From: Saprospiraceae bacterium
GTDB lineage: Bacteria > Bacteroidota > Bacteroidia > Chitinophagales > Saprospiraceae
Length of the DNA: 64,000 bases
Assembly (NCBI GenBank): GCA_027080725.1
Contig: JALWRC010000064.1
Span: 1-64,000 of the forward strand
Direction: 5' to 3'
Numbering within the stretch: position 1 is the stretch's first letter; every line of letters begins with the position of its first letter. The translations under genes were made by a program, and so were the position numbers. This document shows, in pieces, positions 1-64,000 of this stretch. The notes below the pieces were generated by a model. That model was not told the DNA's origin and did no database searches. It was given only the letters and a program-made list of their open reading frames with translations.

Positions 1-127
1 GGACATTCCGCTTTTTTGCCAAAGCGCTACGTGCTTCTTACTAATTTGATTTCTTGCCATAACTTTTTTGGCGCAAAGGTCCGGCAAGTATTCTTTCTGT
101 ACAATATGGGGTTGGGTGACGGGATAC

Positions 128-226
128 AAATGTATGACTATGATGGGATAGGGTAGAGGTTTTTGAGTGTGGATCCGTTAGCACAGCAGTACGCCTACTA
201 CACTCCTTATCAGTTTGCGGGGAATA
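128..226 (+). repeat. Rhs core-end direct repeat, copy 1
   Basis: This stretch of about 99 bp recurs almost unchanged at 2113-2211. It encodes the end of the Rhs core (the SVDPL..YTPYQFAGN block), where variable toxin tips are normally attached. Both copies carry the same in-frame TAG just before the RF(L/M)SVDPL block, so neither copy is joined to an upstream Rhs core in this window. Repeats like this allow tip exchange by homologous recombination. Confidence 0.85.
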
Positions 227-1038
227 AGCCCATTAAGTATATTGATATAGATGGTAAAGAACTATATGATCCTGATGCGAAGAGGCCAACCGGGATTACC
301 CATTTGGATAATGCTATATTACCATACGCTACTGTTGATAGGAAAAGAGGGATTAAAGCAGGTAACTTTACTCTTTATGGTGCACATAGTGAAGCGGGAG
401 AATGGTGGGTCGCAACTAAGAAAACGAATAGGGGGTACGAAGATTTATTCATTGTCGGCACTGAAAGCTTCGGAAAGTTTTTTAATAATGCCAATGAGTT
501 TGAAACTTTGGCTAATAGGAGGGCATGGGGTTTTGCTTTAGGAGGAAATGGTAATGGTGGATTTTCCGGCATTTGGCAAGGTTATAAGGATGTAGTTACT
601 AATCCTATTAATTGGATTGCAGGAGCAACAATTTGGGCATCAGCTTTACCAAGAGGTATTCCTACACCTTATGGCGTTGCAATGCAATCCGAAACAAGAG
701 CAGCTATATCAGCTATTGAGAAAGTTAAAAACGGTGCTCCCTTGTATAGAGTCGGGACACTGGGAAGATCGCAGGCGGCTGAAGCTCAATTTTGGTCTTT
801 AGAAAACCCAGCTAATTATCTTAATAATCTTGATGATTTTGCGCAAAAATTTGGAATACCAACTGAGAACTTAAAATCTGGAAGTATATTTATAGAAGAA
901 GGAACATTGAACGCTAATTCTAAGTTTATTACACGAGAGGCTCCTGGAATAGGATCAAATTCAGGTGGCTCTATAGAAGTAGTTACACCTCCTAATAGTG
1001 TAAAGCTTAAATCATTTAATACAGTAAAGCCAGAATAG
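163..1038 (+). CDS. Orphan Rhs C-terminal toxin tip (tip 1)
   Basis: This 291-residue frame starts with the last part of an Rhs core (SVDPLAQQ...YTPYQFAGN at residues 2-21) and continues into a variable C-terminal domain. The only available start is a TTG at 163, because an in-frame TAG lies at 154-156. The final 100 residues contain LYRVGTLGRS, FWSLENP and a Gly/Ser-rich end (residues about 195-280). That pattern is reminiscent of polymorphic-toxin tips and perhaps of ADP-ribosyltransferase-like ones, but I cannot assign a catalytic family. A small gene starts 4 bases downstream, as expected for a toxin/immunity pair. The N-terminal delivery part is missing, so this is most likely a displaced tip kept as a recombination donor. 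Confidence 0.7.
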   Translation: MSVDPLAQQYAYYTPYQFAGNKPIKYIDIDGKELYDPDAKRPTGITHLDNAILPYATVDRKRGIKAGNFTLYGAHSEAGEWWVATKKTNRGYEDLFIVGTESFGKFFNNANEFETLANRRAWGFALGGNGNGGFSGIWQGYKDVVTNPINWIAGATIWASALPRGIPTPYGVAMQSETRAAISAIEKVKNGAPLYRVGTLGRSQAAEAQFWSLENPANYLNNLDDFAQKFGIPTENLKSGSIFIEEGTLNANSKFITREAPGIGSNSGGSIEVVTPPNSVKLKSFNTVKPE

Positions 1039-1042
1039 ATTA

Positions 1043-1279
1043 ATGGACGTATATAAGAAATTTGAAGATATTAAGAGTAAACTTCGTAAAAATGGAAATT
1101 GCGAATTAGCTAATCAGATTAATGAATTGCAGATTTCAGGTGGGACGATTGGGGAAGTTTTTATTTCAGTTCTTAGATTTATAGAAGAGCATTTTGAATC
1201 TTCACAAGAAAATATTGATGTTATAAAGGATGAATATGTTCAGTTGAAAAACTATGCTAAAGAACTGAATTACATATAG
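1043..1279 (+). CDS. Candidate immunity protein for Rhs tip 1
   Basis: A small 78-residue protein, predicted mainly helical, starts 4 bases after the stop of the tip 1 toxin. It has no signal peptide, which suits a cytoplasmic immunity protein. I do not recognise a named family. The role is inferred only from position (tip, then immunity gene) and size. Confidence 0.55.
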   Translation: MDVYKKFEDIKSKLRKNGNCELANQINELQISGGTIGEVFISVLRFIEEHFESSQENIDVIKDEYVQLKNYAKELNYI

Positions 1280-1300
1280 ATTAGGTATTGCCCAATTCCG

Positions 1301-1597
1301 TTGTTATTTACCAACATAATATATTTAAGAATAGAAATAACTCGGTATGAATCAATACCTGATGGAGCTACAGGCTCGATTAATCCAAATAAAGGCTCTG
1401 GAATGATGTATCAAGGTGGTTCAGGAGGGAAAGGTATGGATAAAAGAACTACAGGAGTTAGAATTATGGATGCTTATAGCAATCAAGGCAGGCGGGTAAA
1501 TTATATGAATAAAAATGGTCAAACTCTTGACCCTGCAACGGGAAGAACCATATCTAACAAAGATCCAAGAGGTCATTTGCCCTTGAAAGATTATTGA
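1301..1597 (+). pseudogene. Orphan polymorphic-toxin tip fragment (tip 2)
   Basis: This 98-residue frame has no credible start: the only candidate is a TTG and the first internal Met codons lie deep inside. From about residue 48 it reads as a toxin C-terminus (TTGVRIMDAYSNQG, NKNGQTLDPATGRT, ending DPRGHLPL). Tips ending in a Gly-Gln / Thr-Gly-Arg segment and a final HxP are common at the ends of Rhs and related polymorphic toxins. There is no Rhs core block in front of it. It is followed 1 base later by a probable immunity gene. It is best read as a decayed or displaced tip that cannot be secreted alone. Confidence 0.6.
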
Positions 1598-1598
1598 T

Positions 1599-1958
1599 AT
1601 GGAAGATATATTGAAAAGAAAGTTAAATGGTGAACAGTTGAGTTCTGTTGAGTTTGTACAAGACTATGTTCAGCTTCATTTTGACGGAAGAACTATCACG
1701 GCATATGTTTGGCCAGAGGTGACTTTCGGCGAAGAAGAATTTAACTTTGGGCAAGAAGGTTACAGGAACAAATTATGTGATCTCATAGGGTTAGAGGTAA
1801 AGGATTTATACTATCAGGAAAAAGACTTTTTAGTTATGATTTTCAAAAATACTGAAGGTGCTATTAGGCTAAACCTGGATCCTAAAAATCCTGACGTAGT
1901 TTCTGAGGTTGCAATATTTAATGATGATTTAGATAATACTTGGTTAGTTTTTGACTGA
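1599..1958 (+). CDS. Candidate immunity protein for Rhs tip 2
   Basis: This acidic 119-residue protein begins with MEDILKRKL and ends WLVFD. Its SVEFVQDYVQLHFDG segment and general make-up match small immunity-type proteins that follow polymorphic toxin tips in Bacteroidota. It starts immediately after the tip 2 fragment. A hairpin-plus-T terminator follows at 1989-2011. The functional call rests on location and general resemblance, and no Imm family was confirmed. Confidence 0.6.
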   Translation: MEDILKRKLNGEQLSSVEFVQDYVQLHFDGRTITAYVWPEVTFGEEEFNFGQEGYRNKLCDLIGLEVKDLYYQEKDFLVMIFKNTEGAIRLNLDPKNPDVVSEVAIFNDDLDNTWLVFD

Positions 1959-1988
1959 GAGCACTTTGAAAGAAATAATTCAGGGAAG

Positions 1989-2011
1989 CCTCGCAGAAAT
2001 GTGAGGTTTTT
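1989..2011 (+). terminator. Intrinsic terminator after Rhs immunity gene 2
   Basis: A CCTCGCA/TGTGAGG stem with a 4-base loop is followed directly by five T residues. It lies about 30 bases after the stop of the 1599-1958 gene and would end the tip/immunity transcript. Confidence 0.7.
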
Positions 2012-2112
2012 CTCATTTAGGGGCAGTAAGATTATTTTGAATACTGCATTTTAGTAAAAAGGCATCGAGCATGGCGAAGATTTTATCGTTATCTTTGCTT
2101 TTGCATAGTGAT

Positions 2113-2211
2113 AAATGTATGACTATAATGGGATAGGGTAGAGGTTTATGAGTGTCGACCCGTTAGCACAGCAGTACGCTTACTACACTCCTTATCAGTT
2201 TGCGGGGAATA
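2113..2211 (+). repeat. Rhs core-end direct repeat, copy 2
   Basis: This is the second copy of the 99-bp block at 128-226, with only a few base differences. It has the same in-frame TAG (at 2139-2141, before the RFMSVDPL segment). The shared stop suggests the two copies come from one another by duplication, or from one displaced ancestor. Confidence 0.85.
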
Positions 2212-2492
2212 TGCCTATCATGTCTGATGACATAGATGGCGCAGAATCTCGAATAAGAATCATCAATAGGGATATGGAGGGTCGTGTTATAGTTACAATT
2301 ATAGATGGGAATACTTTGACAAAATCTAGGACTGTAGGGAATGGAGATACGTATAATAGTGACATTTCTAAACAAGAATGGTACGATCTTAAACAAGCAA
2401 TTTGGGCAGGTTACTCCGGTATTAATAATAAAGACCGGTTTGTTAGAGGATATACTGACTATGTCTCAAATAAGGGTGGTATAGATTATTGA
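2148..2492 (+). CDS. Orphan Rhs C-terminal toxin tip (tip 3)
   Basis: This 114-residue frame starts with the same core end as tip 1 (MSVDPLAQQ...FAGN) and then diverges into a different short tip. The tip part (about residues 30-114, with RIRIINRD and GNTLTKSRTVGNGDTY) is not a family I recognise. It lacks the export and core parts, and no clear immunity frame follows between 2493 and 2658. It is a third, probably silent, tip cassette. Confidence 0.6.
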   Translation: MSVDPLAQQYAYYTPYQFAGNMPIMSDDIDGAESRIRIINRDMEGRVIVTIIDGNTLTKSRTVGNGDTYNSDISKQEWYDLKQAIWAGYSGINNKDRFVRGYTDYVSNKGGIDY

Positions 2493-2658
2493 TTTCAACC
2501 CATGAATGACAAAGGAACGTTGACCCTTGTTACAGGAGAAGAAATTATATTATGGTGGTTCTTATTCGTTTTTAGTGACACAAAACGAACCGTAATGTCC
2601 AACTGTTAACGGATATGTAAAATGGTGCCCGGATGCATTTATAGCATGTAAATATCAT

Positions 2659-2991
2659 TTACTCCTCGCTCAGAAGTGCGATAAGCAATTTAAGTTCCTT
2701 ATCAGTGATGGTGTTTTGATCAGACTTGTCGTAAATATCAAGGAGAAAAACGTTCTCTTTGAGAATACGAACATAAGTGATCATTCTTGCCCCACCTGAT
2801 TTGCCTTTCCCTTTAGAAGAAATAGCCACTCGGATTTTATAACACGCATTACCAAGTAGAGTCCCAATTGTTGGATTTTCAGCAAGCTTTTCGATTATTG
2901 GAGCCAAATCAGACTTTAATGATCGATATTTTTTTGAAAGTTTTTTAAGTTTTCGCACATATGGATCTGTAGCAATAACATTAAAGCTCAT
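2659..2991 (-). CDS. RelE/ParE-type toxin
   Basis: This is a 110-residue protein of the RelE/ParE RNase or gyrase-inhibitor fold. It has the usual layout: an N-terminal basic helix pair (DPYVRKLKKLSKKYRSLKSDL), a mid segment with a Gly and basic residues (YKIRVAISSKGKGKSGGARMITYV) and a C-terminal beta strand (VFLLDIYDKSDQ). The start at MSFNV (2991) is preferred because it overlaps the antitoxin stop by 11 bases, the normal TA arrangement. The longer frame to 3051 would run through the antitoxin. Both active-site basic residues and the final Ile-Tyr-Asp strand look intact, so it may be functional. Confidence 0.8.
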   Translation of the reverse strand: MSFNVIATDPYVRKLKKLSKKYRSLKSDLAPIIEKLAENPTIGTLLGNACYKIRVAISSKGKGKSGGARMITYVRILKENVFLLDIYDKSDQNTITDKELKLLIALLSEE

Positions 2992-3193
2992 TGAGTAGAT
3001 CTTTTGCAGATTTGAGCTTCTTATTGCCTTTTTCGTAAAGTTTGACATCATTAAAAGCTTCGGCCAAGTCCTGAATAACCTGGCTTTTTTCCTTGTCCCT
3101 GATCTCTTTTAATATATGGATATAGTCCAAGCTTTTGAGCAGTTCCATGAAGAACGGTACCCGGTTCTCTTGTATGTCTAAAATCACTTTCAT
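2981..3193 (-). CDS. Antitoxin of the RelE/ParE pair
   Basis: This 70-residue antitoxin starts MKVILDIQENRVPFFMELLKSL and ends SAKDLLNEL. The MK(V/I)ILDI...FMELLKSL opening and the LLNEL end define a short antitoxin type common in Bacteroidota, and the same pattern appears in the broken copy at 4395-4606. It lies upstream of and overlaps its toxin, so both are made from one transcript, which TA antitoxins usually repress. Confidence 0.75.
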   Translation of the reverse strand: MKVILDIQENRVPFFMELLKSLDYIHILKEIRDKEKSQVIQDLAEAFNDVKLYEKGNKKLKSAKDLLNEL

Positions 3194-3580
3194 TATAAAG
3201 CACTTTTGAAGAGATGTTATTTATACACTATACAAAACAAAGATAGTCAATTTTAGTTTCGAATGACGCGCAGAGGGACTAAAATGAGTTTATCCGATCG
3301 TCGAGCTTTGCCCTGCCGATCGACAAGATTTATAAGATTGTCTAATATGACAATGGTTCGTTGTACTTTAATTTATAATCTCAAAAACCAATAAAGGGTG
3401 GGGAATCGGTACAATGGGTTCAGGGAGCAAATTTTTTGTTAAAGGGGGAGAGATTTTGAGTTGTGGTGGTTCCAGCCAAAAGCGCAATGTGGCGATTAGA
3501 TTCTTAATATTATAATACTAAGTGGAACTAATTACAGCTTCGGAGTGATATACTAATATGGTACACAAAATAACATGCGC
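3194..3580. other. Intergenic region between two TA modules
   Basis: About 390 bases lie between the divergent TA modules. No open frame with a recognisable product and no strong hairpin was seen. It should hold both TA promoters, but I could not place a convincing TAnnTTTG box. Confidence 0.4.
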
Positions 3581-3832
3581 ATGTTAGTAATAAACAGTAG
3601 AGAATTTAGGCAAAATCAGAGGCTTTACTTCGATAAAGTGGATAATGGAGAACAGGTAATCGTCCAAAGAGGGAAGGATAAGGCCTATTCTTTAACTCCC
3701 GTTGATAAGGATGACCTGTACTTCAATGCGGCAATGGTGAAACAAATCAGAGAGAGTATCAAACAAGCGGAGAATGGACAAGTAATCAGGGTTACAAGTT
3801 CTGATGAAATAAGGGAATTGTTAGGCTTGTGA
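3581..3832 (+). CDS. YefM/Phd-family antitoxin
   Basis: This 83-residue antitoxin opens MLVINSREFRQNQRLYFDKV and carries EQVIVQRGKDKAYSLTPV, the typical YefM/Phd N-terminal DNA-binding part. Its C-terminal arm (SSDEIRELLGL) would wrap the toxin. An ATG two codons upstream (3575) is also possible, but family members begin at ML(V)xxSREFR. The stop overlaps the GTG start of the YoeB-like gene, so the two are translationally coupled. Confidence 0.85.
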   Translation: MLVINSREFRQNQRLYFDKVDNGEQVIVQRGKDKAYSLTPVDKDDLYFNAAMVKQIRESIKQAENGQVIRVTSSDEIRELLGL

Positions 3833-4134
3833 GTTACGTAATTGATTTTACGGATTTGGCATTATCGGGCATAGAGAAGCACAAAAAGTCAGGAGACAAG
3901 GCTGTATTGCGTAAGCTGGAACAACTCTTAAATGAGTTAATAGAGCATCCTAAAACAGGAACGGGGCATCCAGAAATGCTAAAACATGAATTACAAGGCC
4001 TTTTTTCAAGAAAGATTACAAAGAAACATAGACTCATTTATATGATCAAGGAGGAGGTCTTAACTGTACTTGTTATAAGTAAGTCAAAATCGTTTTTGGC
4101 TTGTGGCGAAAAGGTTACTTGCATAGGTCGTTGA
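3829..4134 (+). CDS. YoeB/Txe-family toxin with altered C-terminus
   Basis: This 101-residue YoeB-like mRNA interferase starts at a GTG overlapping the antitoxin stop. The body is typical: IEKHKKSGDKAV, LLNELIEHPKTGTGHPEMLKHEL, then GLFSRKITKKHRLIYMI. The end is odd. Family members finish with a short strand and a catalytic His-Tyr pair (as in ..ISAKGHY). Here the strand reads VLVISKSKSFLACGEK and then a run unlike the family, ending CIGR. The His and Tyr are absent, so the toxin may be inactive. The last 20 bases overlap the 3' end of the convergent antitoxin at 4115-4330, which suggests a recombination junction rewrote the tail. Confidence 0.8.
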   Translation: MSYVIDFTDLALSGIEKHKKSGDKAVLRKLEQLLNELIEHPKTGTGHPEMLKHELQGLFSRKITKKHRLIYMIKEEVLTVLVISKSKSFLACGEKVTCIGR

Positions 4135-4330
4135 GTTCTTCCATAGATAGGGTTATACCTTTCCCGTGTTCAATTTCTTTTTTTCCTTGTAAAACCTTTT
4201 TTACAAACTTGGGGTCATAGGGACTTTCATTAGAAACCTCAAACTTGATTTTAAGGGCTTTAAAAAAAGCCTTGATCACATTCATCTCCTGTTCGTTAGC
4301 CGGATGGACTATGAGGTTCTGATTTTTCAA
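4115..4330 (-). CDS. Orphan antitoxin-like protein
   Basis: This 71-residue protein starts MKNQNLIVHPANEQEMNVIKAFFKAL. The IVHP...AFFKALKI(K)FE opening is the usual one for small Bacteroidota antitoxins of the DUF2683 type. The expected toxin would follow its stop, but the next gene there is the convergent YoeB-like toxin, which overlaps it by 20 bases. It therefore looks orphaned, perhaps kept as an anti-addiction antitoxin. Confidence 0.6.
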   Translation of the reverse strand: MKNQNLIVHPANEQEMNVIKAFFKALKIKFEVSNESPYDPKFVKKVLQGKKEIEHGKGITLSMEELNDLCK

Positions 4331-4345
4331 AAGGTAGCCATATTT

Positions 4346-4405
4346 TTAGATATGTTTTTTGGCTTGTCGCTCAAAAACCTCAATGGATTTAACACTATAA
4401 CTCAT
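4346..4405 (-). pseudogene. Truncated RelE/ParE-type toxin remnant
   Basis: An ATG at 4405 overlaps the end of the broken antitoxin and opens MSYSVKSIEVFERQAKKHI, followed at once by TAA and then KYGYLLKN in the same frame. This is the usual start of a RelE/ParE toxin. It is cut off after about 25 codons by the orphan antitoxin at 4115-4330. It is too short to be active. Confidence 0.65.
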
Positions 4406-4606
4406 TTAAGAAATCTTCTGCATTGCGAGCTTCTTTTTTGCCTGACCTTATGAGCTTCATTTCTTCAACAGCTTCCCGAATATCACTCATAAGCTGTGCC
4501 TTAGCAGCTGTTAGTTGTTTTGCCTTTACATATGGCAAGCTTTTAAGCACAGCACCTCCATAAAGTGGAAGGCTTTGCTATCCGGTAAGTCTAAGAGTAT
4601 TTTCAT
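4395..4606 (-). pseudogene. Frameshifted antitoxin
   Basis: From the ATG at 4606 the strand reads MKILLDLPDSKAFHFMEV and then loses frame. A shift restores LKSLPYVKAKQL, followed by AQLMSDIREAVEEMKLI and the end EDFLNEL. The 212-base length, which is not a multiple of three, fits one frameshift near 4550. It is clearly related to the intact antitoxin at 2981-3193 (same MK(I/V)(L/I)LDx start and LNEL end). Together with the truncated toxin at 4346-4405 it is a dead TA module. Confidence 0.75.
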
Positions 4607-4684
4607 GAAGTCACAATATTTTACGGCTGATAATATACAAAGATAGTAAATCTATAAATAAACAAGTTTTCAAATGTATTTGTT

Positions 4685-4916
4685 GTGTATTGCAAAGTGC
4701 ACTTTTTTGATTTGAGAAACTGAAACAATCCCGTAGGGATGTCCTCTTTGTAGCCCCGTACGAGCAACAGCGAAGTGCGGGGTTTATAAGAGCACCAAAG
4801 CCATTTTGGTGGTATTTTTGCCTGACGCAATAGGTTATGTGCTTGAAAAGTGTCGTCTGCAAAATTAGTGACAAAACAATGTATAGGCTCATTTTTGTGC
4901 AGTTTGTTATACACAC
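4685..4916 (-). repeat. Terminally inverted repeat element, copy A
   Basis: This 232-bp element has ends that are imperfect inverted copies of each other (GTGTATTGCAAAGTGCAC at 4685 and GTGCAGTTTGTTATACACAC ending at 4916). Its reverse complement matches 18157-18391 along its length at roughly 85 percent by eye, including an internal ATCCCTACGGGATTG block and a stretch that can fold (CCCCGTACGAGC...GCGGGG). It has no conserved open frame. The size and termini resemble a MITE or other non-autonomous element. Confidence 0.75.
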
Positions 4917-5491
4917 TACTTCCAAGTCCTTTTCATTATCGGTTTTCCAACGTAGAAGTTCAATCTCAGTTATAGCAGAGAATGAGTGTGTCTATGCTTG
5001 TTTTCTTGCAGGCACAATTATAAGGTTGTCCTAATCGGATTTGTCATAGGCGGAGAGAAAAAAACTGCTTTGTCGGCAAGCACACAATTGGTAATTATTT
5101 TCTCTCCAGATGGGAAGAGCAAGCACGTATACTTTACGATTTCATACCTCATCCTAATAGCCCCCTATACGACACAAGTATATGTAAAGATTGCTTTAGT
5201 TAATGGTCTCCATAATAGAGAGGATTAGGTGCAATAGTGCTTCAAAAGAAACACATTCAATATCAATAGATTAGGGTGTGTTGGGTAGAAAATGGGCCAT
5301 AGGTAAAATGAAAAAAAGGGCTTCTTGCTATAATTTCTCGATGGTTTGTAGTAACTTTGAGTATCTTTACGCTTTCCCATGAACCATTTAACGACAAAAT
5401 AGAATACTATTCAGGTATTGGGACATTAATAATAAAAGGGACTTTCCATAGATGGATACCTGAATGGCTGCAAAAATAGAACTGTGCTGTA
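4917..5491. other. Long intergenic region before accD
   Basis: This 575-base stretch lies between repeat copy A and accD. Its open frames look random. Near its end (about 5371-5480, plus strand) one frame reads EPFNDKIEYYSGIGTLI and ends RWIPEWLQK with a stop, which may be the 3' tail of a lost gene. A TAACTTTG box at 5352-5359 is a plausible accD promoter. Nothing else was recognised. Confidence 0.4.
5352..5359 (+). promoter_or_regulatory. Possible -7 box for accD
   Basis: TAACTTTG matches the Bacteroidota TAnnTTTG -7 consensus. It lies 132 bases before the accD ATG, so the leader would be long. No clear -33 TTTG was found at the right spacing. Confidence 0.35.
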
Positions 5492-6433
5492 ATGAGTTGG
5501 TTTAAGAGATTTAAAGAAGGGATACAAACCGCGACAAAGTTAAAACGCTCGATTCCGGATGGAATATGGATTAAGTGTAAGGGATGTGGTCACACCTTGA
5601 CTCGTAAGAAGTTAGTGGCCAATCTGTATAAATGCTCCAAGTGCAATTACCATATGCGTATCGGGCCAGTGGAATATTTTGAGATTCTGTTTGATGGGGC
5701 TTATCAGACACATTTTGAAAATACGCGTTCGGTCGATATGCTAAAATTTAAAGATTTGAAATCCTATCCGGAACGTCTGGAAGCTGCAAAAGGGCGGACG
5801 GATTCTTCTGAAGCGATCATTGTGGCTTCGGGCAAACTCAATAAGATTCCCACTGTAATCGCTGCGATGGATTTTAACTTTATCGGGGGGTCTATGGGGT
5901 CGGTTATGGGAGAGCGCATCAGCCGGGCTATTGATTTGTGCGTAGCAGAGCGTATGCCATTAATCATTATTTCGAAGTCAGGCGGCGCACGGATGATGGA
6001 AGCGGCCTTTAGTCTTATGCAAATGGCGAAGACTTCCGCAAAGCTTGCCATGCTTCATGAAGCCGGTATTCCGTATATATCTTATATGACGGACCCGACA
6101 ACCGGAGGGGTGACCGCCTCTTTTGCGATGTTGGGAGATATCAATATTGCCGAACCCGGAGCATTAATCGCTTTTGCCGGTCCCAGGGTAGTCAAGGAGA
6201 CAATCAAAAAAGACTTACCTGAAGGTTTCCAGACGGCAGAGTTTTTGTATGAAAAGGGCTTCTTGGACCTGATTGTAGATCGGGCTGAGGTCAAAGAACG
6301 GCTTGGGCAATTGCTCGCTATCCTTTGTGCACCTATGTCGCAAAACGACAAGACAGCCGGAGCCATAATAGAGTCAAAAGAAGTCCCATCTCCTGCGGAA
6401 ATGGCCCCAGTTAATCAGGAAGAAGCAACGTAA
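5492..6433 (+). CDS. accD: Acetyl-CoA carboxylase carboxyltransferase beta subunit
   Basis: AccD transfers the carboxyl group from carboxybiotin to acetyl-CoA, giving malonyl-CoA for fatty acid synthesis, and works with AccA. The 313-residue protein has the N-terminal zinc ribbon (Cys29, Cys32, Cys48, Cys51) and the carboxyltransferase core with SGGARMMEA and the TTGGVTASFAMLGD segment that binds CoA. Length is normal. The gene stands alone on the plus strand and its last 23 bases overlap the convergent bshC, so the two share an end region without room for a separate terminator. Confidence 0.96.
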   Translation: MSWFKRFKEGIQTATKLKRSIPDGIWIKCKGCGHTLTRKKLVANLYKCSKCNYHMRIGPVEYFEILFDGAYQTHFENTRSVDMLKFKDLKSYPERLEAAKGRTDSSEAIIVASGKLNKIPTVIAAMDFNFIGGSMGSVMGERISRAIDLCVAERMPLIIISKSGGARMMEAAFSLMQMAKTSAKLAMLHEAGIPYISYMTDPTTGGVTASFAMLGDINIAEPGALIAFAGPRVVKETIKKDLPEGFQTAEFLYEKGFLDLIVDRAEVKERLGQLLAILCAPMSQNDKTAGAIIESKEVPSPAEMAPVNQEEAT

Positions 6434-8006
6434 ATTTCGGTTGCAAAGGATCTAAGTTATCGATTAATGCCCTTAGATATGACGTTCCATGCTCCAAATA
6501 AGCCGGAATAAAATTATCATATCGCTCTTGTAATTTTCCATTGGGGAAGAGTAGGGCATGTCCTTTGCTGAGACGATTTAATTCTACCTCATGCTTTTGC
6601 TTGATCTGTTTCCCAATTTTTTTGAGGATTCCTTCCATCTGTTGGTTCAAACGGGTTTGGGCAGCTTCCAAGAAGTTGTTTAGATGCAGGTCCTCTGATT
6701 GTGCATACCGGTGGAGGTACTCAAAACTTTTGTCCAAATGCTTGAATACTTCAGAATGCTCTAATAGATGGGGTTGCAATTGTTGTAAAACTATTGTTTC
6801 CCAATTCCTGAGAGAGCTGAATAATTGTGGTGGTTCAAAGATGTGATACCTTTGAAGCAAGCCCTGTATTTGGGGGGGGATCCACAATGCGGAGGGCCTG
6901 CGCAGTAATACCGGGAAGTGGACGCCAAAATGCGAAAAGACCTCCTTGATTTCCATCCAATAGGCAACCTCGGAAGGTCCTCCGATAAAGGCGAGGTTGG
7001 GGAGGATTTGCTCTTGGAATACCGGACGCAGAGCGACATTGGGACTGAATCGCTCCGGGTGCCGCTCCAATAGGTATTGAAGCTTGGTTCTATCCCATTT
7101 GATATCGGTATTCGTAACTGTCCAACTGCCGCCATCCATATCGATTCGTAGCCGGGAATGGTCTGTCTGATAGAAAAGATTAACATCCCGGACAAAGATT
7201 TGTGGGGCATACCCAAATTTTTTATACAAGGCTTCCTGTTGTTGTAGAACCAGTTTTTTGGTGGGGCGTCCTGTCAATTCCTTATGGAGGATTGGTTGGA
7301 ACCGGTGTTTGAGGCGCGCATCATCCATATCGAGAACAAGGAGGCCGGTGCCTTCAAATAATCCCAAAATAAACGCCTGGTAACTCCTACCATAAGATCT
7401 TCCCGGCCGGAATGCCCGGTCAAAGAGGGTACGCAATTCCGGCGCATGAGAACTTTTCCCAAAAAGTGGATAGAGTTCGTTTTGCAAGATAGGGATGAGC
7501 CGGTCAATAGGCATTCGCCCTACGGGGCCACTTGGCTTGGGTGCCTCCCATTGGATGGTTTTTCCAAACAGATGCACCCGGCTAATCTCTTCAAAATCAT
7601 GGTCTTCTGTTCCAATTACAAAAACAGGAAGAACGGTTTGACCCGTCTGTTTGGTTAATGTCGTGCTGAGGTGGATAGCTGCAGCAATTTTATAAACGGT
7701 GTATAGAGGGCCTCCTGCCAGGACGGGCTGATGGGCTGCAGTAACGGTATAAGTGTCGGGTGTGAGAAGGGGCTTAAGCCTTTCGGTGGAGGCTCCAATC
7801 TCTCGATACTGTTTGGAAAGGACTTCATATAACAGCGGACGATCGACCGGAATTTGCCTCCGGGCAGCAATAGCGGCTTCCAATCCCCGCAGGTCAGGAG
7901 GGTATGAAATGAAGTCTTCAAAAACCTCATCCGATTGTAAATACATGCGATCCCTTTCCGAAATCTGTGGCACATATTTGTAGGAGATATGTTTTGCGGT
8001 AATCAA
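6411..8006 (-). CDS. bshC: Putative cysteine ligase BshC (bacillithiol synthesis)
   Basis: This 531-residue protein matches BshC, which adds cysteine to glucosaminyl-malate as the last step of bacillithiol synthesis. Visible family features are VTAAHQPVLAGGPLYTVYK (about residues 88-106), GTEDHDFEEI soon after, and a long C-terminal coiled coil (EAAQTRLNQQMEGILKK). The length is typical. No bshA or bshB lies nearby. It ends inside the accD 3' end, and the upstream DUF721 gene ends 85 bases before its start. Confidence 0.93.
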   Translation of the reverse strand: MITAKHISYKYVPQISERDRMYLQSDEVFEDFISYPPDLRGLEAAIAARRQIPVDRPLLYEVLSKQYREIGASTERLKPLLTPDTYTVTAAHQPVLAGGPLYTVYKIAAAIHLSTTLTKQTGQTVLPVFVIGTEDHDFEEISRVHLFGKTIQWEAPKPSGPVGRMPIDRLIPILQNELYPLFGKSSHAPELRTLFDRAFRPGRSYGRSYQAFILGLFEGTGLLVLDMDDARLKHRFQPILHKELTGRPTKKLVLQQQEALYKKFGYAPQIFVRDVNLFYQTDHSRLRIDMDGGSWTVTNTDIKWDRTKLQYLLERHPERFSPNVALRPVFQEQILPNLAFIGGPSEVAYWMEIKEVFSHFGVHFPVLLRRPSALWIPPQIQGLLQRYHIFEPPQLFSSLRNWETIVLQQLQPHLLEHSEVFKHLDKSFEYLHRYAQSEDLHLNNFLEAAQTRLNQQMEGILKKIGKQIKQKHEVELNRLSKGHALLFPNGKLQERYDNFIPAYLEHGTSYLRALIDNLDPLQPKFTLLLPD

Positions 8007-8091
8007 TTATTGCGGGAGATATGATGAGTAAATAATAGCATATTAATAGTGTTTAAGGATAGAGTCTAACATATATCTGCTCTCGACCGAT

Positions 8092-8379
8092 TTAACGAAT
8101 CCGAATTTCCTTGATGGCTTCCTCTCCGAGCGATTCGTTGAGTTTTAGACGCAGAATTTGTTTTTGAAGGTTGAGCTCATGCCGGAGCACAGCTGAGTGA
8201 AGGTGAATATACAGCACGCCGCTTTTGAAGCGAAGATCTTTCATATGACGGTTAAAGGCACGTCCCCATTGGGCGTCCCATATCTCTTCTATCCGCACTT
8301 TGAGTAGTTTATCTTGTACCTTTTCTCCATGCATCCACTGGAGAAGGACATCTTTAAGAGGACTATCATTATGGGACAT
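8092..8379 (-). CDS. DUF721 (DciA-like) domain protein
   Basis: This 95-residue protein has the DUF721 pattern: an N-terminal helix (SPLKDVLLQWM), W(D)AQWG near residue 36, and a beta-strand block (LRFKSGVLYIHLHSAVLRHELNL). DUF721 includes the DciA helicase loader, and short versions are common beside recF in Bacteroidota. It lies 16 bases after recF on the same strand, so the two are probably cotranscribed. A role in replication is inferred from the family and the neighbour. Confidence 0.8.
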   Translation of the reverse strand: MSHNDSPLKDVLLQWMHGEKVQDKLLKVRIEEIWDAQWGRAFNRHMKDLRFKSGVLYIHLHSAVLRHELNLQKQILRLKLNESLGEEAIKEIRIR

Positions 8380-8395
8380 GGCAATTATGGATTAT

Positions 8396-9505
8396 TTAGA
8401 CTGATAACGATTGGAGCTCTCCTTCGTTCATTTTATACGCGGCACCGTCACCATTTGATTTACCAAAGATATGGCGCATCCTTCCGGTGTCGGTGTCAGT
8501 AATAAATACCTGGCCAAAGGCCGAATGCCGCAAGAATTCGAGCAGTGACTGTACTCTGCTTGCATCGAGTTTGGCAAATATATCGTCGATAAGAAGAATC
8601 GGTCTTTTGCCGGTTTGTTCGGAGAGAAATTGGTATTGAGCCATTTTAAGGGAGAGAACAAAGGATTTGAGTTGCCCTTGTGAGGCAAAACGCTTGATGG
8701 GGCGCCCGTTGATTTCAATCACCAGGTCATCCTTATGGATACCTTTTCCGGTTCGCTTCGTCATCCGGTCGGTCTGGTAATTGGCTTTGGCCAGTTCGTG
8801 TAGGGAGGCTTCCGAGAGTTGGGATTGGTATGAAATGGTAACATCCTCGCGTCCCAGGCTAATCTCTTGGTAATGCCGTAGGACATAGGGGAGAAGTGAC
8901 CGGGTAAATTGCTTTCTTATCTTAAAAATTTGTTGGGCGAATGGAACCATCTGAATATCATACGTCTCGAGTAATTGTGAGATATCTTGCCCGGGCGGAG
9001 CACTTTTCAAAAGGGCGTTTCTTTGGCGTAGCAACTTATTGTATCCCTTAAGGGCTCTTAGGTAACTCTGATCTTTCATGGACAATGTGCGATCCATCCA
9101 TCGCCTACGCTCTGCAGAGGCACTCAGGAGAATAAATCCATCATCCGGAGTGATAAACACCACGGGAATTATGCCGATGTGTTCGGTTATTTGTTTGACC
9201 GGCTGCTTGTTGTGCTCGATGATGCGCTTACCTCCTCTGGGCATTTTTGCCACTACTGACATCCGGGCGGTGTCCGTAACAAGGTGGGTTTCAATCCTGA
9301 GAAAGTCCTCTTCGAATAAGATGAGCTCATCGGCGTTGGAGGAAGTAAAGTAACTCCTGCCGAAAGCTAAATAGTAAATGGCATCCAGCAGATTGGTCTT
9401 GCCCATTCCGTTGTCTCCGACGACGTAATTAAACCGCGCATCCGGCTGAATATGTACCTTCCGGAGATTCTTGTAATGGGTGATATGTAGATCAGTTATT
9501 TGCAA
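8396..9505 (-). CDS. recF: DNA replication and repair protein RecF
   Basis: RecF is an SMC-like ATPase that helps load RecA at gaps. The 369-residue protein has Walker A GDNGMGKT (residues 30-37), ITPDDGFILL, the signature region (FASQGQLKSFVLSLKMAQ) and Walker B with the D-loop (PILLIDDIFAKLD). The length is typical. It sits between gldC and the DUF721 gene, all on one strand. One copy of the 14-base motif GGTATGAAATGGTA lies within it at 8827-8840. Confidence 0.96.
   Translation of the reverse strand: MQITDLHITHYKNLRKVHIQPDARFNYVVGDNGMGKTNLLDAIYYLAFGRSYFTSSNADELILFEEDFLRIETHLVTDTARMSVVAKMPRGGKRIIEHNKQPVKQITEHIGIIPVVFITPDDGFILLSASAERRRWMDRTLSMKDQSYLRALKGYNKLLRQRNALLKSAPPGQDISQLLETYDIQMVPFAQQIFKIRKQFTRSLLPYVLRHYQEISLGREDVTISYQSQLSEASLHELAKANYQTDRMTKRTGKGIHKDDLVIEINGRPIKRFASQGQLKSFVLSLKMAQYQFLSEQTGKRPILLIDDIFAKLDASRVQSLLEFLRHSAFGQVFITDTDTGRMRHIFGKSNGDGAAYKMNEGELQSLSV
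8827..8840 (+). repeat. 14-base dispersed motif, within recF
   Basis: Exact copy of GGTATGAAATGGTA read on the plus strand, inside the recF coding region. See the finding on this motif for the other sites. Confidence 0.6.
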
Positions 9506-9542
9506 TCCAAACGATTAAGTCGTAGAATAGCCCGGTGTAGAG

Positions 9543-9878
9543 CTATTGCTCATCTTTGGGTTCGATAAGCCCAGTCGATACTCCGAAGTACTCTGCAAAG
9601 GATTTCATGGCACCGGCCAATTGGGCGTTGCCGGTGGCCTTGACGTAGGTGTCTGTCATGGCATTGAGGGTGGTGAAGAAAAATTGATCCATTTCACGCA
9701 CCTCCATATCCCTGGTCCACAAGTCAATTTTCAGCGTTTCTTTTGTTTTTTCATCAAAGAAAGACAAGAGCATGGCTTTTGCTTGTTCTTCTTGTCCGGA
9801 GGCCTCCCATGAGATGGATTCGGGGATTTGATCCTCACCCAAGGTGACAGTGATATTTATTTGATTTGTCTTACTCAT
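9543..9878 (-). CDS. gldC: Gliding motility protein GldC
   Basis: This 111-residue protein matches GldC: it opens with short strands (INITVTLGEDQIPESISWEASG), followed by FDEKTKETLKIDLWTRDMEV and MDQFFFTTLNAMTDTYVKATGN. GldC is a small cytoplasmic protein of Bacteroidota associated with gliding/T9SS genes, and its exact role is not firm. It is first in the gldC-recF-DUF721 group, 37 bases before recF. A TACTTTTG box at 9896-9903 is its likely promoter. Confidence 0.9.
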   Translation of the reverse strand: MSKTNQINITVTLGEDQIPESISWEASGQEEQAKAMLLSFFDEKTKETLKIDLWTRDMEVREMDQFFFTTLNAMTDTYVKATGNAQLAGAMKSFAEYFGVSTGLIEPKDEQ

Positions 9879-9895
9879 ATTATTCTAATTTGGCG

Positions 9896-9903
9896 CAAAA
9901 GTA
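9896..9903 (-). promoter_or_regulatory. -7 box for gldC-recF
   Basis: On the minus strand this reads TACTTTTG, a match to TAnnTTTG, 17 bases before the gldC start codon. That spacing fits a short leader. Confidence 0.5.
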
Positions 9904-9936
9904 CGGATAAAGTAGATGCCGGAGGAAGGCTGAAGG

Positions 9937-10421
9937 AAAGTGTTGCATTACAAAGTGCACATTTTTACAACCTCATACCGCCACGGCGGCACAGGCTCCC
10001 CCATCCCTACCGCCACAGCGGCACAGGCTCTTCTCCTTCATAGCCTGTGATGCCTCGGCGTTATTCAATCTGTTCATCGTATGAGTATTTATTATGAAGG
10101 AGAGGGGGGCTTATGTTTATCTAACTGTTGGGAATTTCATTAGGGTAATATTCAGCTAGATAAAGAGAGTATCCCTACCGCCACGGCGGCACAGGCTATT
10201 CTCCTTTGGCTATGGATTTACTATGTTACTTGATGTATTTCAAAGGAGAAGGGGTTAGGGGATGAGGTTGTTTAGACGGGATTCGGGATTAAGAGGATGT
10301 ATTCTCTATTCCTGTACCGCTATGACGGCACTGGCTATACTACTTAAAACCTGTGAAATCAAAGCGTGCTAGGCTCATTTTGTGCACTTTGTAATACACA
10401 CAAAGAAAAGTGTTGCATTAC
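9937..10421. repeat. Repeat element B with inverted ends and flanking direct repeats
   Basis: The left end GCATTACAAAGTGCAC (9945-9960) and right end GTGCACTTTGTAATACACAC (10382-10401) are inverted copies and match the ends of elements A (4685) and C (18157). A 15-base direct repeat AAAGTGTTGCATTAC borders it at 9937-9951 and 10407-10421. The inside differs from A and C: it holds four copies of a 23-base palindrome-centred unit (core CCGCCACGGCGGCACAGGCT), at about 9976, 10009, 10176 and 10314. There is no convincing open frame. It sits just beyond the 3' end of the radical SAM operon. Confidence 0.7.
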
Positions 10422-10442
10422 TGGTTTTATTGCAATTTTGGT

Positions 10443-11765
10443 TTAGCCTACCTGCTGTTTCCAAAAGCGGTCTTTATCGCTGAACAATCGCCTCAAATAG
10501 ATACGATAGGCCAGATTGCCTCCGAAAGTGATAAAGAAATTCTTGCCGGAAGCCATTGTGCGCTTAAAAATAGGCGCCAATTTGAAGGTCTCTCTATAAG
10601 CCCATTTAAAACCTGCATCCAATTCTTCCGGGGTCATTTGCATGGGTTGGAAGACTACGTGCTGTGTGTCATAATGTGGCCAGTATTCATGCAAGATACG
10701 TCCCTCTTCCTTTAACTTTTTAAATAGGCTGGTACGGGGATAAGGGGTATTAATTGCATAACGCGGAATGTCGATTTTGTGGGTGTTGACGTAATCTACT
10801 GTTTGTTCGAATACAGATTTGTCATCACTGTCGAGGCCAAATATAAAAGTACCCATCAATACGACATTAATTCTGCGCAATTCGCGGATGATATACTGAT
10901 AGTTTTCGATTTTGTTAAAGCCCTTACTAATATCTTTTAACGAATTGGAGCTGATGGACTCCAGACCTATCAGTAAATAAGAGCATCCGCTTTTTTGCAA
11001 GAGATCGACCACTTCGGGATCGCGAAAAATCTTGGTCGTCGCCAATCCTCCCCAGATAATTTTTAAAGGGATTAGTGCCCGGAGTAATTCTTTGAAATAT
11101 AGCATGTCTTCCCCCATGCTCACATCATTAAAGACAATTCTTTTGGTGTTCAATGATTTGATCTCGTCTATTACTTCGTGAATGGGTCTAGTCTGCCATC
11201 CAAATTCCGCCGCCGGAACTGCGCAAAACTCACAGACCCCCTTGCACCCGCGTGTGGCGCTTACCGTATTGGGAGACATATACCCAAATCTTTTTTGCAA
11301 ATCCCTGCGTGCCATAGGTAGGCTCCTGAATAAATTGGAACTTTTGTCTTCATCATATCTGGGGAGCATGTGTCCGGCTGCATAGTCCCGTAGTAACCTC
11401 GGCCAACTCTCCTCCGCAAAACCTGTAACAATACTGTCAGCATGCTGTGCCGCCTCTTCCGGCAATAAGGTGACGTGTACGCCACCCAATACTACCTTAA
11501 CCCCTCTGTTCCGATAATACTTTGCGATATCATAAGCCCTATATGCAGTACCGGTCAAGACACTAATCCCAACGAGATCTACTTCGTCAATATAAGGACT
11601 TTGTCCAACACTCTCATCCTTTACCACGACTTCGACATCCAGGTCTTGTGGGACGAGCGCTGCAAGGGTAGTTGCTGTCAAGGGGGCCTCCCTAAAGGAG
11701 GTCTTGAAAGGCCAAATATCGAGCTTGTGAATCCGGCCGTCCGGCAATATTATTCCAATTTTCAT
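10443..11765 (-). CDS. B12-binding radical SAM protein 1 (DUF4070 type)
   Basis: This 440-residue enzyme has an N-terminal Rossmann-like B12-binding domain (residues 1-130, with DLVGISVLTGTAYRAYDIA and VVLGGVHVTLLPEEA) and the radical SAM cluster motif C174-x3-C178-x2-C181. The C-terminal part (YPRTSLFKKLKEEGRIL...HVVFQPMQMTPEEL) is the DUF4070 extension seen in HpnR-type methylases and related enzymes. Such proteins do difficult C-methylations or rearrangements on lipids and natural products. It is the last gene of the operon, 55 bases after the GH3-like gene. The substrate cannot be told from sequence. Confidence 0.88.
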   Translation of the reverse strand: MKIGIILPDGRIHKLDIWPFKTSFREAPLTATTLAALVPQDLDVEVVVKDESVGQSPYIDEVDLVGISVLTGTAYRAYDIAKYYRNRGVKVVLGGVHVTLLPEEAAQHADSIVTGFAEESWPRLLRDYAAGHMLPRYDEDKSSNLFRSLPMARRDLQKRFGYMSPNTVSATRGCKGVCEFCAVPAAEFGWQTRPIHEVIDEIKSLNTKRIVFNDVSMGEDMLYFKELLRALIPLKIIWGGLATTKIFRDPEVVDLLQKSGCSYLLIGLESISSNSLKDISKGFNKIENYQYIIRELRRINVVLMGTFIFGLDSDDKSVFEQTVDYVNTHKIDIPRYAINTPYPRTSLFKKLKEEGRILHEYWPHYDTQHVVFQPMQMTPEELDAGFKWAYRETFKLAPIFKRTMASGKNFFITFGGNLAYRIYLRRLFSDKDRFWKQQVG

Positions 11766-11820
11766 ACGACTGTATTTTTTGATGGATTTATGCTGTAGAG
11801 TGAGTTTTGGGAATACATAT

Positions 11821-13536
11821 TTAGTGTGTTTTTGTGTTGATGGGCCTTGACGGCTTTGGTTTACTAACTGAAGCGTTGAGGATTTGAGTTGAAATGTCCG
11901 GGTCTGCTATGAGTGGCAGGTCTTTGGCTGTGCTCTGCAGCTTGTTTTGCTGTGTTGCTCCGCGGTAAGCATCCAATTTTCTTCCATCCATCCAATAGAT
12001 TTTGGGTGCCGATAATTGCCCTAAAATCCTACAATTTTTGTAGTGATAATTATCCATTAGCAGCTTGTCTAAATTGGTGCATAGCTCCTTTGTAATGTCG
12101 AAGGGAGTCCCTACAGATTGCTCCAGAAAAAGGATATAGCAGGCTTTTTCTTCTTCGACAAAGGGGGCCAGAAAATAATTGCCATAGATATCTCCGGGCA
12201 GGAGCTTTTTAAGGGCTTTTCCGACGTGGAAGGCATTGAGTTTTTCACCGCGGACATCACTTATCACATCATTTTTGCCGACAAAGGATAGGTGAATTTT
12301 ACCCTCAAAATATCCCTCAAATCGGACAATGTCATGGGTTCGATACCGGTAGAGTCCTCCTGAGGTGGTCATTATTACTTCGTATTGATGGCCTCTGACC
12401 AATTGGTCGACGAGCAGGATTTCCCGGGTTTCGGTATTGCAGAATTCGTAAAAATGGATGTCGGTTGTCAGAACGGTTTTAGACTCGTTGCTTTTTTTGT
12501 CTATTATTGGTATCGAGACAATTCCTTCCGTCATCAGGAGTCCTTTACCTTGACAATACGTTTTCGGGAAGAGTCTTTTTATGGTCTGAAATCCCGGGTA
12601 GGCCCACCCTTCAGACCAGGCACTAATGACTCGTAAGTCCGGCCAAATCTCGTTCCAATGCGTATCTTCAAGGGTACCACCCACCGGAAGGAGTGCCTCC
12701 AGTAATTCCGAGCGCCGTGGATTTTTGTGCAAATATCTCTCAGCCACTTTTCTCAGTTTTTTGTCCTGTATTCTCTGCTCTGAAACGGCCCCTCTTCTAA
12801 GGTCCCGGATGATGTCATTTCTGAACTGAAGAATCTTATGTAGGATAATCGTCAAAAGCGAGGGATTCCAAACTGAAATTAATCTGAGATTTTCGGTTTG
12901 TAGCAAAAAAAGGGATAGGAGGTAGTAGTAATTCTCCATGTCAGTGACAACCGAAAGAAAAGAAGGAACCGCCATCATCCGGTCTATCAGTATTCTCCCG
13001 AAACGGCCAAAATAGGAGCTGTCAGTGGCAAACTCCACCGGTACTTTGCTCTTTTCCACATTCGGCGGAACGACCGGAGAAATTATCCAAAAGGATTTTC
13101 CCCTTTTTATCTCCGGAAAACGTAGATAAAGATCGTATAACCAAGTGTACAATGCGTGTGAAAAATCCCTTCGTAATGCATCATTGTAGGGGATGAGTTT
13201 CGAAGAGGAGGAACTGCCACTAGAAGGGATAAATCGCCGGACGTGGCAGTGGGTCAACACCTCTTTTTGACCTTGTTTTATTTGCTCTACATAAGGAAGG
13301 ATATTTTCGTAATCTACGATAGGTACCATTTTTTGATAGGTTGGAATATCTTTTATTTTATCGAAGTGGTGCTCCCTGCCGTATGTGGTATCTCTATTGG
13401 CCAGTATGAGTCGCATGAGCACATCCTCTTGTTGTGATCGCAGGTCTTTGGAGGAGGACATAAAACCGGCGTAATGCCTCCTGTAGTATAGCATATTGAA
13501 ATGGTGGAATATATAGGTTAAGGGGGCTGTTTTCAT
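11821..13536 (-). CDS. GH3-family acyl-adenylating ligase
   Basis: This 571-residue protein belongs to the GH3 family, whose plant members use ATP to join carboxylic acids to amino acids. The phosphate-binding loop is visible as SSGSSSSSK near residues 105-113. TSGGLYRYRTHDIVRFEGYFEG matches the conserved late motif and hinge, followed by a C-terminal domain (FVGKNDVISDVRGEKLNAFHV). The start at 13536 is chosen because it overlaps the upstream GNAT stop as ATGA; a longer frame to 13599 would run into that gene. It would make an acyl-adenylate and pass it to an amine or other acceptor, probably within the pathway of this operon. Confidence 0.85.
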   Translation of the reverse strand: MKTAPLTYIFHHFNMLYYRRHYAGFMSSSKDLRSQQEDVLMRLILANRDTTYGREHHFDKIKDIPTYQKMVPIVDYENILPYVEQIKQGQKEVLTHCHVRRFIPSSGSSSSSKLIPYNDALRRDFSHALYTWLYDLYLRFPEIKRGKSFWIISPVVPPNVEKSKVPVEFATDSSYFGRFGRILIDRMMAVPSFLSVVTDMENYYYLLSLFLLQTENLRLISVWNPSLLTIILHKILQFRNDIIRDLRRGAVSEQRIQDKKLRKVAERYLHKNPRRSELLEALLPVGGTLEDTHWNEIWPDLRVISAWSEGWAYPGFQTIKRLFPKTYCQGKGLLMTEGIVSIPIIDKKSNESKTVLTTDIHFYEFCNTETREILLVDQLVRGHQYEVIMTTSGGLYRYRTHDIVRFEGYFEGKIHLSFVGKNDVISDVRGEKLNAFHVGKALKKLLPGDIYGNYFLAPFVEEEKACYILFLEQSVGTPFDITKELCTNLDKLLMDNYHYKNCRILGQLSAPKIYWMDGRKLDAYRGATQQNKLQSTAKDLPLIADPDISTQILNASVSKPKPSRPINTKTH

Positions 13537-14243
13537 AACATTGAAAAATGTTTTTGTAAATGAGGATGGATATTGTCCAATTCCAACTCTGTAATACACA
13601 GCAATTCATCTCCTTTGATAAAACCCGGATTGTTTTCATAGAAGAATACCTCATGTGGATTGCTGTTTCTATTCCTGGGTGGGTGAAATGCTTCTTTCAG
13701 ATACTGATGTTCTCCCGAGGAGACGATAATCCCTGTGTGTGGATTATAACGATGAGGAAATATTTCATACCCGATTCTATCCATAAACTCCTTATAAACC
13801 GTTGGGGTGTTACTCTTGTAATTGGGATAGAAGACACGGTAAAATACGGGCAAAAAACGATAGGTGCGCACTCCTTTGGAGATCAACATCCAAAATATCC
13901 TGTAGTCTTCTTGCGCCTTCTTTATCTCCCTAGTTAGCTGCCAAAAGACATCCGGTAAGACCCTCGTCCCCCAATACCTCCGGTCGATAATCGTATCCCC
14001 GGAATAGACAACTGTCACCTTTTCCTTGCCCAAAAGCGAGTAAAACACTTTTTGGGTAGAAAAGCCGGCCACTTTACCATTATCTATAGATTTGAGAAGG
14101 ATGATGTAGTCTTTTTCATACAGGTCCTCCCTAAATTGGTCCAAACTGACATTGCCGAAGTACTTCGACATGAGACCAAACATTTCACACTCCTCTTTTG
14201 GTGTGATTTTTCCTGGGTGCAGGTATTGTCCTTTTAGCTTCAT
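13533..14243 (-). CDS. GNAT-like acyltransferase 2
   Basis: This is a protein of about 236 residues. The central part KVTVVYSGDTIIDRRYWGTRVLPDVFWQL resembles the acetyl-CoA strand and helix of GNAT enzymes, but the usual R/Q-x-x-G-x-G/A loop is weak. The start at MKLKGQYLHP (14243) leaves 16 bases after the upstream gene; ATGs at 14282 and 14300 would overlap that gene. It overlaps the GH3-like gene by 4 bases, so the two are translationally coupled. It probably transfers an acyl or aminoacyl group, but the substrate is unknown. Confidence 0.6.
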   Translation of the reverse strand: MKLKGQYLHPGKITPKEECEMFGLMSKYFGNVSLDQFREDLYEKDYIILLKSIDNGKVAGFSTQKVFYSLLGKEKVTVVYSGDTIIDRRYWGTRVLPDVFWQLTREIKKAQEDYRIFWMLISKGVRTYRFLPVFYRVFYPNYKSNTPTVYKEFMDRIGYEIFPHRYNPHTGIIVSSGEHQYLKEAFHPPRNRNSNPHEVFFYENNPGFIKGDELLCITELELDNIHPHLQKHFSML

Positions 14244-14259
14244 TGTTCCTGAGGTTTTT

Positions 14260-15393
14260 CTATAGTGCTCCGAGTTCAACATAGGGTATACCGTGGTCAA
14301 CGGAGATGTCTTCTCCGTTGGCTGCGAAGATTAATCTGCTTTTAATGGTGTAATGGGTGAAGTCGATTCCGGACAGTAACGGGTTTTTTTGATGCATCAT
14401 CAGGACGAGCAGCTGCCCTTTGGTACCCGGTGCAGCGGTTCGTTCTTTAATCCTTTGCAACAAAGCCCGAAATATGTTGATGTCGTCCTCCCGGATGGTA
14501 AGCATGGACAGGATTAGATAACTGACCGGCTCGCCTGCTTTAGGAAGGGTGGGGCTTCCTTTTATTTTGAGAAAAAGATTTAGGGCTGGACGCACCAGAT
14601 TCAGCCAGAAAGGATAGTTGTCCGGAACCCATGTTTTGATGTACGATTGGTCCCATATTGCGACACAACCAACAATTTCATGCCCCCTCTTAGCCAACAG
14701 AATGTCCTCAGTACAGAGGTCTCTCAGTATCCCACTTGAGTTGGTGATATCTTCCTTTGTGTAAAACGGCAGGAAGGTATGACGCCCGGCTTGTTGTGCC
14801 CGGAAATGTAAGAGGGCATCGAGGTCGGAAACCGTTGCCATCATGGTTTTTATTCCCTTTGTCGGTGCAGGTACATTGATGGCTTGTGGGGTGATTACCA
14901 TGGTTTTGAGCTTGCCGAGATCCCGATATTGGATCATCCCTCTTCTCTTTTGGAGAAGTAATTCGAAGAGATGATTATTGTCCTCCATGACTGTTGACAA
15001 GTATCCCGTGCAGTCTTTTGTGTAGTGGAACAGTATCCGGAAAAGCAGACCGAATACGCTCTTATTGCGGTATTTTTCTTGGATAAACAACTCACTCACG
15101 TAGGCAATTTGTCGAATGCTACCGTTGATAAATACCTTCTTTTTACTAATTATCCCGACTCCGGCAAATTGTCCGTTATGTGTATCTTTTACAGCGGCGA
15201 CGATGGTGTGGCTTCCTTTGGGTTGGAGCATGTTTTGAAATGCGGTATTGGACCGGGCATGAAAAGTAAAGCCGGAGGAATTTCTATGTCTCTCAAGCCA
15301 CAAAGCCAGAACCTCCAATTCTTCTCCCATGATCTCATAGGGGATAAACCGAGGATGATTACCCTTTATCAGATGTAGTAATACTGGCATCAC
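14260..15393 (-). CDS. GNAT-like acyltransferase 1 (probable two-domain)
   Basis: In this 377-residue protein the first half holds a GNAT core: VAAVKDTHNGQFAGVG, then IAYVSELFIQEKYRNKSVFGLLFR, which is the beta4 strand and CoA-binding helix. The second half (from about residue 185) repeats the plan in a weaker form (DILLAKRGHEIVGCVAIWD). Double GNAT proteins are often acyl or aminoacyl transferases. The start overlaps the stop of radical SAM 2 by 4 bases. The function in this operon is unknown. Confidence 0.68.
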   Translation of the reverse strand: MMPVLLHLIKGNHPRFIPYEIMGEELEVLALWLERHRNSSGFTFHARSNTAFQNMLQPKGSHTIVAAVKDTHNGQFAGVGIISKKKVFINGSIRQIAYVSELFIQEKYRNKSVFGLLFRILFHYTKDCTGYLSTVMEDNNHLFELLLQKRRGMIQYRDLGKLKTMVITPQAINVPAPTKGIKTMMATVSDLDALLHFRAQQAGRHTFLPFYTKEDITNSSGILRDLCTEDILLAKRGHEIVGCVAIWDQSYIKTWVPDNYPFWLNLVRPALNLFLKIKGSPTLPKAGEPVSYLILSMLTIREDDINIFRALLQRIKERTAAPGTKGQLLVLMMHQKNPLLSGIDFTHYTIKSRLIFAANGEDISVDHGIPYVELGAL

Positions 15394-16751
15394 AATGGGA
15401 TTTTGGTTTTGGCAATGGGATGAGGCGCTTCGGGGTCGCCGAGAGGAAAGGTCATCCGTTGGCCCCTGTCATTTCTAAGCATAAAGTTGATTAGAAAATA
15501 CATGCTCAACATCAATCTCCCCCGGATATTGGTCGGGTTGGTCATACGATAGAAGATGGAAAAGAGGCTATAGAATTTTTTTCGAAGGTTTTTACTGAGA
15601 TTTTCGATCATTTCTTTATCCTGCTCTGTTTTGAATGGGATCATCCCATATCGATAATCTTGACTTAACCACCATTTGTCAAATAGCAAGCGGTTTTCCG
15701 CTTCCAACTTCCGGTATAAGGCGGTCCCGGGAAAAGGGGTTAGGTGATTGTACCCGACCATGAAGATTTTGTTTGTAATACAAAAGTCCAGCACCTTTTT
15801 GGAGTATTCCGGGGAGTCATTGCCGTACCCGAATAAGAAGGTCAAGTACAGTCTTAACCCGTGTTGCTGTATTTTTTTGACAGCGGAGGCAGGGGACATC
15901 CTTCCGGCATTAAAAGACTTGTTCATTTTCTTCAAAACAGTCTTGTCGAGGCTTTCCATGCCGATTAAAACCCCTTGGCATCCACTTTGCTTCATCAGCC
16001 TCAGCAATTCTTCGTCATGCACGATCGTAATATCTGCTTGTCCGACCCATTTGATCTTGAGAGGGATGAGCCCTTGGAAAAGGTGCTTAGCATATGTTTT
16101 ATTAGAGCAGATGTTGTCATCTACGAAGAACAGCAATTGTTTTCTTTCTTTGAGTATTTGTACTTCGCGAAGGATGGTGTCAATGCTTCGATGGGTGTGC
16201 TTTTGGTCAAAGACGTTGTGAATGGAGCAAAATTCACACCTGAATTTGCAACCACGTCCGGCCTCCAACAGGCTGATCTTAAGATAATTTTTTCCCTGGT
16301 AAATACTCCTGTCAGGGATAATGTCATATTCCCCAAATGAAATCCTTTTTTGGTAGCGTTCTTTTAGTTCTCCTGACCGGAAATCTTTGATGATGTCTGC
16401 CCATACTCCCTCTGCTTCTCCTATGACCACGGCATCCGCATATCTCAGGATTTCGTCAGGGCAAAGGCTGGCATGAAAACCGCCCATCACTACCGGAATA
16501 TTCCTATTGCGGTACTCATTGGCGATTTGATAGGCCCGGCGAGCAGTATAGGTTTCTACAGAAATGGCAACCAGGTCGGTGGGGTAATCATAATCGATTT
16601 CTTCCATTCTGTCATCAAAAAAACGGATTTCCACATCATCGGGTGTCAACGCGGCGAGCTGCGCGATGGAGAGGGGTTCCATTTGCCACGCTCTGATGTA
16701 TTTTTGGCCTTTCATCTTGCCGATAGCAGGGAGTATAAGTGTTAGTTTCAT
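15390..16751 (-). CDS. B12-binding radical SAM protein 2
   Basis: This 453-residue enzyme has a B12-binding domain at residues 1-130 (DLVAISVETYTARRAYQIA, VVMGGFHASLCPDE) and a radical SAM motif C168-x3-C172-x2-C175 within EAGRGCKFRCEFCS. The C-terminal region has HLTPFPGTALYRKLEAENRLL, a DUF4070-type start. It differs enough from proteins 1 and 3 (FHAS instead of VHT/VHV, a longer basic C-terminus) to act on a different position or intermediate. It is the second gene of the operon, 19 bases after radical SAM 3. Confidence 0.88.
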   Translation of the reverse strand: MKLTLILPAIGKMKGQKYIRAWQMEPLSIAQLAALTPDDVEIRFFDDRMEEIDYDYPTDLVAISVETYTARRAYQIANEYRNRNIPVVMGGFHASLCPDEILRYADAVVIGEAEGVWADIIKDFRSGELKERYQKRISFGEYDIIPDRSIYQGKNYLKISLLEAGRGCKFRCEFCSIHNVFDQKHTHRSIDTILREVQILKERKQLLFFVDDNICSNKTYAKHLFQGLIPLKIKWVGQADITIVHDEELLRLMKQSGCQGVLIGMESLDKTVLKKMNKSFNAGRMSPASAVKKIQQHGLRLYLTFLFGYGNDSPEYSKKVLDFCITNKIFMVGYNHLTPFPGTALYRKLEAENRLLFDKWWLSQDYRYGMIPFKTEQDKEMIENLSKNLRKKFYSLFSIFYRMTNPTNIRGRLMLSMYFLINFMLRNDRGQRMTFPLGDPEAPHPIAKTKIPL

Positions 16752-16770
16752 AAGGCAGGGGTGTTTTTGA

Positions 16771-18087
16771 TTACGCGATGTGGTTCATTTGGTATTTACC
16801 ATAAAGTCTAAATCCCCAATTGGCGATTAATCTAAATCCAAGACTATGGTAAGCCCCGGATAGCCTTTTGTAAATAGATCTGTAGCTATGCGCTCTTCTG
16901 TGTAGCTCAAAGAAACCATTTCTCAATTCCTCAGGACTTAACTTATTGGGTTGAAATACGACGTGATGACCATCGTATTTTTCCCATTCTTGATGTAAAA
17001 TCCGGTTTTCGTTCAGTAATTTGTTGTAGAAGGGAGTTCCGGGGAAGGGGGTGGCGATAGCAAAGTGCAGAATATCGATTTTTACACTGTTGACAAACTC
17101 TAGTGTGGCATCAAATACATCATGGTCATCGTGGTCAAACCCCAGGATAAATGTTCCCAGGATTGAAATCTTTGCATCGTGCAGTTTGCGGACCAATTCG
17201 CCGTATCGCTCAACTTTGTTAAAACGCTTTCGCGTATCATTGATGGCTTGTTGATTGATGGACTCAAACCCCGTTAATACCCCCCTGCAACCGCTTTTAC
17301 GCGCTAATTCAAACCATTCATCATCATTGATAATTTTAGTGGTGGCGCAGCTGTACCATTTTATCTTTAAGGGGATCATGGCTTTCATTAATGCTTTGGA
17401 ATACTCGATATCCTCTGTAGGGCTGGAGTCCAGGAACGCCACTCTCTTAGAGGGCATTTGTTTAATCTCTTTAATGATGGCATCAATGGGGCGCTTTGAA
17501 AAATGTGCTTGATTAAATCCCGGGATGACACAAAACGAACATTTGTTGTAACAACCCCTGGTTGCTTCGATTCTGTTGGGTAGGATGTATTGGTTCCAAT
17601 GGAGTTTTGATCTGTCGGGAGCGGGCATTGCTCTACCTTGAAAAACCTCTTTCCAACCTTCCGGTCTGTAGACTTTCTTTAGACGTCCGTTTGAAAAATC
17701 GAGAAGCAGTTGCGGCCAGCTTTTCTCGGCATAGCCTATGACGATGGCATCGGCATTTTGAATGGCTTCTTCAGGCATCAATGTAGTGTGCACTCCGCCA
17801 AGTACCACAGTGATGCCACGCTTTCTAAGTTTTTTGGATAGTGCATACGCATAGGGAGCATTGGCCGTTAGAACACTAATACCTACCAGATCTGCAGACC
17901 AATCATCGATATCGACGGACTCGACCGCTTCATCAATAACGCGCACCTCTGCATTCAGTTGCTTCGGTACCAGTGCACTAAGAAGGGTCAGCGATGTAGG
18001 CGCATATCCCATTCGCCTCTTTTTTTTGACCCAAATGGAATCATTCTTGTGACTTGTGGTGTTGGGTAAAAACAATATTATTTTCAT
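16771..18087 (-). CDS. B12-binding radical SAM protein 3 (DUF4070 type)
   Basis: This 438-residue enzyme is the first gene of the six-gene operon. The B12-binding domain covers about residues 1-135 (DLVGISVLTANAPYAYALS, VVLGGVHTTLMPEEA). The radical SAM motif is C179-x3-C183-x2-C186 in EATRGCYNKCSFCV. The C-terminal part (TPFPGTPFYNKLLNENRILHQEW) is DUF4070 type and close in form to protein 1, which suggests 1 and 3 arose by duplication. A -7 box lies at 18122-18129. Confidence 0.88.
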   Translation of the reverse strand: MKIILFLPNTTSHKNDSIWVKKKRRMGYAPTSLTLLSALVPKQLNAEVRVIDEAVESVDIDDWSADLVGISVLTANAPYAYALSKKLRKRGITVVLGGVHTTLMPEEAIQNADAIVIGYAEKSWPQLLLDFSNGRLKKVYRPEGWKEVFQGRAMPAPDRSKLHWNQYILPNRIEATRGCYNKCSFCVIPGFNQAHFSKRPIDAIIKEIKQMPSKRVAFLDSSPTEDIEYSKALMKAMIPLKIKWYSCATTKIINDDEWFELARKSGCRGVLTGFESINQQAINDTRKRFNKVERYGELVRKLHDAKISILGTFILGFDHDDHDVFDATLEFVNSVKIDILHFAIATPFPGTPFYNKLLNENRILHQEWEKYDGHHVVFQPNKLSPEELRNGFFELHRRAHSYRSIYKRLSGAYHSLGFRLIANWGFRLYGKYQMNHIA

Positions 18088-18121
18088 GGCATAGGTGTGT
18101 TGAAATGAGGGTGTATTACGG

Positions 18122-18129
18122 CAAAGATA
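18122..18129 (-). promoter_or_regulatory. -7 box of the radical SAM/GH3 operon
   Basis: The minus strand reads TATCTTTG, an exact TAnnTTTG match, 34 bases before the first ATG. A TTTA sits about 21 bases upstream as a weak -33 element. The upstream edge of this promoter touches repeat element C, so the element may supply or alter part of it. Confidence 0.55.
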
Positions 18130-18156
18130 TAAAATATTTTTTGGATGTGGTAAATG

Positions 18157-18391
18157 GTGTGTATTACAAACTGCACAAAAATGAGCCTTTGCATTGTTTT
18201 GTCACTATTTTTGCAGACGACACTTCTCACGTATTTACACTATTGTGCCGGGCAAAAATACCGCCAAAACGACTTTGGGTGCTATTATAAACCCTGCACT
18301 TCACTGTCGCTTATACAGGGCTACAAAGATGACATCCCTACGGGATTGTTTCAGTTTTTCAAATCAAAAAAGTACACTTTGTAATACACAC
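18157..18391 (+). repeat. Terminally inverted repeat element, copy C
   Basis: This 235-bp element has ends GTGTGTATTACAAACTGCAC and GTACACTTTGTAATACACAC, imperfect inverted copies. It matches element A (4685-4916) in opposite orientation along its length, with shared blocks such as TGCAGACGACACTT and CATCCCTACGGGATTG. Short open frames in it are not conserved between copies A and C, so it is probably non-coding. It lies directly upstream of the radical SAM operon promoter. Confidence 0.75.
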
Positions 18392-18493
18392 TACACGCTG
18401 TGCGCGGTTTTGAAGCTTTAGGTACTCCCCTGGCTGTTCTGCTCCCTCTCCTCCATTTCATGGGTGTTTAAACCATAATTCGAGCTGTTTCAC

Positions 18494-20281
18494 TTACATT
18501 ACGTCTATACCACTGGATTGCAACCGGTAGAGCGCATGATACAGGCCGTCCTGTTTTTGGATGAGTTCTTCATGAGCACCTTGTTCGGCGATTTGTCCAT
18601 CTTTGAGGACATAGATGCAATCAGCAGTGCGAATGGTGGAGAGCCGGTGGGCAATAATGATGGCGGTACGGCCTTCCATGAGTACTTCCAAGGCATCCTG
18701 CACGAGCTTTTCAGACTCGGCGTCTAAAGAGGAGGTGGCTTCATCGAGGATGAGGATTCGTGGGTCTTTTAGAATGGCGCGGGCGATAGCGATGCGCTGC
18801 CGCTGTCCCCCGGAGAGCCGCACTCCCCGGTCACCCACCACGGTATCCAGTCCTTCTTCGAATTGGTCAATAAATTCCATTGCATTAGCTTTTCTCGCCG
18901 CCTCTACAATCTCTTCGTCTGACGCACCGGGTTTGCCATACTGAATATTCTCCCGGATGGAGCCTCCGAAGAGTAGTATTTCCTGTGGGACAATCGCTAC
19001 TTGCTTGCGGTATTTGAGAATGTCGAGCTCTTCGATTTTATGACCATCGATTTCTATAGTGCCTGAAGTAGGGGAGTAAAAGCGCAGGATGAGTTGAGCC
19101 AATGTCGATTTGCCTGCTCCACTCGGACCTACAATTGCTACTTTTTCTCCCGGGTCCAAATGCATACTCAGGCCTTTGAGTACTTCATGATCTTTACGCA
19201 TAGGGTAGGTGAAACGCACGTCGTTTAGGGTGATTTTCCCTTCTATTATATCTCCCGGTTCAAAGGTTACTTCTTGAGGGGTAACTTCCGTTGGTGACTC
19301 GAGTATGTCGAGTACTCTCCCTGCGGCTCCGACGGATTCAGCGAGTTGGGTATAGAAGTTGCCCAACCCCGCGATGGCACCTCCCATCAGGGCCGTGTAC
19401 ATCACAAAGGAGAACAAGTCTCCTACCTCCATCTCTCCGGACTGGACTTTGGTGGCTCCCATCCACAAAATAAAAAATATTCCACCGAAGAGCACCGTGA
19501 CTATAAAGACAAAAAAGAGACCTTTTACTCTGGCAAAGCGTAGAGAAATGCGCACGACTTCTTCTACGGAGCCGGCATATCTCACCGTTTCATACCACTC
19601 ATTGACAAAGGACTTTACTACGCTGACATTGTGAATGGCCTCTTCGGCGATGCTATTGCTGCGGGCGAGTTGGTCTTGGCGCCTTCGGGAAAATCCCTTG
19701 ATATAACGGCCAAATACCATGGCCAAGATGACGATAACCGGAAAAGTGGTCAACATGATGAGGGATAGACTTGGTGCAATCCAGGCGATGACTACAATTC
19801 CCACGATGAGGATGACCAGCTGGCGGATAAATTCCGCAAGGGTAATGGAAAAGGTGCTTTGGAGTTTTTCGACATCCGTCGTCATATAACTCGTCAACTC
19901 TCCCGTCTTGTGTTCATCAAAATATGCGATAGGTTTAGTGATTAGCTTCTCAAAAACAGCTTTGCGAATACCGGCCATGCCTTTCTCCGATACATAAGCA
20001 AATAGCAAGGTGCGGAAGTAGGAGAGTAGTCCTTGTAAGAGCAAGATGCCTAAGAAAATCCAACCAAAATCCTTGAGGGATAACCCAAATTTTCCTTTGC
20101 CGGAAGCCACATTGGCCATTTCACCGGCGGCTCCGGGAAAGACCATGAATACGACACTCCCTAATACCAAAAAGACCATCCCTGCCACAAATGCCCATTT
20201 GTATGGCCCTATGAAGGAGAAGATTCGTAATACTTTTTTGAATTCCGTCCGACTAATTGTTTTGCGCTCTTTGTTTGCCAT
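18494..20281 (-). CDS. ABC exporter (MsbA/lipid-multidrug type), fused membrane and ATPase domains
   Basis: In this 595-residue half-transporter a six-helix membrane domain fills residues 1-330 and the ATPase the rest. The ATPase has Walker A GPSGAGKST, the signature LSGGQRQRIAIARAIL, Walker B ILILDEATSSLD and the switch His in IIAHRLST. It would work as a homodimer and export a lipid or hydrophobic compound. It is on the same strand as the radical SAM operon but separated from it by element C and about 400 bases, so a link to that pathway is only possible. The nearest relatives in Bacteroidota are MsbA-like. Confidence 0.9.
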   Translation of the reverse strand: MANKERKTISRTEFKKVLRIFSFIGPYKWAFVAGMVFLVLGSVVFMVFPGAAGEMANVASGKGKFGLSLKDFGWIFLGILLLQGLLSYFRTLLFAYVSEKGMAGIRKAVFEKLITKPIAYFDEHKTGELTSYMTTDVEKLQSTFSITLAEFIRQLVILIVGIVVIAWIAPSLSLIMLTTFPVIVILAMVFGRYIKGFSRRRQDQLARSNSIAEEAIHNVSVVKSFVNEWYETVRYAGSVEEVVRISLRFARVKGLFFVFIVTVLFGGIFFILWMGATKVQSGEMEVGDLFSFVMYTALMGGAIAGLGNFYTQLAESVGAAGRVLDILESPTEVTPQEVTFEPGDIIEGKITLNDVRFTYPMRKDHEVLKGLSMHLDPGEKVAIVGPSGAGKSTLAQLILRFYSPTSGTIEIDGHKIEELDILKYRKQVAIVPQEILLFGGSIRENIQYGKPGASDEEIVEAARKANAMEFIDQFEEGLDTVVGDRGVRLSGGQRQRIAIARAILKDPRILILDEATSSLDAESEKLVQDALEVLMEGRTAIIIAHRLSTIRTADCIYVLKDGQIAEQGAHEELIQKQDGLYHALYRLQSSGIDVM

Positions 20282-20551
20282 GACTCCTGTTGGGTTTTAT
20301 GGTTAGGTAACCCATTTTGACTGATGAATGTTCTTTCATGGAAAGTTTTCTGTTTCATTCCGCACCGCTGCTGTAACATATCACAAAGTGATACGTTTAT
20401 GTTATTGTAGCTTGTAGTGGCCTATAGGTCCCTTCGTCCATAATAATGGACAGTTTATCCATTTTATAGCGTCGATTGATGGATTAAGAGCAATATTGCG
20501 TCAGGTTAGAACATTATTAAGTAAATTTAACTTCATCTAAATATATCAAAT
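20282..20551. other. Divergent intergenic region
   Basis: This 270-base region between the ABC exporter and the 20552 gene must hold both promoters. It is AT-rich near 20500-20550. No exact TAnnTTTG box was found. Confidence 0.35.
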
Positions 20552-21352
20552 ATGAAAAAAACGTTTATCGCATTATTTGTACTACTCGGCGCAAGTGTAT
20601 TTGCTCAGGATGTAGATGGAATTCTCCAAAAATATTTTGAAGCAACGGGAGGGGTAGAAAACTGGAAAAACATTCAATCCCTTCGCACTGTTGGGGTTAT
20701 GAAAATGCAGGGAATGGAAATTCCCTTTGACGGATACCAATCCAAAGACGGCAAAATGCTGCAGAAAGCCAATTTCCAAGGTAAGGAAATGATCTTCCTG
20801 GCCAGCGACGGACAAATGGCCTGGGGGGTGAATTTTATGACCATGAAAGCAGAGAAAAAGGACAATGAAACGGTCGAGAACCTCAAGAAACAGGCCAAGG
20901 AAATTCCCTCTCCATTTATGGACTATAAGGAAAAAGGATACGCCGTATCCTTGGATGGTGAAAAGGACATCGATGGAACAAATACCTTTCGTGTCAAACT
21001 TGTAAAAGATTCTTTGCTCGTTGATGGAAAGATGATTCCCAATGTGGAGTATTATTACTTTGATAAAGAGAATTACGTGCCTATTATGAAGGAAGCGGCC
21101 ATTCCTGCCGGACCAATGGCCGGACAAAAAGCGCAGACCTTTTTTGGTGACTATCGCGAAGCTGGAGATTTGATTTTACCCTACGAGATGACTAGCAAAG
21201 TCAATGGAAATGTGGCCCAAAGTATGGTGCTCAATAAGTATGAAATTAATCCGGAATTTGATGAATCTGTCTTGAAGTTTCCTGAAGAGGCACCAGAGAA
21301 AAGCGCTCCTGCGGAGAAAAGTATGCCCGCTGATAAGAAAGAAGACAAATAG
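20552..21352 (+). CDS. Secreted LolA/outer-membrane-lipoprotein-carrier-like protein
   Basis: This 266-residue protein has a signal peptide (MKKTFIALFVLLGASVFAQ, cut after AQ). The mature part starts VDGILQKYFEATGGVENWKNIQSL, the usual opening of a Bacteroidota family related to LolA/LppX folds that bind lipid or lipoprotein. A C-terminal tail rich in Pro, Ala, Lys and Glu (about residues 245-266) is probably disordered. There is no T9SS domain. A strong terminator follows. The ligand is unknown. Confidence 0.7.
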   Translation: MKKTFIALFVLLGASVFAQDVDGILQKYFEATGGVENWKNIQSLRTVGVMKMQGMEIPFDGYQSKDGKMLQKANFQGKEMIFLASDGQMAWGVNFMTMKAEKKDNETVENLKKQAKEIPSPFMDYKEKGYAVSLDGEKDIDGTNTFRVKLVKDSLLVDGKMIPNVEYYYFDKENYVPIMKEAAIPAGPMAGQKAQTFFGDYREAGDLILPYEMTSKVNGNVAQSMVLNKYEINPEFDESVLKFPEEAPEKSAPAEKSMPADKKEDK

Positions 21353-21364
21353 TACATCAAGTCA

Positions 21365-21402
21365 CAGCCGGGAAGTCGTTTCCCGGCTGTTTTGTCTTTT
21401 TT
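21365..21402 (+). terminator. Intrinsic terminator after the LolA-like gene
   Basis: A CAGCCGGGAA/TTCCCGGCTG-type stem is followed by TTTTGTCTTTTTT, 13 bases after the stop codon. Confidence 0.85.
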
Positions 21403-21583
21403 AAAGACATCTTTGGAGGAGGGCTCTGCGTAAAGCTGCCACCCGTGTGCCCAAATCCAATGCTCCCGTTATAAAGGGAGCTACAAGGCTTGTCCCATTA
21501 ACGTTTTGTCCCGGATACGGCACCGATTTATAACCCCGCAAACCAACTTTTTAACGCATAACACTAAATTAAAACATAATCAT

Positions 21584-24500
21584 ATGCGACAGTTTCTTAC
21601 TTTAGTTTTTACCCTCGTGTATCTATTGGGAATTGCTCAAGATTACAAGCCCGTCAATCTCAGTGCGATCAAAGCACGGCACATTGGTCCGGCCCTTACG
21701 AGTGGGAGAATTACGGACATAGAGTTGCATCCTACCAAGTCCAATATTGTTTTTGTCGGTACGGCGGGCGGTGGTGTTTGGAAGAGTTCGGATGCGGGGC
21801 TGAATTTTTCTCCTGTCTTTGACGAGCACTGCCAATCGATTGGTACCATCGCCATCGATCCGGTCAATCCGGACGGAGTGGTATGGGTCGGCACGGGGGA
21901 GACCTGGACGAGAAACAGCACTTCCGTAGGTTGTGGTATATACAAGTCCGATGACGGTGGAGATAAGTGGAAATTAATGGGCTTGGAGAATACCGAACGG
22001 ATTAGCAGTATTGTAATCTCCAAAAAAGACCCCAATGTAATCTTTGTCGGTGCACTTGGTGCCCTTTGGGGAGACAGCAGTGATCGCGGTATCTACAAAA
22101 CGACAGATGGAGGAAAAACCTGGAAAAAAATCTTTTACATCAATCCGCGCACCGGCTGTTCGGATTTGGTAGTAGATCCCGGAGATGAAAATACCATGTA
22201 TGCCTCATTTTGGGAGTTTAGACGACTGCCCTGGTCTTTTACTTCGGGTGGCCCTTCGAGTGCTTTGTATAAGACAACGGATGGAGGAGAGCATTGGAAT
22301 AAAATAGGTAAGGGGTTCCCTAAAGGAGACTTGGGAAGGATCGCCATTGCGATCGCCCCTTCGAAGCCCGAGAGATTGTATGCGGTTGTAGAGGCAAAAG
22401 AGAAATCCGGGATGTATCGCTCCGATGATGGAGGGCAGCATTGGGAGTTTCTCAACGGTGATTTCGCATTGACGGTTCGGCCTTTTTATTTTGCAAGAAT
22501 AGCAGTGGACCCTTCTGATCCGGATATCGTCATTAAAGCAGGGTTGTCCGGAGCGATTAGCAGAGACGGGGGAAAGACCTTCAAGGGAATAGGAAGCGTT
22601 CACTCAGATGTGCACGATATCGTGTTTAATCCGAAGTATTCCGACATGGTCTATGTAGGGACTGATGGTGGGGTATACCGTTCTTTGGATAAGGGAGGGA
22701 GTTTTGACTTTGTCGACAATATCCCTGTGAGTCAGTTTTACGATATTAGCATCGACGATGCTACCCCCTTCAATGTGTACGGAGGTCTTCAGGACAATGG
22801 CTCTTGGTATGCTCCTTCTGCCTCACTGTCCGGTGGTATTGACGCCTCCAAGTGGACGGGAGTCGGTTATGGAGATGGATTTAGAGTCTTTAAGCATCCC
22901 ACCAAGCCGGTTATTTATTCGGAGATGCAAAGCGGAGAGGGAATCTGGAGATACAATCAGAAGTATGGCGATATAAAAGTCGTTAAGCCATATGCCGAGG
23001 CCGGTGACCCGAAATTGCGCTTCAATTGGAACGGAGCGATCGCCCTGAGTCCCAATCATCCGGATAGAATCTATATCGGCAGCCAGTTTTTACACCGGTC
23101 CGAGGATATGGGAGACACCTGGCAAAAGATTTCACCGGATCTCACCACTAATGATCCGGCTAAGCTAAAGCAAGATGAGTCGGGTGGATTGTCTTTGGAT
23201 AATTCGGGGGCGGAAAACCACTGTACCATTTTCACCATTGCTGAATCGCCTTTGGATGACAAAGTGATTTGGGTGGGAACGGATGATGGCAACATCCAGT
23301 TGACCCGCAACGGGGGAAAGACATGGAAAAATGTTAGTCAAAACATCGAGGGTATGCCCAAATTCCTTTGGTGCTACAAGGTGATTGCCAGCCGGTTTAA
23401 TGCATCAACGGCCTACGCGGTCTACGATGGACATACCCAAAACGACAAGCATCCCTATCTGTTTAAGACGACAGACTATGGTAAGCATTGGCTCCCCCTT
23501 GCGACGAGCGAAATCAAGACTTTCTTGCGAACAGTAGCAGAAGATGTCAATAATCCGGATGTGCTTTATGTAGGGTCCGAGATGGGCCTCTATGTGAGTC
23601 TGGATGGGGGCAACCATTGGCAGCGCATGAAGAATAAGATTCCTCCCGTGGCGGTCCATGCTATTGCACAGGATCCGAAGACCGGAGCCTTGGTGCTCGG
23701 CACCCATGGCAGGGGAGCCATCATAGTGGATGACATCGGACTATTGCAACAGCTTACGAGTAAAGTACGCCAGGAAGAGGTACATTTCTTTGAGACGGAT
23801 CCCTTTATAATGCATGAAAAAAGTGCTTTTTATAGCGGGGGGAATGACCGAACCGATTTTGTAGGGCAAAACCCCAGCCGCTCTGCCAAGATCGCTTACT
23901 ATTTGAAGAAAAGGCATGTCTTTGGGAAGATGAAGCTGTCGATACAAGATATGGAGGGGCATGAAATCGTTGATTTGACTCCCCTGAAAGCCAAAGGCTT
24001 GAATATCGTGTCCTGGAATTACCGGATGAAACCGCCAAAGGTGGCCAAGGGAAAAACCTTTGTGTTCAATTCATTGACCGCTCCCCGTGTCCGGGCGGGT
24101 AAATACAAGGTGGTAATGACCAAAGGAAAGAAGACCTTTGAAAAGGTGATTGATGTCCGGTATGACCCTACCTCCAATTATACTTCTGAAGACAGGCAGA
24201 TTCAATACGAATCTACTATGAAGTTGTTTGACATACAGCAAGACCTGGCCTATTTGGTCTACCAGATAGATGAATACCGCACCGTACTGGAGAGCTTGCA
24301 GCAGGACAGCAAAGCAAATCTGCAAAATATACTTGCAAAGATGACGGTTCTGCATGACAAGTTAGTCGTCAATAAAGGAGATAATTATGTCGGGCAAGCA
24401 GAGCCCATGTTGAGAGAAAAATTATCCAGATTGTATGGAGATATCGCAAATTATTTCGGGCGTCCTACCGGCGCGCAGCTCGCCAATCTCCATAAGTTGG

Positions 24501-24622
24501 TCGACGAGTTTGATGAAGCTCAATCCCAATGGAAATCCATCCGGCAGCAGGCCGACAAAGCAATTGCTGATACGGGAGATCAACCGTTAAAGATAAAAGA
24601 TTTTGAGGCCTTCTTGAAATAG
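21584..24622 (+). CDS. Secreted sortilin/VPS10-like beta-propeller protein
   Basis: This protein is about 1012 residues, counted from ATG 21584. That start is chosen because it gives a signal peptide (MRQFLTLVFTLVYLLGIAQ); an upstream start at 21506 would add 26 residues that do not look like a leader. The body is built of BNR/sortilin-type repeats with Asp-box signs such as SSDAG, SDDGGDKW, TTDGGKTW, SRDGGKTF and NGGKTW over residues 30-700. The remainder (about 720-1012) has a beta domain (RAGKYKVVMTKGKK) and a helical end. This family is widespread in Bacteroidota as an exported protein of unknown or peptidase/hydrolase-associated role. No T9SS domain is seen. Confidence 0.85.
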   Translation: MRQFLTLVFTLVYLLGIAQDYKPVNLSAIKARHIGPALTSGRITDIELHPTKSNIVFVGTAGGGVWKSSDAGLNFSPVFDEHCQSIGTIAIDPVNPDGVVWVGTGETWTRNSTSVGCGIYKSDDGGDKWKLMGLENTERISSIVISKKDPNVIFVGALGALWGDSSDRGIYKTTDGGKTWKKIFYINPRTGCSDLVVDPGDENTMYASFWEFRRLPWSFTSGGPSSALYKTTDGGEHWNKIGKGFPKGDLGRIAIAIAPSKPERLYAVVEAKEKSGMYRSDDGGQHWEFLNGDFALTVRPFYFARIAVDPSDPDIVIKAGLSGAISRDGGKTFKGIGSVHSDVHDIVFNPKYSDMVYVGTDGGVYRSLDKGGSFDFVDNIPVSQFYDISIDDATPFNVYGGLQDNGSWYAPSASLSGGIDASKWTGVGYGDGFRVFKHPTKPVIYSEMQSGEGIWRYNQKYGDIKVVKPYAEAGDPKLRFNWNGAIALSPNHPDRIYIGSQFLHRSEDMGDTWQKISPDLTTNDPAKLKQDESGGLSLDNSGAENHCTIFTIAESPLDDKVIWVGTDDGNIQLTRNGGKTWKNVSQNIEGMPKFLWCYKVIASRFNASTAYAVYDGHTQNDKHPYLFKTTDYGKHWLPLATSEIKTFLRTVAEDVNNPDVLYVGSEMGLYVSLDGGNHWQRMKNKIPPVAVHAIAQDPKTGALVLGTHGRGAIIVDDIGLLQQLTSKVRQEEVHFFETDPFIMHEKSAFYSGGNDRTDFVGQNPSRSAKIAYYLKKRHVFGKMKLSIQDMEGHEIVDLTPLKAKGLNIVSWNYRMKPPKVAKGKTFVFNSLTAPRVRAGKYKVVMTKGKKTFEKVIDVRYDPTSNYTSEDRQIQYESTMKLFDIQQDLAYLVYQIDEYRTVLESLQQDSKANLQNILAKMTVLHDKLVVNKGDNYVGQAEPMLREKLSRLYGDIANYFGRPTGAQLANLHKLVDEFDEAQSQWKSIRQQADKAIADTGDQPLKIKDFEAFLK

Positions 24623-24643
24623 TAAATGATTGTTGAGGGGGCG

Positions 24644-25768
24644 TTATTCGTCCACCCATTCAGCGAGAAACATATTGGTATCGTGCGTGCCGCCGTTGTT
24701 GCGATTGGATGAGAATACGAGGTACTTTCCATCGTAGGAGAACATCGGGAAGGCATCAAAGGTTTTGTCCGCGGAAATGCGTTCCAATCCCGTCCCATCA
24801 TCATTGATCATATACAAATTAAACTCATATCCTCTCTTACCGGCGTGATTGGAAGAGAAGATGATTTTCTTTCCTGAAGGATGAAAATACGGCGCCCAAT
24901 TGGCCTTGCCGAGATGAGTGATTTGGCGCAGGTCAGTACCATCTACATTTACAGTGTATATCTCCATCTCCGTAGGCTGAACCAGGTTTTGCGCTAATAA
25001 CTCTTTGTATTCTTTAATCTCTTCCGGTGTTTTGGGACGGGAGGAGCGAAATACCAATCGCTTGCCATCCGGGGAGAAGAATGCCCCACCGTCATAACCC
25101 AGTTCGTGAGTTATTTGGCGTACATGGGAGCCATCTACATCCATGATATAAAGCTCCAAATCTCCGGAACGCATAGAGGTAAATACGATTTTGTCGCCTT
25201 GAGGAGACAAGGTAGCTTCCGCATCATACCCTTCGAAGTCCGTCAGTTTTTTCTTGATATTCCCCTTGAGGTCTGCTACATAAATATCGAAGGTGGGATA
25301 AATGGGCCATACGTACTTCTTGCCACTACGGGGTGGTTCAGGTGGACAATTCTCACCGCCTTCATGTGTTGAAGCATAGAGAATAAGGCTATCGCCCGGC
25401 ATGAAATAGGAGCAGGTTGTGCGCCCTTTTCCCGTACTGACCATTTGCGGGCGACTCTTGCGCAAGTCATCGTCGAGATTCATGACAAAGATTTGATCGC
25501 AATGCAATCCCCAGGCCTTGTTGTTGGATTGGAAAACGAGTTTCGAATTATCAAAGCTAAAATACGCCTCTGCATTGTCCCCCCCAAAGGTCAATTGGCG
25601 AATATTCTTAAAATGCTTTTCTTCAGGATAAATCAATTTAGACTTTGCTGTTTCTGTAAGGTCCTGTGCTTTTTGTTTCTTATCTTGTGCAGAGTTTTGA
25701 TCACTGTTGACGCAAGCAGTCAGTGTCAATAGTATAAAGCTCAGCAAAAAGGTTTGCTTTGTTGTCAT
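24644..25768 (-). CDS. PD40/TolB-like beta-propeller lipoprotein
   Basis: The 374-residue protein has a lipobox LTAC (lipid-modified Cys19). At least five PD40/WD40-like blades follow, each with a short S.DG..(I/L)(V/I)F.S pattern (LSPQGDKIVFTSMRSGD, FSPDGKRLVFRSSRPK, FHPSGKKIIFSSNHAGK, FSYDGKYLVFSSNRNN). Such propellers bind proteins or glycans at the cell envelope. It converges on the sortilin-like gene with a gap of 21 bases. The function is unknown. Confidence 0.82.
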   Translation of the reverse strand: MTTKQTFLLSFILLTLTACVNSDQNSAQDKKQKAQDLTETAKSKLIYPEEKHFKNIRQLTFGGDNAEAYFSFDNSKLVFQSNNKAWGLHCDQIFVMNLDDDLRKSRPQMVSTGKGRTTCSYFMPGDSLILYASTHEGGENCPPEPPRSGKKYVWPIYPTFDIYVADLKGNIKKKLTDFEGYDAEATLSPQGDKIVFTSMRSGDLELYIMDVDGSHVRQITHELGYDGGAFFSPDGKRLVFRSSRPKTPEEIKEYKELLAQNLVQPTEMEIYTVNVDGTDLRQITHLGKANWAPYFHPSGKKIIFSSNHAGKRGYEFNLYMINDDGTGLERISADKTFDAFPMFSYDGKYLVFSSNRNNGGTHDTNMFLAEWVDE

Positions 25769-25873
25769 GGTTAGTTGTATTTTGTTTCTATTCGTATCGA
25801 GTACAATTTGTTTTAGATATATACTGCTGTAGTCAAAAATTGTTCATTGTCCATTGTCTACTGTGGTTGGTCG

Positions 25874-25894
25874 ATGGTCAATGGTCAATGGTCA
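25874..25894 (+). repeat. Short tandem repeat (ATGGTCA x3)
   Basis: Three perfect copies of the heptamer ATGGTCA lie between two minus-strand genes (24644-25768 and 25995-26342), next to related CATTGTC words at 25840-25860. It is a likely slippage-prone site upstream of the PD40 lipoprotein. Confidence 0.6.
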
Positions 25895-25994
25895 ATTGTT
25901 GATCCACCGTGCTGAATATCGACCAATAAAATTGACCGTCAATAAGTAATTTCTATTGGATAAAAGATGAGGTGAGGGCGTGTAAAACTGCGTT

Positions 25995-26342
25995 TTAATT
26001 GGAAACATTGTTGTAGAAGAGAACCCCTTCTTTGGCATCGTAGCTCACGACACCGGTATTGAGATAGAGGTCCTTTTTGTAGGGAAATTTTCGGGCATCA
26101 ATGATGTACACCTTGCAACCAATGGCTTGGCCGAGCTCCGGGTTTTTGTCCCGCCAATTATGAGCGAGTTCCAGTGCTGTTTGTTTGTAATTCTTCTTCC
26201 ATCGCTTACCATAGAGGACTTCGATAGAGATAATCCCATTGTTAAAGGAGAGCAGCTTAGAGGACAGCCCATAGCTGACCCGATAAACCATGTCTGAGCG
26301 CAGGAGGTGTTTTTTATTTAGTTCCTCGATATTCATTTCCAA
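25995..26342 (-). CDS. Hypothetical protein
   Basis: A 115-residue protein without signal peptide or membrane segment. Visible parts are SDMVYRVSYGLSSKLLSFNNG, KRWKKNYKQTALELAHNWRDKNP, and a strand-rich end (GCKVYIIDARKFPYKKDLY). I do not recognise a family. The codon use resembles its neighbours, so it is probably a real gene. A second ATG two codons in (26336) is equally possible. Confidence 0.6.
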   Translation of the reverse strand: MEMNIEELNKKHLLRSDMVYRVSYGLSSKLLSFNNGIISIEVLYGKRWKKNYKQTALELAHNWRDKNPELGQAIGCKVYIIDARKFPYKKDLYLNTGVVSYDAKEGVLFYNNVSN

Positions 26343-26531
26343 TCATTTTGTCCTGCCTTACTCTTCTACGAAAACTATGCCAATTAATAAATGACTCTGA
26401 AATAGTCCAACGTATTCTTTGTGTTCCTTCTATGTTGGCATAGAGATGGCTCTTTCATATGTGTGAGCTCCAAGAGATGAGTGTTGAAAAGGAGTTTAGA
26501 AAGAAATATTGGATTTCGGAGTGTGATTTTA

Positions 26532-26545
26532 GGTATGAAATGGTA
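26532..26545 (+). repeat. 14-base dispersed motif
   Basis: Exact GGTATGAAATGGTA about 70 bases upstream of the coiled-coil gene at 26615. The next bases continue as TACCTTTA, a near match to a -7 box, so it may overlap that promoter. Confidence 0.6.
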
Positions 26546-26614
26546 CCTTTACGGGCTAAAGATAAAAACCAGTACTACCGTACAAATACCGGAGATTAAC
26601 ATAATCGGATAAGG

Positions 26615-27313
26615 ATGACAGATTTTTTGAAAAAGTTTACGTCTATTTTTGTAGTAGATGATGGGGACAATAAGGTAAAAAAAGGGGAATCCCGCAAGCC
26701 TTCGGTTACTTCTGAGACATCATCACCTGCAGCATCTTCCCCCATATCTTCTGATGAGATGGATGCAGGCTCTTCCGGTGTTCCTGCAGTAAGCAAACGC
26801 ATGACGCGGATGTTGTTAGAGGCGATGGAAAAGCAAAACTTGCCGGGCTTCGACTATTTGGAATTCAAACAAGCCCTGCTTTCCCTTAAGAATATGGAAA
26901 TGGATGAGGCTACCCGTTATAAATCCGTCCTCACGATGTCTAAGGCTATGGGAGGTAGCCTGGAGGAGATAAAAGCCAGCGGCCAACACTATTTGGATGT
27001 ATTACGGGCAGAGTACCAGACCTTTCAAGATGTTTTGCAAAAAAGGCACAAAGAACGTGTAGTGGCACGTGAAGAGGAGGTCGCTTTGAAGCAAAAACAA
27101 GTGGCTGCAAAGAAGCAAATGATAGAGCGTTTGAAGCATGAAATAGCAAAGCTGGAGGGAGAGGTGCAAAATATTGAGACCGATATAAAAACGGCTCGAA
27201 CCAAATTGGATTCCACAAAGGAGTCCTTTGTGGCGACCTATCAACATATGCAAAACGTAATACGTAATGACTTAGAAAGGATTAACCGCTACTTGACAAG
27301 TGAGAAGAAGTAG
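26615..27313 (+). CDS. Coiled-coil protein of unknown function (partner 1)
   Basis: This 232-residue soluble protein has a Ser/Thr/Pro-rich, probably disordered segment at residues 22-60, a helical domain at about 65-130 (TRMLLEAMEKQNLPGFDYLEFKQ) and a long coiled coil from about 135 to 225 rich in Lys, Glu and Gln. There is no signal peptide. It lies 47 bases before the membrane coiled-coil gene and is likely cotranscribed with it. The pair resembles envelope-stress proteins in make-up only. Confidence 0.65.
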   Translation: MTDFLKKFTSIFVVDDGDNKVKKGESRKPSVTSETSSPAASSPISSDEMDAGSSGVPAVSKRMTRMLLEAMEKQNLPGFDYLEFKQALLSLKNMEMDEATRYKSVLTMSKAMGGSLEEIKASGQHYLDVLRAEYQTFQDVLQKRHKERVVAREEEVALKQKQVAAKKQMIERLKHEIAKLEGEVQNIETDIKTARTKLDSTKESFVATYQHMQNVIRNDLERINRYLTSEKK

Positions 27314-27360
27314 ATAGTTATGATTGAGCAGGAACTTTACCATTTCAAAACAAGATAAGG

Positions 27361-28371
27361 ATGTCCACCAAAATCAAACATAGGCGATTTAAACCCGAAC
27401 TGATTACAGCAGGGGTGTTGGCAGTGGGCGTTTTTACGGTATTGGGTATTTTACTCTCGAGCTATTGGATGTATTTGATATTAGCCGCATCGAGTCCGGT
27501 GATGCTTGCCGGATTAATGCTCGCAATGGGCGTAATACTTTTTATGGCACTCGATGGACCTACGCGGACGTTATTCCGCTATATGTATATGAGCTTGAGT
27601 CGTTGGGTTACCGGATGGTTTGTCCATGTCAATCCGGTGGATGTTCTTCATGATAACATCAAGCAACTGGAAGCACGCATGCGAGATATGCGCATCCAAC
27701 GCGATAAGTTGCGTGTCGAGATTCATAAGATTATGGAGCTGGTGCGCAATAATAAAATAGAAATACATAACCTGATGAAACGCGCTAACCGGGGGCAACA
27801 AAAGGAGGATAAAACCCATACTATTATCAATTCGAGAAAGGCCGCCAGAAAGGATGCTTCCAACCAACGTCTCAGCCAATTACTCAAAAAAATGCAAGGC
27901 CTGGAGGAACTGCTCGATAGAATGTACAATAATGCCTATATCATGGTGGAAGATGTGAAGGACAGGGTAGAGCTCAAAGTACTGGAGCAAGAAGCCCTCA
28001 CTTCCGGACATTCGGCTATGAAGAACGCAATGAGTATTTTAAAAGGAGATATTGACCAGGCCAAGGCTTTTGATAAGGCAATGAACGATATAACGGAAGA
28101 TGTACAAGGGAAAATCGGTAAAATCGAGCACTTTATGGATATGTCCGAGCACTTTATAAATACCATAGACTTGCAGAATGGGATTTATGAAGAGAAAGGA
28201 CTGGAAATGCTCGAAAAATGGGAAAAGGAAGACCTGCCGGCATTGGATATGGAGCACACCATTACCGGGATACACCCGACCCCGCAAGAAGCATCCGAAT
28301 TGTCTACACAAAAAAATGATAAGAAAATAACCCCGGATAGATCATCGGCATATGATGAATTGTTGGATTGA
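27361..28371 (+). CDS. Membrane-anchored coiled-coil protein (partner 2)
   Basis: This 336-residue protein has two membrane segments near the N-terminus (about residues 15-35 and 40-62). A mostly helical, strongly charged cytoplasmic part follows, with coiled coils at about 95-135 (LHDNIKQLEARMRDMRIQRD) and 175-260. The C-terminal 45 residues look disordered. It lies downstream of another coiled-coil protein, and the two could form a membrane-attached complex. I do not recognise a family. Confidence 0.65.
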   Translation: MSTKIKHRRFKPELITAGVLAVGVFTVLGILLSSYWMYLILAASSPVMLAGLMLAMGVILFMALDGPTRTLFRYMYMSLSRWVTGWFVHVNPVDVLHDNIKQLEARMRDMRIQRDKLRVEIHKIMELVRNNKIEIHNLMKRANRGQQKEDKTHTIINSRKAARKDASNQRLSQLLKKMQGLEELLDRMYNNAYIMVEDVKDRVELKVLEQEALTSGHSAMKNAMSILKGDIDQAKAFDKAMNDITEDVQGKIGKIEHFMDMSEHFINTIDLQNGIYEEKGLEMLEKWEKEDLPALDMEHTITGIHPTPQEASELSTQKNDKKITPDRSSAYDELLD

Positions 28372-28491
28372 GTAGAGAGGTTCTATTCTGTTAAGTTTGC
28401 CTTTAAGATTTACCGTCTAACACTATTTGTCTTGGAAGTCATTGAAAATGAGAATCGGAAGCAGGATATTTTTTTGATGAGGAATAGTGTC

Positions 28492-28505
28492 CACCATTTC
28501 ATACC
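28492..28505 (-). repeat. 14-base dispersed motif (one mismatch)
   Basis: The minus strand reads GGTATGAAATGGTG, between the coiled-coil gene and gyrA, about 100 bases before the gyrA start. Confidence 0.5.
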
Positions 28506-28545
28506 AGCTCGACCTGAATATCAAATAATTTATATGCATAATATG

Positions 28546-28576
28546 TCTGAAAATTAAATAGGAATAGGTACCTTTG
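28546..28576 (+). promoter_or_regulatory. gyrA promoter
   Basis: TCTG at 28546-28549 and TACCTTTG at 28569-28576 are 19 bases apart. This is the spacing of the Bacteroidota TTTG/TAnnTTTG promoter. The gyrA ATG is 29 bases after the -7 box. Confidence 0.65.
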
Positions 28577-28605
28577 TCGCTTGATTTTTGCACTCAAAAT
28601 GTATT

Positions 28606-31068
28606 ATGGCAGACGGAAGGGTTATACCGGTAAATATTGAAGATGAGTTGAAGTCCGCATATATCGATTATTCGATGTCGGTGATTGTGGCGAGGGCATT
28701 GCCTGATGTGAGAGACGGCCTAAAGCCGGTGCATCGCAGGGTATTGTATGGCATGTATGAATTGGGACTGCCTTATGGGCGTCCTCATAAAAAATCAGCT
28801 CGTATTGTTGGGGAGGTGCTGGGTAAATATCACCCGCATGGTGACAGTTCAGTATATGACACGATGGTGCGTATGGCACAGCCATGGTCCTTGCGGTATC
28901 CATTAGTTGATGGGCAGGGCAACTTTGGTTCGGTAGATGGAGATAGTCCTGCGGCTATGCGATATACGGAAGCCCGGTTGGCACGAATAAGTGAAGCGAT
29001 TTTACAGGATATAGAGAAGGAGACAGTAGATTTTCGTCCCAACTTTGATGATTCATTGGAGGAGCCCACGGTGTTGCCTACTAAGATTCCCATGTTGTTG
29101 ATTAATGGAGCTTCGGGTATTGCAGTGGGAATGGCTACGAATATTTTGCCCCATAATCTAGCGGAAGTCAATGCTGCGATCAAAGCGACCATAGACCATC
29201 CGGAGATTACCGTGGATGAATTGATGGAGTATATCAAAGGGCCGGATCTGCCAACCGGAGGCATCATCCATGGCGTAGCCGGCATCAAAGATTATATGGA
29301 GACCGGAAGAGGGAAGGTGGTGGTACGGGGCAGAGCATCGATAGAGACTTCCTCAACAGGCAAAGAGTCTATCATCATCACGGAAATACCCTACCAGGTT
29401 AACAAAGCTTTGTTGATTAAAAAGATAGCGGATTTGGTCAATGAAGAGAAATTGACCGGGATTAGTGACGTGCGGGATGAATCGGACAGAAAAGGAATGC
29501 GCATCGTTATTGAGCTCAAGCGAGATGCTATATCCAATGTGATCCTCAGTAGTCTTTACAAATATACGCCTCTCCAAACTTCCTATGGAGTGAATAACAT
29601 CGCATTGGTCAATGGAAGACCGGTCATGCTGTCGACCAAACAAATGATCGAAGAGTTTGTCAAATTTAGATTGGAAGTCATTGTCCGGCGGACCCAATAT
29701 GACTTGCGCAAAGCTGAAGAGCGTGCTCACATCCTTGAGGGATTATTAATCGCTTTGGATCATCTGGACGAAGTCATCGCATTGATTCGCGCTTCCAAGA
29801 CGGTAGAAGAAGCCAAGAACGGCTTGATGAACACGTTCGAATTGTCAGAGATACAGGCCAAGGCAATCCTCGATATGCGTCTACAGAAGCTGACGGGATT
29901 GGAGCGGGATAAGTTGAAGGCAGAATATGAAGAGCTTAAAGAGAAAATCGCTCATTATAAATCCATACTGGAAAGTGTCGAAAAGCAAAAACAAATCGTC
30001 AAGGACGAACTGGATGAGGTGACGGAAAAATACGGGGACGAACGCCGTACAGACATCACATTTGCATTGGGTGATATTAGTATCGAGGATATGATCCCCA
30101 ATGAAAAAGTGGTCATAACGATTTCAAGATTGGGATACATCAAACGAACGAAAGAGGACGAGTATAAACGGCAAGGGCGGGGAGGAACTGGTTCCCGTGG
30201 ATCTAAGACCAGAAATGAAGACTTCATCGAACATATCTTTACGGCAACCAATCACAACTACCTTTTGTTGTTTACAGAGCGAGGGCGTTGTTTTTGGTTG
30301 AAGGTGTATGAAATACCGGAAGCCACAAAGGTCTCCTTAGGGCGCAACATCCGAAACATCATCTCTATTCCAAAAGAAGATAAAGTCAAAGGCTATATCG
30401 TGGTGGAAAATTTGTCCGACGAAGACTTTTTACAAAATCATTATATCCTTTTCGCGACCAAACGAGGACTTGTCAAAAAGACAGTGCTTAAAGCGTACTC
30501 CCGTCCTCGAGTAAACGGTATTTTTGCCATAAATATCAATGACAACGATGAGCTCATCGAAGTGCGATTGACGGATGGTGATAACCAAATTCTTCTCGCT
30601 AAGAAAATGGGCAAGGCCATTCGCTTCCATGAATCAAAAGTTCGCTCCATGGGCCGTGGCGCTACCGGAGTGCGGGGAGTCGAACTCGAAAGTGAGGACG
30701 ATTTGGTCGTCGGGATGATATGTATGAAAGAGGATGAAGGTAAAACGGTATTTGTGGTTTCTGAAAAAGGCTTAGGAAAGCGGTCTGAATTGGATGATTA
30801 CCGGATAACCAATCGGGGTGGTAAAGGAGTGAAAACGATACAAGTGACGGATAAGACGGGATACCTCATCGCAATCAAAGCGGTAAGTGATGAGGATGAC
30901 TTGATTATCTCAACCTTAAAAGGTATTGTGATTCGAACTGCCGTCAATACTATTCGGGTAATGGGACGTGCTACTCAAGGTGTACGCATAATAAAGCTAA
31001 AAGGTGATGATGCGATAGCCGATGTTGCAGTGATTCAGCATAGCGATTCCGGAGAAGAAGAAGAATAA
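28606..31068 (+). CDS. gyrA: DNA gyrase subunit A
   Basis: GyrA is the DNA breaking and rejoining subunit of gyrase. The start at 28606 (MADGRVIPV) is preferred to 28588, giving about 820 residues. The winged-helix region with the quinolone-resistance segment ([19 protein letters not shown]) and the catalytic Tyr in [10 protein letters not shown] are clear. The GyrA box in the C-terminal beta-pinwheel reads [11 protein letters not shown], a divergent form of QRRGGKG, as is common in this phylum. A Ser at the position before VYD (HGDSSVYD) is the usual sensitive-type residue for quinolones. The acidic end (SGEEEE) is normal. Confidence 0.95.
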
Positions 31069-31211
31069 GAAATATAGTATCTTGTAAGGAAAGGGAAGAT
31101 TCGTAGCGGAATTTAACCTTTGTTTAATAAACTTTAGTAATATTTTAGTAATTTTATCCTTCACTACATGGTTATAAGGATGATTATGATTTTAAACAAA
31201 ATTTTAGACCA

Positions 31212-32501
31212 ATGAAAAAAATACTTTTTATTCTGTTATCCATCGCTTTTGTGGGATCAGCAGTGGCGCAAGAGGCTCATGATTACAAGAAGGACCTCAA
31301 AAAAGCCAAAAAATTCCTATCCAAGTATATTTTTGACCCTACTGAAAATTTAGATAAACTATCTAAAGCAGCTTCCCTTATCGATGGTGTGGTCCAATCG
31401 GAGGATTACAAACTCTCGACAAAAGCCTGGACTTTACGAGGTAAGATTTATAATGAATTAGCCGCTCGAGATGAGGTGCAACTTCAGTTGAATCCCAAAA
31501 ATGAAATCAAAGATCCTAAGGTAGCTCTGAAGGCTTTTAATTCCTTCATTAAGACATATGAAAATGCGGTAAAGAAGTATCAAAAGAAAGATGCTCTGAA
31601 GGGATTAAGAGAGACCGCGCGATATCTCAACTCTATCGGGTATGCGCTTTATGGGCGAAAAGACTTTAAGTCTGCTTATGAGAACTTTAATGCCGTGCTA
31701 AAAATTGACGATTTGCTTAAAGAAAACGATAAGAAACCCGTTTTTTCTAAGGATGAAGATTACCTCAATGAGGTATATATCGCAGGAATCGCTGCAACAA
31801 GTGCCAATATGCAGGATGCTGCAAAGACCCATTTCGAATACCTTCTGAGTAAAGGCTATGATAAGCCGGTAGTGTATGAGGGACTTTTCAAATATTATCT
31901 TGAGAAGGACCCTGCAAAAGCAGAAGAATATCTAAATAAAGGAAGAGCTAAATACCCCGAAGAAACGTCCTTACTTTTTGCTGAAATCAATTATTATCTC
32001 AAGAAAGGCGAAATGGATAAGTTGATTGATAAACTCAAACTCGCACGCGAAAAAGAGCCGAATAATGTCTCTATCGTAGTAACAGAAGCCAATATTTATG
32101 ATAATATTTATCAAAAAGCCCTGGATAGCAATGACGTAGCGAAGGCGGATGAATATTTTGCCAAGGCTAAAAAAACATATGAAGAGGCGTTGGAAATGGA
32201 TCCGAAGAACTTTATAGCTACCTATAGTATGGGAGCCTTATATTACAATAAGGCAGCCTCAGTGTTGAAAGAGGTGAATCAACTGGCAGATGATTTTTCA
32301 AAAGAAGGTATGAAAAAATATGAGGCCAAGAAAAAGGAAATGGACGGATACTTCGATCAGGCATTGCCTTATTTTGAGAAAGCCAGGACATTGAATCCCA
32401 AAGATAGAAATACATTGATTGCCCTTAAAGAGATTTATGCCCGAAAGAATATGATGGATAAATCAAAAGAGTGCAAGGAGCTATTGGATACACTCCAGTA
32501 G
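31212..32501 (+). CDS. Secreted tetratricopeptide-repeat protein
   Basis: The 429-residue protein has a signal peptide (MKKILFILLSIAFVGSAVAQ). Helical TPR-type repeats follow across residues 60-425, e.g. SIGYALYGRKDFKSAYENFNAVLKIDD, KAKKTYEEALEMDPKNFIATYSMGALYYNKA, and FEKARTLNPKDRNTLIALKEIY. It would act as a periplasmic or outer-membrane protein scaffold. The upstream region (31069-31211) is AT-rich. A strong terminator follows at 32670. Confidence 0.82.
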   Translation: MKKILFILLSIAFVGSAVAQEAHDYKKDLKKAKKFLSKYIFDPTENLDKLSKAASLIDGVVQSEDYKLSTKAWTLRGKIYNELAARDEVQLQLNPKNEIKDPKVALKAFNSFIKTYENAVKKYQKKDALKGLRETARYLNSIGYALYGRKDFKSAYENFNAVLKIDDLLKENDKKPVFSKDEDYLNEVYIAGIAATSANMQDAAKTHFEYLLSKGYDKPVVYEGLFKYYLEKDPAKAEEYLNKGRAKYPEETSLLFAEINYYLKKGEMDKLIDKLKLAREKEPNNVSIVVTEANIYDNIYQKALDSNDVAKADEYFAKAKKTYEEALEMDPKNFIATYSMGALYYNKAASVLKEVNQLADDFSKEGMKKYEAKKKEMDGYFDQALPYFEKARTLNPKDRNTLIALKEIYARKNMMDKSKECKELLDTLQ

Positions 32502-32669
32502 TTTATGTAACTGAACTCTTATGATTCTTTTGTCAATGCCTTGATTAATTGGGTGGTCTGATGAAGTTTAAGGGGGATTGAATTACATATTATGCTCAAA
32601 ATCTGCCCCTTAGCTAAGGAGGCCTAATAAGAGTTTGAAAGGTATAAATGGTTAAGTATTATTTTAAAG

Positions 32670-32696
32670 CAGCGCCATCCAGGCGCTGTTTTTTTT
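32670..32696 (+). terminator. Intrinsic terminator after the TPR gene
   Basis: A CAGCGCC/GGCGCTG stem with a 5-base loop is followed by eight T residues. Confidence 0.88.
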
Positions 32697-32768
32697 GTAT
32701 TATGCCTTCCGTTTGAGCAATAAGTAGTATATTCGTATTTGATTATATAATATATAAACATTGATAAT

Positions 32769-34994
32769 ATGAAACATCTATACTACACCGCGGTTCTGTC
32801 CTTCCTTTGTTTTGCCTCTGGCCTTAGTGGGCAGATCCTCATTTCTGAGATTATGTATAATCCACCTGAATTTGGCCAAGATTCATTGGAATACATTGAA
32901 CTACATAATAACTACCGCGCAAACATCAATTTGAAAGGGTATACCTTTACTGCCGGGGTGACTTACACTTTTGGAGATACTATTCTGCCGGGAGGAAGCG
33001 ATATTGTTGTAGCAGTTAACAGTCATGCCATGCAATCGGTATTTGGTATTTCGACATTGCAATGGACTTCAGGTGGGCTGAGAAATAGCGGAGAGACCAT
33101 TGCTTTGGCGGATGCTGACGGCAACGCTATTGACAGTGTTACTTATTCCAATTCGGGTGTGTGGCCGGCAGAGGCTTATGGCAAGGGGCATTCGCTCGAG
33201 TTATGCAACACCGGAAGAGATAATGGTTTGGGGCAAAATTGGAAGGCTTCCTCTACAGCGACAAAATCCGAGATCAACGGTTATGTATTATATGGAAGTC
33301 CCGGATCTCCTAACAATGTGAGTTGCGCAGAGCATATCATTGAATTGAGAAATTTTGCTTTTAATCCAGCCGAACTTACCATTAAGGTAGGAGAAACGGT
33401 GGAATGGCAGAATAAAGAGGGACGGCATAATGTAGATGGCAAGAAAAATGTTTATCCTGACAATCCGGTGGGATTCTACAGCGGAGATCCAAAGGCCGGT
33501 GATTGGTCTTTTGCCTTTCGTTTTGATTCAGTGGGAGAATATTCTTACCGTTGCGATCCCCACTTCCAACGCGGAATGACTGGCACAATACATGTCGTCA
33601 ATGATCAAGCCCCGTCTCTCGTTATCAATGAAATCATGTACAATCCCCCCGGAAAAAGTGATGATTCACTCGAGTATATCGAGTTGTACAACGCCGGAGA
33701 TACTGCTATTCAGATAGGGGGGATTCATTTTACTTCAGGGATTGAAGCAACCTTGCCAGATAGTCTGCTACCGGCTCACAGTTATTTGGTCGTTGCTAAA
33801 AATGATACGGCTTTCGAGCATGTTTTTAATACAAAAGCGATCCAATGGACCTTCGGTAGTTTATCCAATTCCGGGGAGAGCATCGAACTCAGTACTGCAC
33901 TCAATACGGTAATAGATAATGTTTACTATCACAATCAAGGGGATTGGCCGGCTTCTGCCAATGGGCAAGGAGCATCATTGGTATTGTGCGATCCACTGAG
34001 CAATAACAACACCGGTGCAGCTTGGGGAACTGAGGCGGAAGCCTCTGGAGGGGCTATTGGTGGAGTAGACCTGTATACCAGCGCGGGATATGAGAACACT
34101 TGCGACAGTGGAGTGGATAGTCTTCCTTTGTATCGTATCGATGCGTTGCGCTCTATTGATGCTGTTGGCCTTCCGGATAGTCTCGGAGTAGAGTGCCGGG
34201 TAAGAGGAGTCGTCTATGGAGTGGATTTACAAAAAGGAGCTAGGGTCCAGTTTACCTTGTATGATCGCAGTGTCAATATGGGAATGGGGGTATTTGGTAC
34301 GGACAAAAACCGCTACGAAGTGACCGAAGGGGATTCTGTTGAGGTTACTGGAAAAGTCGGCTTCTTTAACGGTTTGACGCAGATGAACATTACTGAAGTC
34401 AAAGTGCTTGGAAATAATAGCCCATTGGTGGAGCCTCTTGAAGTGGATAGCCTCGGGGAATATACCGAATCAAGGTTGATATTGTTAAAGGATGTCGAGA
34501 TCATAGACCCCTCCAAGTGGAAGGGAGATGGCAGTTTCTTTACTGTTCAATTGCAAGGAGACGATGACAAGAGGTATACTATGTATATAGATGATGCGGT
34601 AGATCTCAGTCAAATGGATAGGGCGCCGGAAGGGCCTCTAAATGTCACCGGTATCGGGTCCCAGTTTGACCCCAGTGAGCCCCACAATTCAGGTTATCAG
34701 ATAGCTCCGAGATACTATAAGGATATTGAGATTTTGTGGAGTACAAACAATTCTCATGCCTCCCCTGAAGTCATCCTCTATCCCAATCCGGCTAACACTC
34801 AAGTGGTTTTATTGTCCGGGAAAAGGATCAAGCAAATACAGATTTTGAATGCAATCGGCCGGGTCTGTGAGAAAAGAGTAGGGGATGACATAAAGCAGGT
34901 TGATGTTTCGAGTTTGCCTACGGGCATCTATGCCATGTGTTGTAGATTTGAGAATGGTCAAGTAAGGGTGAAAAAGTTTTTAAGAATTGAGTAA
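32769..34994 (+). CDS. T9SS-exported lamin-tail/cupredoxin protein
   Basis: In this 741-residue protein a signal peptide (to about residue 21) is followed by a lamin-tail domain (SEIMYNPPEFGQDSLEYIEL, about 25-185) and a plastocyanin-like cupredoxin domain (about 188-282) with the full type 1 copper set His220, Cys262, His265, Met270. Next come a second lamin-tail domain (NEIMYNPPGKSDDSLEYIEL, about 286-450), an OB-like region (about 470-655) and a T9SS type A sorting domain (YPNPANTQVVLL to the end). It is therefore exported to the surface, where it could bind copper or take part in electron transfer. A cupredoxin inserted between two lamin-tail domains is unusual. Confidence 0.85.
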   Translation: MKHLYYTAVLSFLCFASGLSGQILISEIMYNPPEFGQDSLEYIELHNNYRANINLKGYTFTAGVTYTFGDTILPGGSDIVVAVNSHAMQSVFGISTLQWTSGGLRNSGETIALADADGNAIDSVTYSNSGVWPAEAYGKGHSLELCNTGRDNGLGQNWKASSTATKSEINGYVLYGSPGSPNNVSCAEHIIELRNFAFNPAELTIKVGETVEWQNKEGRHNVDGKKNVYPDNPVGFYSGDPKAGDWSFAFRFDSVGEYSYRCDPHFQRGMTGTIHVVNDQAPSLVINEIMYNPPGKSDDSLEYIELYNAGDTAIQIGGIHFTSGIEATLPDSLLPAHSYLVVAKNDTAFEHVFNTKAIQWTFGSLSNSGESIELSTALNTVIDNVYYHNQGDWPASANGQGASLVLCDPLSNNNTGAAWGTEAEASGGAIGGVDLYTSAGYENTCDSGVDSLPLYRIDALRSIDAVGLPDSLGVECRVRGVVYGVDLQKGARVQFTLYDRSVNMGMGVFGTDKNRYEVTEGDSVEVTGKVGFFNGLTQMNITEVKVLGNNSPLVEPLEVDSLGEYTESRLILLKDVEIIDPSKWKGDGSFFTVQLQGDDDKRYTMYIDDAVDLSQMDRAPEGPLNVTGIGSQFDPSEPHNSGYQIAPRYYKDIEILWSTNNSHASPEVILYPNPANTQVVLLSGKRIKQIQILNAIGRVCEKRVGDDIKQVDVSSLPTGIYAMCCRFENGQVRVKKFLRIE

Positions 34995-35441
34995 ACTTCG
35001 TTCTGAAATATAGTATTGACTTGAGGAATATATTATTAAATAATACAAATTGAAATTTTTTTCAATATGTGTATAAAATGCTGAAAATAGAATTATTTAT
35101 AAATGCGACAATTACATATATAATAAAAATGTCATTTAAAAAATACCCACTTTTGTGTATATGCAATTAATAAATATTTCATATTTTCGCATTTGAATTG
35201 AGCGGGAGAAAGCTTCCGTTCGATGTAAGATGGAGTGAGAGAAAGCTTTCGCTCGATCAAAGACGAACTTATTAGACGAACAATTTCATTAACACCAATC
35301 TCAGTAATCAGGATTAAATGTAATCTGGATTATGTTTGTGTATCTGATGTCATTCAGAGCAAGCAAATTGTTTTGTTTAATAGGTTAGCTTTAATATATA
35401 ACCTACTTTAATTATTTGATTATTTAAAAATCCTGTGAATT
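34995..35441. other. AT-rich leader region with two imperfect inverted repeats
   Basis: This 447-base gap precedes the exosortase substrate gene. It contains two tandem, related units of about 32 bases (35199-35230 and 35232-35263), each centred on an AAAGCTT(T) palindrome and flanked by GAGCG/GAGTG and CGCTC/GTTCG. They could form hairpins in an RNA leader or bind a regulator. TATTTTCG at 35182-35189 resembles a -7 box just upstream, so the repeats may lie in the transcript. Confidence 0.45.
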
Positions 35442-36260
35442 ATGAAAAAACTATTAACTTTTTTGGCTTTCGTTTTAGCCAGCGGAATGATTTTCGCACA
35501 AAATCAACAACCAACCCATGTGCTACAAACGGGTACACCTATTGACGTTTTATCTAAGTGTGATCAAAAGTTGAATGAGGTGAGCAACCCTGCTGATGGA
35601 CCAGCTTCATTGACTTCTACGCGTAAATTTGGATGGTTTGGCAATTGGATTACCATTGAAATTGCTCAGCAGTTCCATTACCCACGTATGGTACGCTCAG
35701 GTCAGGTGATTGAGTTCATGGCATTTCAAGGTGTATCTGGTGGACCTGCGGGTGAAATCAACATCATGAGAGATGTAAATAATGAGCCTGGACCACGTAT
35801 CATCAACGAAGGATTAAGCTCTGTACAAGGCAACGTCGTTTACGATGCTTCTGAAGCAATGAATGCTGCTGTACGTGCAGGCAATGATTATTGGGTAAGT
35901 GTAATCAACTACTCAGACTCTACCGCTAACGTTGGACCACGATGGTTCTGGACAACTACAGCATCTGCTACGAATGGAGCAAATGGTCATCCACCTTATT
36001 ACGTTGAGTTTACAGACAGAGATCAAGCTTTCTCACAATGTGCACGTTGGACCAACCACAAATTGTGTACAAGTGCATTCCAGTCAGGTCCTACTTTAGG
36101 TATGAACTATAGATTGAGCATCTGTCGTAATGCTTCATTGAATCTTGGAAACGGTGTTCCCACAATGACACAATGGGGGTTGTTCCTCTTTGGGCTGATC
36201 GTGTTGACACTTGGTGTTGTTTCCATCTACAATTTCAGCAGAAAAACAGTTGTTGAATAA
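35442..36260 (+). CDS. IPTL-CTERM exosortase substrate protein
   Basis: The 272-residue protein has a signal peptide (MKKLLTFLAFVLASGMIFAQ). A beta-rich body follows (ITIEIAQQFHYPRMVRSGQVIEF, WVSVINYSDSTANVGPRWFW) containing three Cys. The C-terminus is a sorting signal: VPTMTQWG at residues 239-246, a hydrophobic helix of about 19 residues, then Ser-Arg-Lys and a short tail. This matches the IPTLxxWG-CTERM signal handled by exosortase H-type enzymes. The gene overlaps the next membrane gene by 1 base and lies 430 bases upstream of an exosortase, so the pairing is direct. The protein is likely cut at the signal and moved to the surface. Confidence 0.85.
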   Translation: MKKLLTFLAFVLASGMIFAQNQQPTHVLQTGTPIDVLSKCDQKLNEVSNPADGPASLTSTRKFGWFGNWITIEIAQQFHYPRMVRSGQVIEFMAFQGVSGGPAGEINIMRDVNNEPGPRIINEGLSSVQGNVVYDASEAMNAAVRAGNDYWVSVINYSDSTANVGPRWFWTTTASATNGANGHPPYYVEFTDRDQAFSQCARWTNHKLCTSAFQSGPTLGMNYRLSICRNASLNLGNGVPTMTQWGLFLFGLIVLTLGVVSIYNFSRKTVVE

Positions 36261-36454
36261 TGAACTTTCCGTTTGATCGGGAAGTCTTTGACAAAGCATT
36301 TTGGATTGCATGCGGTCTCGCCATTGTAGGATGGATTTTGATCTATCTTATTTGGGGTAAGTTTTTAGTTGCCGACATTATCGGAATGATTCTTACGATT
36401 CCCATTATGGCGTATTTGATACATGTCCTGATGCTTATACGAAGAGCCGAATAA
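36260..36454 (+). CDS. Small membrane protein of the exosortase locus
   Basis: In this 64-residue protein two hydrophobic segments (about residues 14-32 and 36-58) fill most of its length. It starts on the last base of the substrate gene stop (TAATG), so it is translationally coupled to it. It has no known family I can name. A role in delivering or holding the substrate for the exosortase is an inference from position. Confidence 0.65.
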   Translation: MNFPFDREVFDKAFWIACGLAIVGWILIYLIWGKFLVADIIGMILTIPIMAYLIHVLMLIRRAE

Positions 36455-36461
36455 AAAGGAC

Positions 36462-36494
36462 AAGGAGGCCGGTAGCAATACCGGCCTCCTTTAT
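36462..36494 (+). terminator. Intrinsic terminator after the substrate operon
   Basis: A long stem AAGGAGGCCGGTA/TACCGGCCTCCTT with a GCAA loop starts about 8 bases after the stop codon. The T run is short. It separates the substrate/small-protein pair from the exosortase gene. Confidence 0.8.
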
Positions 36495-36688
36495 GTTGTT
36501 ATATGTGAGATGGCGTCGTAAAATGGATTATAGGGCTACCACCATGTTTGTCTTACCTTTTATTGCTATCGTGTGGTATTGAAAATTCATTGATTTAGTT
36601 ATATCTTTTATGAGATCATCAAGCTACCTTAGAATTCGTTCATCACAGAACATATCTAAATTATTGCCAACGGATTAAACCAGATGCT

Positions 36689-37255
36689 ATGAATAACAAT
36701 AGTAAACCGATTAAAAACAGGGGTACGAATAAGAAAAATATGGGTAGCCGAGCGCTCATCCGCTTTTTTGCCACTTTTGCGTTGCTTATGATACTTTTCT
36801 ATTTGGTTTACAATTCTAGTTTTTACACCAAGCATATCATGCCCATCCTTTTGGGTACTCAAGCCAAAATCTCTAGTGCTCTTCTCAGTATAATGGGGTT
36901 TGGTACCACGGCTTTAAAGGAAACTGTCTACAACGATAGTTTTAGAGTGGATATTCGTGGAGGATGTGATGGGCTGGAAGGTACGGCGTTGTTTGTCGCC
37001 GGTGTTTTATCCTTTCCTTTTGCCTCTTGGAAAAGCAAGTTGAAAGGACTTTTGCTTGGGGTACTTATTCTTGGAATCGTTAATATTGTCCGGATTGTAA
37101 TCCTTTTTCTAAGTGGGTTATATTGGCCATCAGCATTCGAGTTCCTTCACTTACACGGGGGTGTTATATTATATTCTATTTTTGCAGTATTGTTATGGAT
37201 TATTTGGGTAAATCGACGATTGCAGGAACGATTAAAGGGGCAATCAGTTAGTTAA
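36689..37255 (+). CDS. Exosortase family protein (probable exosortase H type)
   Basis: This 188-residue integral membrane cysteine transpeptidase/protease is of the exosortase/archaeosortase family. The catalytic set is visible: Cys93 in RGGCDGLEG, Arg135 in NIVRIV, and His154/His156 in FLHLHGG, each next to a membrane helix. Membrane segments lie at about residues 22-42, 60-75, 97-112, 118-142 and 157-177. It would cleave the VPTMTQWG signal of the 35442-36260 protein. Short family members of this size that pair with IPTL-CTERM proteins are called exosortase H. It is followed 12 bases later by another membrane gene. Confidence 0.88.
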   Translation: MNNNSKPIKNRGTNKKNMGSRALIRFFATFALLMILFYLVYNSSFYTKHIMPILLGTQAKISSALLSIMGFGTTALKETVYNDSFRVDIRGGCDGLEGTALFVAGVLSFPFASWKSKLKGLLLGVLILGIVNIVRIVILFLSGLYWPSAFEFLHLHGGVILYSIFAVLLWIIWVNRRLQERLKGQSVS

Positions 37256-37267
37256 ATCATCGTAAAC

Positions 37268-37933
37268 ATGGATAGGTTGTGGATAAAATTTTTGTTGATT
37301 GCCGCTAGTATTTATATTGTATTGATAGGGCTATTCAATCTTCGTCCGGTAGAGGGCGTGTTTAATACTTTGGTTATTCAGGTGAGTGAAGCTGTACTCT
37401 CTTCAACCCTTCCGGATGCTCAAATCGATGTGGTAACCGGTAAAAGTGATGAAAAGCGCCGTGACCCTAACATTATGCAGGTAAATTTCACTTGGACGCA
37501 GGCTCAAATAGACAAAATGACGCAAGTCGCTTTGGACAAAAAGATCCCCAACATATCAGTGCCGCATCGTTTTACAAAGTATTACATCTATCAATTCTTC
37601 AGCATCCCTATTATTCTATTCTTTGCCCTTTTTCTGGCAACTCCAATTGATAGTATTGCGATGAAGTTCAGAAGAACTGTCATTGGGTTAATGATTCTAT
37701 CGGTTTTTCTATGGTTAAAGCTTTTTATACTAGTTTTATTTTCGATCTCCAACGCTCGAATAGGGATATATGAACTACACGATAGTACTATGCAATTTTT
37801 GGTGTCGATTGTCTCTTCCCTCACTATGGGAGTGAGCATAGTATTGGTTATCTTACTGTGGGGGGTATTGGCACTACCTAAAAGCCGGCTATTTCATACT
37901 TTATCCCGGCTATTTCAAGCCGAAACAAAATAG
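37268..37933 (+). CDS. Exosortase-linked multi-spanning membrane protein
   Basis: This 221-residue protein has about four membrane segments (residues 7-25, 110-128, 136-160 and 178-203) and a soluble loop at about 40-105. It starts 12 bases after the exosortase, so they are probably one operon. Family and role are not known to me. Position suggests an accessory of the exosortase, as seen with other exosortase systems. Confidence 0.7.
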   Translation: MDRLWIKFLLIAASIYIVLIGLFNLRPVEGVFNTLVIQVSEAVLSSTLPDAQIDVVTGKSDEKRRDPNIMQVNFTWTQAQIDKMTQVALDKKIPNISVPHRFTKYYIYQFFSIPIILFFALFLATPIDSIAMKFRRTVIGLMILSVFLWLKLFILVLFSISNARIGIYELHDSTMQFLVSIVSSLTMGVSIVLVILLWGVLALPKSRLFHTLSRLFQAETK

Positions 37934-37964
37934 AACTATTACAGTAAGGGCTCGAATCTTGCCG

Positions 37965-39506
37965 TTACAACGGGATATTGCCGTGTTTTTTCTTAGGAAG
38001 ATATGCCACTTTATTCTCCAACATATCGAATGCTTTAATGAGCTTACGTCTTGTACTCTTGGGTTCAATCACTTCATCAATAAATCCACGGGATGCAGCG
38101 ATGTAGGGATTAGCAAATTTTGCAGCATACTCTTGCTCCAGGGATTTGAGCTTAGCCTCAGGGTCTTTAGCCTTTTTGATATCCCTTCGAAAAATAATTT
38201 CAGAGGCTCCTTTGGCTCCCATGACAGCAATTTCCGCGCAAGGCCAGGCATAATTGAGGTCTGCTCCGATGTGTTTGGAGTTCATTACATCATAGGCCCC
38301 TCCATACGCCTTACGAGTGACGACAGTGATGCGAGGAACGGTGGCTTCACTAAATGCGAAGAGCAGTTTTGCCCCATTGAGTATGATGGCATTCCACTCT
38401 TGATCTGTACCGGGTAAAAAACCCGGGACATCTTCCAAGACGAGAAGAGGGATATTAAACGCATCACAAAAGCGCACAAAGCGTGCTCCCTTTCTCGATG
38501 CATTGACATCCAAAACGCCAGCAAGAACCATAGGTTGATTGGCTATGATGCCAATACTGCGGCCGCCCATTCGAGCAAAACATGTGACAATGTTGGCCGC
38601 AAATTCAGGATGAGACTCGAGATAGGTACCATCGTCGACTAACTGAGTGATCACATCTTTGATATCGTAAGGAGTATTGGGATTGTCCGGGATGATGTCA
38701 TTGAGTGCCGGGCGCCATTCTTCGTTCGGGGTGTAGGGTAATTTAGGTGTTTTCTCTTCACAATTTTGCGGTATGTAAGAAAGCAACTTGCGAATCAATT
38801 GGATGTTGGCGTAGTCGTTGGGTGCGGTGAAATGAGTTACCCCGGATTTGGTAGCATGGGTGTGTGCACCCCCTAGGTCTTCTGAGGATACTTGTTCGTT
38901 GGTAACGGTCTTTACGACATTTGGTCCAGTGACGAACATGAAAGAGGAATGTTCGGTCATTATGGTAAAATCAGTCATGGCAGGGGAATAAACAGCTCCA
39001 CCTGCACAAGGTCCCATAATAGCGGAGATTTGAGGGATGACTCCGGAAGCTTGAACATTGCGATAAAAGATATCTGCGTATCCTCCTAAAGACCGCACCC
39101 CTTCTTGAATCCGTGCTCCTCCTGAATCATTTAACCCTATCAGCGGAGCGCCATTCTTCATTGCCATATCCATCACCTTACAAATCTTTTCTGCATGTGT
39201 TTCGGACAGTGAACCTCCAAAGACGGTAAAGTCTTGTGAAAAAACAAAAACCAATCGTCCATCAATGGTGCCAAACCCGGTCACTACGCCGTCCCCTAGG
39301 AAGGATTGTTGGTCCATCCCGAAGTCAGTCGTCCTGTGGGTTACCAGCATATCCAATTCTTCAAAACTTCCCGGATCCAATAACAATGCGATGCGCTCTC
39401 GTGCAGTCAATTTGCCTTTGGCATGCTGCTTTTCAATTCGCTCAACTCCACCACCGAGTAAGGCTTTATTCCTAAGCTTATCTAATTCCTTTAGTTTTTC
39501 TTTCAT
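37965..39506 (-). CDS. Propionyl/acyl-CoA carboxylase carboxyltransferase subunit
   Basis: This 513-residue carboxyltransferase is of the PccB/MmdA type. It moves the carboxyl group from carboxybiotin to propionyl-CoA, giving methylmalonyl-CoA. Clear motifs are [30 protein letters not shown], and the C-terminal half with [19 protein letters not shown] and [13 protein letters not shown]. It is the last gene of the propionate operon, 66 bases after the mutase large subunit. It converges on the exosortase operon. Confidence 0.92.
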
Positions 39507-39572
39507 ATCTGTCTAAATTCACTAATCGTAACGAATGCTTGCTATAAAACAATCTTAAAACCGTTGTGAGTT

Positions 39573-41699
39573 TTATTTGCTATGCATCATATCTGTGAGG
39601 ATATCGACCGCAGCCTTAGCTATATTGCTTCCCGGTCCAAAAATACGGTAGACCCCGGCATCGTACAAAGCTTGGTAATCCACCTTTGGGATAACACCAC
39701 CTGCAATGACCTTGATATCTGACCGGCCTATTTCTTTAAGTGCAGTAATAGTCTCAGGTACCAAAGTATCGTGTCCTCCGGCCAAGGAGCTAATCCCCAA
39801 AAGATGAACATCATGATCAGCTGCGCTGCGGGCTGCTTCTTCCGGTGTTTGGAACAAGGGGCCAATATCCACATCAAATCCCATATCCGCAAAGCTTGTA
39901 GCGATGATCTTCGCCCCTCTGTCATGTCCGTCTTGCCCGAGTTTTACAATCATAATCCTGGGCCTGCGCCCGGTGAGATCCAAGAACTGTTGGGTTAAAC
40001 TTTGGGCCAGTTTGAAATCAGTATTATCCTTCATAATTGTAGAGTAAACACCGCTAATGACTGAATGTTTAGGCGAATATCTGCCGAAAGATTTCTCCAT
40101 GGCAGCGGATATTTCGCCAAGAGTAGCGCGCAACCGGGCTGCATCTACCGCTGCCTCCAAAAGGTTTCCCTCCTTCGGGTGGGATGCGATATGAGAGATA
40201 CGTCCCAATGCATTACGCACAGCCGTCTCATTCCTTGTAGCTCGAATTTGTCGAAGACTGTTGATTTGCTCTTCTCTTACTGCATTGTTGTTGATTTTGA
40301 GAATCTCAAAATCTGCCCCTTCCTCAAAAGGAAAGACATTGACACCGACAATATGTTCTGTATTGGTTTCTATTCCCGCTTGTTTTTTTGCGGCAGCCTC
40401 TTCGATACGTTGCTTGGGAAGGCCAAACTCGATCGCTTTAGACATGCCTCCCATTTCTTCGATCTCCCGGAGATGGACACGTGCTTTTTCGATGAGTTGA
40501 TTGGTCAAGTATTCGATATAATGAGACCCTCCCCAAGGGTCGACTACTTTGGTAATGCCACTTTGATGCTGCAATATTTTCTGAGTCTCCCTGGCGATCA
40601 TAGCGGAATACTCCGTAGGGAGTGCGATGGCCTCATCAAATGCATTGGTGTGAAGGGATTGGGTTCCGCCATTTACTGCAGCCATAGCCTCAATCGTGGT
40701 ACGCGCTATATTGTTGAGCGGGTCTTGTTCAGTAAGGCTCCACCCGGATGTTTGGCAATGTGTGCGTAGTGAGAGGGACTTTGGGTTCTGAGGATTGAAT
40801 TGCCGCACGATAGAAGCCCATAATACCCTCGCTGCTCTCATCTTAGCTACTTCCATATAAAATCGCATACCGATGCCCCAAAAGAATGAAAACCGGGGAG
40901 CAAATCTGTCGATATCCAATCCTGCCCGTATCCCTGCTCTCAAATATTCTAATCCATCTGCCAATGTGTAGGCCAACTCCAAATCTGCCGTCGCACCTGC
41001 TTCATGCATGTGATATCCGCTAATACTAATGGAATTAAATTTAGGCATATGCTTAGATGTAAAGGCAAAGATATCCGAGATGATTCGCATGGACGGGGCA
41101 GGTGGATAGATAAACGTATTGCGGACCATAAACTCTTTGAGGATGTCATTCTGAATGGTGCCTTTCAACTGTTCTGGAGATACCCCTTGTTCTTCCGCAG
41201 CGACTATATAGAAGGCCATGATTGGGATGACGGCACCATTCATGGTCATAGAGACACTCATTTGGTCCAGGGGAATACCATCAAACAGGAGGCGCATATC
41301 TTCGACACTATCGATAGCAACTCCTGCTTTACCAACGTCACCAGTTACCCTTAGATTGTCCGAATCGTATCCGCGATGGGTGGGTAAATCAAAGGCAATA
41401 GACAGCCCTTTTTGTCCCTGCGCCAAGTTCTTTCGATAAAAGGCATTACTTTCCTTTGCCGTCGAAAAACCGGCATACTGCCGAATGGTCCATGGACGAA
41501 CCGTGTACATAGTCGGGTAGGGGCCGCGTAGATAGGGTGCGATTCCGCTGACGTAACCGCCCATCCTTCTTCTTATCTCTTTGTCGGCAGCAAATCGCTC
41601 AAACAACGGGATTCCTTCCAATGTGGATTTGATTTGGTTGCTCATAGAAGAGACCCGTCCGATAGATAAATCCGGATTATTGTTGAGTTTTATCTTCAT
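39573..41699 (-). CDS. Methylmalonyl-CoA mutase large subunit
   Basis: This B12-dependent mutase interconverts (R)-methylmalonyl-CoA and succinyl-CoA. The protein is about 708 residues from MKIKLNNNP (41699); an upstream ATG (41726) would overlap the biotin carboxylase gene. The N-terminal barrel carries the substrate region ([31 protein letters not shown]). The C-terminal B12-binding domain has the D-x-H-x-x-G motif (GQDGHDRGA) and [13 protein letters not shown]. The length is typical. It pairs with the small subunit at 43181. Confidence 0.95.
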
Positions 41700-41701
41700 A
41701 G

Positions 41702-43168
41702 TTAGCGGTTTCTGCTCAATTGCCAAGTGTCAGACTTGTGATGTATAGTTTGTACTTTTCTATTGTGAATCTCTAAGATACTAACCGCAATTGCCGCAAT
41801 ATCCTTATCGGATATGGATGCTGCAGTGTAATATTTGTCTATAAAACGGGTGTCATACTTACCCGATTCAAATGCCGGGTGTTGGATAACAAATGCTCCA
41901 AAGTCCAGAGTAGAAGCAATTCCCTCAATTTCATACCGGGCGATAGCCTCTTTCATCTTTGCAATTGCTTGCGCCCTGGTACTTCCAAATGCAATCAATT
42001 TGGAGAGCAAAGGATCATAATAAACAGGGACTTCCATACCTTCTCTAAACCCATCATCCACACGGATTCCCGGACCTTTTGGCGGACGATATCTCGAAAG
42101 AAATCCGGTAGAAGGAAGAAAGTTGTTGGCCGGGTCTTCAGCGTAAACCCGGAGTTCGATGGCATGACCGGAAATGGAAATATCAGACTGTGCGTACCTC
42201 AGTGGTTGCCCTTCCGCAATGTAAATTTGTTCTTCTACCAGATCGATACCGGTAATCCATTCGGTGACCGGATGTTCTACTTGAAGACGGGTGTTCATTT
42301 CAAGGAAGTAATAATCACCTGCACTATCTACCAAAAACTCCACAGTGCCGGCATTGGAATACCCACAGGCCTTGGCAATTTTCACTGCGGTTGATCCCAT
42401 AATCTCTCTAAGAGCATCATCCAATACAGCCGAAGGTGCCTCTTCAATAACCTTTTGATGTCTGCGTTGAATGCTGCATTCCCGTTCGTTGAGGTGAATG
42501 GCATTGCCGTGCTTGTCCGCTAATATCTGTATCTCGATATGGCGCGGATTTTGAACGTATTTCTCGATAAAAACCGCATCATCCCCAAAGGAACTTAAAG
42601 CTTCACTTGAAGCGCGTTCGAGCTGTTCTTCAAATTCATTTTCTGATTCAACGACACGCATACCTTTCCCACCACCACCTGCTGCGGCTTTGAGTAATAC
42701 GGGATATCCTATTTGACCCGCTATTCTTTTTGCTTCAACAGGGTCATTAATTGGAGTATCCGAACCCGGGACCAAGGGCGCACCGGCGGCCTTAGCAGCC
42801 ACTTTAGCTTCGAGTTTGCTCCCCATCATCGCGATGGCAGAAGGAGAAGGGCCGATAAATATGATACCTTGTTCAGCTACAGCTTGTGCAAAAGCAGCAT
42901 TTTCACTCAGAAATCCGTACCCGGGATGTATGGCATCGCATTTTTTATCCAATGCGACCTCTATGATACGGTCTGCTTGGAGGTAGGATTCCGAAGAGGG
43001 GGGAGGGCCAATCAATACCGCTTCATCCGCATATAGGACAAAGGGCGCATTGCGGTCTGCTTCAGAGTAAACGGCAACGGATTGGATGTCCATTTTGCGC
43101 AGTGTCTTCATGATTCGAAGGGCTATTTCTCCTCTATTGGCTATTAGAACTTTTTTAATCATAATCAT
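41702..43168 (-). CDS. Biotin carboxylase subunit of acyl-CoA carboxylase
   Basis: The 488-residue ATP-grasp biotin carboxylase opens [20 protein letters not shown]. It has the glycine-rich ATP loop ([13 protein letters not shown]), [30 protein letters not shown] and [12 protein letters not shown]. It carboxylates the separate carrier encoded at 44257. The stop is 2 bases before the mutase large-subunit start. It is 13 bases after the small subunit. Confidence 0.95.
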
Positions 43169-43180
43169 TAAGCTTTTACC

Positions 43181-44257
43181 TCAAATGAGGTTATCCCAAA
43201 CAGATTTAACTATTTCAAGGGTGAGATTTTCGATATAATAACTACCTGCTGCCGGATCACTGACGAGGTTATAGTCGCTTTCCAAAGTGAGCAAATGGTT
43301 AATATTGCGGACAATTCGATTCGATTCCTCGTTCTGAGGGGAGATCTTGAGATAAAGGCGTTGCGCACCTCCGGATAACAGGGACATCGCTTTATACGTC
43401 ACCGGGATGTATCCCAGCCGTGGATCCATGTTCTCCACATTTTGCAGGACGGACCCAGTGATGAAGGGAGCCCGATCTGTATCTTGGGCATGGCGCTTTA
43501 AGTTGGCCAAAAGGATGTGGATGGCACGAAGGGCAGCAATATTGGTCAGAAAATCTTCCCCTGCCTCTACCTCAATCTTTAGGGAACCAAATGCATTTAC
43601 CCCAATCTCGTGTCCGCACTCCATTAGTGATATCAGATCGGTGAACATGCCTGTCAATGTACTTATAGGATTTGATATAGCAGTATGAAATTGTACCCAC
43701 CTGGTCATGTATTGACCATTTAGAGCTTCATAAATATCCCGGTGCTTGATGATGAAATCTTCAAGCTGATTTGGGGACATTGCGATTTCAGCGGTTATGT
43801 TAGAAGAATCAGGCAAAGAGTCTATGTAATTACGATAATGTAACAACGCAGTATCGATAGGAAGGTCAGAATCCGGAACAAAATCCAAATGTATCATGTC
43901 AAGATGAATGCCATTAAGAGCTTGTTCAATGGACGTGACACTTTCGAGTATTTGGGTAGAGACTCGAAGCGTATTCGCTCCATAGGTCAAAGCATCTAAG
44001 GCATATTTGTTGACAGATGAAAAATTGAGATTTGTCAGATCTTCTCCAATTTCAAGAATTCGATTGTCGTTTAACCCCAAGGGCGCATTGGCTTCAGGTG
44101 AGGTGTCTTCCAAATGCTGAAACGGAGAAATAGAGTGGGTGGGTTCAAACTCTACATTGAGGTCTTCAATAGGCTTCCCTTTAAGTCCAGCCTTTATTAA
44201 AGCCATCCATTCAGTCTTCGAGGTGTAAGGAAATGATATATCCAATCGTTTGTTCAT
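43181..44257 (-). CDS. Methylmalonyl-CoA mutase small subunit (short form)
   Basis: The 358-residue protein has the N-terminal region of mutase small subunits (FPYTSKTEWMALIKAGLKGKPIEDLNVEFEP) and the barrel part (GANTLRVSTQILES, ending VSDPAAGSYYIENLTLEIVK). It lacks the degenerate B12 domain that longer small subunits carry. It has no B12 motif, as is normal for this subunit, which serves as a partner of the large chain. It overlaps the carrier gene stop and lies 13 bases before the biotin carboxylase. Confidence 0.88.
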   Translation of the reverse strand: MNKRLDISFPYTSKTEWMALIKAGLKGKPIEDLNVEFEPTHSISPFQHLEDTSPEANAPLGLNDNRILEIGEDLTNLNFSSVNKYALDALTYGANTLRVSTQILESVTSIEQALNGIHLDMIHLDFVPDSDLPIDTALLHYRNYIDSLPDSSNITAEIAMSPNQLEDFIIKHRDIYEALNGQYMTRWVQFHTAISNPISTLTGMFTDLISLMECGHEIGVNAFGSLKIEVEAGEDFLTNIAALRAIHILLANLKRHAQDTDRAPFITGSVLQNVENMDPRLGYIPVTYKAMSLLSGGAQRLYLKISPQNEESNRIVRNINHLLTLESDYNLVSDPAAGSYYIENLTLEIVKSVWDNLI

Positions 44258-44739
44258 TACTTCTCGAATCGTATTAATACCTGTCCTTTGTCAATATTTT
44301 GCCCGGTAGTCACCAATATTTCCTTGATGATCCCAGTCACCGGAGATTTAATGATATTCTCCATCTTCATCGCTTCCAGAATAATCAATCGATCGCCTTC
44401 ATTAACTTCCTCACCGGTTTCTACATCGACACTTAATACCAGACCGGGCATTGGGGATTCCAGCTTATCAACAAATCGATTTATTTCTTTTGAGAAACCT
44501 AATCGGTCAAGCAAGAGGTCCATTTCATCCCGGATTATAACCGAATGTCTTCTGCCGTTTACGATGAGCACCAAAGATTTGGCTATTGGGTTGAGTGTTA
44601 GCACTTCGACGTTATACCCCTGTGTTTCAATAAGAAAATGATAACGGTACGGGGAGGTTTGTACGTAGTCGAGGTTAGAAGTCTGTGATGAATCTATAGA
44701 TATTTCTTCGTTGTTATCTACTTGGACGCGGTATTGCAT
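44257..44739 (-). CDS. Biotin carboxyl carrier protein
   Basis: The protein is about 160 residues from MQYRVQVDNNEE (44739); a longer frame to 44772 is unlikely. The C-terminal biotinyl domain is typical: LESPMPGLVLSVDVETGEEVNEGDRL, then LEAMKMENIIKSPVTG with the biotinylated Lys in AMKM. It is the first gene of the propionate operon and carries biotin between the carboxylase (41702) and the carboxyltransferase (37965). Confidence 0.92.
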   Translation of the reverse strand: MQYRVQVDNNEEISIDSSQTSNLDYVQTSPYRYHFLIETQGYNVEVLTLNPIAKSLVLIVNGRRHSVIIRDEMDLLLDRLGFSKEINRFVDKLESPMPGLVLSVDVETGEEVNEGDRLIILEAMKMENIIKSPVTGIIKEILVTTGQNIDKGQVLIRFEK

Positions 44740-44772
44740 ATCCGTATGATTTATTTTATTACAGCAAAACAA

Positions 44773-45175
44773 GTAAACAATTGGGGCCGAATCCCATCAT
44801 TTGGTTGCCTCTTTAGGCATCTGTTACCTTAATAGGGCAAACAATATTACCTGAGAGGTCCTCTTCATCTGGGTTCCTTTGATGAACATTAGAATACTTA
44901 CCCAAGAACTTTTACTTGAAAATATGTAAATAGTGCATGCATGAAAACTCTTCAAAATTAGAAATGTATCTTTTGGTGATCTTATTATATTTCTCAACTC
45001 ACTGATGCCCAGGCATCACTTTGTCTCGAAAAACGAAAAAGCTCATCCAAAATCCCTCATTTCCTAAAATTTGATAGTTTTCTGGCAGACACTAAATAAA
45101 ATGTTGTCGATTATTCGAGCATCAAAGATAGTCAATTCACCGGAATAAAAAGGAGAATAGTGGTACACTATAACG
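44773..45175. other. Intergenic region before the propionate operon, with a decayed small ORF
   Basis: This 403-base gap contains, on the minus strand at 44813-44905, a frame ending NIVCPIKVTDA from a TTG start. An upstream frame from an ATG at about 44940 fits if one frameshift near 44905 is allowed. It looks like the tail of a lost gene. No riboswitch of known type was recognised. Confidence 0.4.
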
Positions 45176-46852
45176 TTAATTTCTCAATTGTTTGGCCCAG
45201 CTGTCTCGCAAGGTCACGGTCCTGTTGAAAACCAAATGCCCGGGAGTGCTATCCGGATCTTTCGTAAAATAACCCATCCTCAAAAATTGGTATCTCTCTT
45301 CTGTCTCAGCGTCGAGAATTGCCGGCTCCGCAATGGCATTTGGGATTACTTTAAGTGAATCCGGATTAATAAACTCCAGGAAATCTTTATCCGGATGTCC
45401 GAGGGGGTTTTCGTCTAAGAATAATCTATCGTAAAGTCTCAGTTCAATCGGAACCCCATGTTTGGCAGATACCCAATGTATTACACCTTTTGCTTTGATT
45501 CCTGAAGTGTCGCTCCCACTGCGACTGTCCGGAAAATAGGTACAGTGTATTTCTGTCACCTTGCCATTGGCATCCATATCGAAATCCTCACACTGAATAA
45601 TAAATCCATTCTTAAGTCTGACCACCCCGCCGGGTTTTAGACGGTGGTACTTCTTAGGGGGATCAACTTCAAAGTCTGCGCGTTCGATGTAAAGCTCTTT
45701 TGTGAAGAGCAGGGTACGTTGACCTGCTTTCTCATCTCTGGGGTTATTATCAGAGGGCATTTGCTCTTCGAGCTCATCCGGGAAGTTGGTGATTACCACC
45801 TTGACCGGATCGGATACGACCATTCTCCTCAACGCCCGGTTATTGAGATCGTCGCGGAGTACGTGTTCGAGGTAGGACAAATCGATGATGTTCTCCCTTT
45901 TGGCGATTCCTACTTTGTAGATAAATCTCCGGATGGCTTCCGGTGTGTAGCCTCTTCTTCGCATTCCGGCGAGGGTGGGCATGCGCGGGTCATCCCAATC
46001 ATTGACATGATTTTGGGTGACGAGCTGCAGGAGTTTCCGCTTACTCATCACGGTGTAATTGAGATTTAGGCGAGCAAATTCTATTTGTCGCGATGGGAAA
46101 ATCTCCAGTTCCTGAATGAACCAATCGTAAAGAGGGCGATGATTCTCAAACTCCAATGTGCAAAGCGAGTGTGTGATTTTCTCTATCGAGTCAGACTGTC
46201 CGTGAGCAAAATCATACGTGGGGTAAATCACCCATTGGTCTCCTGTGCGGTGATGGGGAGTTTTTTTGATACGATACATGACCGGGTCGCGCATATGCAT
46301 ATTGGGGGAACTCATATCTATTTTTGCACGTAAAACGCACTCTCCTTCGTCAAATTCACCATTTTTCATACGTGTGAAAAGTTCCAAATTCTCCTCTATA
46401 GAACGATTGCGATACGGGCTTTCCACTCCGGGTTTTGTCGGGGTTCCACGCATTTTGGACATCTCTTCGGCAGAGGAGTGATCCACATATGCTTTCCCTT
46501 TTTTGATGAGTTTAACAGCGTATTCAAAAAGGGTAGGGAAGTAGTCTGAAGCATAGTATTCTCTATCCTCCCAGTCATAGCCCAACCAGTGGATGTCTTT
46601 TTTGATGTTTTCTACAAACCGGACATCTTCCACGGCAGGATTGGTGTCATCGAAGCGCAAATTGGTCTTACCACCGTATTTGGCAGCCAGATCAAAATTG
46701 AGAATGATCGCCTTGGAGTGTCCGATGTGGAGAAATCCATTGGGCTCAGGTGGGAACCGGGTGTGAATCCGGCCACCATGCTTGCCGGATGCCATGTCTT
46801 CGAGCACGAATTGCTCAATAAAATGTACGGATTCGTTTTTATTCTCTGTCAT
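45176..46852 (-). CDS. glnS: Glutaminyl-tRNA synthetase
   Basis: This 558-residue class I synthetase charges tRNA-Gln. The HIGH motif reads PPEPNGFLHIGHSKA (about residues 35-49) and the KMSKS motif VMSKRKL. Other signs are TNLRFDDTNPAVED and the C-terminal beta-barrel domains that read the anticodon. The length is typical of bacterial GlnRS. A -7 box lies upstream at 46950-46957. Confidence 0.96.
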   Translation of the reverse strand: MTENKNESVHFIEQFVLEDMASGKHGGRIHTRFPPEPNGFLHIGHSKAIILNFDLAAKYGGKTNLRFDDTNPAVEDVRFVENIKKDIHWLGYDWEDREYYASDYFPTLFEYAVKLIKKGKAYVDHSSAEEMSKMRGTPTKPGVESPYRNRSIEENLELFTRMKNGEFDEGECVLRAKIDMSSPNMHMRDPVMYRIKKTPHHRTGDQWVIYPTYDFAHGQSDSIEKITHSLCTLEFENHRPLYDWFIQELEIFPSRQIEFARLNLNYTVMSKRKLLQLVTQNHVNDWDDPRMPTLAGMRRRGYTPEAIRRFIYKVGIAKRENIIDLSYLEHVLRDDLNNRALRRMVVSDPVKVVITNFPDELEEQMPSDNNPRDEKAGQRTLLFTKELYIERADFEVDPPKKYHRLKPGGVVRLKNGFIIQCEDFDMDANGKVTEIHCTYFPDSRSGSDTSGIKAKGVIHWVSAKHGVPIELRLYDRLFLDENPLGHPDKDFLEFINPDSLKVIPNAIAEPAILDAETEERYQFLRMGYFTKDPDSTPGHLVFNRTVTLRDSWAKQLRN

Positions 46853-46949
46853 AAGTTATATGATTGGTCTTTCCTGTGCTACAATAGGAGTTATGACCTA
46901 TTTTCAGTCTTTAACAACACTCCCGAGACAGGTGTAGCGATTGCCGGGG

Positions 46950-46957
46950 CAAAGATA
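46950..46957 (-). promoter_or_regulatory. -7 box of glnS
   Basis: The minus strand reads TATCTTTG, an exact TAnnTTTG match, 97 bases before the glnS ATG. A clear -33 element was not seen. Confidence 0.5.
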
Positions 46958-47065
46958 CAAAAACTATGATAGGGTATTGTTGGTACTTGGAAGTAGCCGG
47001 CGATTTCATACAAGATTATTAAGCGTATTATGATAGGCCGGAGGAATAAAGTAAAACCGGGAGTC

Positions 47066-47079
47066 AACCATTTCATACC
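47066..47079 (-). repeat. 14-base dispersed motif (one mismatch)
   Basis: The minus strand reads GGTATGAAATGGTT in the glnS-smc divergent gap, 108 bases before smc. Confidence 0.5.
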
Positions 47080-47174
47080 ATATAAATACGCGGCAGAAAG
47101 GAATTCATCTGAGGTGTAAGGTGGCGTCACAAGAATAGTGAATATAAATGTAAGGGCAAAAACGGAGATAAAGT

Positions 47175-47182
47175 TATCTTTG
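47175..47182 (+). promoter_or_regulatory. -7 box of smc, very close to the start codon
   Basis: TATCTTTG ends only 4 bases before the smc ATG. Transcription from it would start at or near the A of the start codon, so the mRNA may be leaderless, unless the true promoter is further upstream. Confidence 0.45.
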
Positions 47183-47186
47183 CGGC

Positions 47187-50100
47187 ATGAGATTAAAAAC
47201 GTTACGACTGAAGGGTTTTAAGAGCTTTGCTGACGAGACACTGCTCAATTTTGACGAGCAGGTGGTGGGCGTCGTAGGCCCGAATGGCTCCGGTAAATCT
47301 AATATTGTAGATGCGATTCGATGGGTCTTGGGGGAGCAGAAGGGAAAAGAATTACGTCTTCAGCATATGGGCGATGTCGTATTTAACGGCACAAAGAAGC
47401 GCAAACCGGCCAAAATGGCCCAAGTGACGATGGAGTTTGATAATGACAAAGGCATCTTGCCCTCTGAGTTCAAATCCGTCAGTATATCGAGAATCTTATA
47501 CAAAAGCGGGGAAAGTGAATATCGATTGAATGATGTGAAATGCCGGTTGAAGGATATTACCAACTTGTTTGTGGATACGGGTATCGGCTCCAATTCGTAT
47601 GCGATTATTGAGCTGGGAATGGTGGATGATATCCTGTCAGACAAGGATCGGGCACGCAGAAAAATGTTTGAACAGGCCGCCGGAATAAGCAAGTATAAGA
47701 AGCGGAAAAGGGAGACGGTATTAAAACTGAAAAGCACTTCAGAAGATTTGGAAAGGGTGGAGGATTTGCTTTTTGAGATAGAGAATAATCTCAAGCAACT
47801 CGAAAAGCAAGCCCGCAAAGCCAAACGATACGTTGATCTAAAGGCTAAATACAAGGACGTAAGCATCCAATTGGCTCTCCTCCAAACACGTACTTACAAA
47901 GAAGAGTACAACGAAATAAAGGGTAAGATTAATGAGTTACAGGTGGCCATCACCGAGCAAGAAGCAAGACTTTCTACAGAAGAAGCTAAGCTGGAAGAGC
48001 GCAAGAGATTGACATTGGACAATGAAAAAGAAGTGTCCGAGGCACAGCGTGTGCTCAATGCGCTAATGGATGAGATCAGGACATTGGAAGGTGAAAAATC
48101 CATGCTCCGCCAACGGATGGACTTCGTTACGCAAAATGCGTCGAGACTGCGCTCCGCCATCGAAAGTATGACCTCCAAAGAACAAGAGCTGACGGATAAG
48201 ATTAACGCGATCGGCAAACGGATCAAACAGGCTACAGTGGAGGCCGAACAGGCAGAGAAAGCCATGCGAGAAGCTGCTGATGCCTTGGATGAGATCAAAC
48301 AAAAATTTCATTCTGCCCAATCTGCACTCGATACCAAGCTACAGGAAAAACAGCAATTGGAAGCCAGGAAGTATGAATTGGAAAAGCAAGAGGCTATTCG
48401 CAAAAATGCTGTTGAGACCTACAAGGCAAACCTGGAGCGATTGAGGTTGGAGATTCAGGACAAGAAAAAGTCGTATGCCTCTTTGCAGCAGGAATGGAAG
48501 GTGGCCTCAAAGGAGAGTAAATCGTTGGAGACGGGGATTAGAGAGATGGAGACCGCGGAAGAAGAGAGAGGGCGAAATATAGAGACTTTGCGAGGAAAGA
48601 TTCTTGCGCTCAATGAAGAGCTGGGGCAAGTGGGACGCCTTATCGACAGCCGTCAGAATGAGTATGATCTCTTGAAAAGCATGGTCGACCAATTGGAGGG
48701 GTTTCCCGAATCCATAAAATATTTGAATAAAAAATGGCCGGTTAAGGCCCCGCTGTTGACGGATGTAATAGATGTGCCTGAGCGTTATAGAAGCGCTATC
48801 GAGCAATACCTCGAGCCTCTATTAAACAATTACATCGTTCGGGATGAAACGGCGGCGATGGAGGCCATTTCGATGCTCTCCGGCACACAGAAAGGAACGG
48901 CAAAGTTTTTTGTCCTTTCGAAGATACCACCAAGGGTACAACTAAAAGCCGAAGAAGGATGGGTGGATGCCTTAAGCGTGGTCGATACGGACGAAATGTA
49001 TTTGCCGTTGTTTCGATATTTGTTGTACGGCGTATTTTTTGTTGAGCAAATTCCGAAAGATTTTCAAGCCGATGATGATGCGGTGATATTGATACAGCCG
49101 GAACGAGGCACAATACGCACGGTCTGCAGTGTGTCAGGAGGTTCTGTGGGGTTGTTCTCCGGGAAAAAAATCGGGCGCAAGAAACAGTTGGAAAAACTCG
49201 AGAAAGAGTTGCGCAAATACAAAAGAAAGGCAGAGGGGCTGACTTCAAAAGTCGAAATCGCCAAGTCCAAACTACAAGCCATGATGTCCAAAGATAGTGG
49301 GCAGCGTCTTAAGGAGTTGCGGCAGGCATTTGCCGAGCAGAATCGAAAAGCCACGCAACTCGGGACCAAACTGGAACATACGCTGACAGAACTCAAACGC
49401 TCAGAAGAACGCGTTGCCGAACTGGAAGAAAAGATCGCTGCAATCGGGGCCCAATCTTCAGGAAATACGGAAGACAAAGACTCCCTTATAGCCAAAATTG
49501 CACAATTGGACAAAGTGATCAACGAGCAAGGTGGAGATGTCAAACAATGGAATGATACCTTGAGTAAAGCAAGCACTTTTTTTAATCAGTGCAATATTGA
49601 GTATTTCAAGAAAAAGAACTTAGTAGAAAACCTGTCGAAAGAGCAGACTTACTTTGCCGAACGGTTACAAGACCTTCAATCATCCGCAGAGGAACAAGAA
49701 GCCCAACTGCAACAGAGTGCCGAAGAATTGGTGCAGTCCAAGGAGAGAATGAAAGCGATCGAAGAAAGTCTTACTCAACAATATGAAAAGCGTATCGAAC
49801 TTCAATCCCAGTTGAAGGCCAAAGAATCCGGCTACTACGAAGTTCGCAATGCTATAATCGATCATGAAAACCTGGTAAAACAGCTGAGAAAACAGGTACA
49901 GGACTTGCATGCCTCTCTCGCTGACTATCGCGAAAAATACAATAATCTGAAGCTCAAATTGACTGCCATCGGAGAGCGGATTAATATCGAATTCGGCTTG
50001 TCCATCGACTACTTGATGAAGACGGAAGTGCCGGATGATTTGGACTTAGAGCTTTTGACGGAGCAAGTCGAAAAGCTCAGACGGAGATTGGATAACTTCG

Positions 50101-50726
50101 GAGAAGTCAATCCTCTGGCCATGCAGGCGTATGACGAAATGAAAGAGCGTTACGACACCATTACGGCTCAAAAGCAAGACATCCTGGACGCCAAGGTGTC
50201 CTTAGAGACGACGATAGAAGAGATTGAGAAAAAAGCCACATTGCTGTTTTTAGATGCGTTTGGAAAGGTCAAAGAACACTTTCAATCGGTGTTTAGAAGC
50301 CTTTTTACAGAGGGAGATGATTGTGATTTGATCTTGGTTGACCCTGAAGACCCGCTAAATTCCGAGATTGAAATTATTGCTAAACCTAAGGGGAAAAGAC
50401 CGAAGACATTGAGTCAACTTTCCGGTGGGGAGAAGACGCTGACAGCGACGGCACTCTTGTTTGCATTGTATCTGTTGAAGCCCGCTCCGTTTTGCATTTT
50501 TGACGAAGTAGATGCTCCTTTGGATGATGCCAATATATTGAAATTCAATAATATCATCAGTGAGTTTTCTAAGCAGTCTCAGTTCATCATCGTTACTCAT
50601 AATAAGATGACCATGGCAGAAGTCGATGTCTTATATGGTGTATTCATGCAGGAAAACGGAGTTTCTGCAGTGAGTGAAGTGGATTTCCGCAAATTGAGCT
50701 ATAGTCCGTTAATTGAAGATGTCTAA
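47187..50726 (+). CDS. smc: Chromosome partition protein SMC
   Basis: The 1179-residue SMC ATPase condenses and helps separate chromosomes. Walker A is GPNGSGKSN (residues 32-40). Two long coiled coils (about 170-500 and 670-1020) flank a hinge (about 515-650, FPESIKYLNKKWPVKAPLLTDV). The C-terminal head has the signature LSGGEKTLTATALLFALYLL and Walker B FCIFDEVDAPLDDAN. Length and order are typical. No scpA or scpB lies beside it. Confidence 0.96.
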   Translation: MRLKTLRLKGFKSFADETLLNFDEQVVGVVGPNGSGKSNIVDAIRWVLGEQKGKELRLQHMGDVVFNGTKKRKPAKMAQVTMEFDNDKGILPSEFKSVSISRILYKSGESEYRLNDVKCRLKDITNLFVDTGIGSNSYAIIELGMVDDILSDKDRARRKMFEQAAGISKYKKRKRETVLKLKSTSEDLERVEDLLFEIENNLKQLEKQARKAKRYVDLKAKYKDVSIQLALLQTRTYKEEYNEIKGKINELQVAITEQEARLSTEEAKLEERKRLTLDNEKEVSEAQRVLNALMDEIRTLEGEKSMLRQRMDFVTQNASRLRSAIESMTSKEQELTDKINAIGKRIKQATVEAEQAEKAMREAADALDEIKQKFHSAQSALDTKLQEKQQLEARKYELEKQEAIRKNAVETYKANLERLRLEIQDKKKSYASLQQEWKVASKESKSLETGIREMETAEEERGRNIETLRGKILALNEELGQVGRLIDSRQNEYDLLKSMVDQLEGFPESIKYLNKKWPVKAPLLTDVIDVPERYRSAIEQYLEPLLNNYIVRDETAAMEAISMLSGTQKGTAKFFVLSKIPPRVQLKAEEGWVDALSVVDTDEMYLPLFRYLLYGVFFVEQIPKDFQADDDAVILIQPERGTIRTVCSVSGGSVGLFSGKKIGRKKQLEKLEKELRKYKRKAEGLTSKVEIAKSKLQAMMSKDSGQRLKELRQAFAEQNRKATQLGTKLEHTLTELKRSEERVAELEEKIAAIGAQSSGNTEDKDSLIAKIAQLDKVINEQGGDVKQWNDTLSKASTFFNQCNIEYFKKKNLVENLSKEQTYFAERLQDLQSSAEEQEAQLQQSAEELVQSKERMKAIEESLTQQYEKRIELQSQLKAKESGYYEVRNAIIDHENLVKQLRKQVQDLHASLADYREKYNNLKLKLTAIGERINIEFGLSIDYLMKTEVPDDLDLELLTEQVEKLRRRLDNFGEVNPLAMQAYDEMKERYDTITAQKQDILDAKVSLETTIEEIEKKATLLFLDAFGKVKEHFQSVFRSLFTEGDDCDLILVDPEDPLNSEIEIIAKPKGKRPKTLSQLSGGEKTLTATALLFALYLLKPAPFCIFDEVDAPLDDANILKFNNIISEFSKQSQFIIVTHNKMTMAEVDVLYGVFMQENGVSAVSEVDFRKLSYSPLIEDV

Positions 50727-50814
50727 GGAGAAGCTGTTTTATCTACTACGAGCCTGCAAGAAAACTGTCAAATTTTATGAAATGAAAGGTTTTGGATGAG
50801 TTTTCCGGCAGGCA

Positions 50815-52671
50815 CTACTTATGAAGAATGGATAGTGTTTTTGTGATGAGCTTCCCATCTTCCATCCGCACTTTCATGATGTAGCATCCATTCGACCAAC
50901 CGGAACTGTTTATACCCAGCGATTTCGATGTGTAAGTTCCCCGGAAAACCAAACGCCCCTCCAAATCGTACACGTTGACTTCGGAGATATTAGTCGAGGA
51001 CGATCGTAAGTGAATAAGATTTGAGGCGGGGTTGGGATGGATAAAAATAGGAAAATCATTTTGGGGCAATGTTCCGGTAGGAGGGTCTGAATGCAGTACC
51101 AGGTGTACTGCCGAAAGCGGAGATATTCTTACCTCGAATGTGTTGGAATCTACCTGAGTGGTCAACGCCTTTAGTATATTGGTGTCTCTGTGACCGAGAA
51201 TATACTTATCCATCCGGCGATACCGGTTGGAGCTGAGGATATGAATCTCCGCTTGGACCGGATGATCATAATCTTTATTGGTGATAATCAGATGCAGAAG
51301 GGTAGAGTCTTGAGATTCTACACTCGAAAATATCGAAGACTTCTCGTAATCGGACGAGTTGGACGCTACATGAATATCCCCGAAAGCGCTCCCTTGGCCA
51401 TCGTAATCTAAGAACATGTTGTATCCGGCGGCTACAAAGCCATCGATGGCCGCCCATTTGGAAGCAAAATACACCCCTTGTTCGGCAAATGTCCCCAAAG
51501 CCTCTATTTGGGCAATCCCGCCGGAGATGTGATTGTTGCCCGCGTAATTGTACTCGGTAATGGCTATTTTGGTGCCGGGGTAATTCTTGTCAATGGAGTG
51601 TTTGAGATGGGGGAGTAACGCTACAGGCGAAAACCACTTACCTATCCAGGAGTCCTCTACATAACTTGAATCCCACAGACTTCGCACGCACTGCATACGA
51701 TTAATGGCGGCAGTTCTTGAAGTATCACCGCTATACACTCCGGGTGGTTCCGGATACCAGTGCACATCCAGAACATCGAGCAGCCTTTGACTCACCTTAC
51801 TGGATTCTTTGCGCATTCCGTCAAGATACGCGCTAATAAACCATGAGTACGTGTCCTTGTACTGATCCCAATCAGGCGCTTCTTGCAATTCGAGGAATGC
51901 TGCAAATCCATACAAGGCCGGACCGAATACCAAAGCATTGGGGTCCATCCGCTTAATGGTCGTAGCCAACTCACTTGAGCGGGTAAGCAGTTCTCCCACG
52001 GTGACTTTATTGGGGTGCAATCTCGGATGAGTGCTTTGCCAAAGAGCGGGTTCGTTATCGAGTTCATATGCTTTGACCCCGGTTTTGGAACTTGCGTCTC
52101 CGAAGTGCTCCATCATAAAATAAATCGACTCATCTGAGTACACTTTGCCGTCGGTAAGGTCCGGTGTTAAAGTCAATCCGGAGGGCTTATTGTTCTTGAT
52201 GACATTCCACCTCGAAGAGGGGGCGGTTTGACCGGGTTCTACCGTACCGCTTTTGTCGGCAGCCACATATCCCGCCATAGGGATGGTCAGAAGAGCATAC
52301 TGATTGTACCGGTTGGCATGGTTTAGGAAAGTGGACCACACGATGGCAGTGCTGTCGTATTGCGCCGGAGGAACATGTAAGTTCCATGGCAAAAAATCGT
52401 CGCTGCTATTGTGCCAATCTTCCCCCGCATTGGAAGCGTTGGTCTCCCAGTTATAGCCGGTCATCCGGTTTCCTCCGAGGCGAATGGCTTTCGCCTTGGT
52501 ATATGGCAGCTCATTTGCCCCGTAAATCAAAGGGCTAATGGGGCGCACATCGGCTTGGGTGTTGACCGTGTAAGTTACTAATACTTGGGCGTTGGCTCCA
52601 AGTGTTAGCAGGTAAAACAGGCAGGATAAATAAATAGAGAGTGATTTTATTAAGGTATGGACTATTTTCAT
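50815..52671 (-). CDS. T9SS-exported GH44-type glycoside hydrolase
   Basis: The 618-residue protein has a signal peptide (to about residue 29). A GH44-like catalytic part follows: RPISPLIYGANELPYTKA at the start, the acid/base Glu207 in YELDNEPALW and the nucleophile Glu373 in ITEYNYAG. GH44 enzymes are endoglucanases or xyloglucanases. The end (about 535-618, IFIHPNPASNLIHL, SLGINSSGWSNGCYIMKV) is a T9SS type A sorting domain, so the enzyme goes to the surface or medium. No carbohydrate-binding or SusCD genes are next to it. Confidence 0.87.
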   Translation of the reverse strand: MKIVHTLIKSLSIYLSCLFYLLTLGANAQVLVTYTVNTQADVRPISPLIYGANELPYTKAKAIRLGGNRMTGYNWETNASNAGEDWHNSSDDFLPWNLHVPPAQYDSTAIVWSTFLNHANRYNQYALLTIPMAGYVAADKSGTVEPGQTAPSSRWNVIKNNKPSGLTLTPDLTDGKVYSDESIYFMMEHFGDASSKTGVKAYELDNEPALWQSTHPRLHPNKVTVGELLTRSSELATTIKRMDPNALVFGPALYGFAAFLELQEAPDWDQYKDTYSWFISAYLDGMRKESSKVSQRLLDVLDVHWYPEPPGVYSGDTSRTAAINRMQCVRSLWDSSYVEDSWIGKWFSPVALLPHLKHSIDKNYPGTKIAITEYNYAGNNHISGGIAQIEALGTFAEQGVYFASKWAAIDGFVAAGYNMFLDYDGQGSAFGDIHVASNSSDYEKSSIFSSVESQDSTLLHLIITNKDYDHPVQAEIHILSSNRYRRMDKYILGHRDTNILKALTTQVDSNTFEVRISPLSAVHLVLHSDPPTGTLPQNDFPIFIHPNPASNLIHLRSSSTNISEVNVYDLEGRLVFRGTYTSKSLGINSSGWSNGCYIMKVRMEDGKLITKTLSILHK

Positions 52672-52685
52672 AAGAGCATTTTAGA

Positions 52686-52699
52686 GGTATGAAATGGTA
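52686..52699 (+). repeat. 14-base dispersed motif
   Basis: Exact GGTATGAAATGGTA, 15 bases upstream of the GH44 gene start. A second, one-mismatch copy is at 52751-52764, only 51 bases away. Confidence 0.6.
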
Positions 52700-52750
52700 G
52701 AATACCGGGGACCACAATCAGATTATAGCGAGCTGCGATAGAAATATGCA

Positions 52751-52764
52751 GGCATGAAATGGTA
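52751..52764 (+). repeat. 14-base dispersed motif (one mismatch)
   Basis: GGCATGAAATGGTA on the plus strand, the second of a pair upstream of the GH44 gene. Confidence 0.5.
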
Positions 52765-52959
52765 GAGATTCGTGCTCAGTCATAAAAGATGTAACCTGTC
52801 AATAGGCGAACACCAACAACTCCAAGTCTTAATCTGTTGGTAAAGTTAACAACTTTTATGAATTTCAATTCAAAAAAGTGCTTTTCTGTTACAGATTACA
52901 AGAGTATAAAAGAGTATGTAAGGCGATGGAGAAGTGGGGAGCGAGGAAGGGAGCGAATA

Positions 52960-53595
52960 CTACAATGCAATATACAGACTGGATACAATACGGCCCGGAT
53001 TCTTACTAAACTGATAAGTTTTCCCATCGATTTGCAGGTGGTCCCCATATTTCCCCAAGCCCTGCTCAATACTCAGGTCAAGCCTAATTAGCGCTAGGTC
53101 AATACCTAATCCAAAGGTGACACTCCATGTTAGCTGGTTGAATTGGCTATTGAAGTCCGGATTTTTCCAAAGTTTAGAGATACTCAAGAGCTGAAAATTA
53201 GCGACCGGTCCTGTATGAAATGTGAAGATGCTGCGTTTTATTCCAAATTTGACCGGAACGGTTACTGAATAGAATCTCTCGTGGAAAATCAGAGAGGGAT
53301 TATCGATGTCCTTCAAATCTTTAATCGTATAACTGATGTTGTCCGAGTTGAATACGAGCTGGGGTTGGATAAAAACACTCGCTATTTTCAAGCGGGTAAA
53401 TGCCCCAAGATGCAATCCGTATTTTCCGTTTTGGACCTTTAATAGCAATTCGTCCCCTCTGTCCGAAAGATCCAAATAGAAGTATTTGTCCAAAAAGTAG
53501 GAGGATTGGACTCCGGCAAATACGCCATATGAAATCTGTGAGTTCACCTGGGTGATAAATATAAATGCAAGAAGAATGAACAGAAAATTTTTCAT
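52960..53595 (-). CDS. PorT-family/outer-membrane beta-barrel protein
   Basis: The 211-residue protein has a signal peptide (MKNFLFILLAFIFITQVNSQ). The body alternates short strands with aromatic ends (GVFAGVQSSYFLD, GLHLGAFTRLKIASVFIQPQLVFNS, FYSVTVPVKFGIKRSIFTFHTGPVANF, WSVTFGLGIDLALIRLDLSIEQGLG), as in PorT-like eight-stranded barrels. It ends in strand residues (IVSSLYIAL). The family is broad, and the specific role is unknown. It is divergent from engB. Confidence 0.75.
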   Translation of the reverse strand: MKNFLFILLAFIFITQVNSQISYGVFAGVQSSYFLDKYFYLDLSDRGDELLLKVQNGKYGLHLGAFTRLKIASVFIQPQLVFNSDNISYTIKDLKDIDNPSLIFHERFYSVTVPVKFGIKRSIFTFHTGPVANFQLLSISKLWKNPDFNSQFNQLTWSVTFGLGIDLALIRLDLSIEQGLGKYGDHLQIDGKTYQFSKNPGRIVSSLYIAL

Positions 53596-53711
53596 ATTGT
53601 CTTATTTCAATAGATATAAAAACCATAATCGGATATCTCAAGCAATAGCCTCATAGAATAAAGCTATCCATTTTAAATTAGCAAATACTTTGCCAAAATA
53701 TGTAATGTGTA

Positions 53712-54326
53712 ATGAACGTAAAAACAGCTGATTATATTGGAAGTTTTCCAAAGGAAAGCAGTTGCCCCCAGGTAAACAATCCGGAGTACGCTTTTGTAGG
53801 GCGCTCGAATGTGGGCAAATCGTCTCTTATTAATGCATTGACCGGCAGAAAAAAACTCGCTAAGGTGTCGGCAACTCCCGGAAAAACACAGATGATCAAC
53901 TTTTTCAAGATCAATAATATGTGGCATCTTGTAGATTTACCCGGGTACGGCTATGCCAAGATATCTAAAACCAAACGCAGGCAATGGGAGAGAATGATAG
54001 AGGACTATATGCGTTTTCGGAAGACATTGCAAGTAGCATTTGTATTGATTGACGGCTCGATACCGCCACAGGAAATTGATTTGGAATTTATCAATAAACT
54101 AGGTGAATACCAGGTGCCATTGGCCATTATTTTCACCAAACTTGACAAAGTGAAAGGAAGCAAGAGGAAAAACAGTACCGCAGCTTTCAAAGAAGCCCTT
54201 TTGGAATCTTGGGAGTCGTTACCTGACATGTTTTACACATCGTCAAAGAAAAGAGAAGGAATGGCGGAATTGCAACGATATATTCATGCGTTGAATGAGC
54301 AATACTATGACTTGATAAATCCGTGA
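53712..54326 (+). CDS. engB: Ribosome biogenesis GTPase EngB/YsxC
   Basis: The 204-residue GTPase is needed for assembly of the large ribosomal subunit. Motifs: G1 GRSNVGKSS, G2 with TPGKT, G3 DLPGYG, G4 TKLD. EYAFVGRSNVGKSSLINAL and WHLVDLPGYGYAK are diagnostic. The length is typical. It converges with the glycosyltransferase with a 5-base gap. Confidence 0.95.
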   Translation: MNVKTADYIGSFPKESSCPQVNNPEYAFVGRSNVGKSSLINALTGRKKLAKVSATPGKTQMINFFKINNMWHLVDLPGYGYAKISKTKRRQWERMIEDYMRFRKTLQVAFVLIDGSIPPQEIDLEFINKLGEYQVPLAIIFTKLDKVKGSKRKNSTAAFKEALLESWESLPDMFYTSSKKREGMAELQRYIHALNEQYYDLINP

Positions 54327-54331
54327 GGGTG

Positions 54332-55498
54332 TTATAATCGCTGATAAAGACTTAGCAACTCTTTTGAGGTAACTTTCCAATTGTATTTATTCATTACGGC
54401 ATTATACCCATTTAGGCCGTAAGAAGTGGTTGGCCTGTTGTGAATTAATTTGCTCAAATTATCCGCAAAACTTTCGGGGCTTCGATCCGAGTAATAGAGA
54501 CCAGCATTGGTCTCTTTGACTTTTTCTACCAAATAGTCACAGTCGGATACTAAAACGGGTTTTTTCGAACGGAAGTAGTGAAATATTTTATTTGGAGAAG
54601 TGTTGTTGGTGTGCTCAGAACGCAAATGTGGAATAATCCCAACATCGGATTTTTGCATAATCTCAAACATTTCTTCCTGAGTTTTCCATCCCCAAAATAC
54701 TACATCTTTTATATTGTTCTTGGCAACCTGTAGTTTAAGCGTTTGCTCGTACTTTCCTGCTCCAACTATCCAGAACCTGAGATTTGGAAAATCATTTTTC
54801 AGCAAATGATAGCCCTGAAGAGCATACTGCAAGCCACGGTGGACAGTTATTCCACCTGAATAAAAAAGAGTTATATGATTTTTATCCGGCTTCTCACTGC
54901 TTTCGATGAAATCATCTAATTGTATTGTGTTTTCTATTATAGACCAATTGGCATTAAATATTCCTGACGACTCCAATCTGGATTTCATTCCAGATGCTGT
55001 GACAATTAAGCCATCGCAATTATTCAACCATAGGGTTTCTTTTGAGTACCATTTAGGAATATTGACAAAATATCGGATGAGGGGATTAGACATATATGAC
55101 ATCCCGGCAATGAGATTTGGGAAATTCTCGTGTAAATCTGCAATAAACTTGATACGCGGAATTCTTTTTTTTATCTCATGTCCAACAGAACATAGGGGAA
55201 GGTCATGGCAATGCAAAACATCGAAATCGGTGGACGTGAGTAATTCTAGAACATAATTTGACCATATCTTTGTATAAAACGGAAATGCTGCTGTAAAAGG
55301 ATGGAGGCGATCTTTAAGTTTTTTGCTGATATTTATTCGAATAATTTTAACACCATGAATAGTTGCCTTGGGTGATCTTTTTTTGAAATTAGTAGAAAGG
55401 ATTGTAACACTATGGCCTGCCTCAACAAGGCTTTTAGCCTCTTTTTCGACTCTTTCGTCCTTTGGGTAGTCGTTATCCAGAAGCATAAGGATTTTCAT
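54332..55498 (-). CDS. Glycosyltransferase family 4-like protein
   Basis: The protein is about 388 residues from MKILMLLDNDYPKDERVEKEAKSL; a start at 55519 would add 7 residues. It has a GT-B fold: an N-terminal Rossmann half with FDVLHCHDLPLC and FIADLHENFPN, then a C-terminal half with LFYSGGITVHRGLQYALQG, FWGWKTQEEMFEIMQKSDVGIIPH and the nucleotide-sugar site around NTSPNKIFHYFRSKKPVLVSD. It probably makes a cell-surface glycan. It stands alone, not within a clear polysaccharide cluster. Confidence 0.82.
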   Translation of the reverse strand: MKILMLLDNDYPKDERVEKEAKSLVEAGHSVTILSTNFKKRSPKATIHGVKIIRINISKKLKDRLHPFTAAFPFYTKIWSNYVLELLTSTDFDVLHCHDLPLCSVGHEIKKRIPRIKFIADLHENFPNLIAGMSYMSNPLIRYFVNIPKWYSKETLWLNNCDGLIVTASGMKSRLESSGIFNANWSIIENTIQLDDFIESSEKPDKNHITLFYSGGITVHRGLQYALQGYHLLKNDFPNLRFWIVGAGKYEQTLKLQVAKNNIKDVVFWGWKTQEEMFEIMQKSDVGIIPHLRSEHTNNTSPNKIFHYFRSKKPVLVSDCDYLVEKVKETNAGLYYSDRSPESFADNLSKLIHNRPTTSYGLNGYNAVMNKYNWKVTSKELLSLYQRL

Positions 55499-55658
55499 TG
55501 AATTACTCGATTTGTTCATAGGTTAGGTCTAAATAAATAGCTTATGTTGTAATCAAATAAATAGATACTCTTAGAGGGGTAAAGGTACAACATCATTGGT
55601 GGATATATATGAGAGGCTAATACATTCTGATAAATTGATATCTAATTACAAAAACAGT

Positions 55659-55666
55659 TACCTTTG
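55659..55666 (+). promoter_or_regulatory. -7 box of the transaldolase-family gene
   Basis: TACCTTTG, an exact TAnnTTTG match, ends 22 bases before the ATG at 55689. A TTGA 20 bases upstream (55635-55638) is a plausible -33 element. Confidence 0.6.
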
Positions 55667-55688
55667 TCCCTCATTAAATCCAAAGCAC

Positions 55689-56345
55689 ATGCAGTTTTTT
55701 ATAGATACGGCCAATATTGAACAGATTAAAGAGGCGAATGCCTTGGGAATATTAGATGGTGTTACGACGAATCCCAGCCTCATGGCGAAAGAAGGAATTA
55801 CAGGAAAAGATAATATTTATAAACATTATAAAGCGATTTGTGATATCGTCGATGGTCCGGTCAGCGCTGAGGTTATTTCCACTGATTATGAGGGGATGAT
55901 GAGAGAAGCGCATGAACTGGTGGAGATCGCTCCAAATATAGTGATTAAGATCCCTATGATAAAAGAAGGAATAAAAGCCATCCATTCGCTTTCAGGAGAG
56001 GGAATTCCAACCAATTGTACGCTTGTCTTTTCTGCCGGACAGGCTATCTTGGCGGCCAAGGCCGGAGCTACTTATTTGAGCCCTTTTATCGGACGAATAG
56101 ATGATACCAATTGGAATGGAATCGAGCTAATAAGGGAGGTCGCCGAAATCTATGCTATTCAGGGCTTTGATACGTTGATTCTAGCGGCCTCTATTCGCAA
56201 TTCAAGGCATATTGTAGATTCGGCCAAAGCGGGTGCCGATGTGGTCACTTGCCCTCTTCCTTCCATACTTGGACTGCTCAAGCATCCATTGACAGACATA
56301 GGGTTGGCAAAGTTCCTCGCAGATCATGCAAAAGCTTCCAAGTAA
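55689..56345 (+). CDS. Fructose-6-phosphate aldolase/transaldolase family protein
   Basis: The protein is about 218 residues from MQFFIDTANIEQIKE, chosen because the promoter at 55659 lies inside the longer frame. The class I aldolase signs are GVTTNPSLMAKEG, the Schiff-base Lys in VIKIPM, and TLVFSAGQAILAAKAGATYLSPFIGRIDD. This length and these motifs fit the short transaldolase (TalC/Fsa) group, which either moves dihydroxyacetone units in the pentose phosphate pathway or makes fructose-6-phosphate from smaller pieces. The two are hard to tell apart by sequence. Confidence 0.9.
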   Translation: MQFFIDTANIEQIKEANALGILDGVTTNPSLMAKEGITGKDNIYKHYKAICDIVDGPVSAEVISTDYEGMMREAHELVEIAPNIVIKIPMIKEGIKAIHSLSGEGIPTNCTLVFSAGQAILAAKAGATYLSPFIGRIDDTNWNGIELIREVAEIYAIQGFDTLILAASIRNSRHIVDSAKAGADVVTCPLPSILGLLKHPLTDIGLAKFLADHAKASK

Positions 56346-56433
56346 TCCAAATAATGGGAGCGTTTATGTTATAGATGAGGGAGGCACTTCATATCAAATT
56401 GCAAAATGCACTTTGTCCCCCAACTCAAAGGAC

Positions 56434-57303
56434 TTAGCCGGCGATCCATTGCAATGCCTTTGTGATGAGGTTTTCCACTGAAGCTCTATAATCATTGACA
56501 AAGGTGCCTTTTATGCGATTGGCCAAAATCGTATTCAGAGAAATAGCTCTATGTCCTAGTATATTTGAAAGCCCAAAAATAGCGGCTGATTCCATTTCTA
56601 AATTGGTAATTTTTAATCCATCGAATTCAAAGTTAATCAGAAAGTCGAGCAGATGGGGTGAGGCGGCATTGGCACGAAGTGTGCGAGATTGGGGGCCATA
56701 GAAGCCCGGACATGTTAATGTGATGCCACGTTTTACATCGTCAGGAAGATTAATATCGGGCCATTCGGGTATTGTAAAATAGCTTTTAACAGGAAGGTGA
56801 ATGCTTGAGCAGTAATCATAATAGGTGGATTCAAAGGCAGCTTCTTGATCAGTAATGTCACGCTTGTAATAATAGAGTAAGTTGTCCATCCCAATGGCAA
56901 ATCTTGAAGCGACAATATCGCCGGGTTCGATATCGGGCTGCATACTCCCTGAGGTTCCCAAACGAATGATGCACAGTTCAGTTTTATTTTCCTTTATTTG
57001 TCGTGTTTGGAGATTGATATTGACTAGGGCATCCAATTCATTGAGGACGATATCGATATTGTCCGGGCCAATTCCTGTAGAAACTACGGAGATTCGCTTG
57101 TTATTCAAAAATCCGGTGTGGGTGACAAATTCCCGTTTACTGATTTGGTGTTGGATGGTATCAAAATGTTTGGACACCATGGGGACACGCGCCGGATCTC
57201 CAACGGTAATGATGGTGTGGGCTATTTGGGGGGGTGTTACCCCCAAATGATAGATGCTTCCATCGGGGTTGAGGACAAGTTCGGAAGGAGCAAGTTGATT
57301 CAT
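56434..57303 (-). CDS. Nucleoside phosphorylase (uridine phosphorylase-like)
   Basis: The 289-residue protein belongs to the PNP/UDP phosphorylase family, which splits nucleosides with phosphate. Key parts: HTIITVGDPARVPMVSKHFD (phosphate site), VVSTGIGPDNIDIVLNELDAL, CIIRLGTSGSMQPDIEPGD, and the active-site ITNLEMESAAIFGLS. The substrate range is not certain. The lipoprotein gene at 57314 ends 10 bases before its start, so the two are probably in one transcript with kbl. Confidence 0.88.
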   Translation of the reverse strand: MNQLAPSELVLNPDGSIYHLGVTPPQIAHTIITVGDPARVPMVSKHFDTIQHQISKREFVTHTGFLNNKRISVVSTGIGPDNIDIVLNELDALVNINLQTRQIKENKTELCIIRLGTSGSMQPDIEPGDIVASRFAIGMDNLLYYYKRDITDQEAAFESTYYDYCSSIHLPVKSYFTIPEWPDINLPDDVKRGITLTCPGFYGPQSRTLRANAASPHLLDFLINFEFDGLKITNLEMESAAIFGLSNILGHRAISLNTILANRIKGTFVNDYRASVENLITKALQWIAG

Positions 57304-57313
57304 TAGTGATTGT

Positions 57314-57811
57314 TTAGTTGCACAACAGGTGTATAGTTGGAAGGGTTAATATATTGGATAGATGCCCTGCTCTATCTCTTATAGATAGCTCATAAGTGAC
57401 TTCTTGAAATGTAGATACCGAGACAGGGGTACACGGAGGCCGCCCATCTGCAAAAATGCAACACGAGTTGTAAATTCTTACAGATGCCTCCACAGAAATC
57501 GGACCTGAAGTGGTTGACTTTATCAAGGGGAGTTTGAAAAATTCGACACTGTTGGTGCGCAAATCCTTAATCATTAGGTCAGGCATGGTGTCACCGGGCA
57601 TATCGCCAATGTCTCCATCGCCATCTGTGAAGTTAAACCGCACAATGACCGAATCGCTATTGAGTACCCCTTGTTGTAAAGTGTCTTTGGATAATCCAAT
57701 AAAGGTTAGCACCGGAGTATCGGGGTAGGGGTGTGCTTGATGGCAGCCATATAGCATCATGAAAAGCATGCACCATGGGGCTATTTTCCAGAATATAATG
57801 TGCCATTTCAT
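57314..57811 (-). CDS. Small lipoprotein of unknown function
   Basis: The protein is about 165 residues from MKWHIIFW (57811), with a lipobox LYGC (lipid-modified Cys23). The mature part holds VIVRFNFTDGDGDIGDMPGD, rich in Asp-Gly, which could bind calcium, and a beta-rich end with three Cys (SCCIF, PPCTP) and SIRDRAGHLSN. I recognise it only as a Bacteroidota envelope lipoprotein. A 14-base motif covers its start codon. It follows kbl by 21 bases. Confidence 0.65.
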   Translation of the reverse strand: MKWHIIFWKIAPWCMLFMMLYGCHQAHPYPDTPVLTFIGLSKDTLQQGVLNSDSVIVRFNFTDGDGDIGDMPGDTMPDLMIKDLRTNSVEFFKLPLIKSTTSGPISVEASVRIYNSCCIFADGRPPCTPVSVSTFQEVTYELSIRDRAGHLSNILTLPTIHLLCN

Positions 57812-57814
57812 ACC
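57801..57814 (-). repeat. 14-base dispersed motif (one mismatch)
   Basis: The minus strand reads GGTATGAAATGGCA; the ATG in it is the likely start codon of the lipoprotein at 57811. Confidence 0.5.
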
Positions 57815-57832
57815 AAAACAATCCATAGGCAA

Positions 57833-59029
57833 TTAGTCAATAACTCCAAGTTGTTGCCCGACTTTAATGAATGCGGTAATGGCTTTGTCCAGGTGTGCTT
57901 TTTCGTGAGCGGCAGAAATCTGAACTCGGATTCTAGCCTGACCTTTTGGAACTACAGGAAAGAAGAAACCGATGACGTAGATGCCCTCATCCAAAAGTGC
58001 ATTGGCAAAGGTTTGGGCGAGTTTCGCATCGTACAACATGATAGGCACAATGGGATGTACCCCTTCTACGATATCAAAGCCTGCCTCCCCCATATGTTTT
58101 CTAAAATACGCTGTGTTGGCCTCCAATTTATCCCTTAATTCTGTAGAATTACTTAATATCTCTAAAGCTTTCAGAGTAGCTCCAACAATCGCAGGAGCTA
58201 CTGAATTGCTAAACAGATAGGGACGGGAGCGTTGTCGAAGCATATCAACGATCTCCTTTCTGGCCGAGGTAAAACCACCCGAGGCCCCTCCGAGGGCTTT
58301 TCCAAAAGTACCGGTAATGATATCAACGCGCCCCATAGCATTATTGTATTCATGCGTCCCACGGCCCGTTTTGCCGGTAAATCCTGTAGCGTGGCTGTCA
58401 TCCACCATAACCATAGCATCATATTTATCTGCCAAGTCACAGATTTTGTCAATTTTAGCAATGATGCCATCCATCGAAAAGACCCCATCTGTAGCAATCA
58501 TTATCCGCCTTACACCGGAGGATCTGGCCTCCTTTAATTTGTCTTCCAGGACTTCCATGTCGTTGTTGCGATAGACAAAACGCTTTGCTTTGCAAAGGCG
58601 TACACCATCAATAATGGATGCGTGATTTAGCCGGTCAGAAATAATAGCATCCTCTGCACCGAGTATGGGCTCAAAGAGCCCTCCGTTTGCATCAAATGCC
58701 GAAGAGTATAATATAGTATCTTCCATCCCCAGAAATTCAGACAGCATATCTTCCAATTGCTTGTGAATATTCTGCGTGCCGCATATAAACCGGACGGAGG
58801 ACAGACCAAAACCGTACTGCTCAATAGTATCTTGAGCAGCTTTTTTTAATTGAGGATTGTTAGATAAGCCCAAATAATTGTTAGCACAAAAGTTGAGCAC
58901 TTCCGGCATTTTAGTGGTTTGAATCATCGCGCTTTGTGGAGAAGTGATAATCCGTTCTTCTTTGTAGAGACCTGAAGATTTGATTTCTTCAATCTCCTGT
59001 GCTAAGTTGTTTCTTATATCGTCAAACAT
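57833..59029 (-). CDS. kbl: Glycine C-acetyltransferase (2-amino-3-ketobutyrate CoA ligase)
   Basis: The protein is about 398 residues from [16 protein letters not shown]; an upstream frame to 59059 is longer but less likely. This PLP enzyme splits 2-amino-3-oxobutanoate with CoA into glycine and acetyl-CoA. Signs: [49 protein letters not shown], and the PLP Lys in [14 protein letters not shown]. The tdh-like gene ends 31 bases before it on the same strand, so the pair breaks down threonine. Confidence 0.95.
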
Positions 59030-59060
59030 TGTTTCATTTTTACTAGTGAAATATATCATA

Positions 59061-60026
59061 TTAGGATAGAGGGGAAATAACAGTCATTCCATATTTATTT
59101 TGCAGATGCATCAACATGTCCATCGTCATTTTATGTAAGTCGTATTCTGGTTTCCACCCCCAATCGGAACGTGCTTTGCTATCATCGATACTTCTCACCC
59201 AACTCTCTGCAATTTCCTGACGAAAATCCGGTTGGTATGAAATGGTAAATTCCGGCATAAAATATCGAATAGACTCTGCAATCTCCTTCGGCGTAAAACT
59301 CATTCCGGATAAGTTGTAACCATAATGTACTCCTATTTGGGATTTTGGAGCTTCCATCAATTCGATGGTTGCCCGAATGGCATCAGGCATATAGATCATC
59401 GGGAGCACAGTGTCTTCCTTGAGAAAACAGTCGTAATGTCCCATTTTAAAAGCCGCATGGTAAATCTCAACAGCATAATCAGTTGTCCCACCCGAAGGGA
59501 TGGACTGCCAACCAATTACGCCGGGATATCTCAGGGAGCGGATATCAAGACCGTAGCGGTTAAACATGTAATCCGACCATACTTCTCCGGTCATTTTACT
59601 GATACCATATACTGTTGACGGGAGTAAAGGGCTATCTTGCGGAGTGTTTATTTTGGGCGTTGTGCGTCCATAGACCGCGATTGAGCTCGGGAAAAACACT
59701 TTTGAAACCCCCTTCTCAAGCGAGATTTCTAATACCCTAAGAAAACCATCCATATTAATATGCCAGGTCTTTTTGATATTGGCTTCTCCGTTGGCGGAAA
59801 GAATGGCAGCCAAATGATATACTTGTGTGGGTTTGAATTGCTCAAAAATCTCGGCCATCCGGTGAATGTTAAGTACATCCAATACCTGAAAAGGTCCCTC
59901 AGAGACACTGTTGGGGTAGATATCCGTTGCTAAAACATTGTCCCTGCCATAAATCTTCCTCAATTCGGCGGTTAGGACCGTGCCTATTTGCCCGGAGGCC
60001 CCCAATACTATTATCCGATCTTGCAT
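59061..60026 (-). CDS. NAD-dependent epimerase-type L-threonine 3-dehydrogenase
   Basis: In this 321-residue short-chain dehydrogenase the NAD site is GASGQIG (residues 9-15), and the catalytic Tyr and Lys are in [13 protein letters not shown]. The body has [16 protein letters not shown] and [14 protein letters not shown]. Epimerase-like Tdh proteins, not the zinc MDR type, are usual in Bacteroidota. Its position directly upstream of kbl supports threonine oxidation to 2-amino-3-oxobutanoate. A 14-base motif lies inside it at 59234-59247. Confidence 0.88.
59234..59247 (+). repeat. 14-base dispersed motif, within tdh-like gene
   Basis: Exact GGTATGAAATGGTA on the plus strand, inside the coding region. 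Confidence 0.6.
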
Positions 60027-60656
60027 AAAACTCTAGTTGTTGATACAAAGAATAATGAAATATCACTACAAAATGGTACTAAAAGCGCTAGAAGAAGAAA
60101 GTCTGACTTAAACCATTTAGAACTTTCAACATTTCTGGGTGACAAAGTTATATGAAATATTAGCATTTAGGTAACATGAGTGAAGTGAAATTATTATTAA
60201 TCTGAATCAAATCGAATGAACAATCCTCTCACTACAAATTATAATAGTCTTCCACTCATACAATATCAATGGTTACAATGACACCATTTGGGTAGCTCTA
60301 TTTCTCAAAAGTAAATATGCAACATTAAAGGTTTACCCTTAATATTATCTCATATACTATCAGGGTTTACACTGAAATATTCGATATATTAGAAATTATG
60401 CCTAATAAATGTTGTTTTATTCAGTATGATGGATGTATCTTTGGGGTATTGTTCCATTTTTAATACTCCATTATTTATTCTATTACTGTCTCCATGTCTT
60501 TTTTGAGAGGTACTCCCCCTACCAATATAGCATAAATACCACAAGCTTATTATCCGGTGTGTGTTTACGTTGAGTCCTGTGAAAGCTGGATCGTGTGATT
60601 CTACAATCTCCGATACATTAAGGCTTAATTAATTATTCACCATAAAAACTTTTATT
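60027..60656. other. Long intergenic region between tdh and the Cys-rich gene
   Basis: This is a 630-base AT-rich gap between divergent genes. I found no open frame of note, no strong hairpin and no repeat shared with other parts of the window. A long leader for the Cys-rich surface protein is possible. Confidence 0.4.
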
Positions 60657-62312
60657 ATGAAAAAGTTACTATTTTTAGCAGCGGCCTTCGTCGTAACCAC
60701 CTGGTTAGGCGGAATGAACACCATGTATTGTACCGGCTCAAATACCGGATACAACATTGAAAAATCCACCAATACTCCCGGCGTTTTAGGGGTGGATGTC
60801 ATTGCGAACTCGGAAAATTTGGACAGGGACTTCAAGTGTATTGACCACAAATGGAAATTCACCTACTTAGAGTGTACAGAAATTTATGGCAAACCCGCTT
60901 ATTGCTTTAAGCTGGTAGTCTATAACACAAAAGAGTGCGAAAAGTTTAAGTATAGTGTAAACGAGAATATGGCCCCAGGGTATCCTGCTTGGACATACGA
61001 CAATCAAGGAAACCTTATCATTAAGGGATGTTTTTGGGCCAATAATGCCAACAATCCACTATGTGTTAAGATTGACTTTTTGTCCCCCCTCTGTTGTGAC
61101 ATTGTAGCCTGTGCCAAGCTTCCTTGTTGCTATAAGAAAGAGTGGAAAGGGAAGGCAAAATGTGATCGGATTGATGGTAAGCCAGTATATTGTTACAGCA
61201 TCAAACTTTATGATGTAAAGCCTTGTGGAAAATTTACGATCACGACAGATGGAACTCCAGTTGCCCCCCCCACAATCGTTTATGACATTCTAGGAAATGC
61301 TACTATTAATGGTTGTGTGTGGACCTCCTCTCTCCCGATTAATGCCACTCAACTCTGCTTTAAAGTAGACTTTAAGGATCCGCATTGTTGTGATATTAAA
61401 GGATGCATAAAATTGCCCTGTTGTGAGCAAAAATGGAAGGGAGAATTAAAGTGCACTCATATTAATGGGCAACAGGTCATTTGCTATACTATTGTAGTCG
61501 CAGGAGCAAAAGACTGTGGCGGACTTGATTTTGGAGTTGAAGGAACTAGTGTCAATGGACCTAACATTGTCTACAATGCACTGAATGGTAATGCAACGAT
61601 TACAGGATGCGTTCTTGCTTCCTCCTTACCACCTGGCGCTTCTGAGCTTTGCTTTAAAGTAGACTTCAAGAGTCCACCATGCTGCGACTTTAAAGGTTGT
61701 TTAAAGTTGCCACCCGATTGTTGTAACAAAAAATCATATGGATTTGAAACCTACGAATGTCATGTAGTAGATGGCAAAAAGATTATTTGCTTCGTCTTTG
61801 TAGTGAAGGAAGCGAAGGAGTGTGATAAGTTTAATTATACCGTCAATGCAACAACTGTTGAAGGGCCATCGTACAGCTATTATGCCAACGGCAATTTGTA
61901 TATCAAACATTGTGTCACAAAGGTGGAAGGACACGAGCTCTGCATCAAAATAGATTGGTTATCAGACCTATGTTGTGATATCAACCAATGCTATCCACTC
62001 CCAGAATGCGTAGGATTCTCACCGCAAATAAAGGCAAGAAGTCAGTTAAGTGAAGACGAGGCAAATGAAATGATGTCGATTCGGCCAGTTCCGGCGGATG
62101 AATATTTGCATGTAGAATTAGGTGAAGGAGGTTTACCTGGTGTAATTATCGTTACTGATCTCAATCAAAAAGAGGTAGTCAGAGTGGCACCGTTGAATCG
62201 TGATGCAACGATTTATACTGGTGGATTGGCAAATGGTCTTTATGTAGTAAGTCTTTATGACCTAAGTGGTAAGCGACTCTCAGTCGAAAAAGTGCAGATA
62301 TTGCATAAATAG
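60657..62312 (+). CDS. Cysteine-rich four-repeat T9SS protein
   Basis: The 551-residue protein starts with a signal peptide (MKKLLFLAAAFVVTTWLGG). Residues 60-452 are four repeats of about 97 residues (about 60-158, 159-256, 257-355 and 356-452). Each holds about eight Cys in a fixed order: C.....GK..C(Y/F)....., .C..F....., GC....., LC.K.D......CCD...C..LP. The Cys pattern suggests each repeat is held by disulfides. The end (about 470-551, SIRPVPADEYLHVEL) is a T9SS type A sorting domain. I do not know the repeat family. It may be a surface adhesin or stalk protein. Confidence 0.8.
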   Translation: MKKLLFLAAAFVVTTWLGGMNTMYCTGSNTGYNIEKSTNTPGVLGVDVIANSENLDRDFKCIDHKWKFTYLECTEIYGKPAYCFKLVVYNTKECEKFKYSVNENMAPGYPAWTYDNQGNLIIKGCFWANNANNPLCVKIDFLSPLCCDIVACAKLPCCYKKEWKGKAKCDRIDGKPVYCYSIKLYDVKPCGKFTITTDGTPVAPPTIVYDILGNATINGCVWTSSLPINATQLCFKVDFKDPHCCDIKGCIKLPCCEQKWKGELKCTHINGQQVICYTIVVAGAKDCGGLDFGVEGTSVNGPNIVYNALNGNATITGCVLASSLPPGASELCFKVDFKSPPCCDFKGCLKLPPDCCNKKSYGFETYECHVVDGKKIICFVFVVKEAKECDKFNYTVNATTVEGPSYSYYANGNLYIKHCVTKVEGHELCIKIDWLSDLCCDINQCYPLPECVGFSPQIKARSQLSEDEANEMMSIRPVPADEYLHVELGEGGLPGVIIVTDLNQKEVVRVAPLNRDATIYTGGLANGLYVVSLYDLSGKRLSVEKVQILHK

Positions 62313-62356
62313 ATTTCTGAGCAGATCGATTACCTGTTATCATATTGTATAACGCG

Positions 62357-62386
62357 AAGAGCCGGGAAACTTCCCGGCTCTTTTTA
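62357..62386 (+). terminator. Intrinsic terminator between the Cys-rich gene and the TonB-like gene
   Basis: A stem AGAGCCGGGAA/TTCCCGGCTCT is followed by a T run on the plus strand. It lies 45 bases after the Cys-rich gene stop. Read on the minus strand it also ends close to the TonB-like gene stop. Confidence 0.85.
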
Positions 62387-62428
62387 CTTTTCTTTCAAAT
62401 GGCAATACTTCTGTTCACTTCTCCGTTC

Positions 62429-63436
62429 TCAATGATACTCGTGTCCTTCAATTCTGTATGTAAATGTCCCACATTCTTTGGTCGGAGCAGAATTGTCAGA
62501 ATAGAAGACAGATTGTTCTTTAAATCTCCTTGTGAAATTTCTGATTAGCCTTCGACTTTTAATAGTAGACTTTTTGATACTTCCTCTGGCATAAGTGATT
62601 TGGCCTTGACGATTAATGCAAAGAGACAGAACGATAGTCCCTTTGCGCAATTGTAAATCTCTGATGTCTGCACGTTTTTTTAGCCTTCTCTTGAGTGGGC
62701 CTTCTGTTTCAAAGTCTCCTTCGGTCATTCCATTTCCCGGGTCTCCCGGTGGCAAATCTCCATCTACTGTGCCGGAACCGGAAGCTTTTCCACCGTGGTC
62801 GGCATCTCCTTTGCCCTTGCCGGAAGCCTTTCCACCTTTACCTTCCCCTCTTTCGGGATTGGAGTCATCACCGAGGTCACTTCCTGAACCACTCCCATTT
62901 TTAGATGATTTTTCCTCCTTCATAATCTTATCCAAATCGGGTAGCATATCTTCAATGGAAGGACTTTGGGGGACTGTAGTAGGCACGGTAGTAGTCGATT
63001 GCGTCTCAATTCTATCCGGTGTTTCTATTGGGTCGGGATAGCTGGGTTTCTCTATATCTGGTGTAGTAATAACCCGCTCAATAGGCTTTGTCGTAGGAGT
63101 GGGCTTTGGTTTTTGGATGTCGGATACCGGCGTAACTTTCCGCTTAGTCGCATCAGATTTAGTGTTTTTCGGGGCTGGCTCAGGATTGGATTTCTGTGGA
63201 GATCCTGCATTTGACTTGGCATGTGCTTTACCACCGCCCAAATTTTTTGGAGGAGGAATGACCTTTGGCTTTTCAAATTCGATCACCACGGCAAAATTCT
63301 TGTCCCGGTCTAAATTTGTCTTCAAAAGTGGCCATAAAGCGAGCAGCAAAAGCAGACTGTGAATGATGATGGAAATCGTCATTCCTTTGCGTTTATTTTG
63401 TTCTTCTCCGTAAAGAGCTAAAGTTTGTCCAGCCAT
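62429..63436 (-). CDS. TonB-like energy transducer protein
   Basis: The 335-residue protein has an N-terminal membrane segment (GMTISIIIHSLLLLLALWPLL, about residues 18-38). A long Pro/Lys/Thr-rich then Gly/Ser/Asp-rich periplasmic linker runs from about 55 to 235. The C-terminal globular part has RKGTIVLSLCINRQGQITYARGSI, the usual TonB-like opening. The end CGTFTYRIEGHEYH is less typical. TonB carries energy from the inner to the outer membrane. No exbB or exbD gene lies beside it, though they may sit outside the window or elsewhere. Confidence 0.75.
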   Translation of the reverse strand: MAGQTLALYGEEQNKRKGMTISIIIHSLLLLLALWPLLKTNLDRDKNFAVVIEFEKPKVIPPPKNLGGGKAHAKSNAGSPQKSNPEPAPKNTKSDATKRKVTPVSDIQKPKPTPTTKPIERVITTPDIEKPSYPDPIETPDRIETQSTTTVPTTVPQSPSIEDMLPDLDKIMKEEKSSKNGSGSGSDLGDDSNPERGEGKGGKASGKGKGDADHGGKASGSGTVDGDLPPGDPGNGMTEGDFETEGPLKRRLKKRADIRDLQLRKGTIVLSLCINRQGQITYARGSIKKSTIKSRRLIRNFTRRFKEQSVFYSDNSAPTKECGTFTYRIEGHEYH

Positions 63437-63673
63437 AGTAGGTATTGTTTTTAGTAACTACTCTTGTATAGTCATTTTTGTATTAACGTCTAAGGTGATC
63501 ATAATTAGTATAATTATCAAGCAAACCGAGCTAATGAAGCTATTGGTGGAGCAGAAAAGTGCTGCAATTATGCATAACTGCCACTTGGCAAAGAAGTTCC
63601 TTCGTCTCAAAAGCTTTGCTAAACAGTATTGCAAGTTCACATCATACGCATAAAATGACCATTTAGAGTAGCA

Positions 63674-63689
63674 AATGTATATATTTTTG
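63674..63689. promoter_or_regulatory. Two back-to-back -7 boxes
   Basis: The minus strand reads TACATTTG (about 63672-63679), for the TonB-like gene. The plus strand reads TATTTTTG (63682-63689), for transcription toward pyrG. Both fit TAnnTTTG. Confidence 0.4.
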
Positions 63690-63739
63690 TTGTAATATGA
63701 ATGATTTTATTGTTTTTTTAGAGTTGTAGGGAAATGCTT

Positions 63740-63753
63740 TACCATTTCATGCC
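63740..63753 (-). repeat. 14-base dispersed motif (one mismatch)
   Basis: The minus strand reads GGCATGAAATGGTA, in the TonB-pyrG gap. Confidence 0.5.
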
Positions 63754-63844
63754 ATATTCCATTTATATTTGTAGTAGCTTTGCATCCCGTAATGAGCAGT
63801 AGATTGTCGGCCTTCCAAACCCACATTTACTGTATGCTTTCATT

Positions 63845-63877
63845 CACCTAAAACCTTATTTTTGATTGTTTTAGGTG
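63845..63877 (+). promoter_or_regulatory. Hairpin over the pyrG promoter
   Basis: CACCTAAAA (63845-63853) and TTTTAGGTG (63869-63877) form a perfect 9-bp inverted repeat. Its 15-base loop contains TATTTTTG (63857-63864), a -7 box, 28 bases before the pyrG start. It may be a protein-binding operator over the promoter, or a hairpin in a longer transcript. Confidence 0.5.
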
Positions 63878-63891
63878 AGAAATACTAACGC

Positions 63892-64000
63892 ATGGCAAAA
63901 TTTATCTTCGTTACGGGAGGAGTATCTTCTTCATTGGGCAAAGGCATTATCTCTGCCTCTTTGGGGAAGTTATTGCAAACTCAGGGCTTTTCTGTCACCA
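63892..64000 (+). CDS. pyrG: CTP synthase, N-terminal fragment
   Basis: The first 36 codons read [19 protein letters not shown] and continue SASLGKLLQ, the diagnostic N-terminus of the CTP synthase amidoligase domain (P-loop [10 protein letters not shown]). It makes CTP from UTP, ATP and glutamine. The gene runs off the window end. Confidence 0.95.

Follow-up and report, generated by a model that had tools for sequence, protein, structure and literature searches.

Among the closest described systems to the locus reported here is the ornithine-lipid pathway of planctomycetes. In that pathway, according to the accessible text of PMC12493201, a bacterial GH3 enzyme, OlsH, uses ATP to couple a fatty acid with an amine and so makes N-acyl ornithine, and an alpha/beta hydrolase, OlsI, performs the second step towards the lipid product; the main text of that paper uses none of the terms "radical SAM", "GNAT" or "gene cluster". 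Eukaryotic NMT provides a second point of comparison, catalysis by the C-terminal carboxylate being described as unique to this enzyme in the accessible part of a GNAT review (PMC4964394). In the part of PMC7048800 that deals with human NMT1, the enzyme falls back on Glu244 when its last two residues are removed. A third comparison is offered by the B12 radical SAM enzymes HpnJ, BchE, HpnR and PhpK and the ladderane-type proteins, which have a common two-domain build of B12-binding and Radical_SAM domains.

The locus lies within a 64,000-nucleotide stretch of a Saprospiraceae contig, hereafter called the window, and shares features with all three systems. On balance, its six genes probably belong to a biosynthetic cluster that is widespread among bacteria and whose product would be an N-acyl amide lipid remodelled by radical chemistry. 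The cluster is apparently undescribed: a literature search on the gene set and its context, whose coverage left out most subscription papers, returned no description among the matches listed, in keeping with the view of an earlier note on this DNA that no named pathway is known to have this gene set. One lead, the dialkynylimidazolone or fischerazole lipids, went no further than a table row in the accessible text of a fatty acyl-AMP ligase review (PMC11837247).

The six-gene locus and its leader

The span from 18087 to 10443 of the window (minus strand) holds six open reading frames, as the earlier note had described. In transcription order, these are rSAM-A (16771-18087, 438 aa), rSAM-B (15390-16751, 453 aa), N1 or GNAT1 (14260-15393, 377 aa), N2 or GNAT2 (13533-14243, 236 aa from ATG), GH3 (11821-13536, 571 aa from ATG) and rSAM-C (10443-11765, 440 aa). 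The tight junctions that had been pointed out are present: rSAM-B and N1 overlap by 4 nt if N1 starts at GTG (1 nt with the next ATG), N1 and N2 are separated by 16 nt, and N2 and GH3 share a 4-nt ATGA overlap. The two remaining gaps measure 19 nt (rSAM-A/rSAM-B) and 55 nt (GH3/rSAM-C).

A promoter box had also been proposed upstream of the first gene, and this assignment is uncertain. The leader contains TATCTTTG at 18129-18122 (minus strand), which we take to match the Bacteroidota -7 box, and two TAnnTTTG words occur in the 408-nt leader where shuffles give an expectation of 0.13; however, TTTG is absent from the 30 nt preceding the TATCTTTG box. Control by a cobalamin riboswitch was discarded as a candidate, since nothing in the window matches an Rfam family at its gathering score; the one cobalamin riboswitch match of the host genome lies on contig C88.

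Domains and predicted folds of the encoded proteins

All three radical SAM proteins pass the Pfam cut-offs for both domains of the two-domain build, with B12-binding and Radical_SAM scores of 48.2 and 59.6 bits for rSAM-A, 40.5 and 49.3 for rSAM-B, and 40.6 and 57.9 for rSAM-C. The DUF4070 ends attributed to them earlier are sub-threshold, the domain scoring 20.2 and 16.8 bits in two of the proteins, below the cut-off of 22, and being unlisted for the third. Their resemblance to HpnJ, BchE, HpnR, PhpK and the ladderane-type enzymes does not extend to the whole-protein scores of the NCBIfam models. Every match listed for the three proteins (up to 25 families each) falls below cut-off, with 84-101 bits for HpnJ (best 101.2, cut-off 577.6) and 86-93 bits for BchE (cut-off 481.35), and none of five other cluster radical SAM proteins that were scanned attains the cut-off of any named model. 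Methylation or rearrangement of carbons, as named in the earlier note, is at most a candidate role for these proteins. The CX3CX2C motif is intact in 203/203 cluster radical SAM proteins, the window's three included. The cobalamin-histidine motif DxHxxG is found in none of these 203 (first 160 residues of trimmed sequences), so that cobalamin use is assumed from the B12-binding domain; a GG-x-H-like motif occurs in 127 of them.

In a tree of 203 rows, built from frames of at least 200 bits and at least 330 aa, rSAM-B, the most conserved core gene, has one orthologue per locus in 82/82 loci (80 from the scan described below, the window and a plasmid copy), with a median pairwise identity of 62% across 44 loci. 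rSAM-C falls in what we call the rC-type clade, with 74% identity to the protein of locus L106. rSAM-A groups with Bacteroidota sequences in a clade of 4 rows with support of 99 in both trees, and is so far best described as an rC-type copy that is mainly found in this phylum; a strict restriction to Bacteroidota was abandoned, as the large tree places a Parcubacteria sequence (L093) with this clade at support 51, a sequence that the smaller tree did not include. The three radical SAM enzymes recognised earlier are two core orthologues plus a further rC-type copy. HpnJ yielded no outgroup, as no match exceeded its cut-off in the host genome or in 14 control genomes, and a radical SAM protein from a genome of the same phylum (G230) was dropped as a BchE candidate (52 bits against 481.35, covering part of its frame).

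The GH3 protein carries the N, M and C domains of its family, with Pfam scores above cut-off for GH3 (174.9 bits), GH3_M (52.5) and GH3_C (25.2), and is a putative GH3-type acyl-acid amido synthetase. The family profile matches plant GH3 amido synthetase structures (best E 5e-40); the GH3 alignment comprised the window protein and 33 of the 44 listed homologues. The window protein contains SSGSSSSSK and YRYRTHD, presumably its nucleotide-binding motifs. It is distant from OlsH, scoring 43.3 bits with NCBIfam NF052613 against a cut-off of 620. In G051, a GH3 is fused to a fatty-acid hydroxylase.

Neither N1 nor N2 passes any Pfam or NCBIfam cut-off, and their assignment as GNATs, already made in the earlier note, stands because of their predicted structures. 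The N2 model (pLDDT 92.5) has a single-domain GNAT fold that matches GCN5 (5trm; VIA-align Z 12.6, rmsd 3.1, 159 aligned), many other GNATs, and the acyl-homoserine lactone (AHL) synthase LasI (1ro5; Z 11.3, rmsd 3.4, 164 aligned). The protein has no Pfam match, and SGDT is invariant in 42/42 sequences (41 of the 42 listed homologues and the window). The N1 model (pLDDT 92.2) shares the tandem GNAT fold of eukaryotic NMT over its full predicted length (4qbj; Z 21.4, rmsd 4.4, 312 aligned). When it is superposed on human NMT1 (7owr), the last residue of N1, 377, ends the aligned range opposite residue 496, the C-terminus of NMT1. Sequence identity to the NMT rows is 8-12%, and N1, which sits in a bacterial gene cluster, has no NMT match in Pfam; its sole weak match is to Acetyltransf_10 (16.6 bits, below 23.6).

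The N1 C-terminus, ELGAL in the window, falls at one alignment column in 39/39 homologues (38 of the 42 listed and the window) while the ends of N2 and GH3 scatter, a count to be read with the tendency of aligners to pull ends together; in 70 of 83 N1 frames the match runs on to 3 aa or less from the stop, a count that is independent of the ends of that alignment. Such a fixed end is what would be expected if the terminal carboxylate were catalytic, and N1 looks like NMT and probably also works in a similar way. The model nevertheless matches 7q3a, a tandem GNAT of unspecified donor length, equally well (Z 21.2, rmsd 3.9, 298 aligned), and the accessible part of PMC4964394 mentions F402 as a suggested remote base in the tandem GNAT Eis; N1 could therefore transfer a short acyl group. 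The Glu244 fallback of truncated human NMT1 also weighs against the reading of the C-terminal carboxylate as base. This tie of N1 between NMT and 7q3a, together with the LasI match of N2, speaks for a rather unlikely alternative in which the GNATs transfer short acyl groups and the product is a diffusible or exported small acyl-amide signal, or a siderophore-like or antibiotic compound, instead of a membrane lipid.

Linkage, co-inheritance and neighbouring genes

Relatives of the locus were collected by searching contigs with the rSAM-B alignment alone, which gave 80 loci in 14 named phyla (three of them, L037, L038 and L106, being, judging by length, the same contigs as L030-L032). The idea of an operon private to Bacteroidota can thus be abandoned. 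N1, N2, GH3 and an rSAM-C/A-type gene all lie within 10 kb in 33 of the 38 loci that have flanks of 5 kb or more on each side, and the same set occurs within 10 kb in 53/80 loci overall. The earlier note held that its proposal would be refuted if the GH3 and GNAT genes lay apart from the radical SAM genes throughout the relatives, and the linkage just described is the opposite of this. Among same-strand neighbours, rSAM-B is followed by N1 61 times, N1 by N2 60 times, N2 by GH3 60 times, and the rC-type gene by rSAM-B 52 times. As annotated, the core is incomplete in five well-flanked loci (L044, L052, L057, L072 and L079), and rSAM-B stands alone in 4/80 (L044, L045, L047 and L052). The homologue lists of N1, N2 and GH3 were drawn from open frames within set length limits, so that some genes masked by antisense frames escaped them where GC content is high; a later profile search of the loci used all frames of at least 60 aa.

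The five core proteins are co-inherited: all ten pairs give Mantel r values of 0.69-0.89 over 44 loci, the best of 1000 permutations per pair being at most 0.35. Because the gene set recurs around independent rSAM-B homologues, its association is far beyond chance. Abundant inverted repeat copies flank the cluster on both sides, as might be expected of unrelated neighbours held together by chance or by the repeats, yet the recurrence of the gene order in 14 named phyla and the correlated distances of the five proteins make such an explanation scarcely credible. The repeat is not special to this place, as it has 239 genome sites at up to 2 mismatches, and a role as the border of a mobile unit is likewise unsupported.

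Elsewhere, the core is often joined by two more radical SAM genes, or by genes for a PAP2 phosphatase, a desaturase of fatty acids or a Rieske protein. Within 10 kb, PAP2 is found in 27 of the 80 loci, the desaturase in 26 and the Rieske protein in 16; counted over the whole locus with a score of at least 100 bits, the numbers are 20, 24 and 16. These lipid genes beside relatives, together with the domains and folds described above, fit the acyl-amide logic proposed earlier for GH3 and the GNATs. In the window's own clade (L036-L040 and L106), the three genes are absent from 6/6 fetched stretches, some of them only 11 kb long, and the lipid argument consequently rests partly on other lineages.

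Seven neighbour groups recur in 5 or more loci out of the 80. Six were scanned with Pfam, giving the desaturase, PAP2, Rieske, a sub-threshold DUF4440 and two groups without a match; the seventh, antisense, was left out of the scan. No exporter is found among the six scanned groups, which weighs against a small exported signal, whereas one Acinetobacter relative has the run HlyD - MFS - N2 - GH3 - outer-membrane efflux - N1 - SurE, which suggests export. The sporadic spread of the genes also suits such a signal: N1 is present in 9/199 genomes of the family and 3/395 of the class, the host genome counted in each, and one copy of the cluster is carried on a Citrobacter plasmid. A megablast search of E. 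coli genomes with the plasmid cluster found no match, and a scan of genome contigs with the GH3 protein as query confirmed no relative.

The same groups bear on an improbable reading in which the target of the cluster is a macromolecule or a lipid that is already present, changed for example by N-terminal or lysine acylation or by membrane lipid remodelling, in place of a small molecule made de novo. No scaffold-making gene is present among the scanned recurrent neighbours, and the substrates of NMT, which shares first place among the structural matches of N1, are protein N-termini (PMC7048800, accessible part); on the other hand, these neighbours include no candidate substrate protein, and GH3 enzymes use free acids and small amines as substrates (PMC12493201, accessible part).

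The N1-N2-GH3 triad is also found without these radical SAM genes. In four Bacteroidota loci (L015, L017, L033 and L143) and in Burkholderia arboris (L122), N2, GH3 and N1 adjoin or lie near one another, and the fetched stretches contain no B12-type radical SAM gene; Rieske and desaturase genes are present instead, or, in L017, a Rieske match only. The N1 proteins of L015, L017, L033 and G667 (L133, the same gene as in L143) end in (E/D)-x-A-R-I. Another locus, L034, encodes a single radical SAM protein, which lacks a B12 domain. Saprospiraceae relatives had suggested that radical SAM enzymes stand in for tailoring that depends on oxygen, but this was dropped as a rule: both enzyme types occur together in many other loci, and terminal-oxidase genes are present in the host. 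With 4 COX1 matches in the host genome, oxygen-free chemistry is not forced on this organism.

Proposed pathway and implications

The lipid-amide pathway that we favour would begin with GH3, which would adenylate a carboxylic acid (a fatty acid being the likeliest) and join this to an amino acid or another small amine. N1 would then transfer a fatty acyl group to an amine with its own C-terminal carboxylate as the base, and N2 would serve as a second, smaller acyltransferase. In a third step, rSAM-B and rSAM-C, and here also rSAM-A, may modify carbons in the chain or head group that are not activated, and the extra radical SAM enzymes, desaturase and Rieske protein of other bacteria may contribute further steps. 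The genes present, their recurring linkage and co-inheritance, the CX3CX2C motifs and the invariant end of N1 are observed and the folds are predicted, whereas the fatty-acid substrate, the sequence of steps and the amide-lipid nature of the product are inferred. More tentatively, the cluster could define an unrecognised, pan-bacterial class of lipid-amide natural products, built by an NMT-like bacterial enzyme together with GH3, tailored by 2-5 radical SAM enzymes of unnamed families, and spread as an intact unit across phyla, once on a mobilizable plasmid.

A five-gene core kept in 14 named phyla, with radical SAM proteins that reach no named family in the scans and GNATs below the cut-offs, would point to a common molecule that has so far gone unseen. 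Specific targets can be named: a GH3 ligase, several radical SAM orthogroups, and an acyltransferase of bacteria whose likeness to NMT extends as far as its fixed C-terminus. Nature also supplies a comparison, in which one acyl-amide triad would undergo tailoring by radical SAM enzymes in some bacteria, and in others occurs together with genes for oxygenases and desaturases.

The six-gene run and its radical SAM enzymes

Between 18087 and 10443, the minus strand carries the six genes in the order rSAM-A, rSAM-B, GNAT1 (N1), GNAT2 (N2), GH3 and rSAM-C, and their junctions are as the earlier note described them. B12-binding and Radical_SAM domains exceed the Pfam cut-off in all three radical SAM proteins, and the ligase exceeds it for each of its three GH3 domains. 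As for the DUF4070 ends that the note had ascribed to the radical SAM enzymes, two proteins score under the Pfam cut-off and the third has no DUF4070 among the matches listed. The Pfam scan returned zero matches for N2 and, for N1, an acetyltransferase match alone, which is sub-threshold. Among the NCBIfam matches listed, no cut-off was reached by the window's three radical SAM proteins or by five more from other copies of the cluster (rSAM-B of L036, rSAM-B and rSAM-C of L085, and rB2 and rB3, two further types, of L083).

The radical SAM tree resolves an rSAM-B clade, rSAM-C-type clades and the rB2 and rB3 clades, the last two present in 26 and 21 loci, respectively, as a single copy per locus (plasmid copy counted). 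The window's rSAM-A falls on the rSAM-C side, in a clade of four Bacteroidota sequences with a support of 99 in both trees, to which the large tree adds a Parcubacteria sequence with a support of 51. These placements indicate that the window carries the two core orthologues and rSAM-A as a further copy, without rB2 and rB3, which are retained in its relatives L036, L037, L039 and L040.

The genome holding the window (3.80 Mb, 110 contigs) contains four COX1 matches, as well as two desaturase genes and one cobalamin riboswitch match, all three located away from the cluster. A repeat, GTGTATTACAAAGTGCAC, occurs in the window at 4685-4913, 9933-10421 and 18157-18391, and at 239 genome sites with at most 2 mismatches (reversed control, 0). 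Among the sites listed, several are paired in inverted orientation at a spacing of about 210-530 bases, resembling a small mobile or REPIN-type element.

Conservation and linkage of the cluster

Searching named genome contigs with the GH3 protein yielded zero confirmed loci. Some GH3 match was present in 59 of 60 relatives, a strong one (E <=4e-37) only in G004, G051, G006, G046 and the window's own genome. N1 is rarer among relatives than GH3 matches: of 199 genomes from the family it is present in 9, and of 395 from the class in 3, the window's own genome counted in both. Three genomes (G133, G184, G092) share the same neighbours, i.e., the five-gene core of rSAM-B, N1, N2, GH3 and rSAM-C. 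An rSAM-B alignment from four genomes, with two peptide patterns, recovered 125 relatives in the species collection, of which the best 80 were retained (L036-L115). Many same-phylum genomes (e.g., G226, G230 and G305; mainly families f35, f37 and f48) also hold one or two radical SAM proteins that score roughly 230-280 bits against the rSAM-B profile; one of these, scanned over part of its frame, reached no named family.

The 80 loci were selected by rSAM-B only, annotated with profiles from the cluster's own proteins and sorted by tree. Together with the window and a plasmid copy, all 82 have one rSAM-B orthologue per locus, 80 of them in the main clade and L093 and L110 as a sister pair. Within 10 kb of rSAM-B lie N1 in 72/80, N2 in 70/80, GH3 in 63/80, an rSAM-C-type gene in 63/80 and an rSAM-A-type gene in 4/80; N1, N2, GH3 and a gene of either of these two types are all present in 53/80, and rSAM-B stands alone in 4/80. 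Among the 38 loci flanked by 5 kb or more on either side, 33 have the complete set, the exceptions being L044 and L052 (each rSAM-B alone), L057 (lacking GH3), L072 (nothing beyond radical SAM genes and PAP2) and L079 (GH3 lacking, N1 on the opposite strand).

The loci span 14 named phyla, with 6/80 unplaced; because most are metagenome assemblies, single cases may be misbinned. Two carry strain titles, L066 (Neoroseomonas oryzicola) and L103 (Halomonas campaniensis). The Citrobacter portucalensis copy lies on a complete plasmid from a gull sample (NZ_CP134684.1), typed mobilizable (IncFIB, IncFII), and megablast of this cluster against 5,426 E. coli genomes gave no match. This copy (L120, 8361-20456) is a full version with five radical SAM genes, PAP2 and a desaturase.

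Full-length copies of all five core proteins are present in 44 loci, and over these the distance matrices of every two proteins are correlated (Mantel r 0.69-0.89, against <=0.35 for the best of 1000 permutations of each pair), a correlation that must be due in part to the common ancestry of the hosts. Over these loci, rSAM-B and rSAM-C have median identities of 62% and 60%, compared with 29-37% for N1, N2 and GH3, which marks the radical enzymes as the more constrained part.

Other genes recur within 10 kb of rSAM-B (in brackets, loci with a match of at least 100 bits anywhere): a PAP2-family match in 27/80 (20/80), a fatty-acid desaturase in 26/80 (24/80), a small protein with a sub-threshold DUF4440 match in 22/80 (21/80), a Rieske protein in 16/80 (16/80), an unnamed protein of about 327 aa in 13/80 (13/80) and a second unnamed protein in 7/80 (7/80). 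Desaturase, Rieske and PAP2 genes occur in 0/6 of the stretches fetched for the window's own clade. In Bacteroidota relatives and in Burkholderia arboris, N2, GH3 and N1 are accompanied by Rieske and desaturase genes and not by B12-type radical SAM genes; in an Acinetobacter baumannii record (L121, 5150-13927), their homologues are set among exporter genes, in a run that includes HlyD, MFS, outer-membrane efflux and SurE. Beside one rSAM-free version is a 931-aa protein with an NQR2/RnfD domain and FG-GAP and UnbV/ASPIC repeats (L033, 14797-17592). A GH3 ligase fused to a fatty-acid hydroxylase (L016, 4737-7292) adjoins a P450 gene and a gene with a 2-oxoacid dehydrogenase acyltransferase domain.

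Predicted structures of N1 and N2

The models of both acyltransferases are of high confidence (pLDDT 92.2 for N1, 92.5 for N2), and that of N1 is a tandem GNAT. The top VIA-align row for N1 is the N-myristoyltransferase (NMT) 4qbj (Z 21.4, rmsd 4.4, 312 aligned), with which the tandem GNAT MAB_4324 ties (7q3a; Z 21.2, rmsd 3.9, 298 aligned). Against human NMT1 (7owr), the aligned range ends with the last residue of N1, 377, opposite residue 496, the NMT1 C-terminal residue. This C-terminus falls in an identical alignment column in 39 of 39 aligned homologues, unlike the scattered ends of N2 and GH3, and the tail reads E/D-x-x-x-L in all but two, L055 ending in Tyr and L073 in Met. In 70 of 83 N1 frames the match ends no more than 3 aa before the stop; distant or cut copies were seen among the remaining 13.

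According to a review, only NMT among GNATs uses its C-terminal carboxylate, and residue F402 is proposed as a remote base in Eis (PMC4964394). Work on human NMT1 crystal snapshots identifies this carboxylate as the base, with Glu244 taking over when the last two residues are removed (PMC7048800). N1 is thus probably NMT-like in its fold and perhaps in its catalysis, although it lies outside the NMT sequence family.

A putative lipid product

The claim that the cluster is undescribed stands as far as the open-access literature allows: no description of its gene set or context was found in the open-access papers searched, and an account in subscription papers is possible. As far as checked, the cluster family is not a known one, whereas the superfamilies of its component enzymes are.

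GH3 enzymes adenylate an acid and then couple it to an amine, and the bacterial GH3 enzyme OlsH gives N-acyl ornithine (PMC12493201). Given this chemistry, an NMT-like acyltransferase and the desaturase and PAP2 genes of the relatives, the simplest product, and the most likely one, would be an N-acyl amide lipid, whose unactivated carbons would be the sites of later modification by the radical SAM enzymes.
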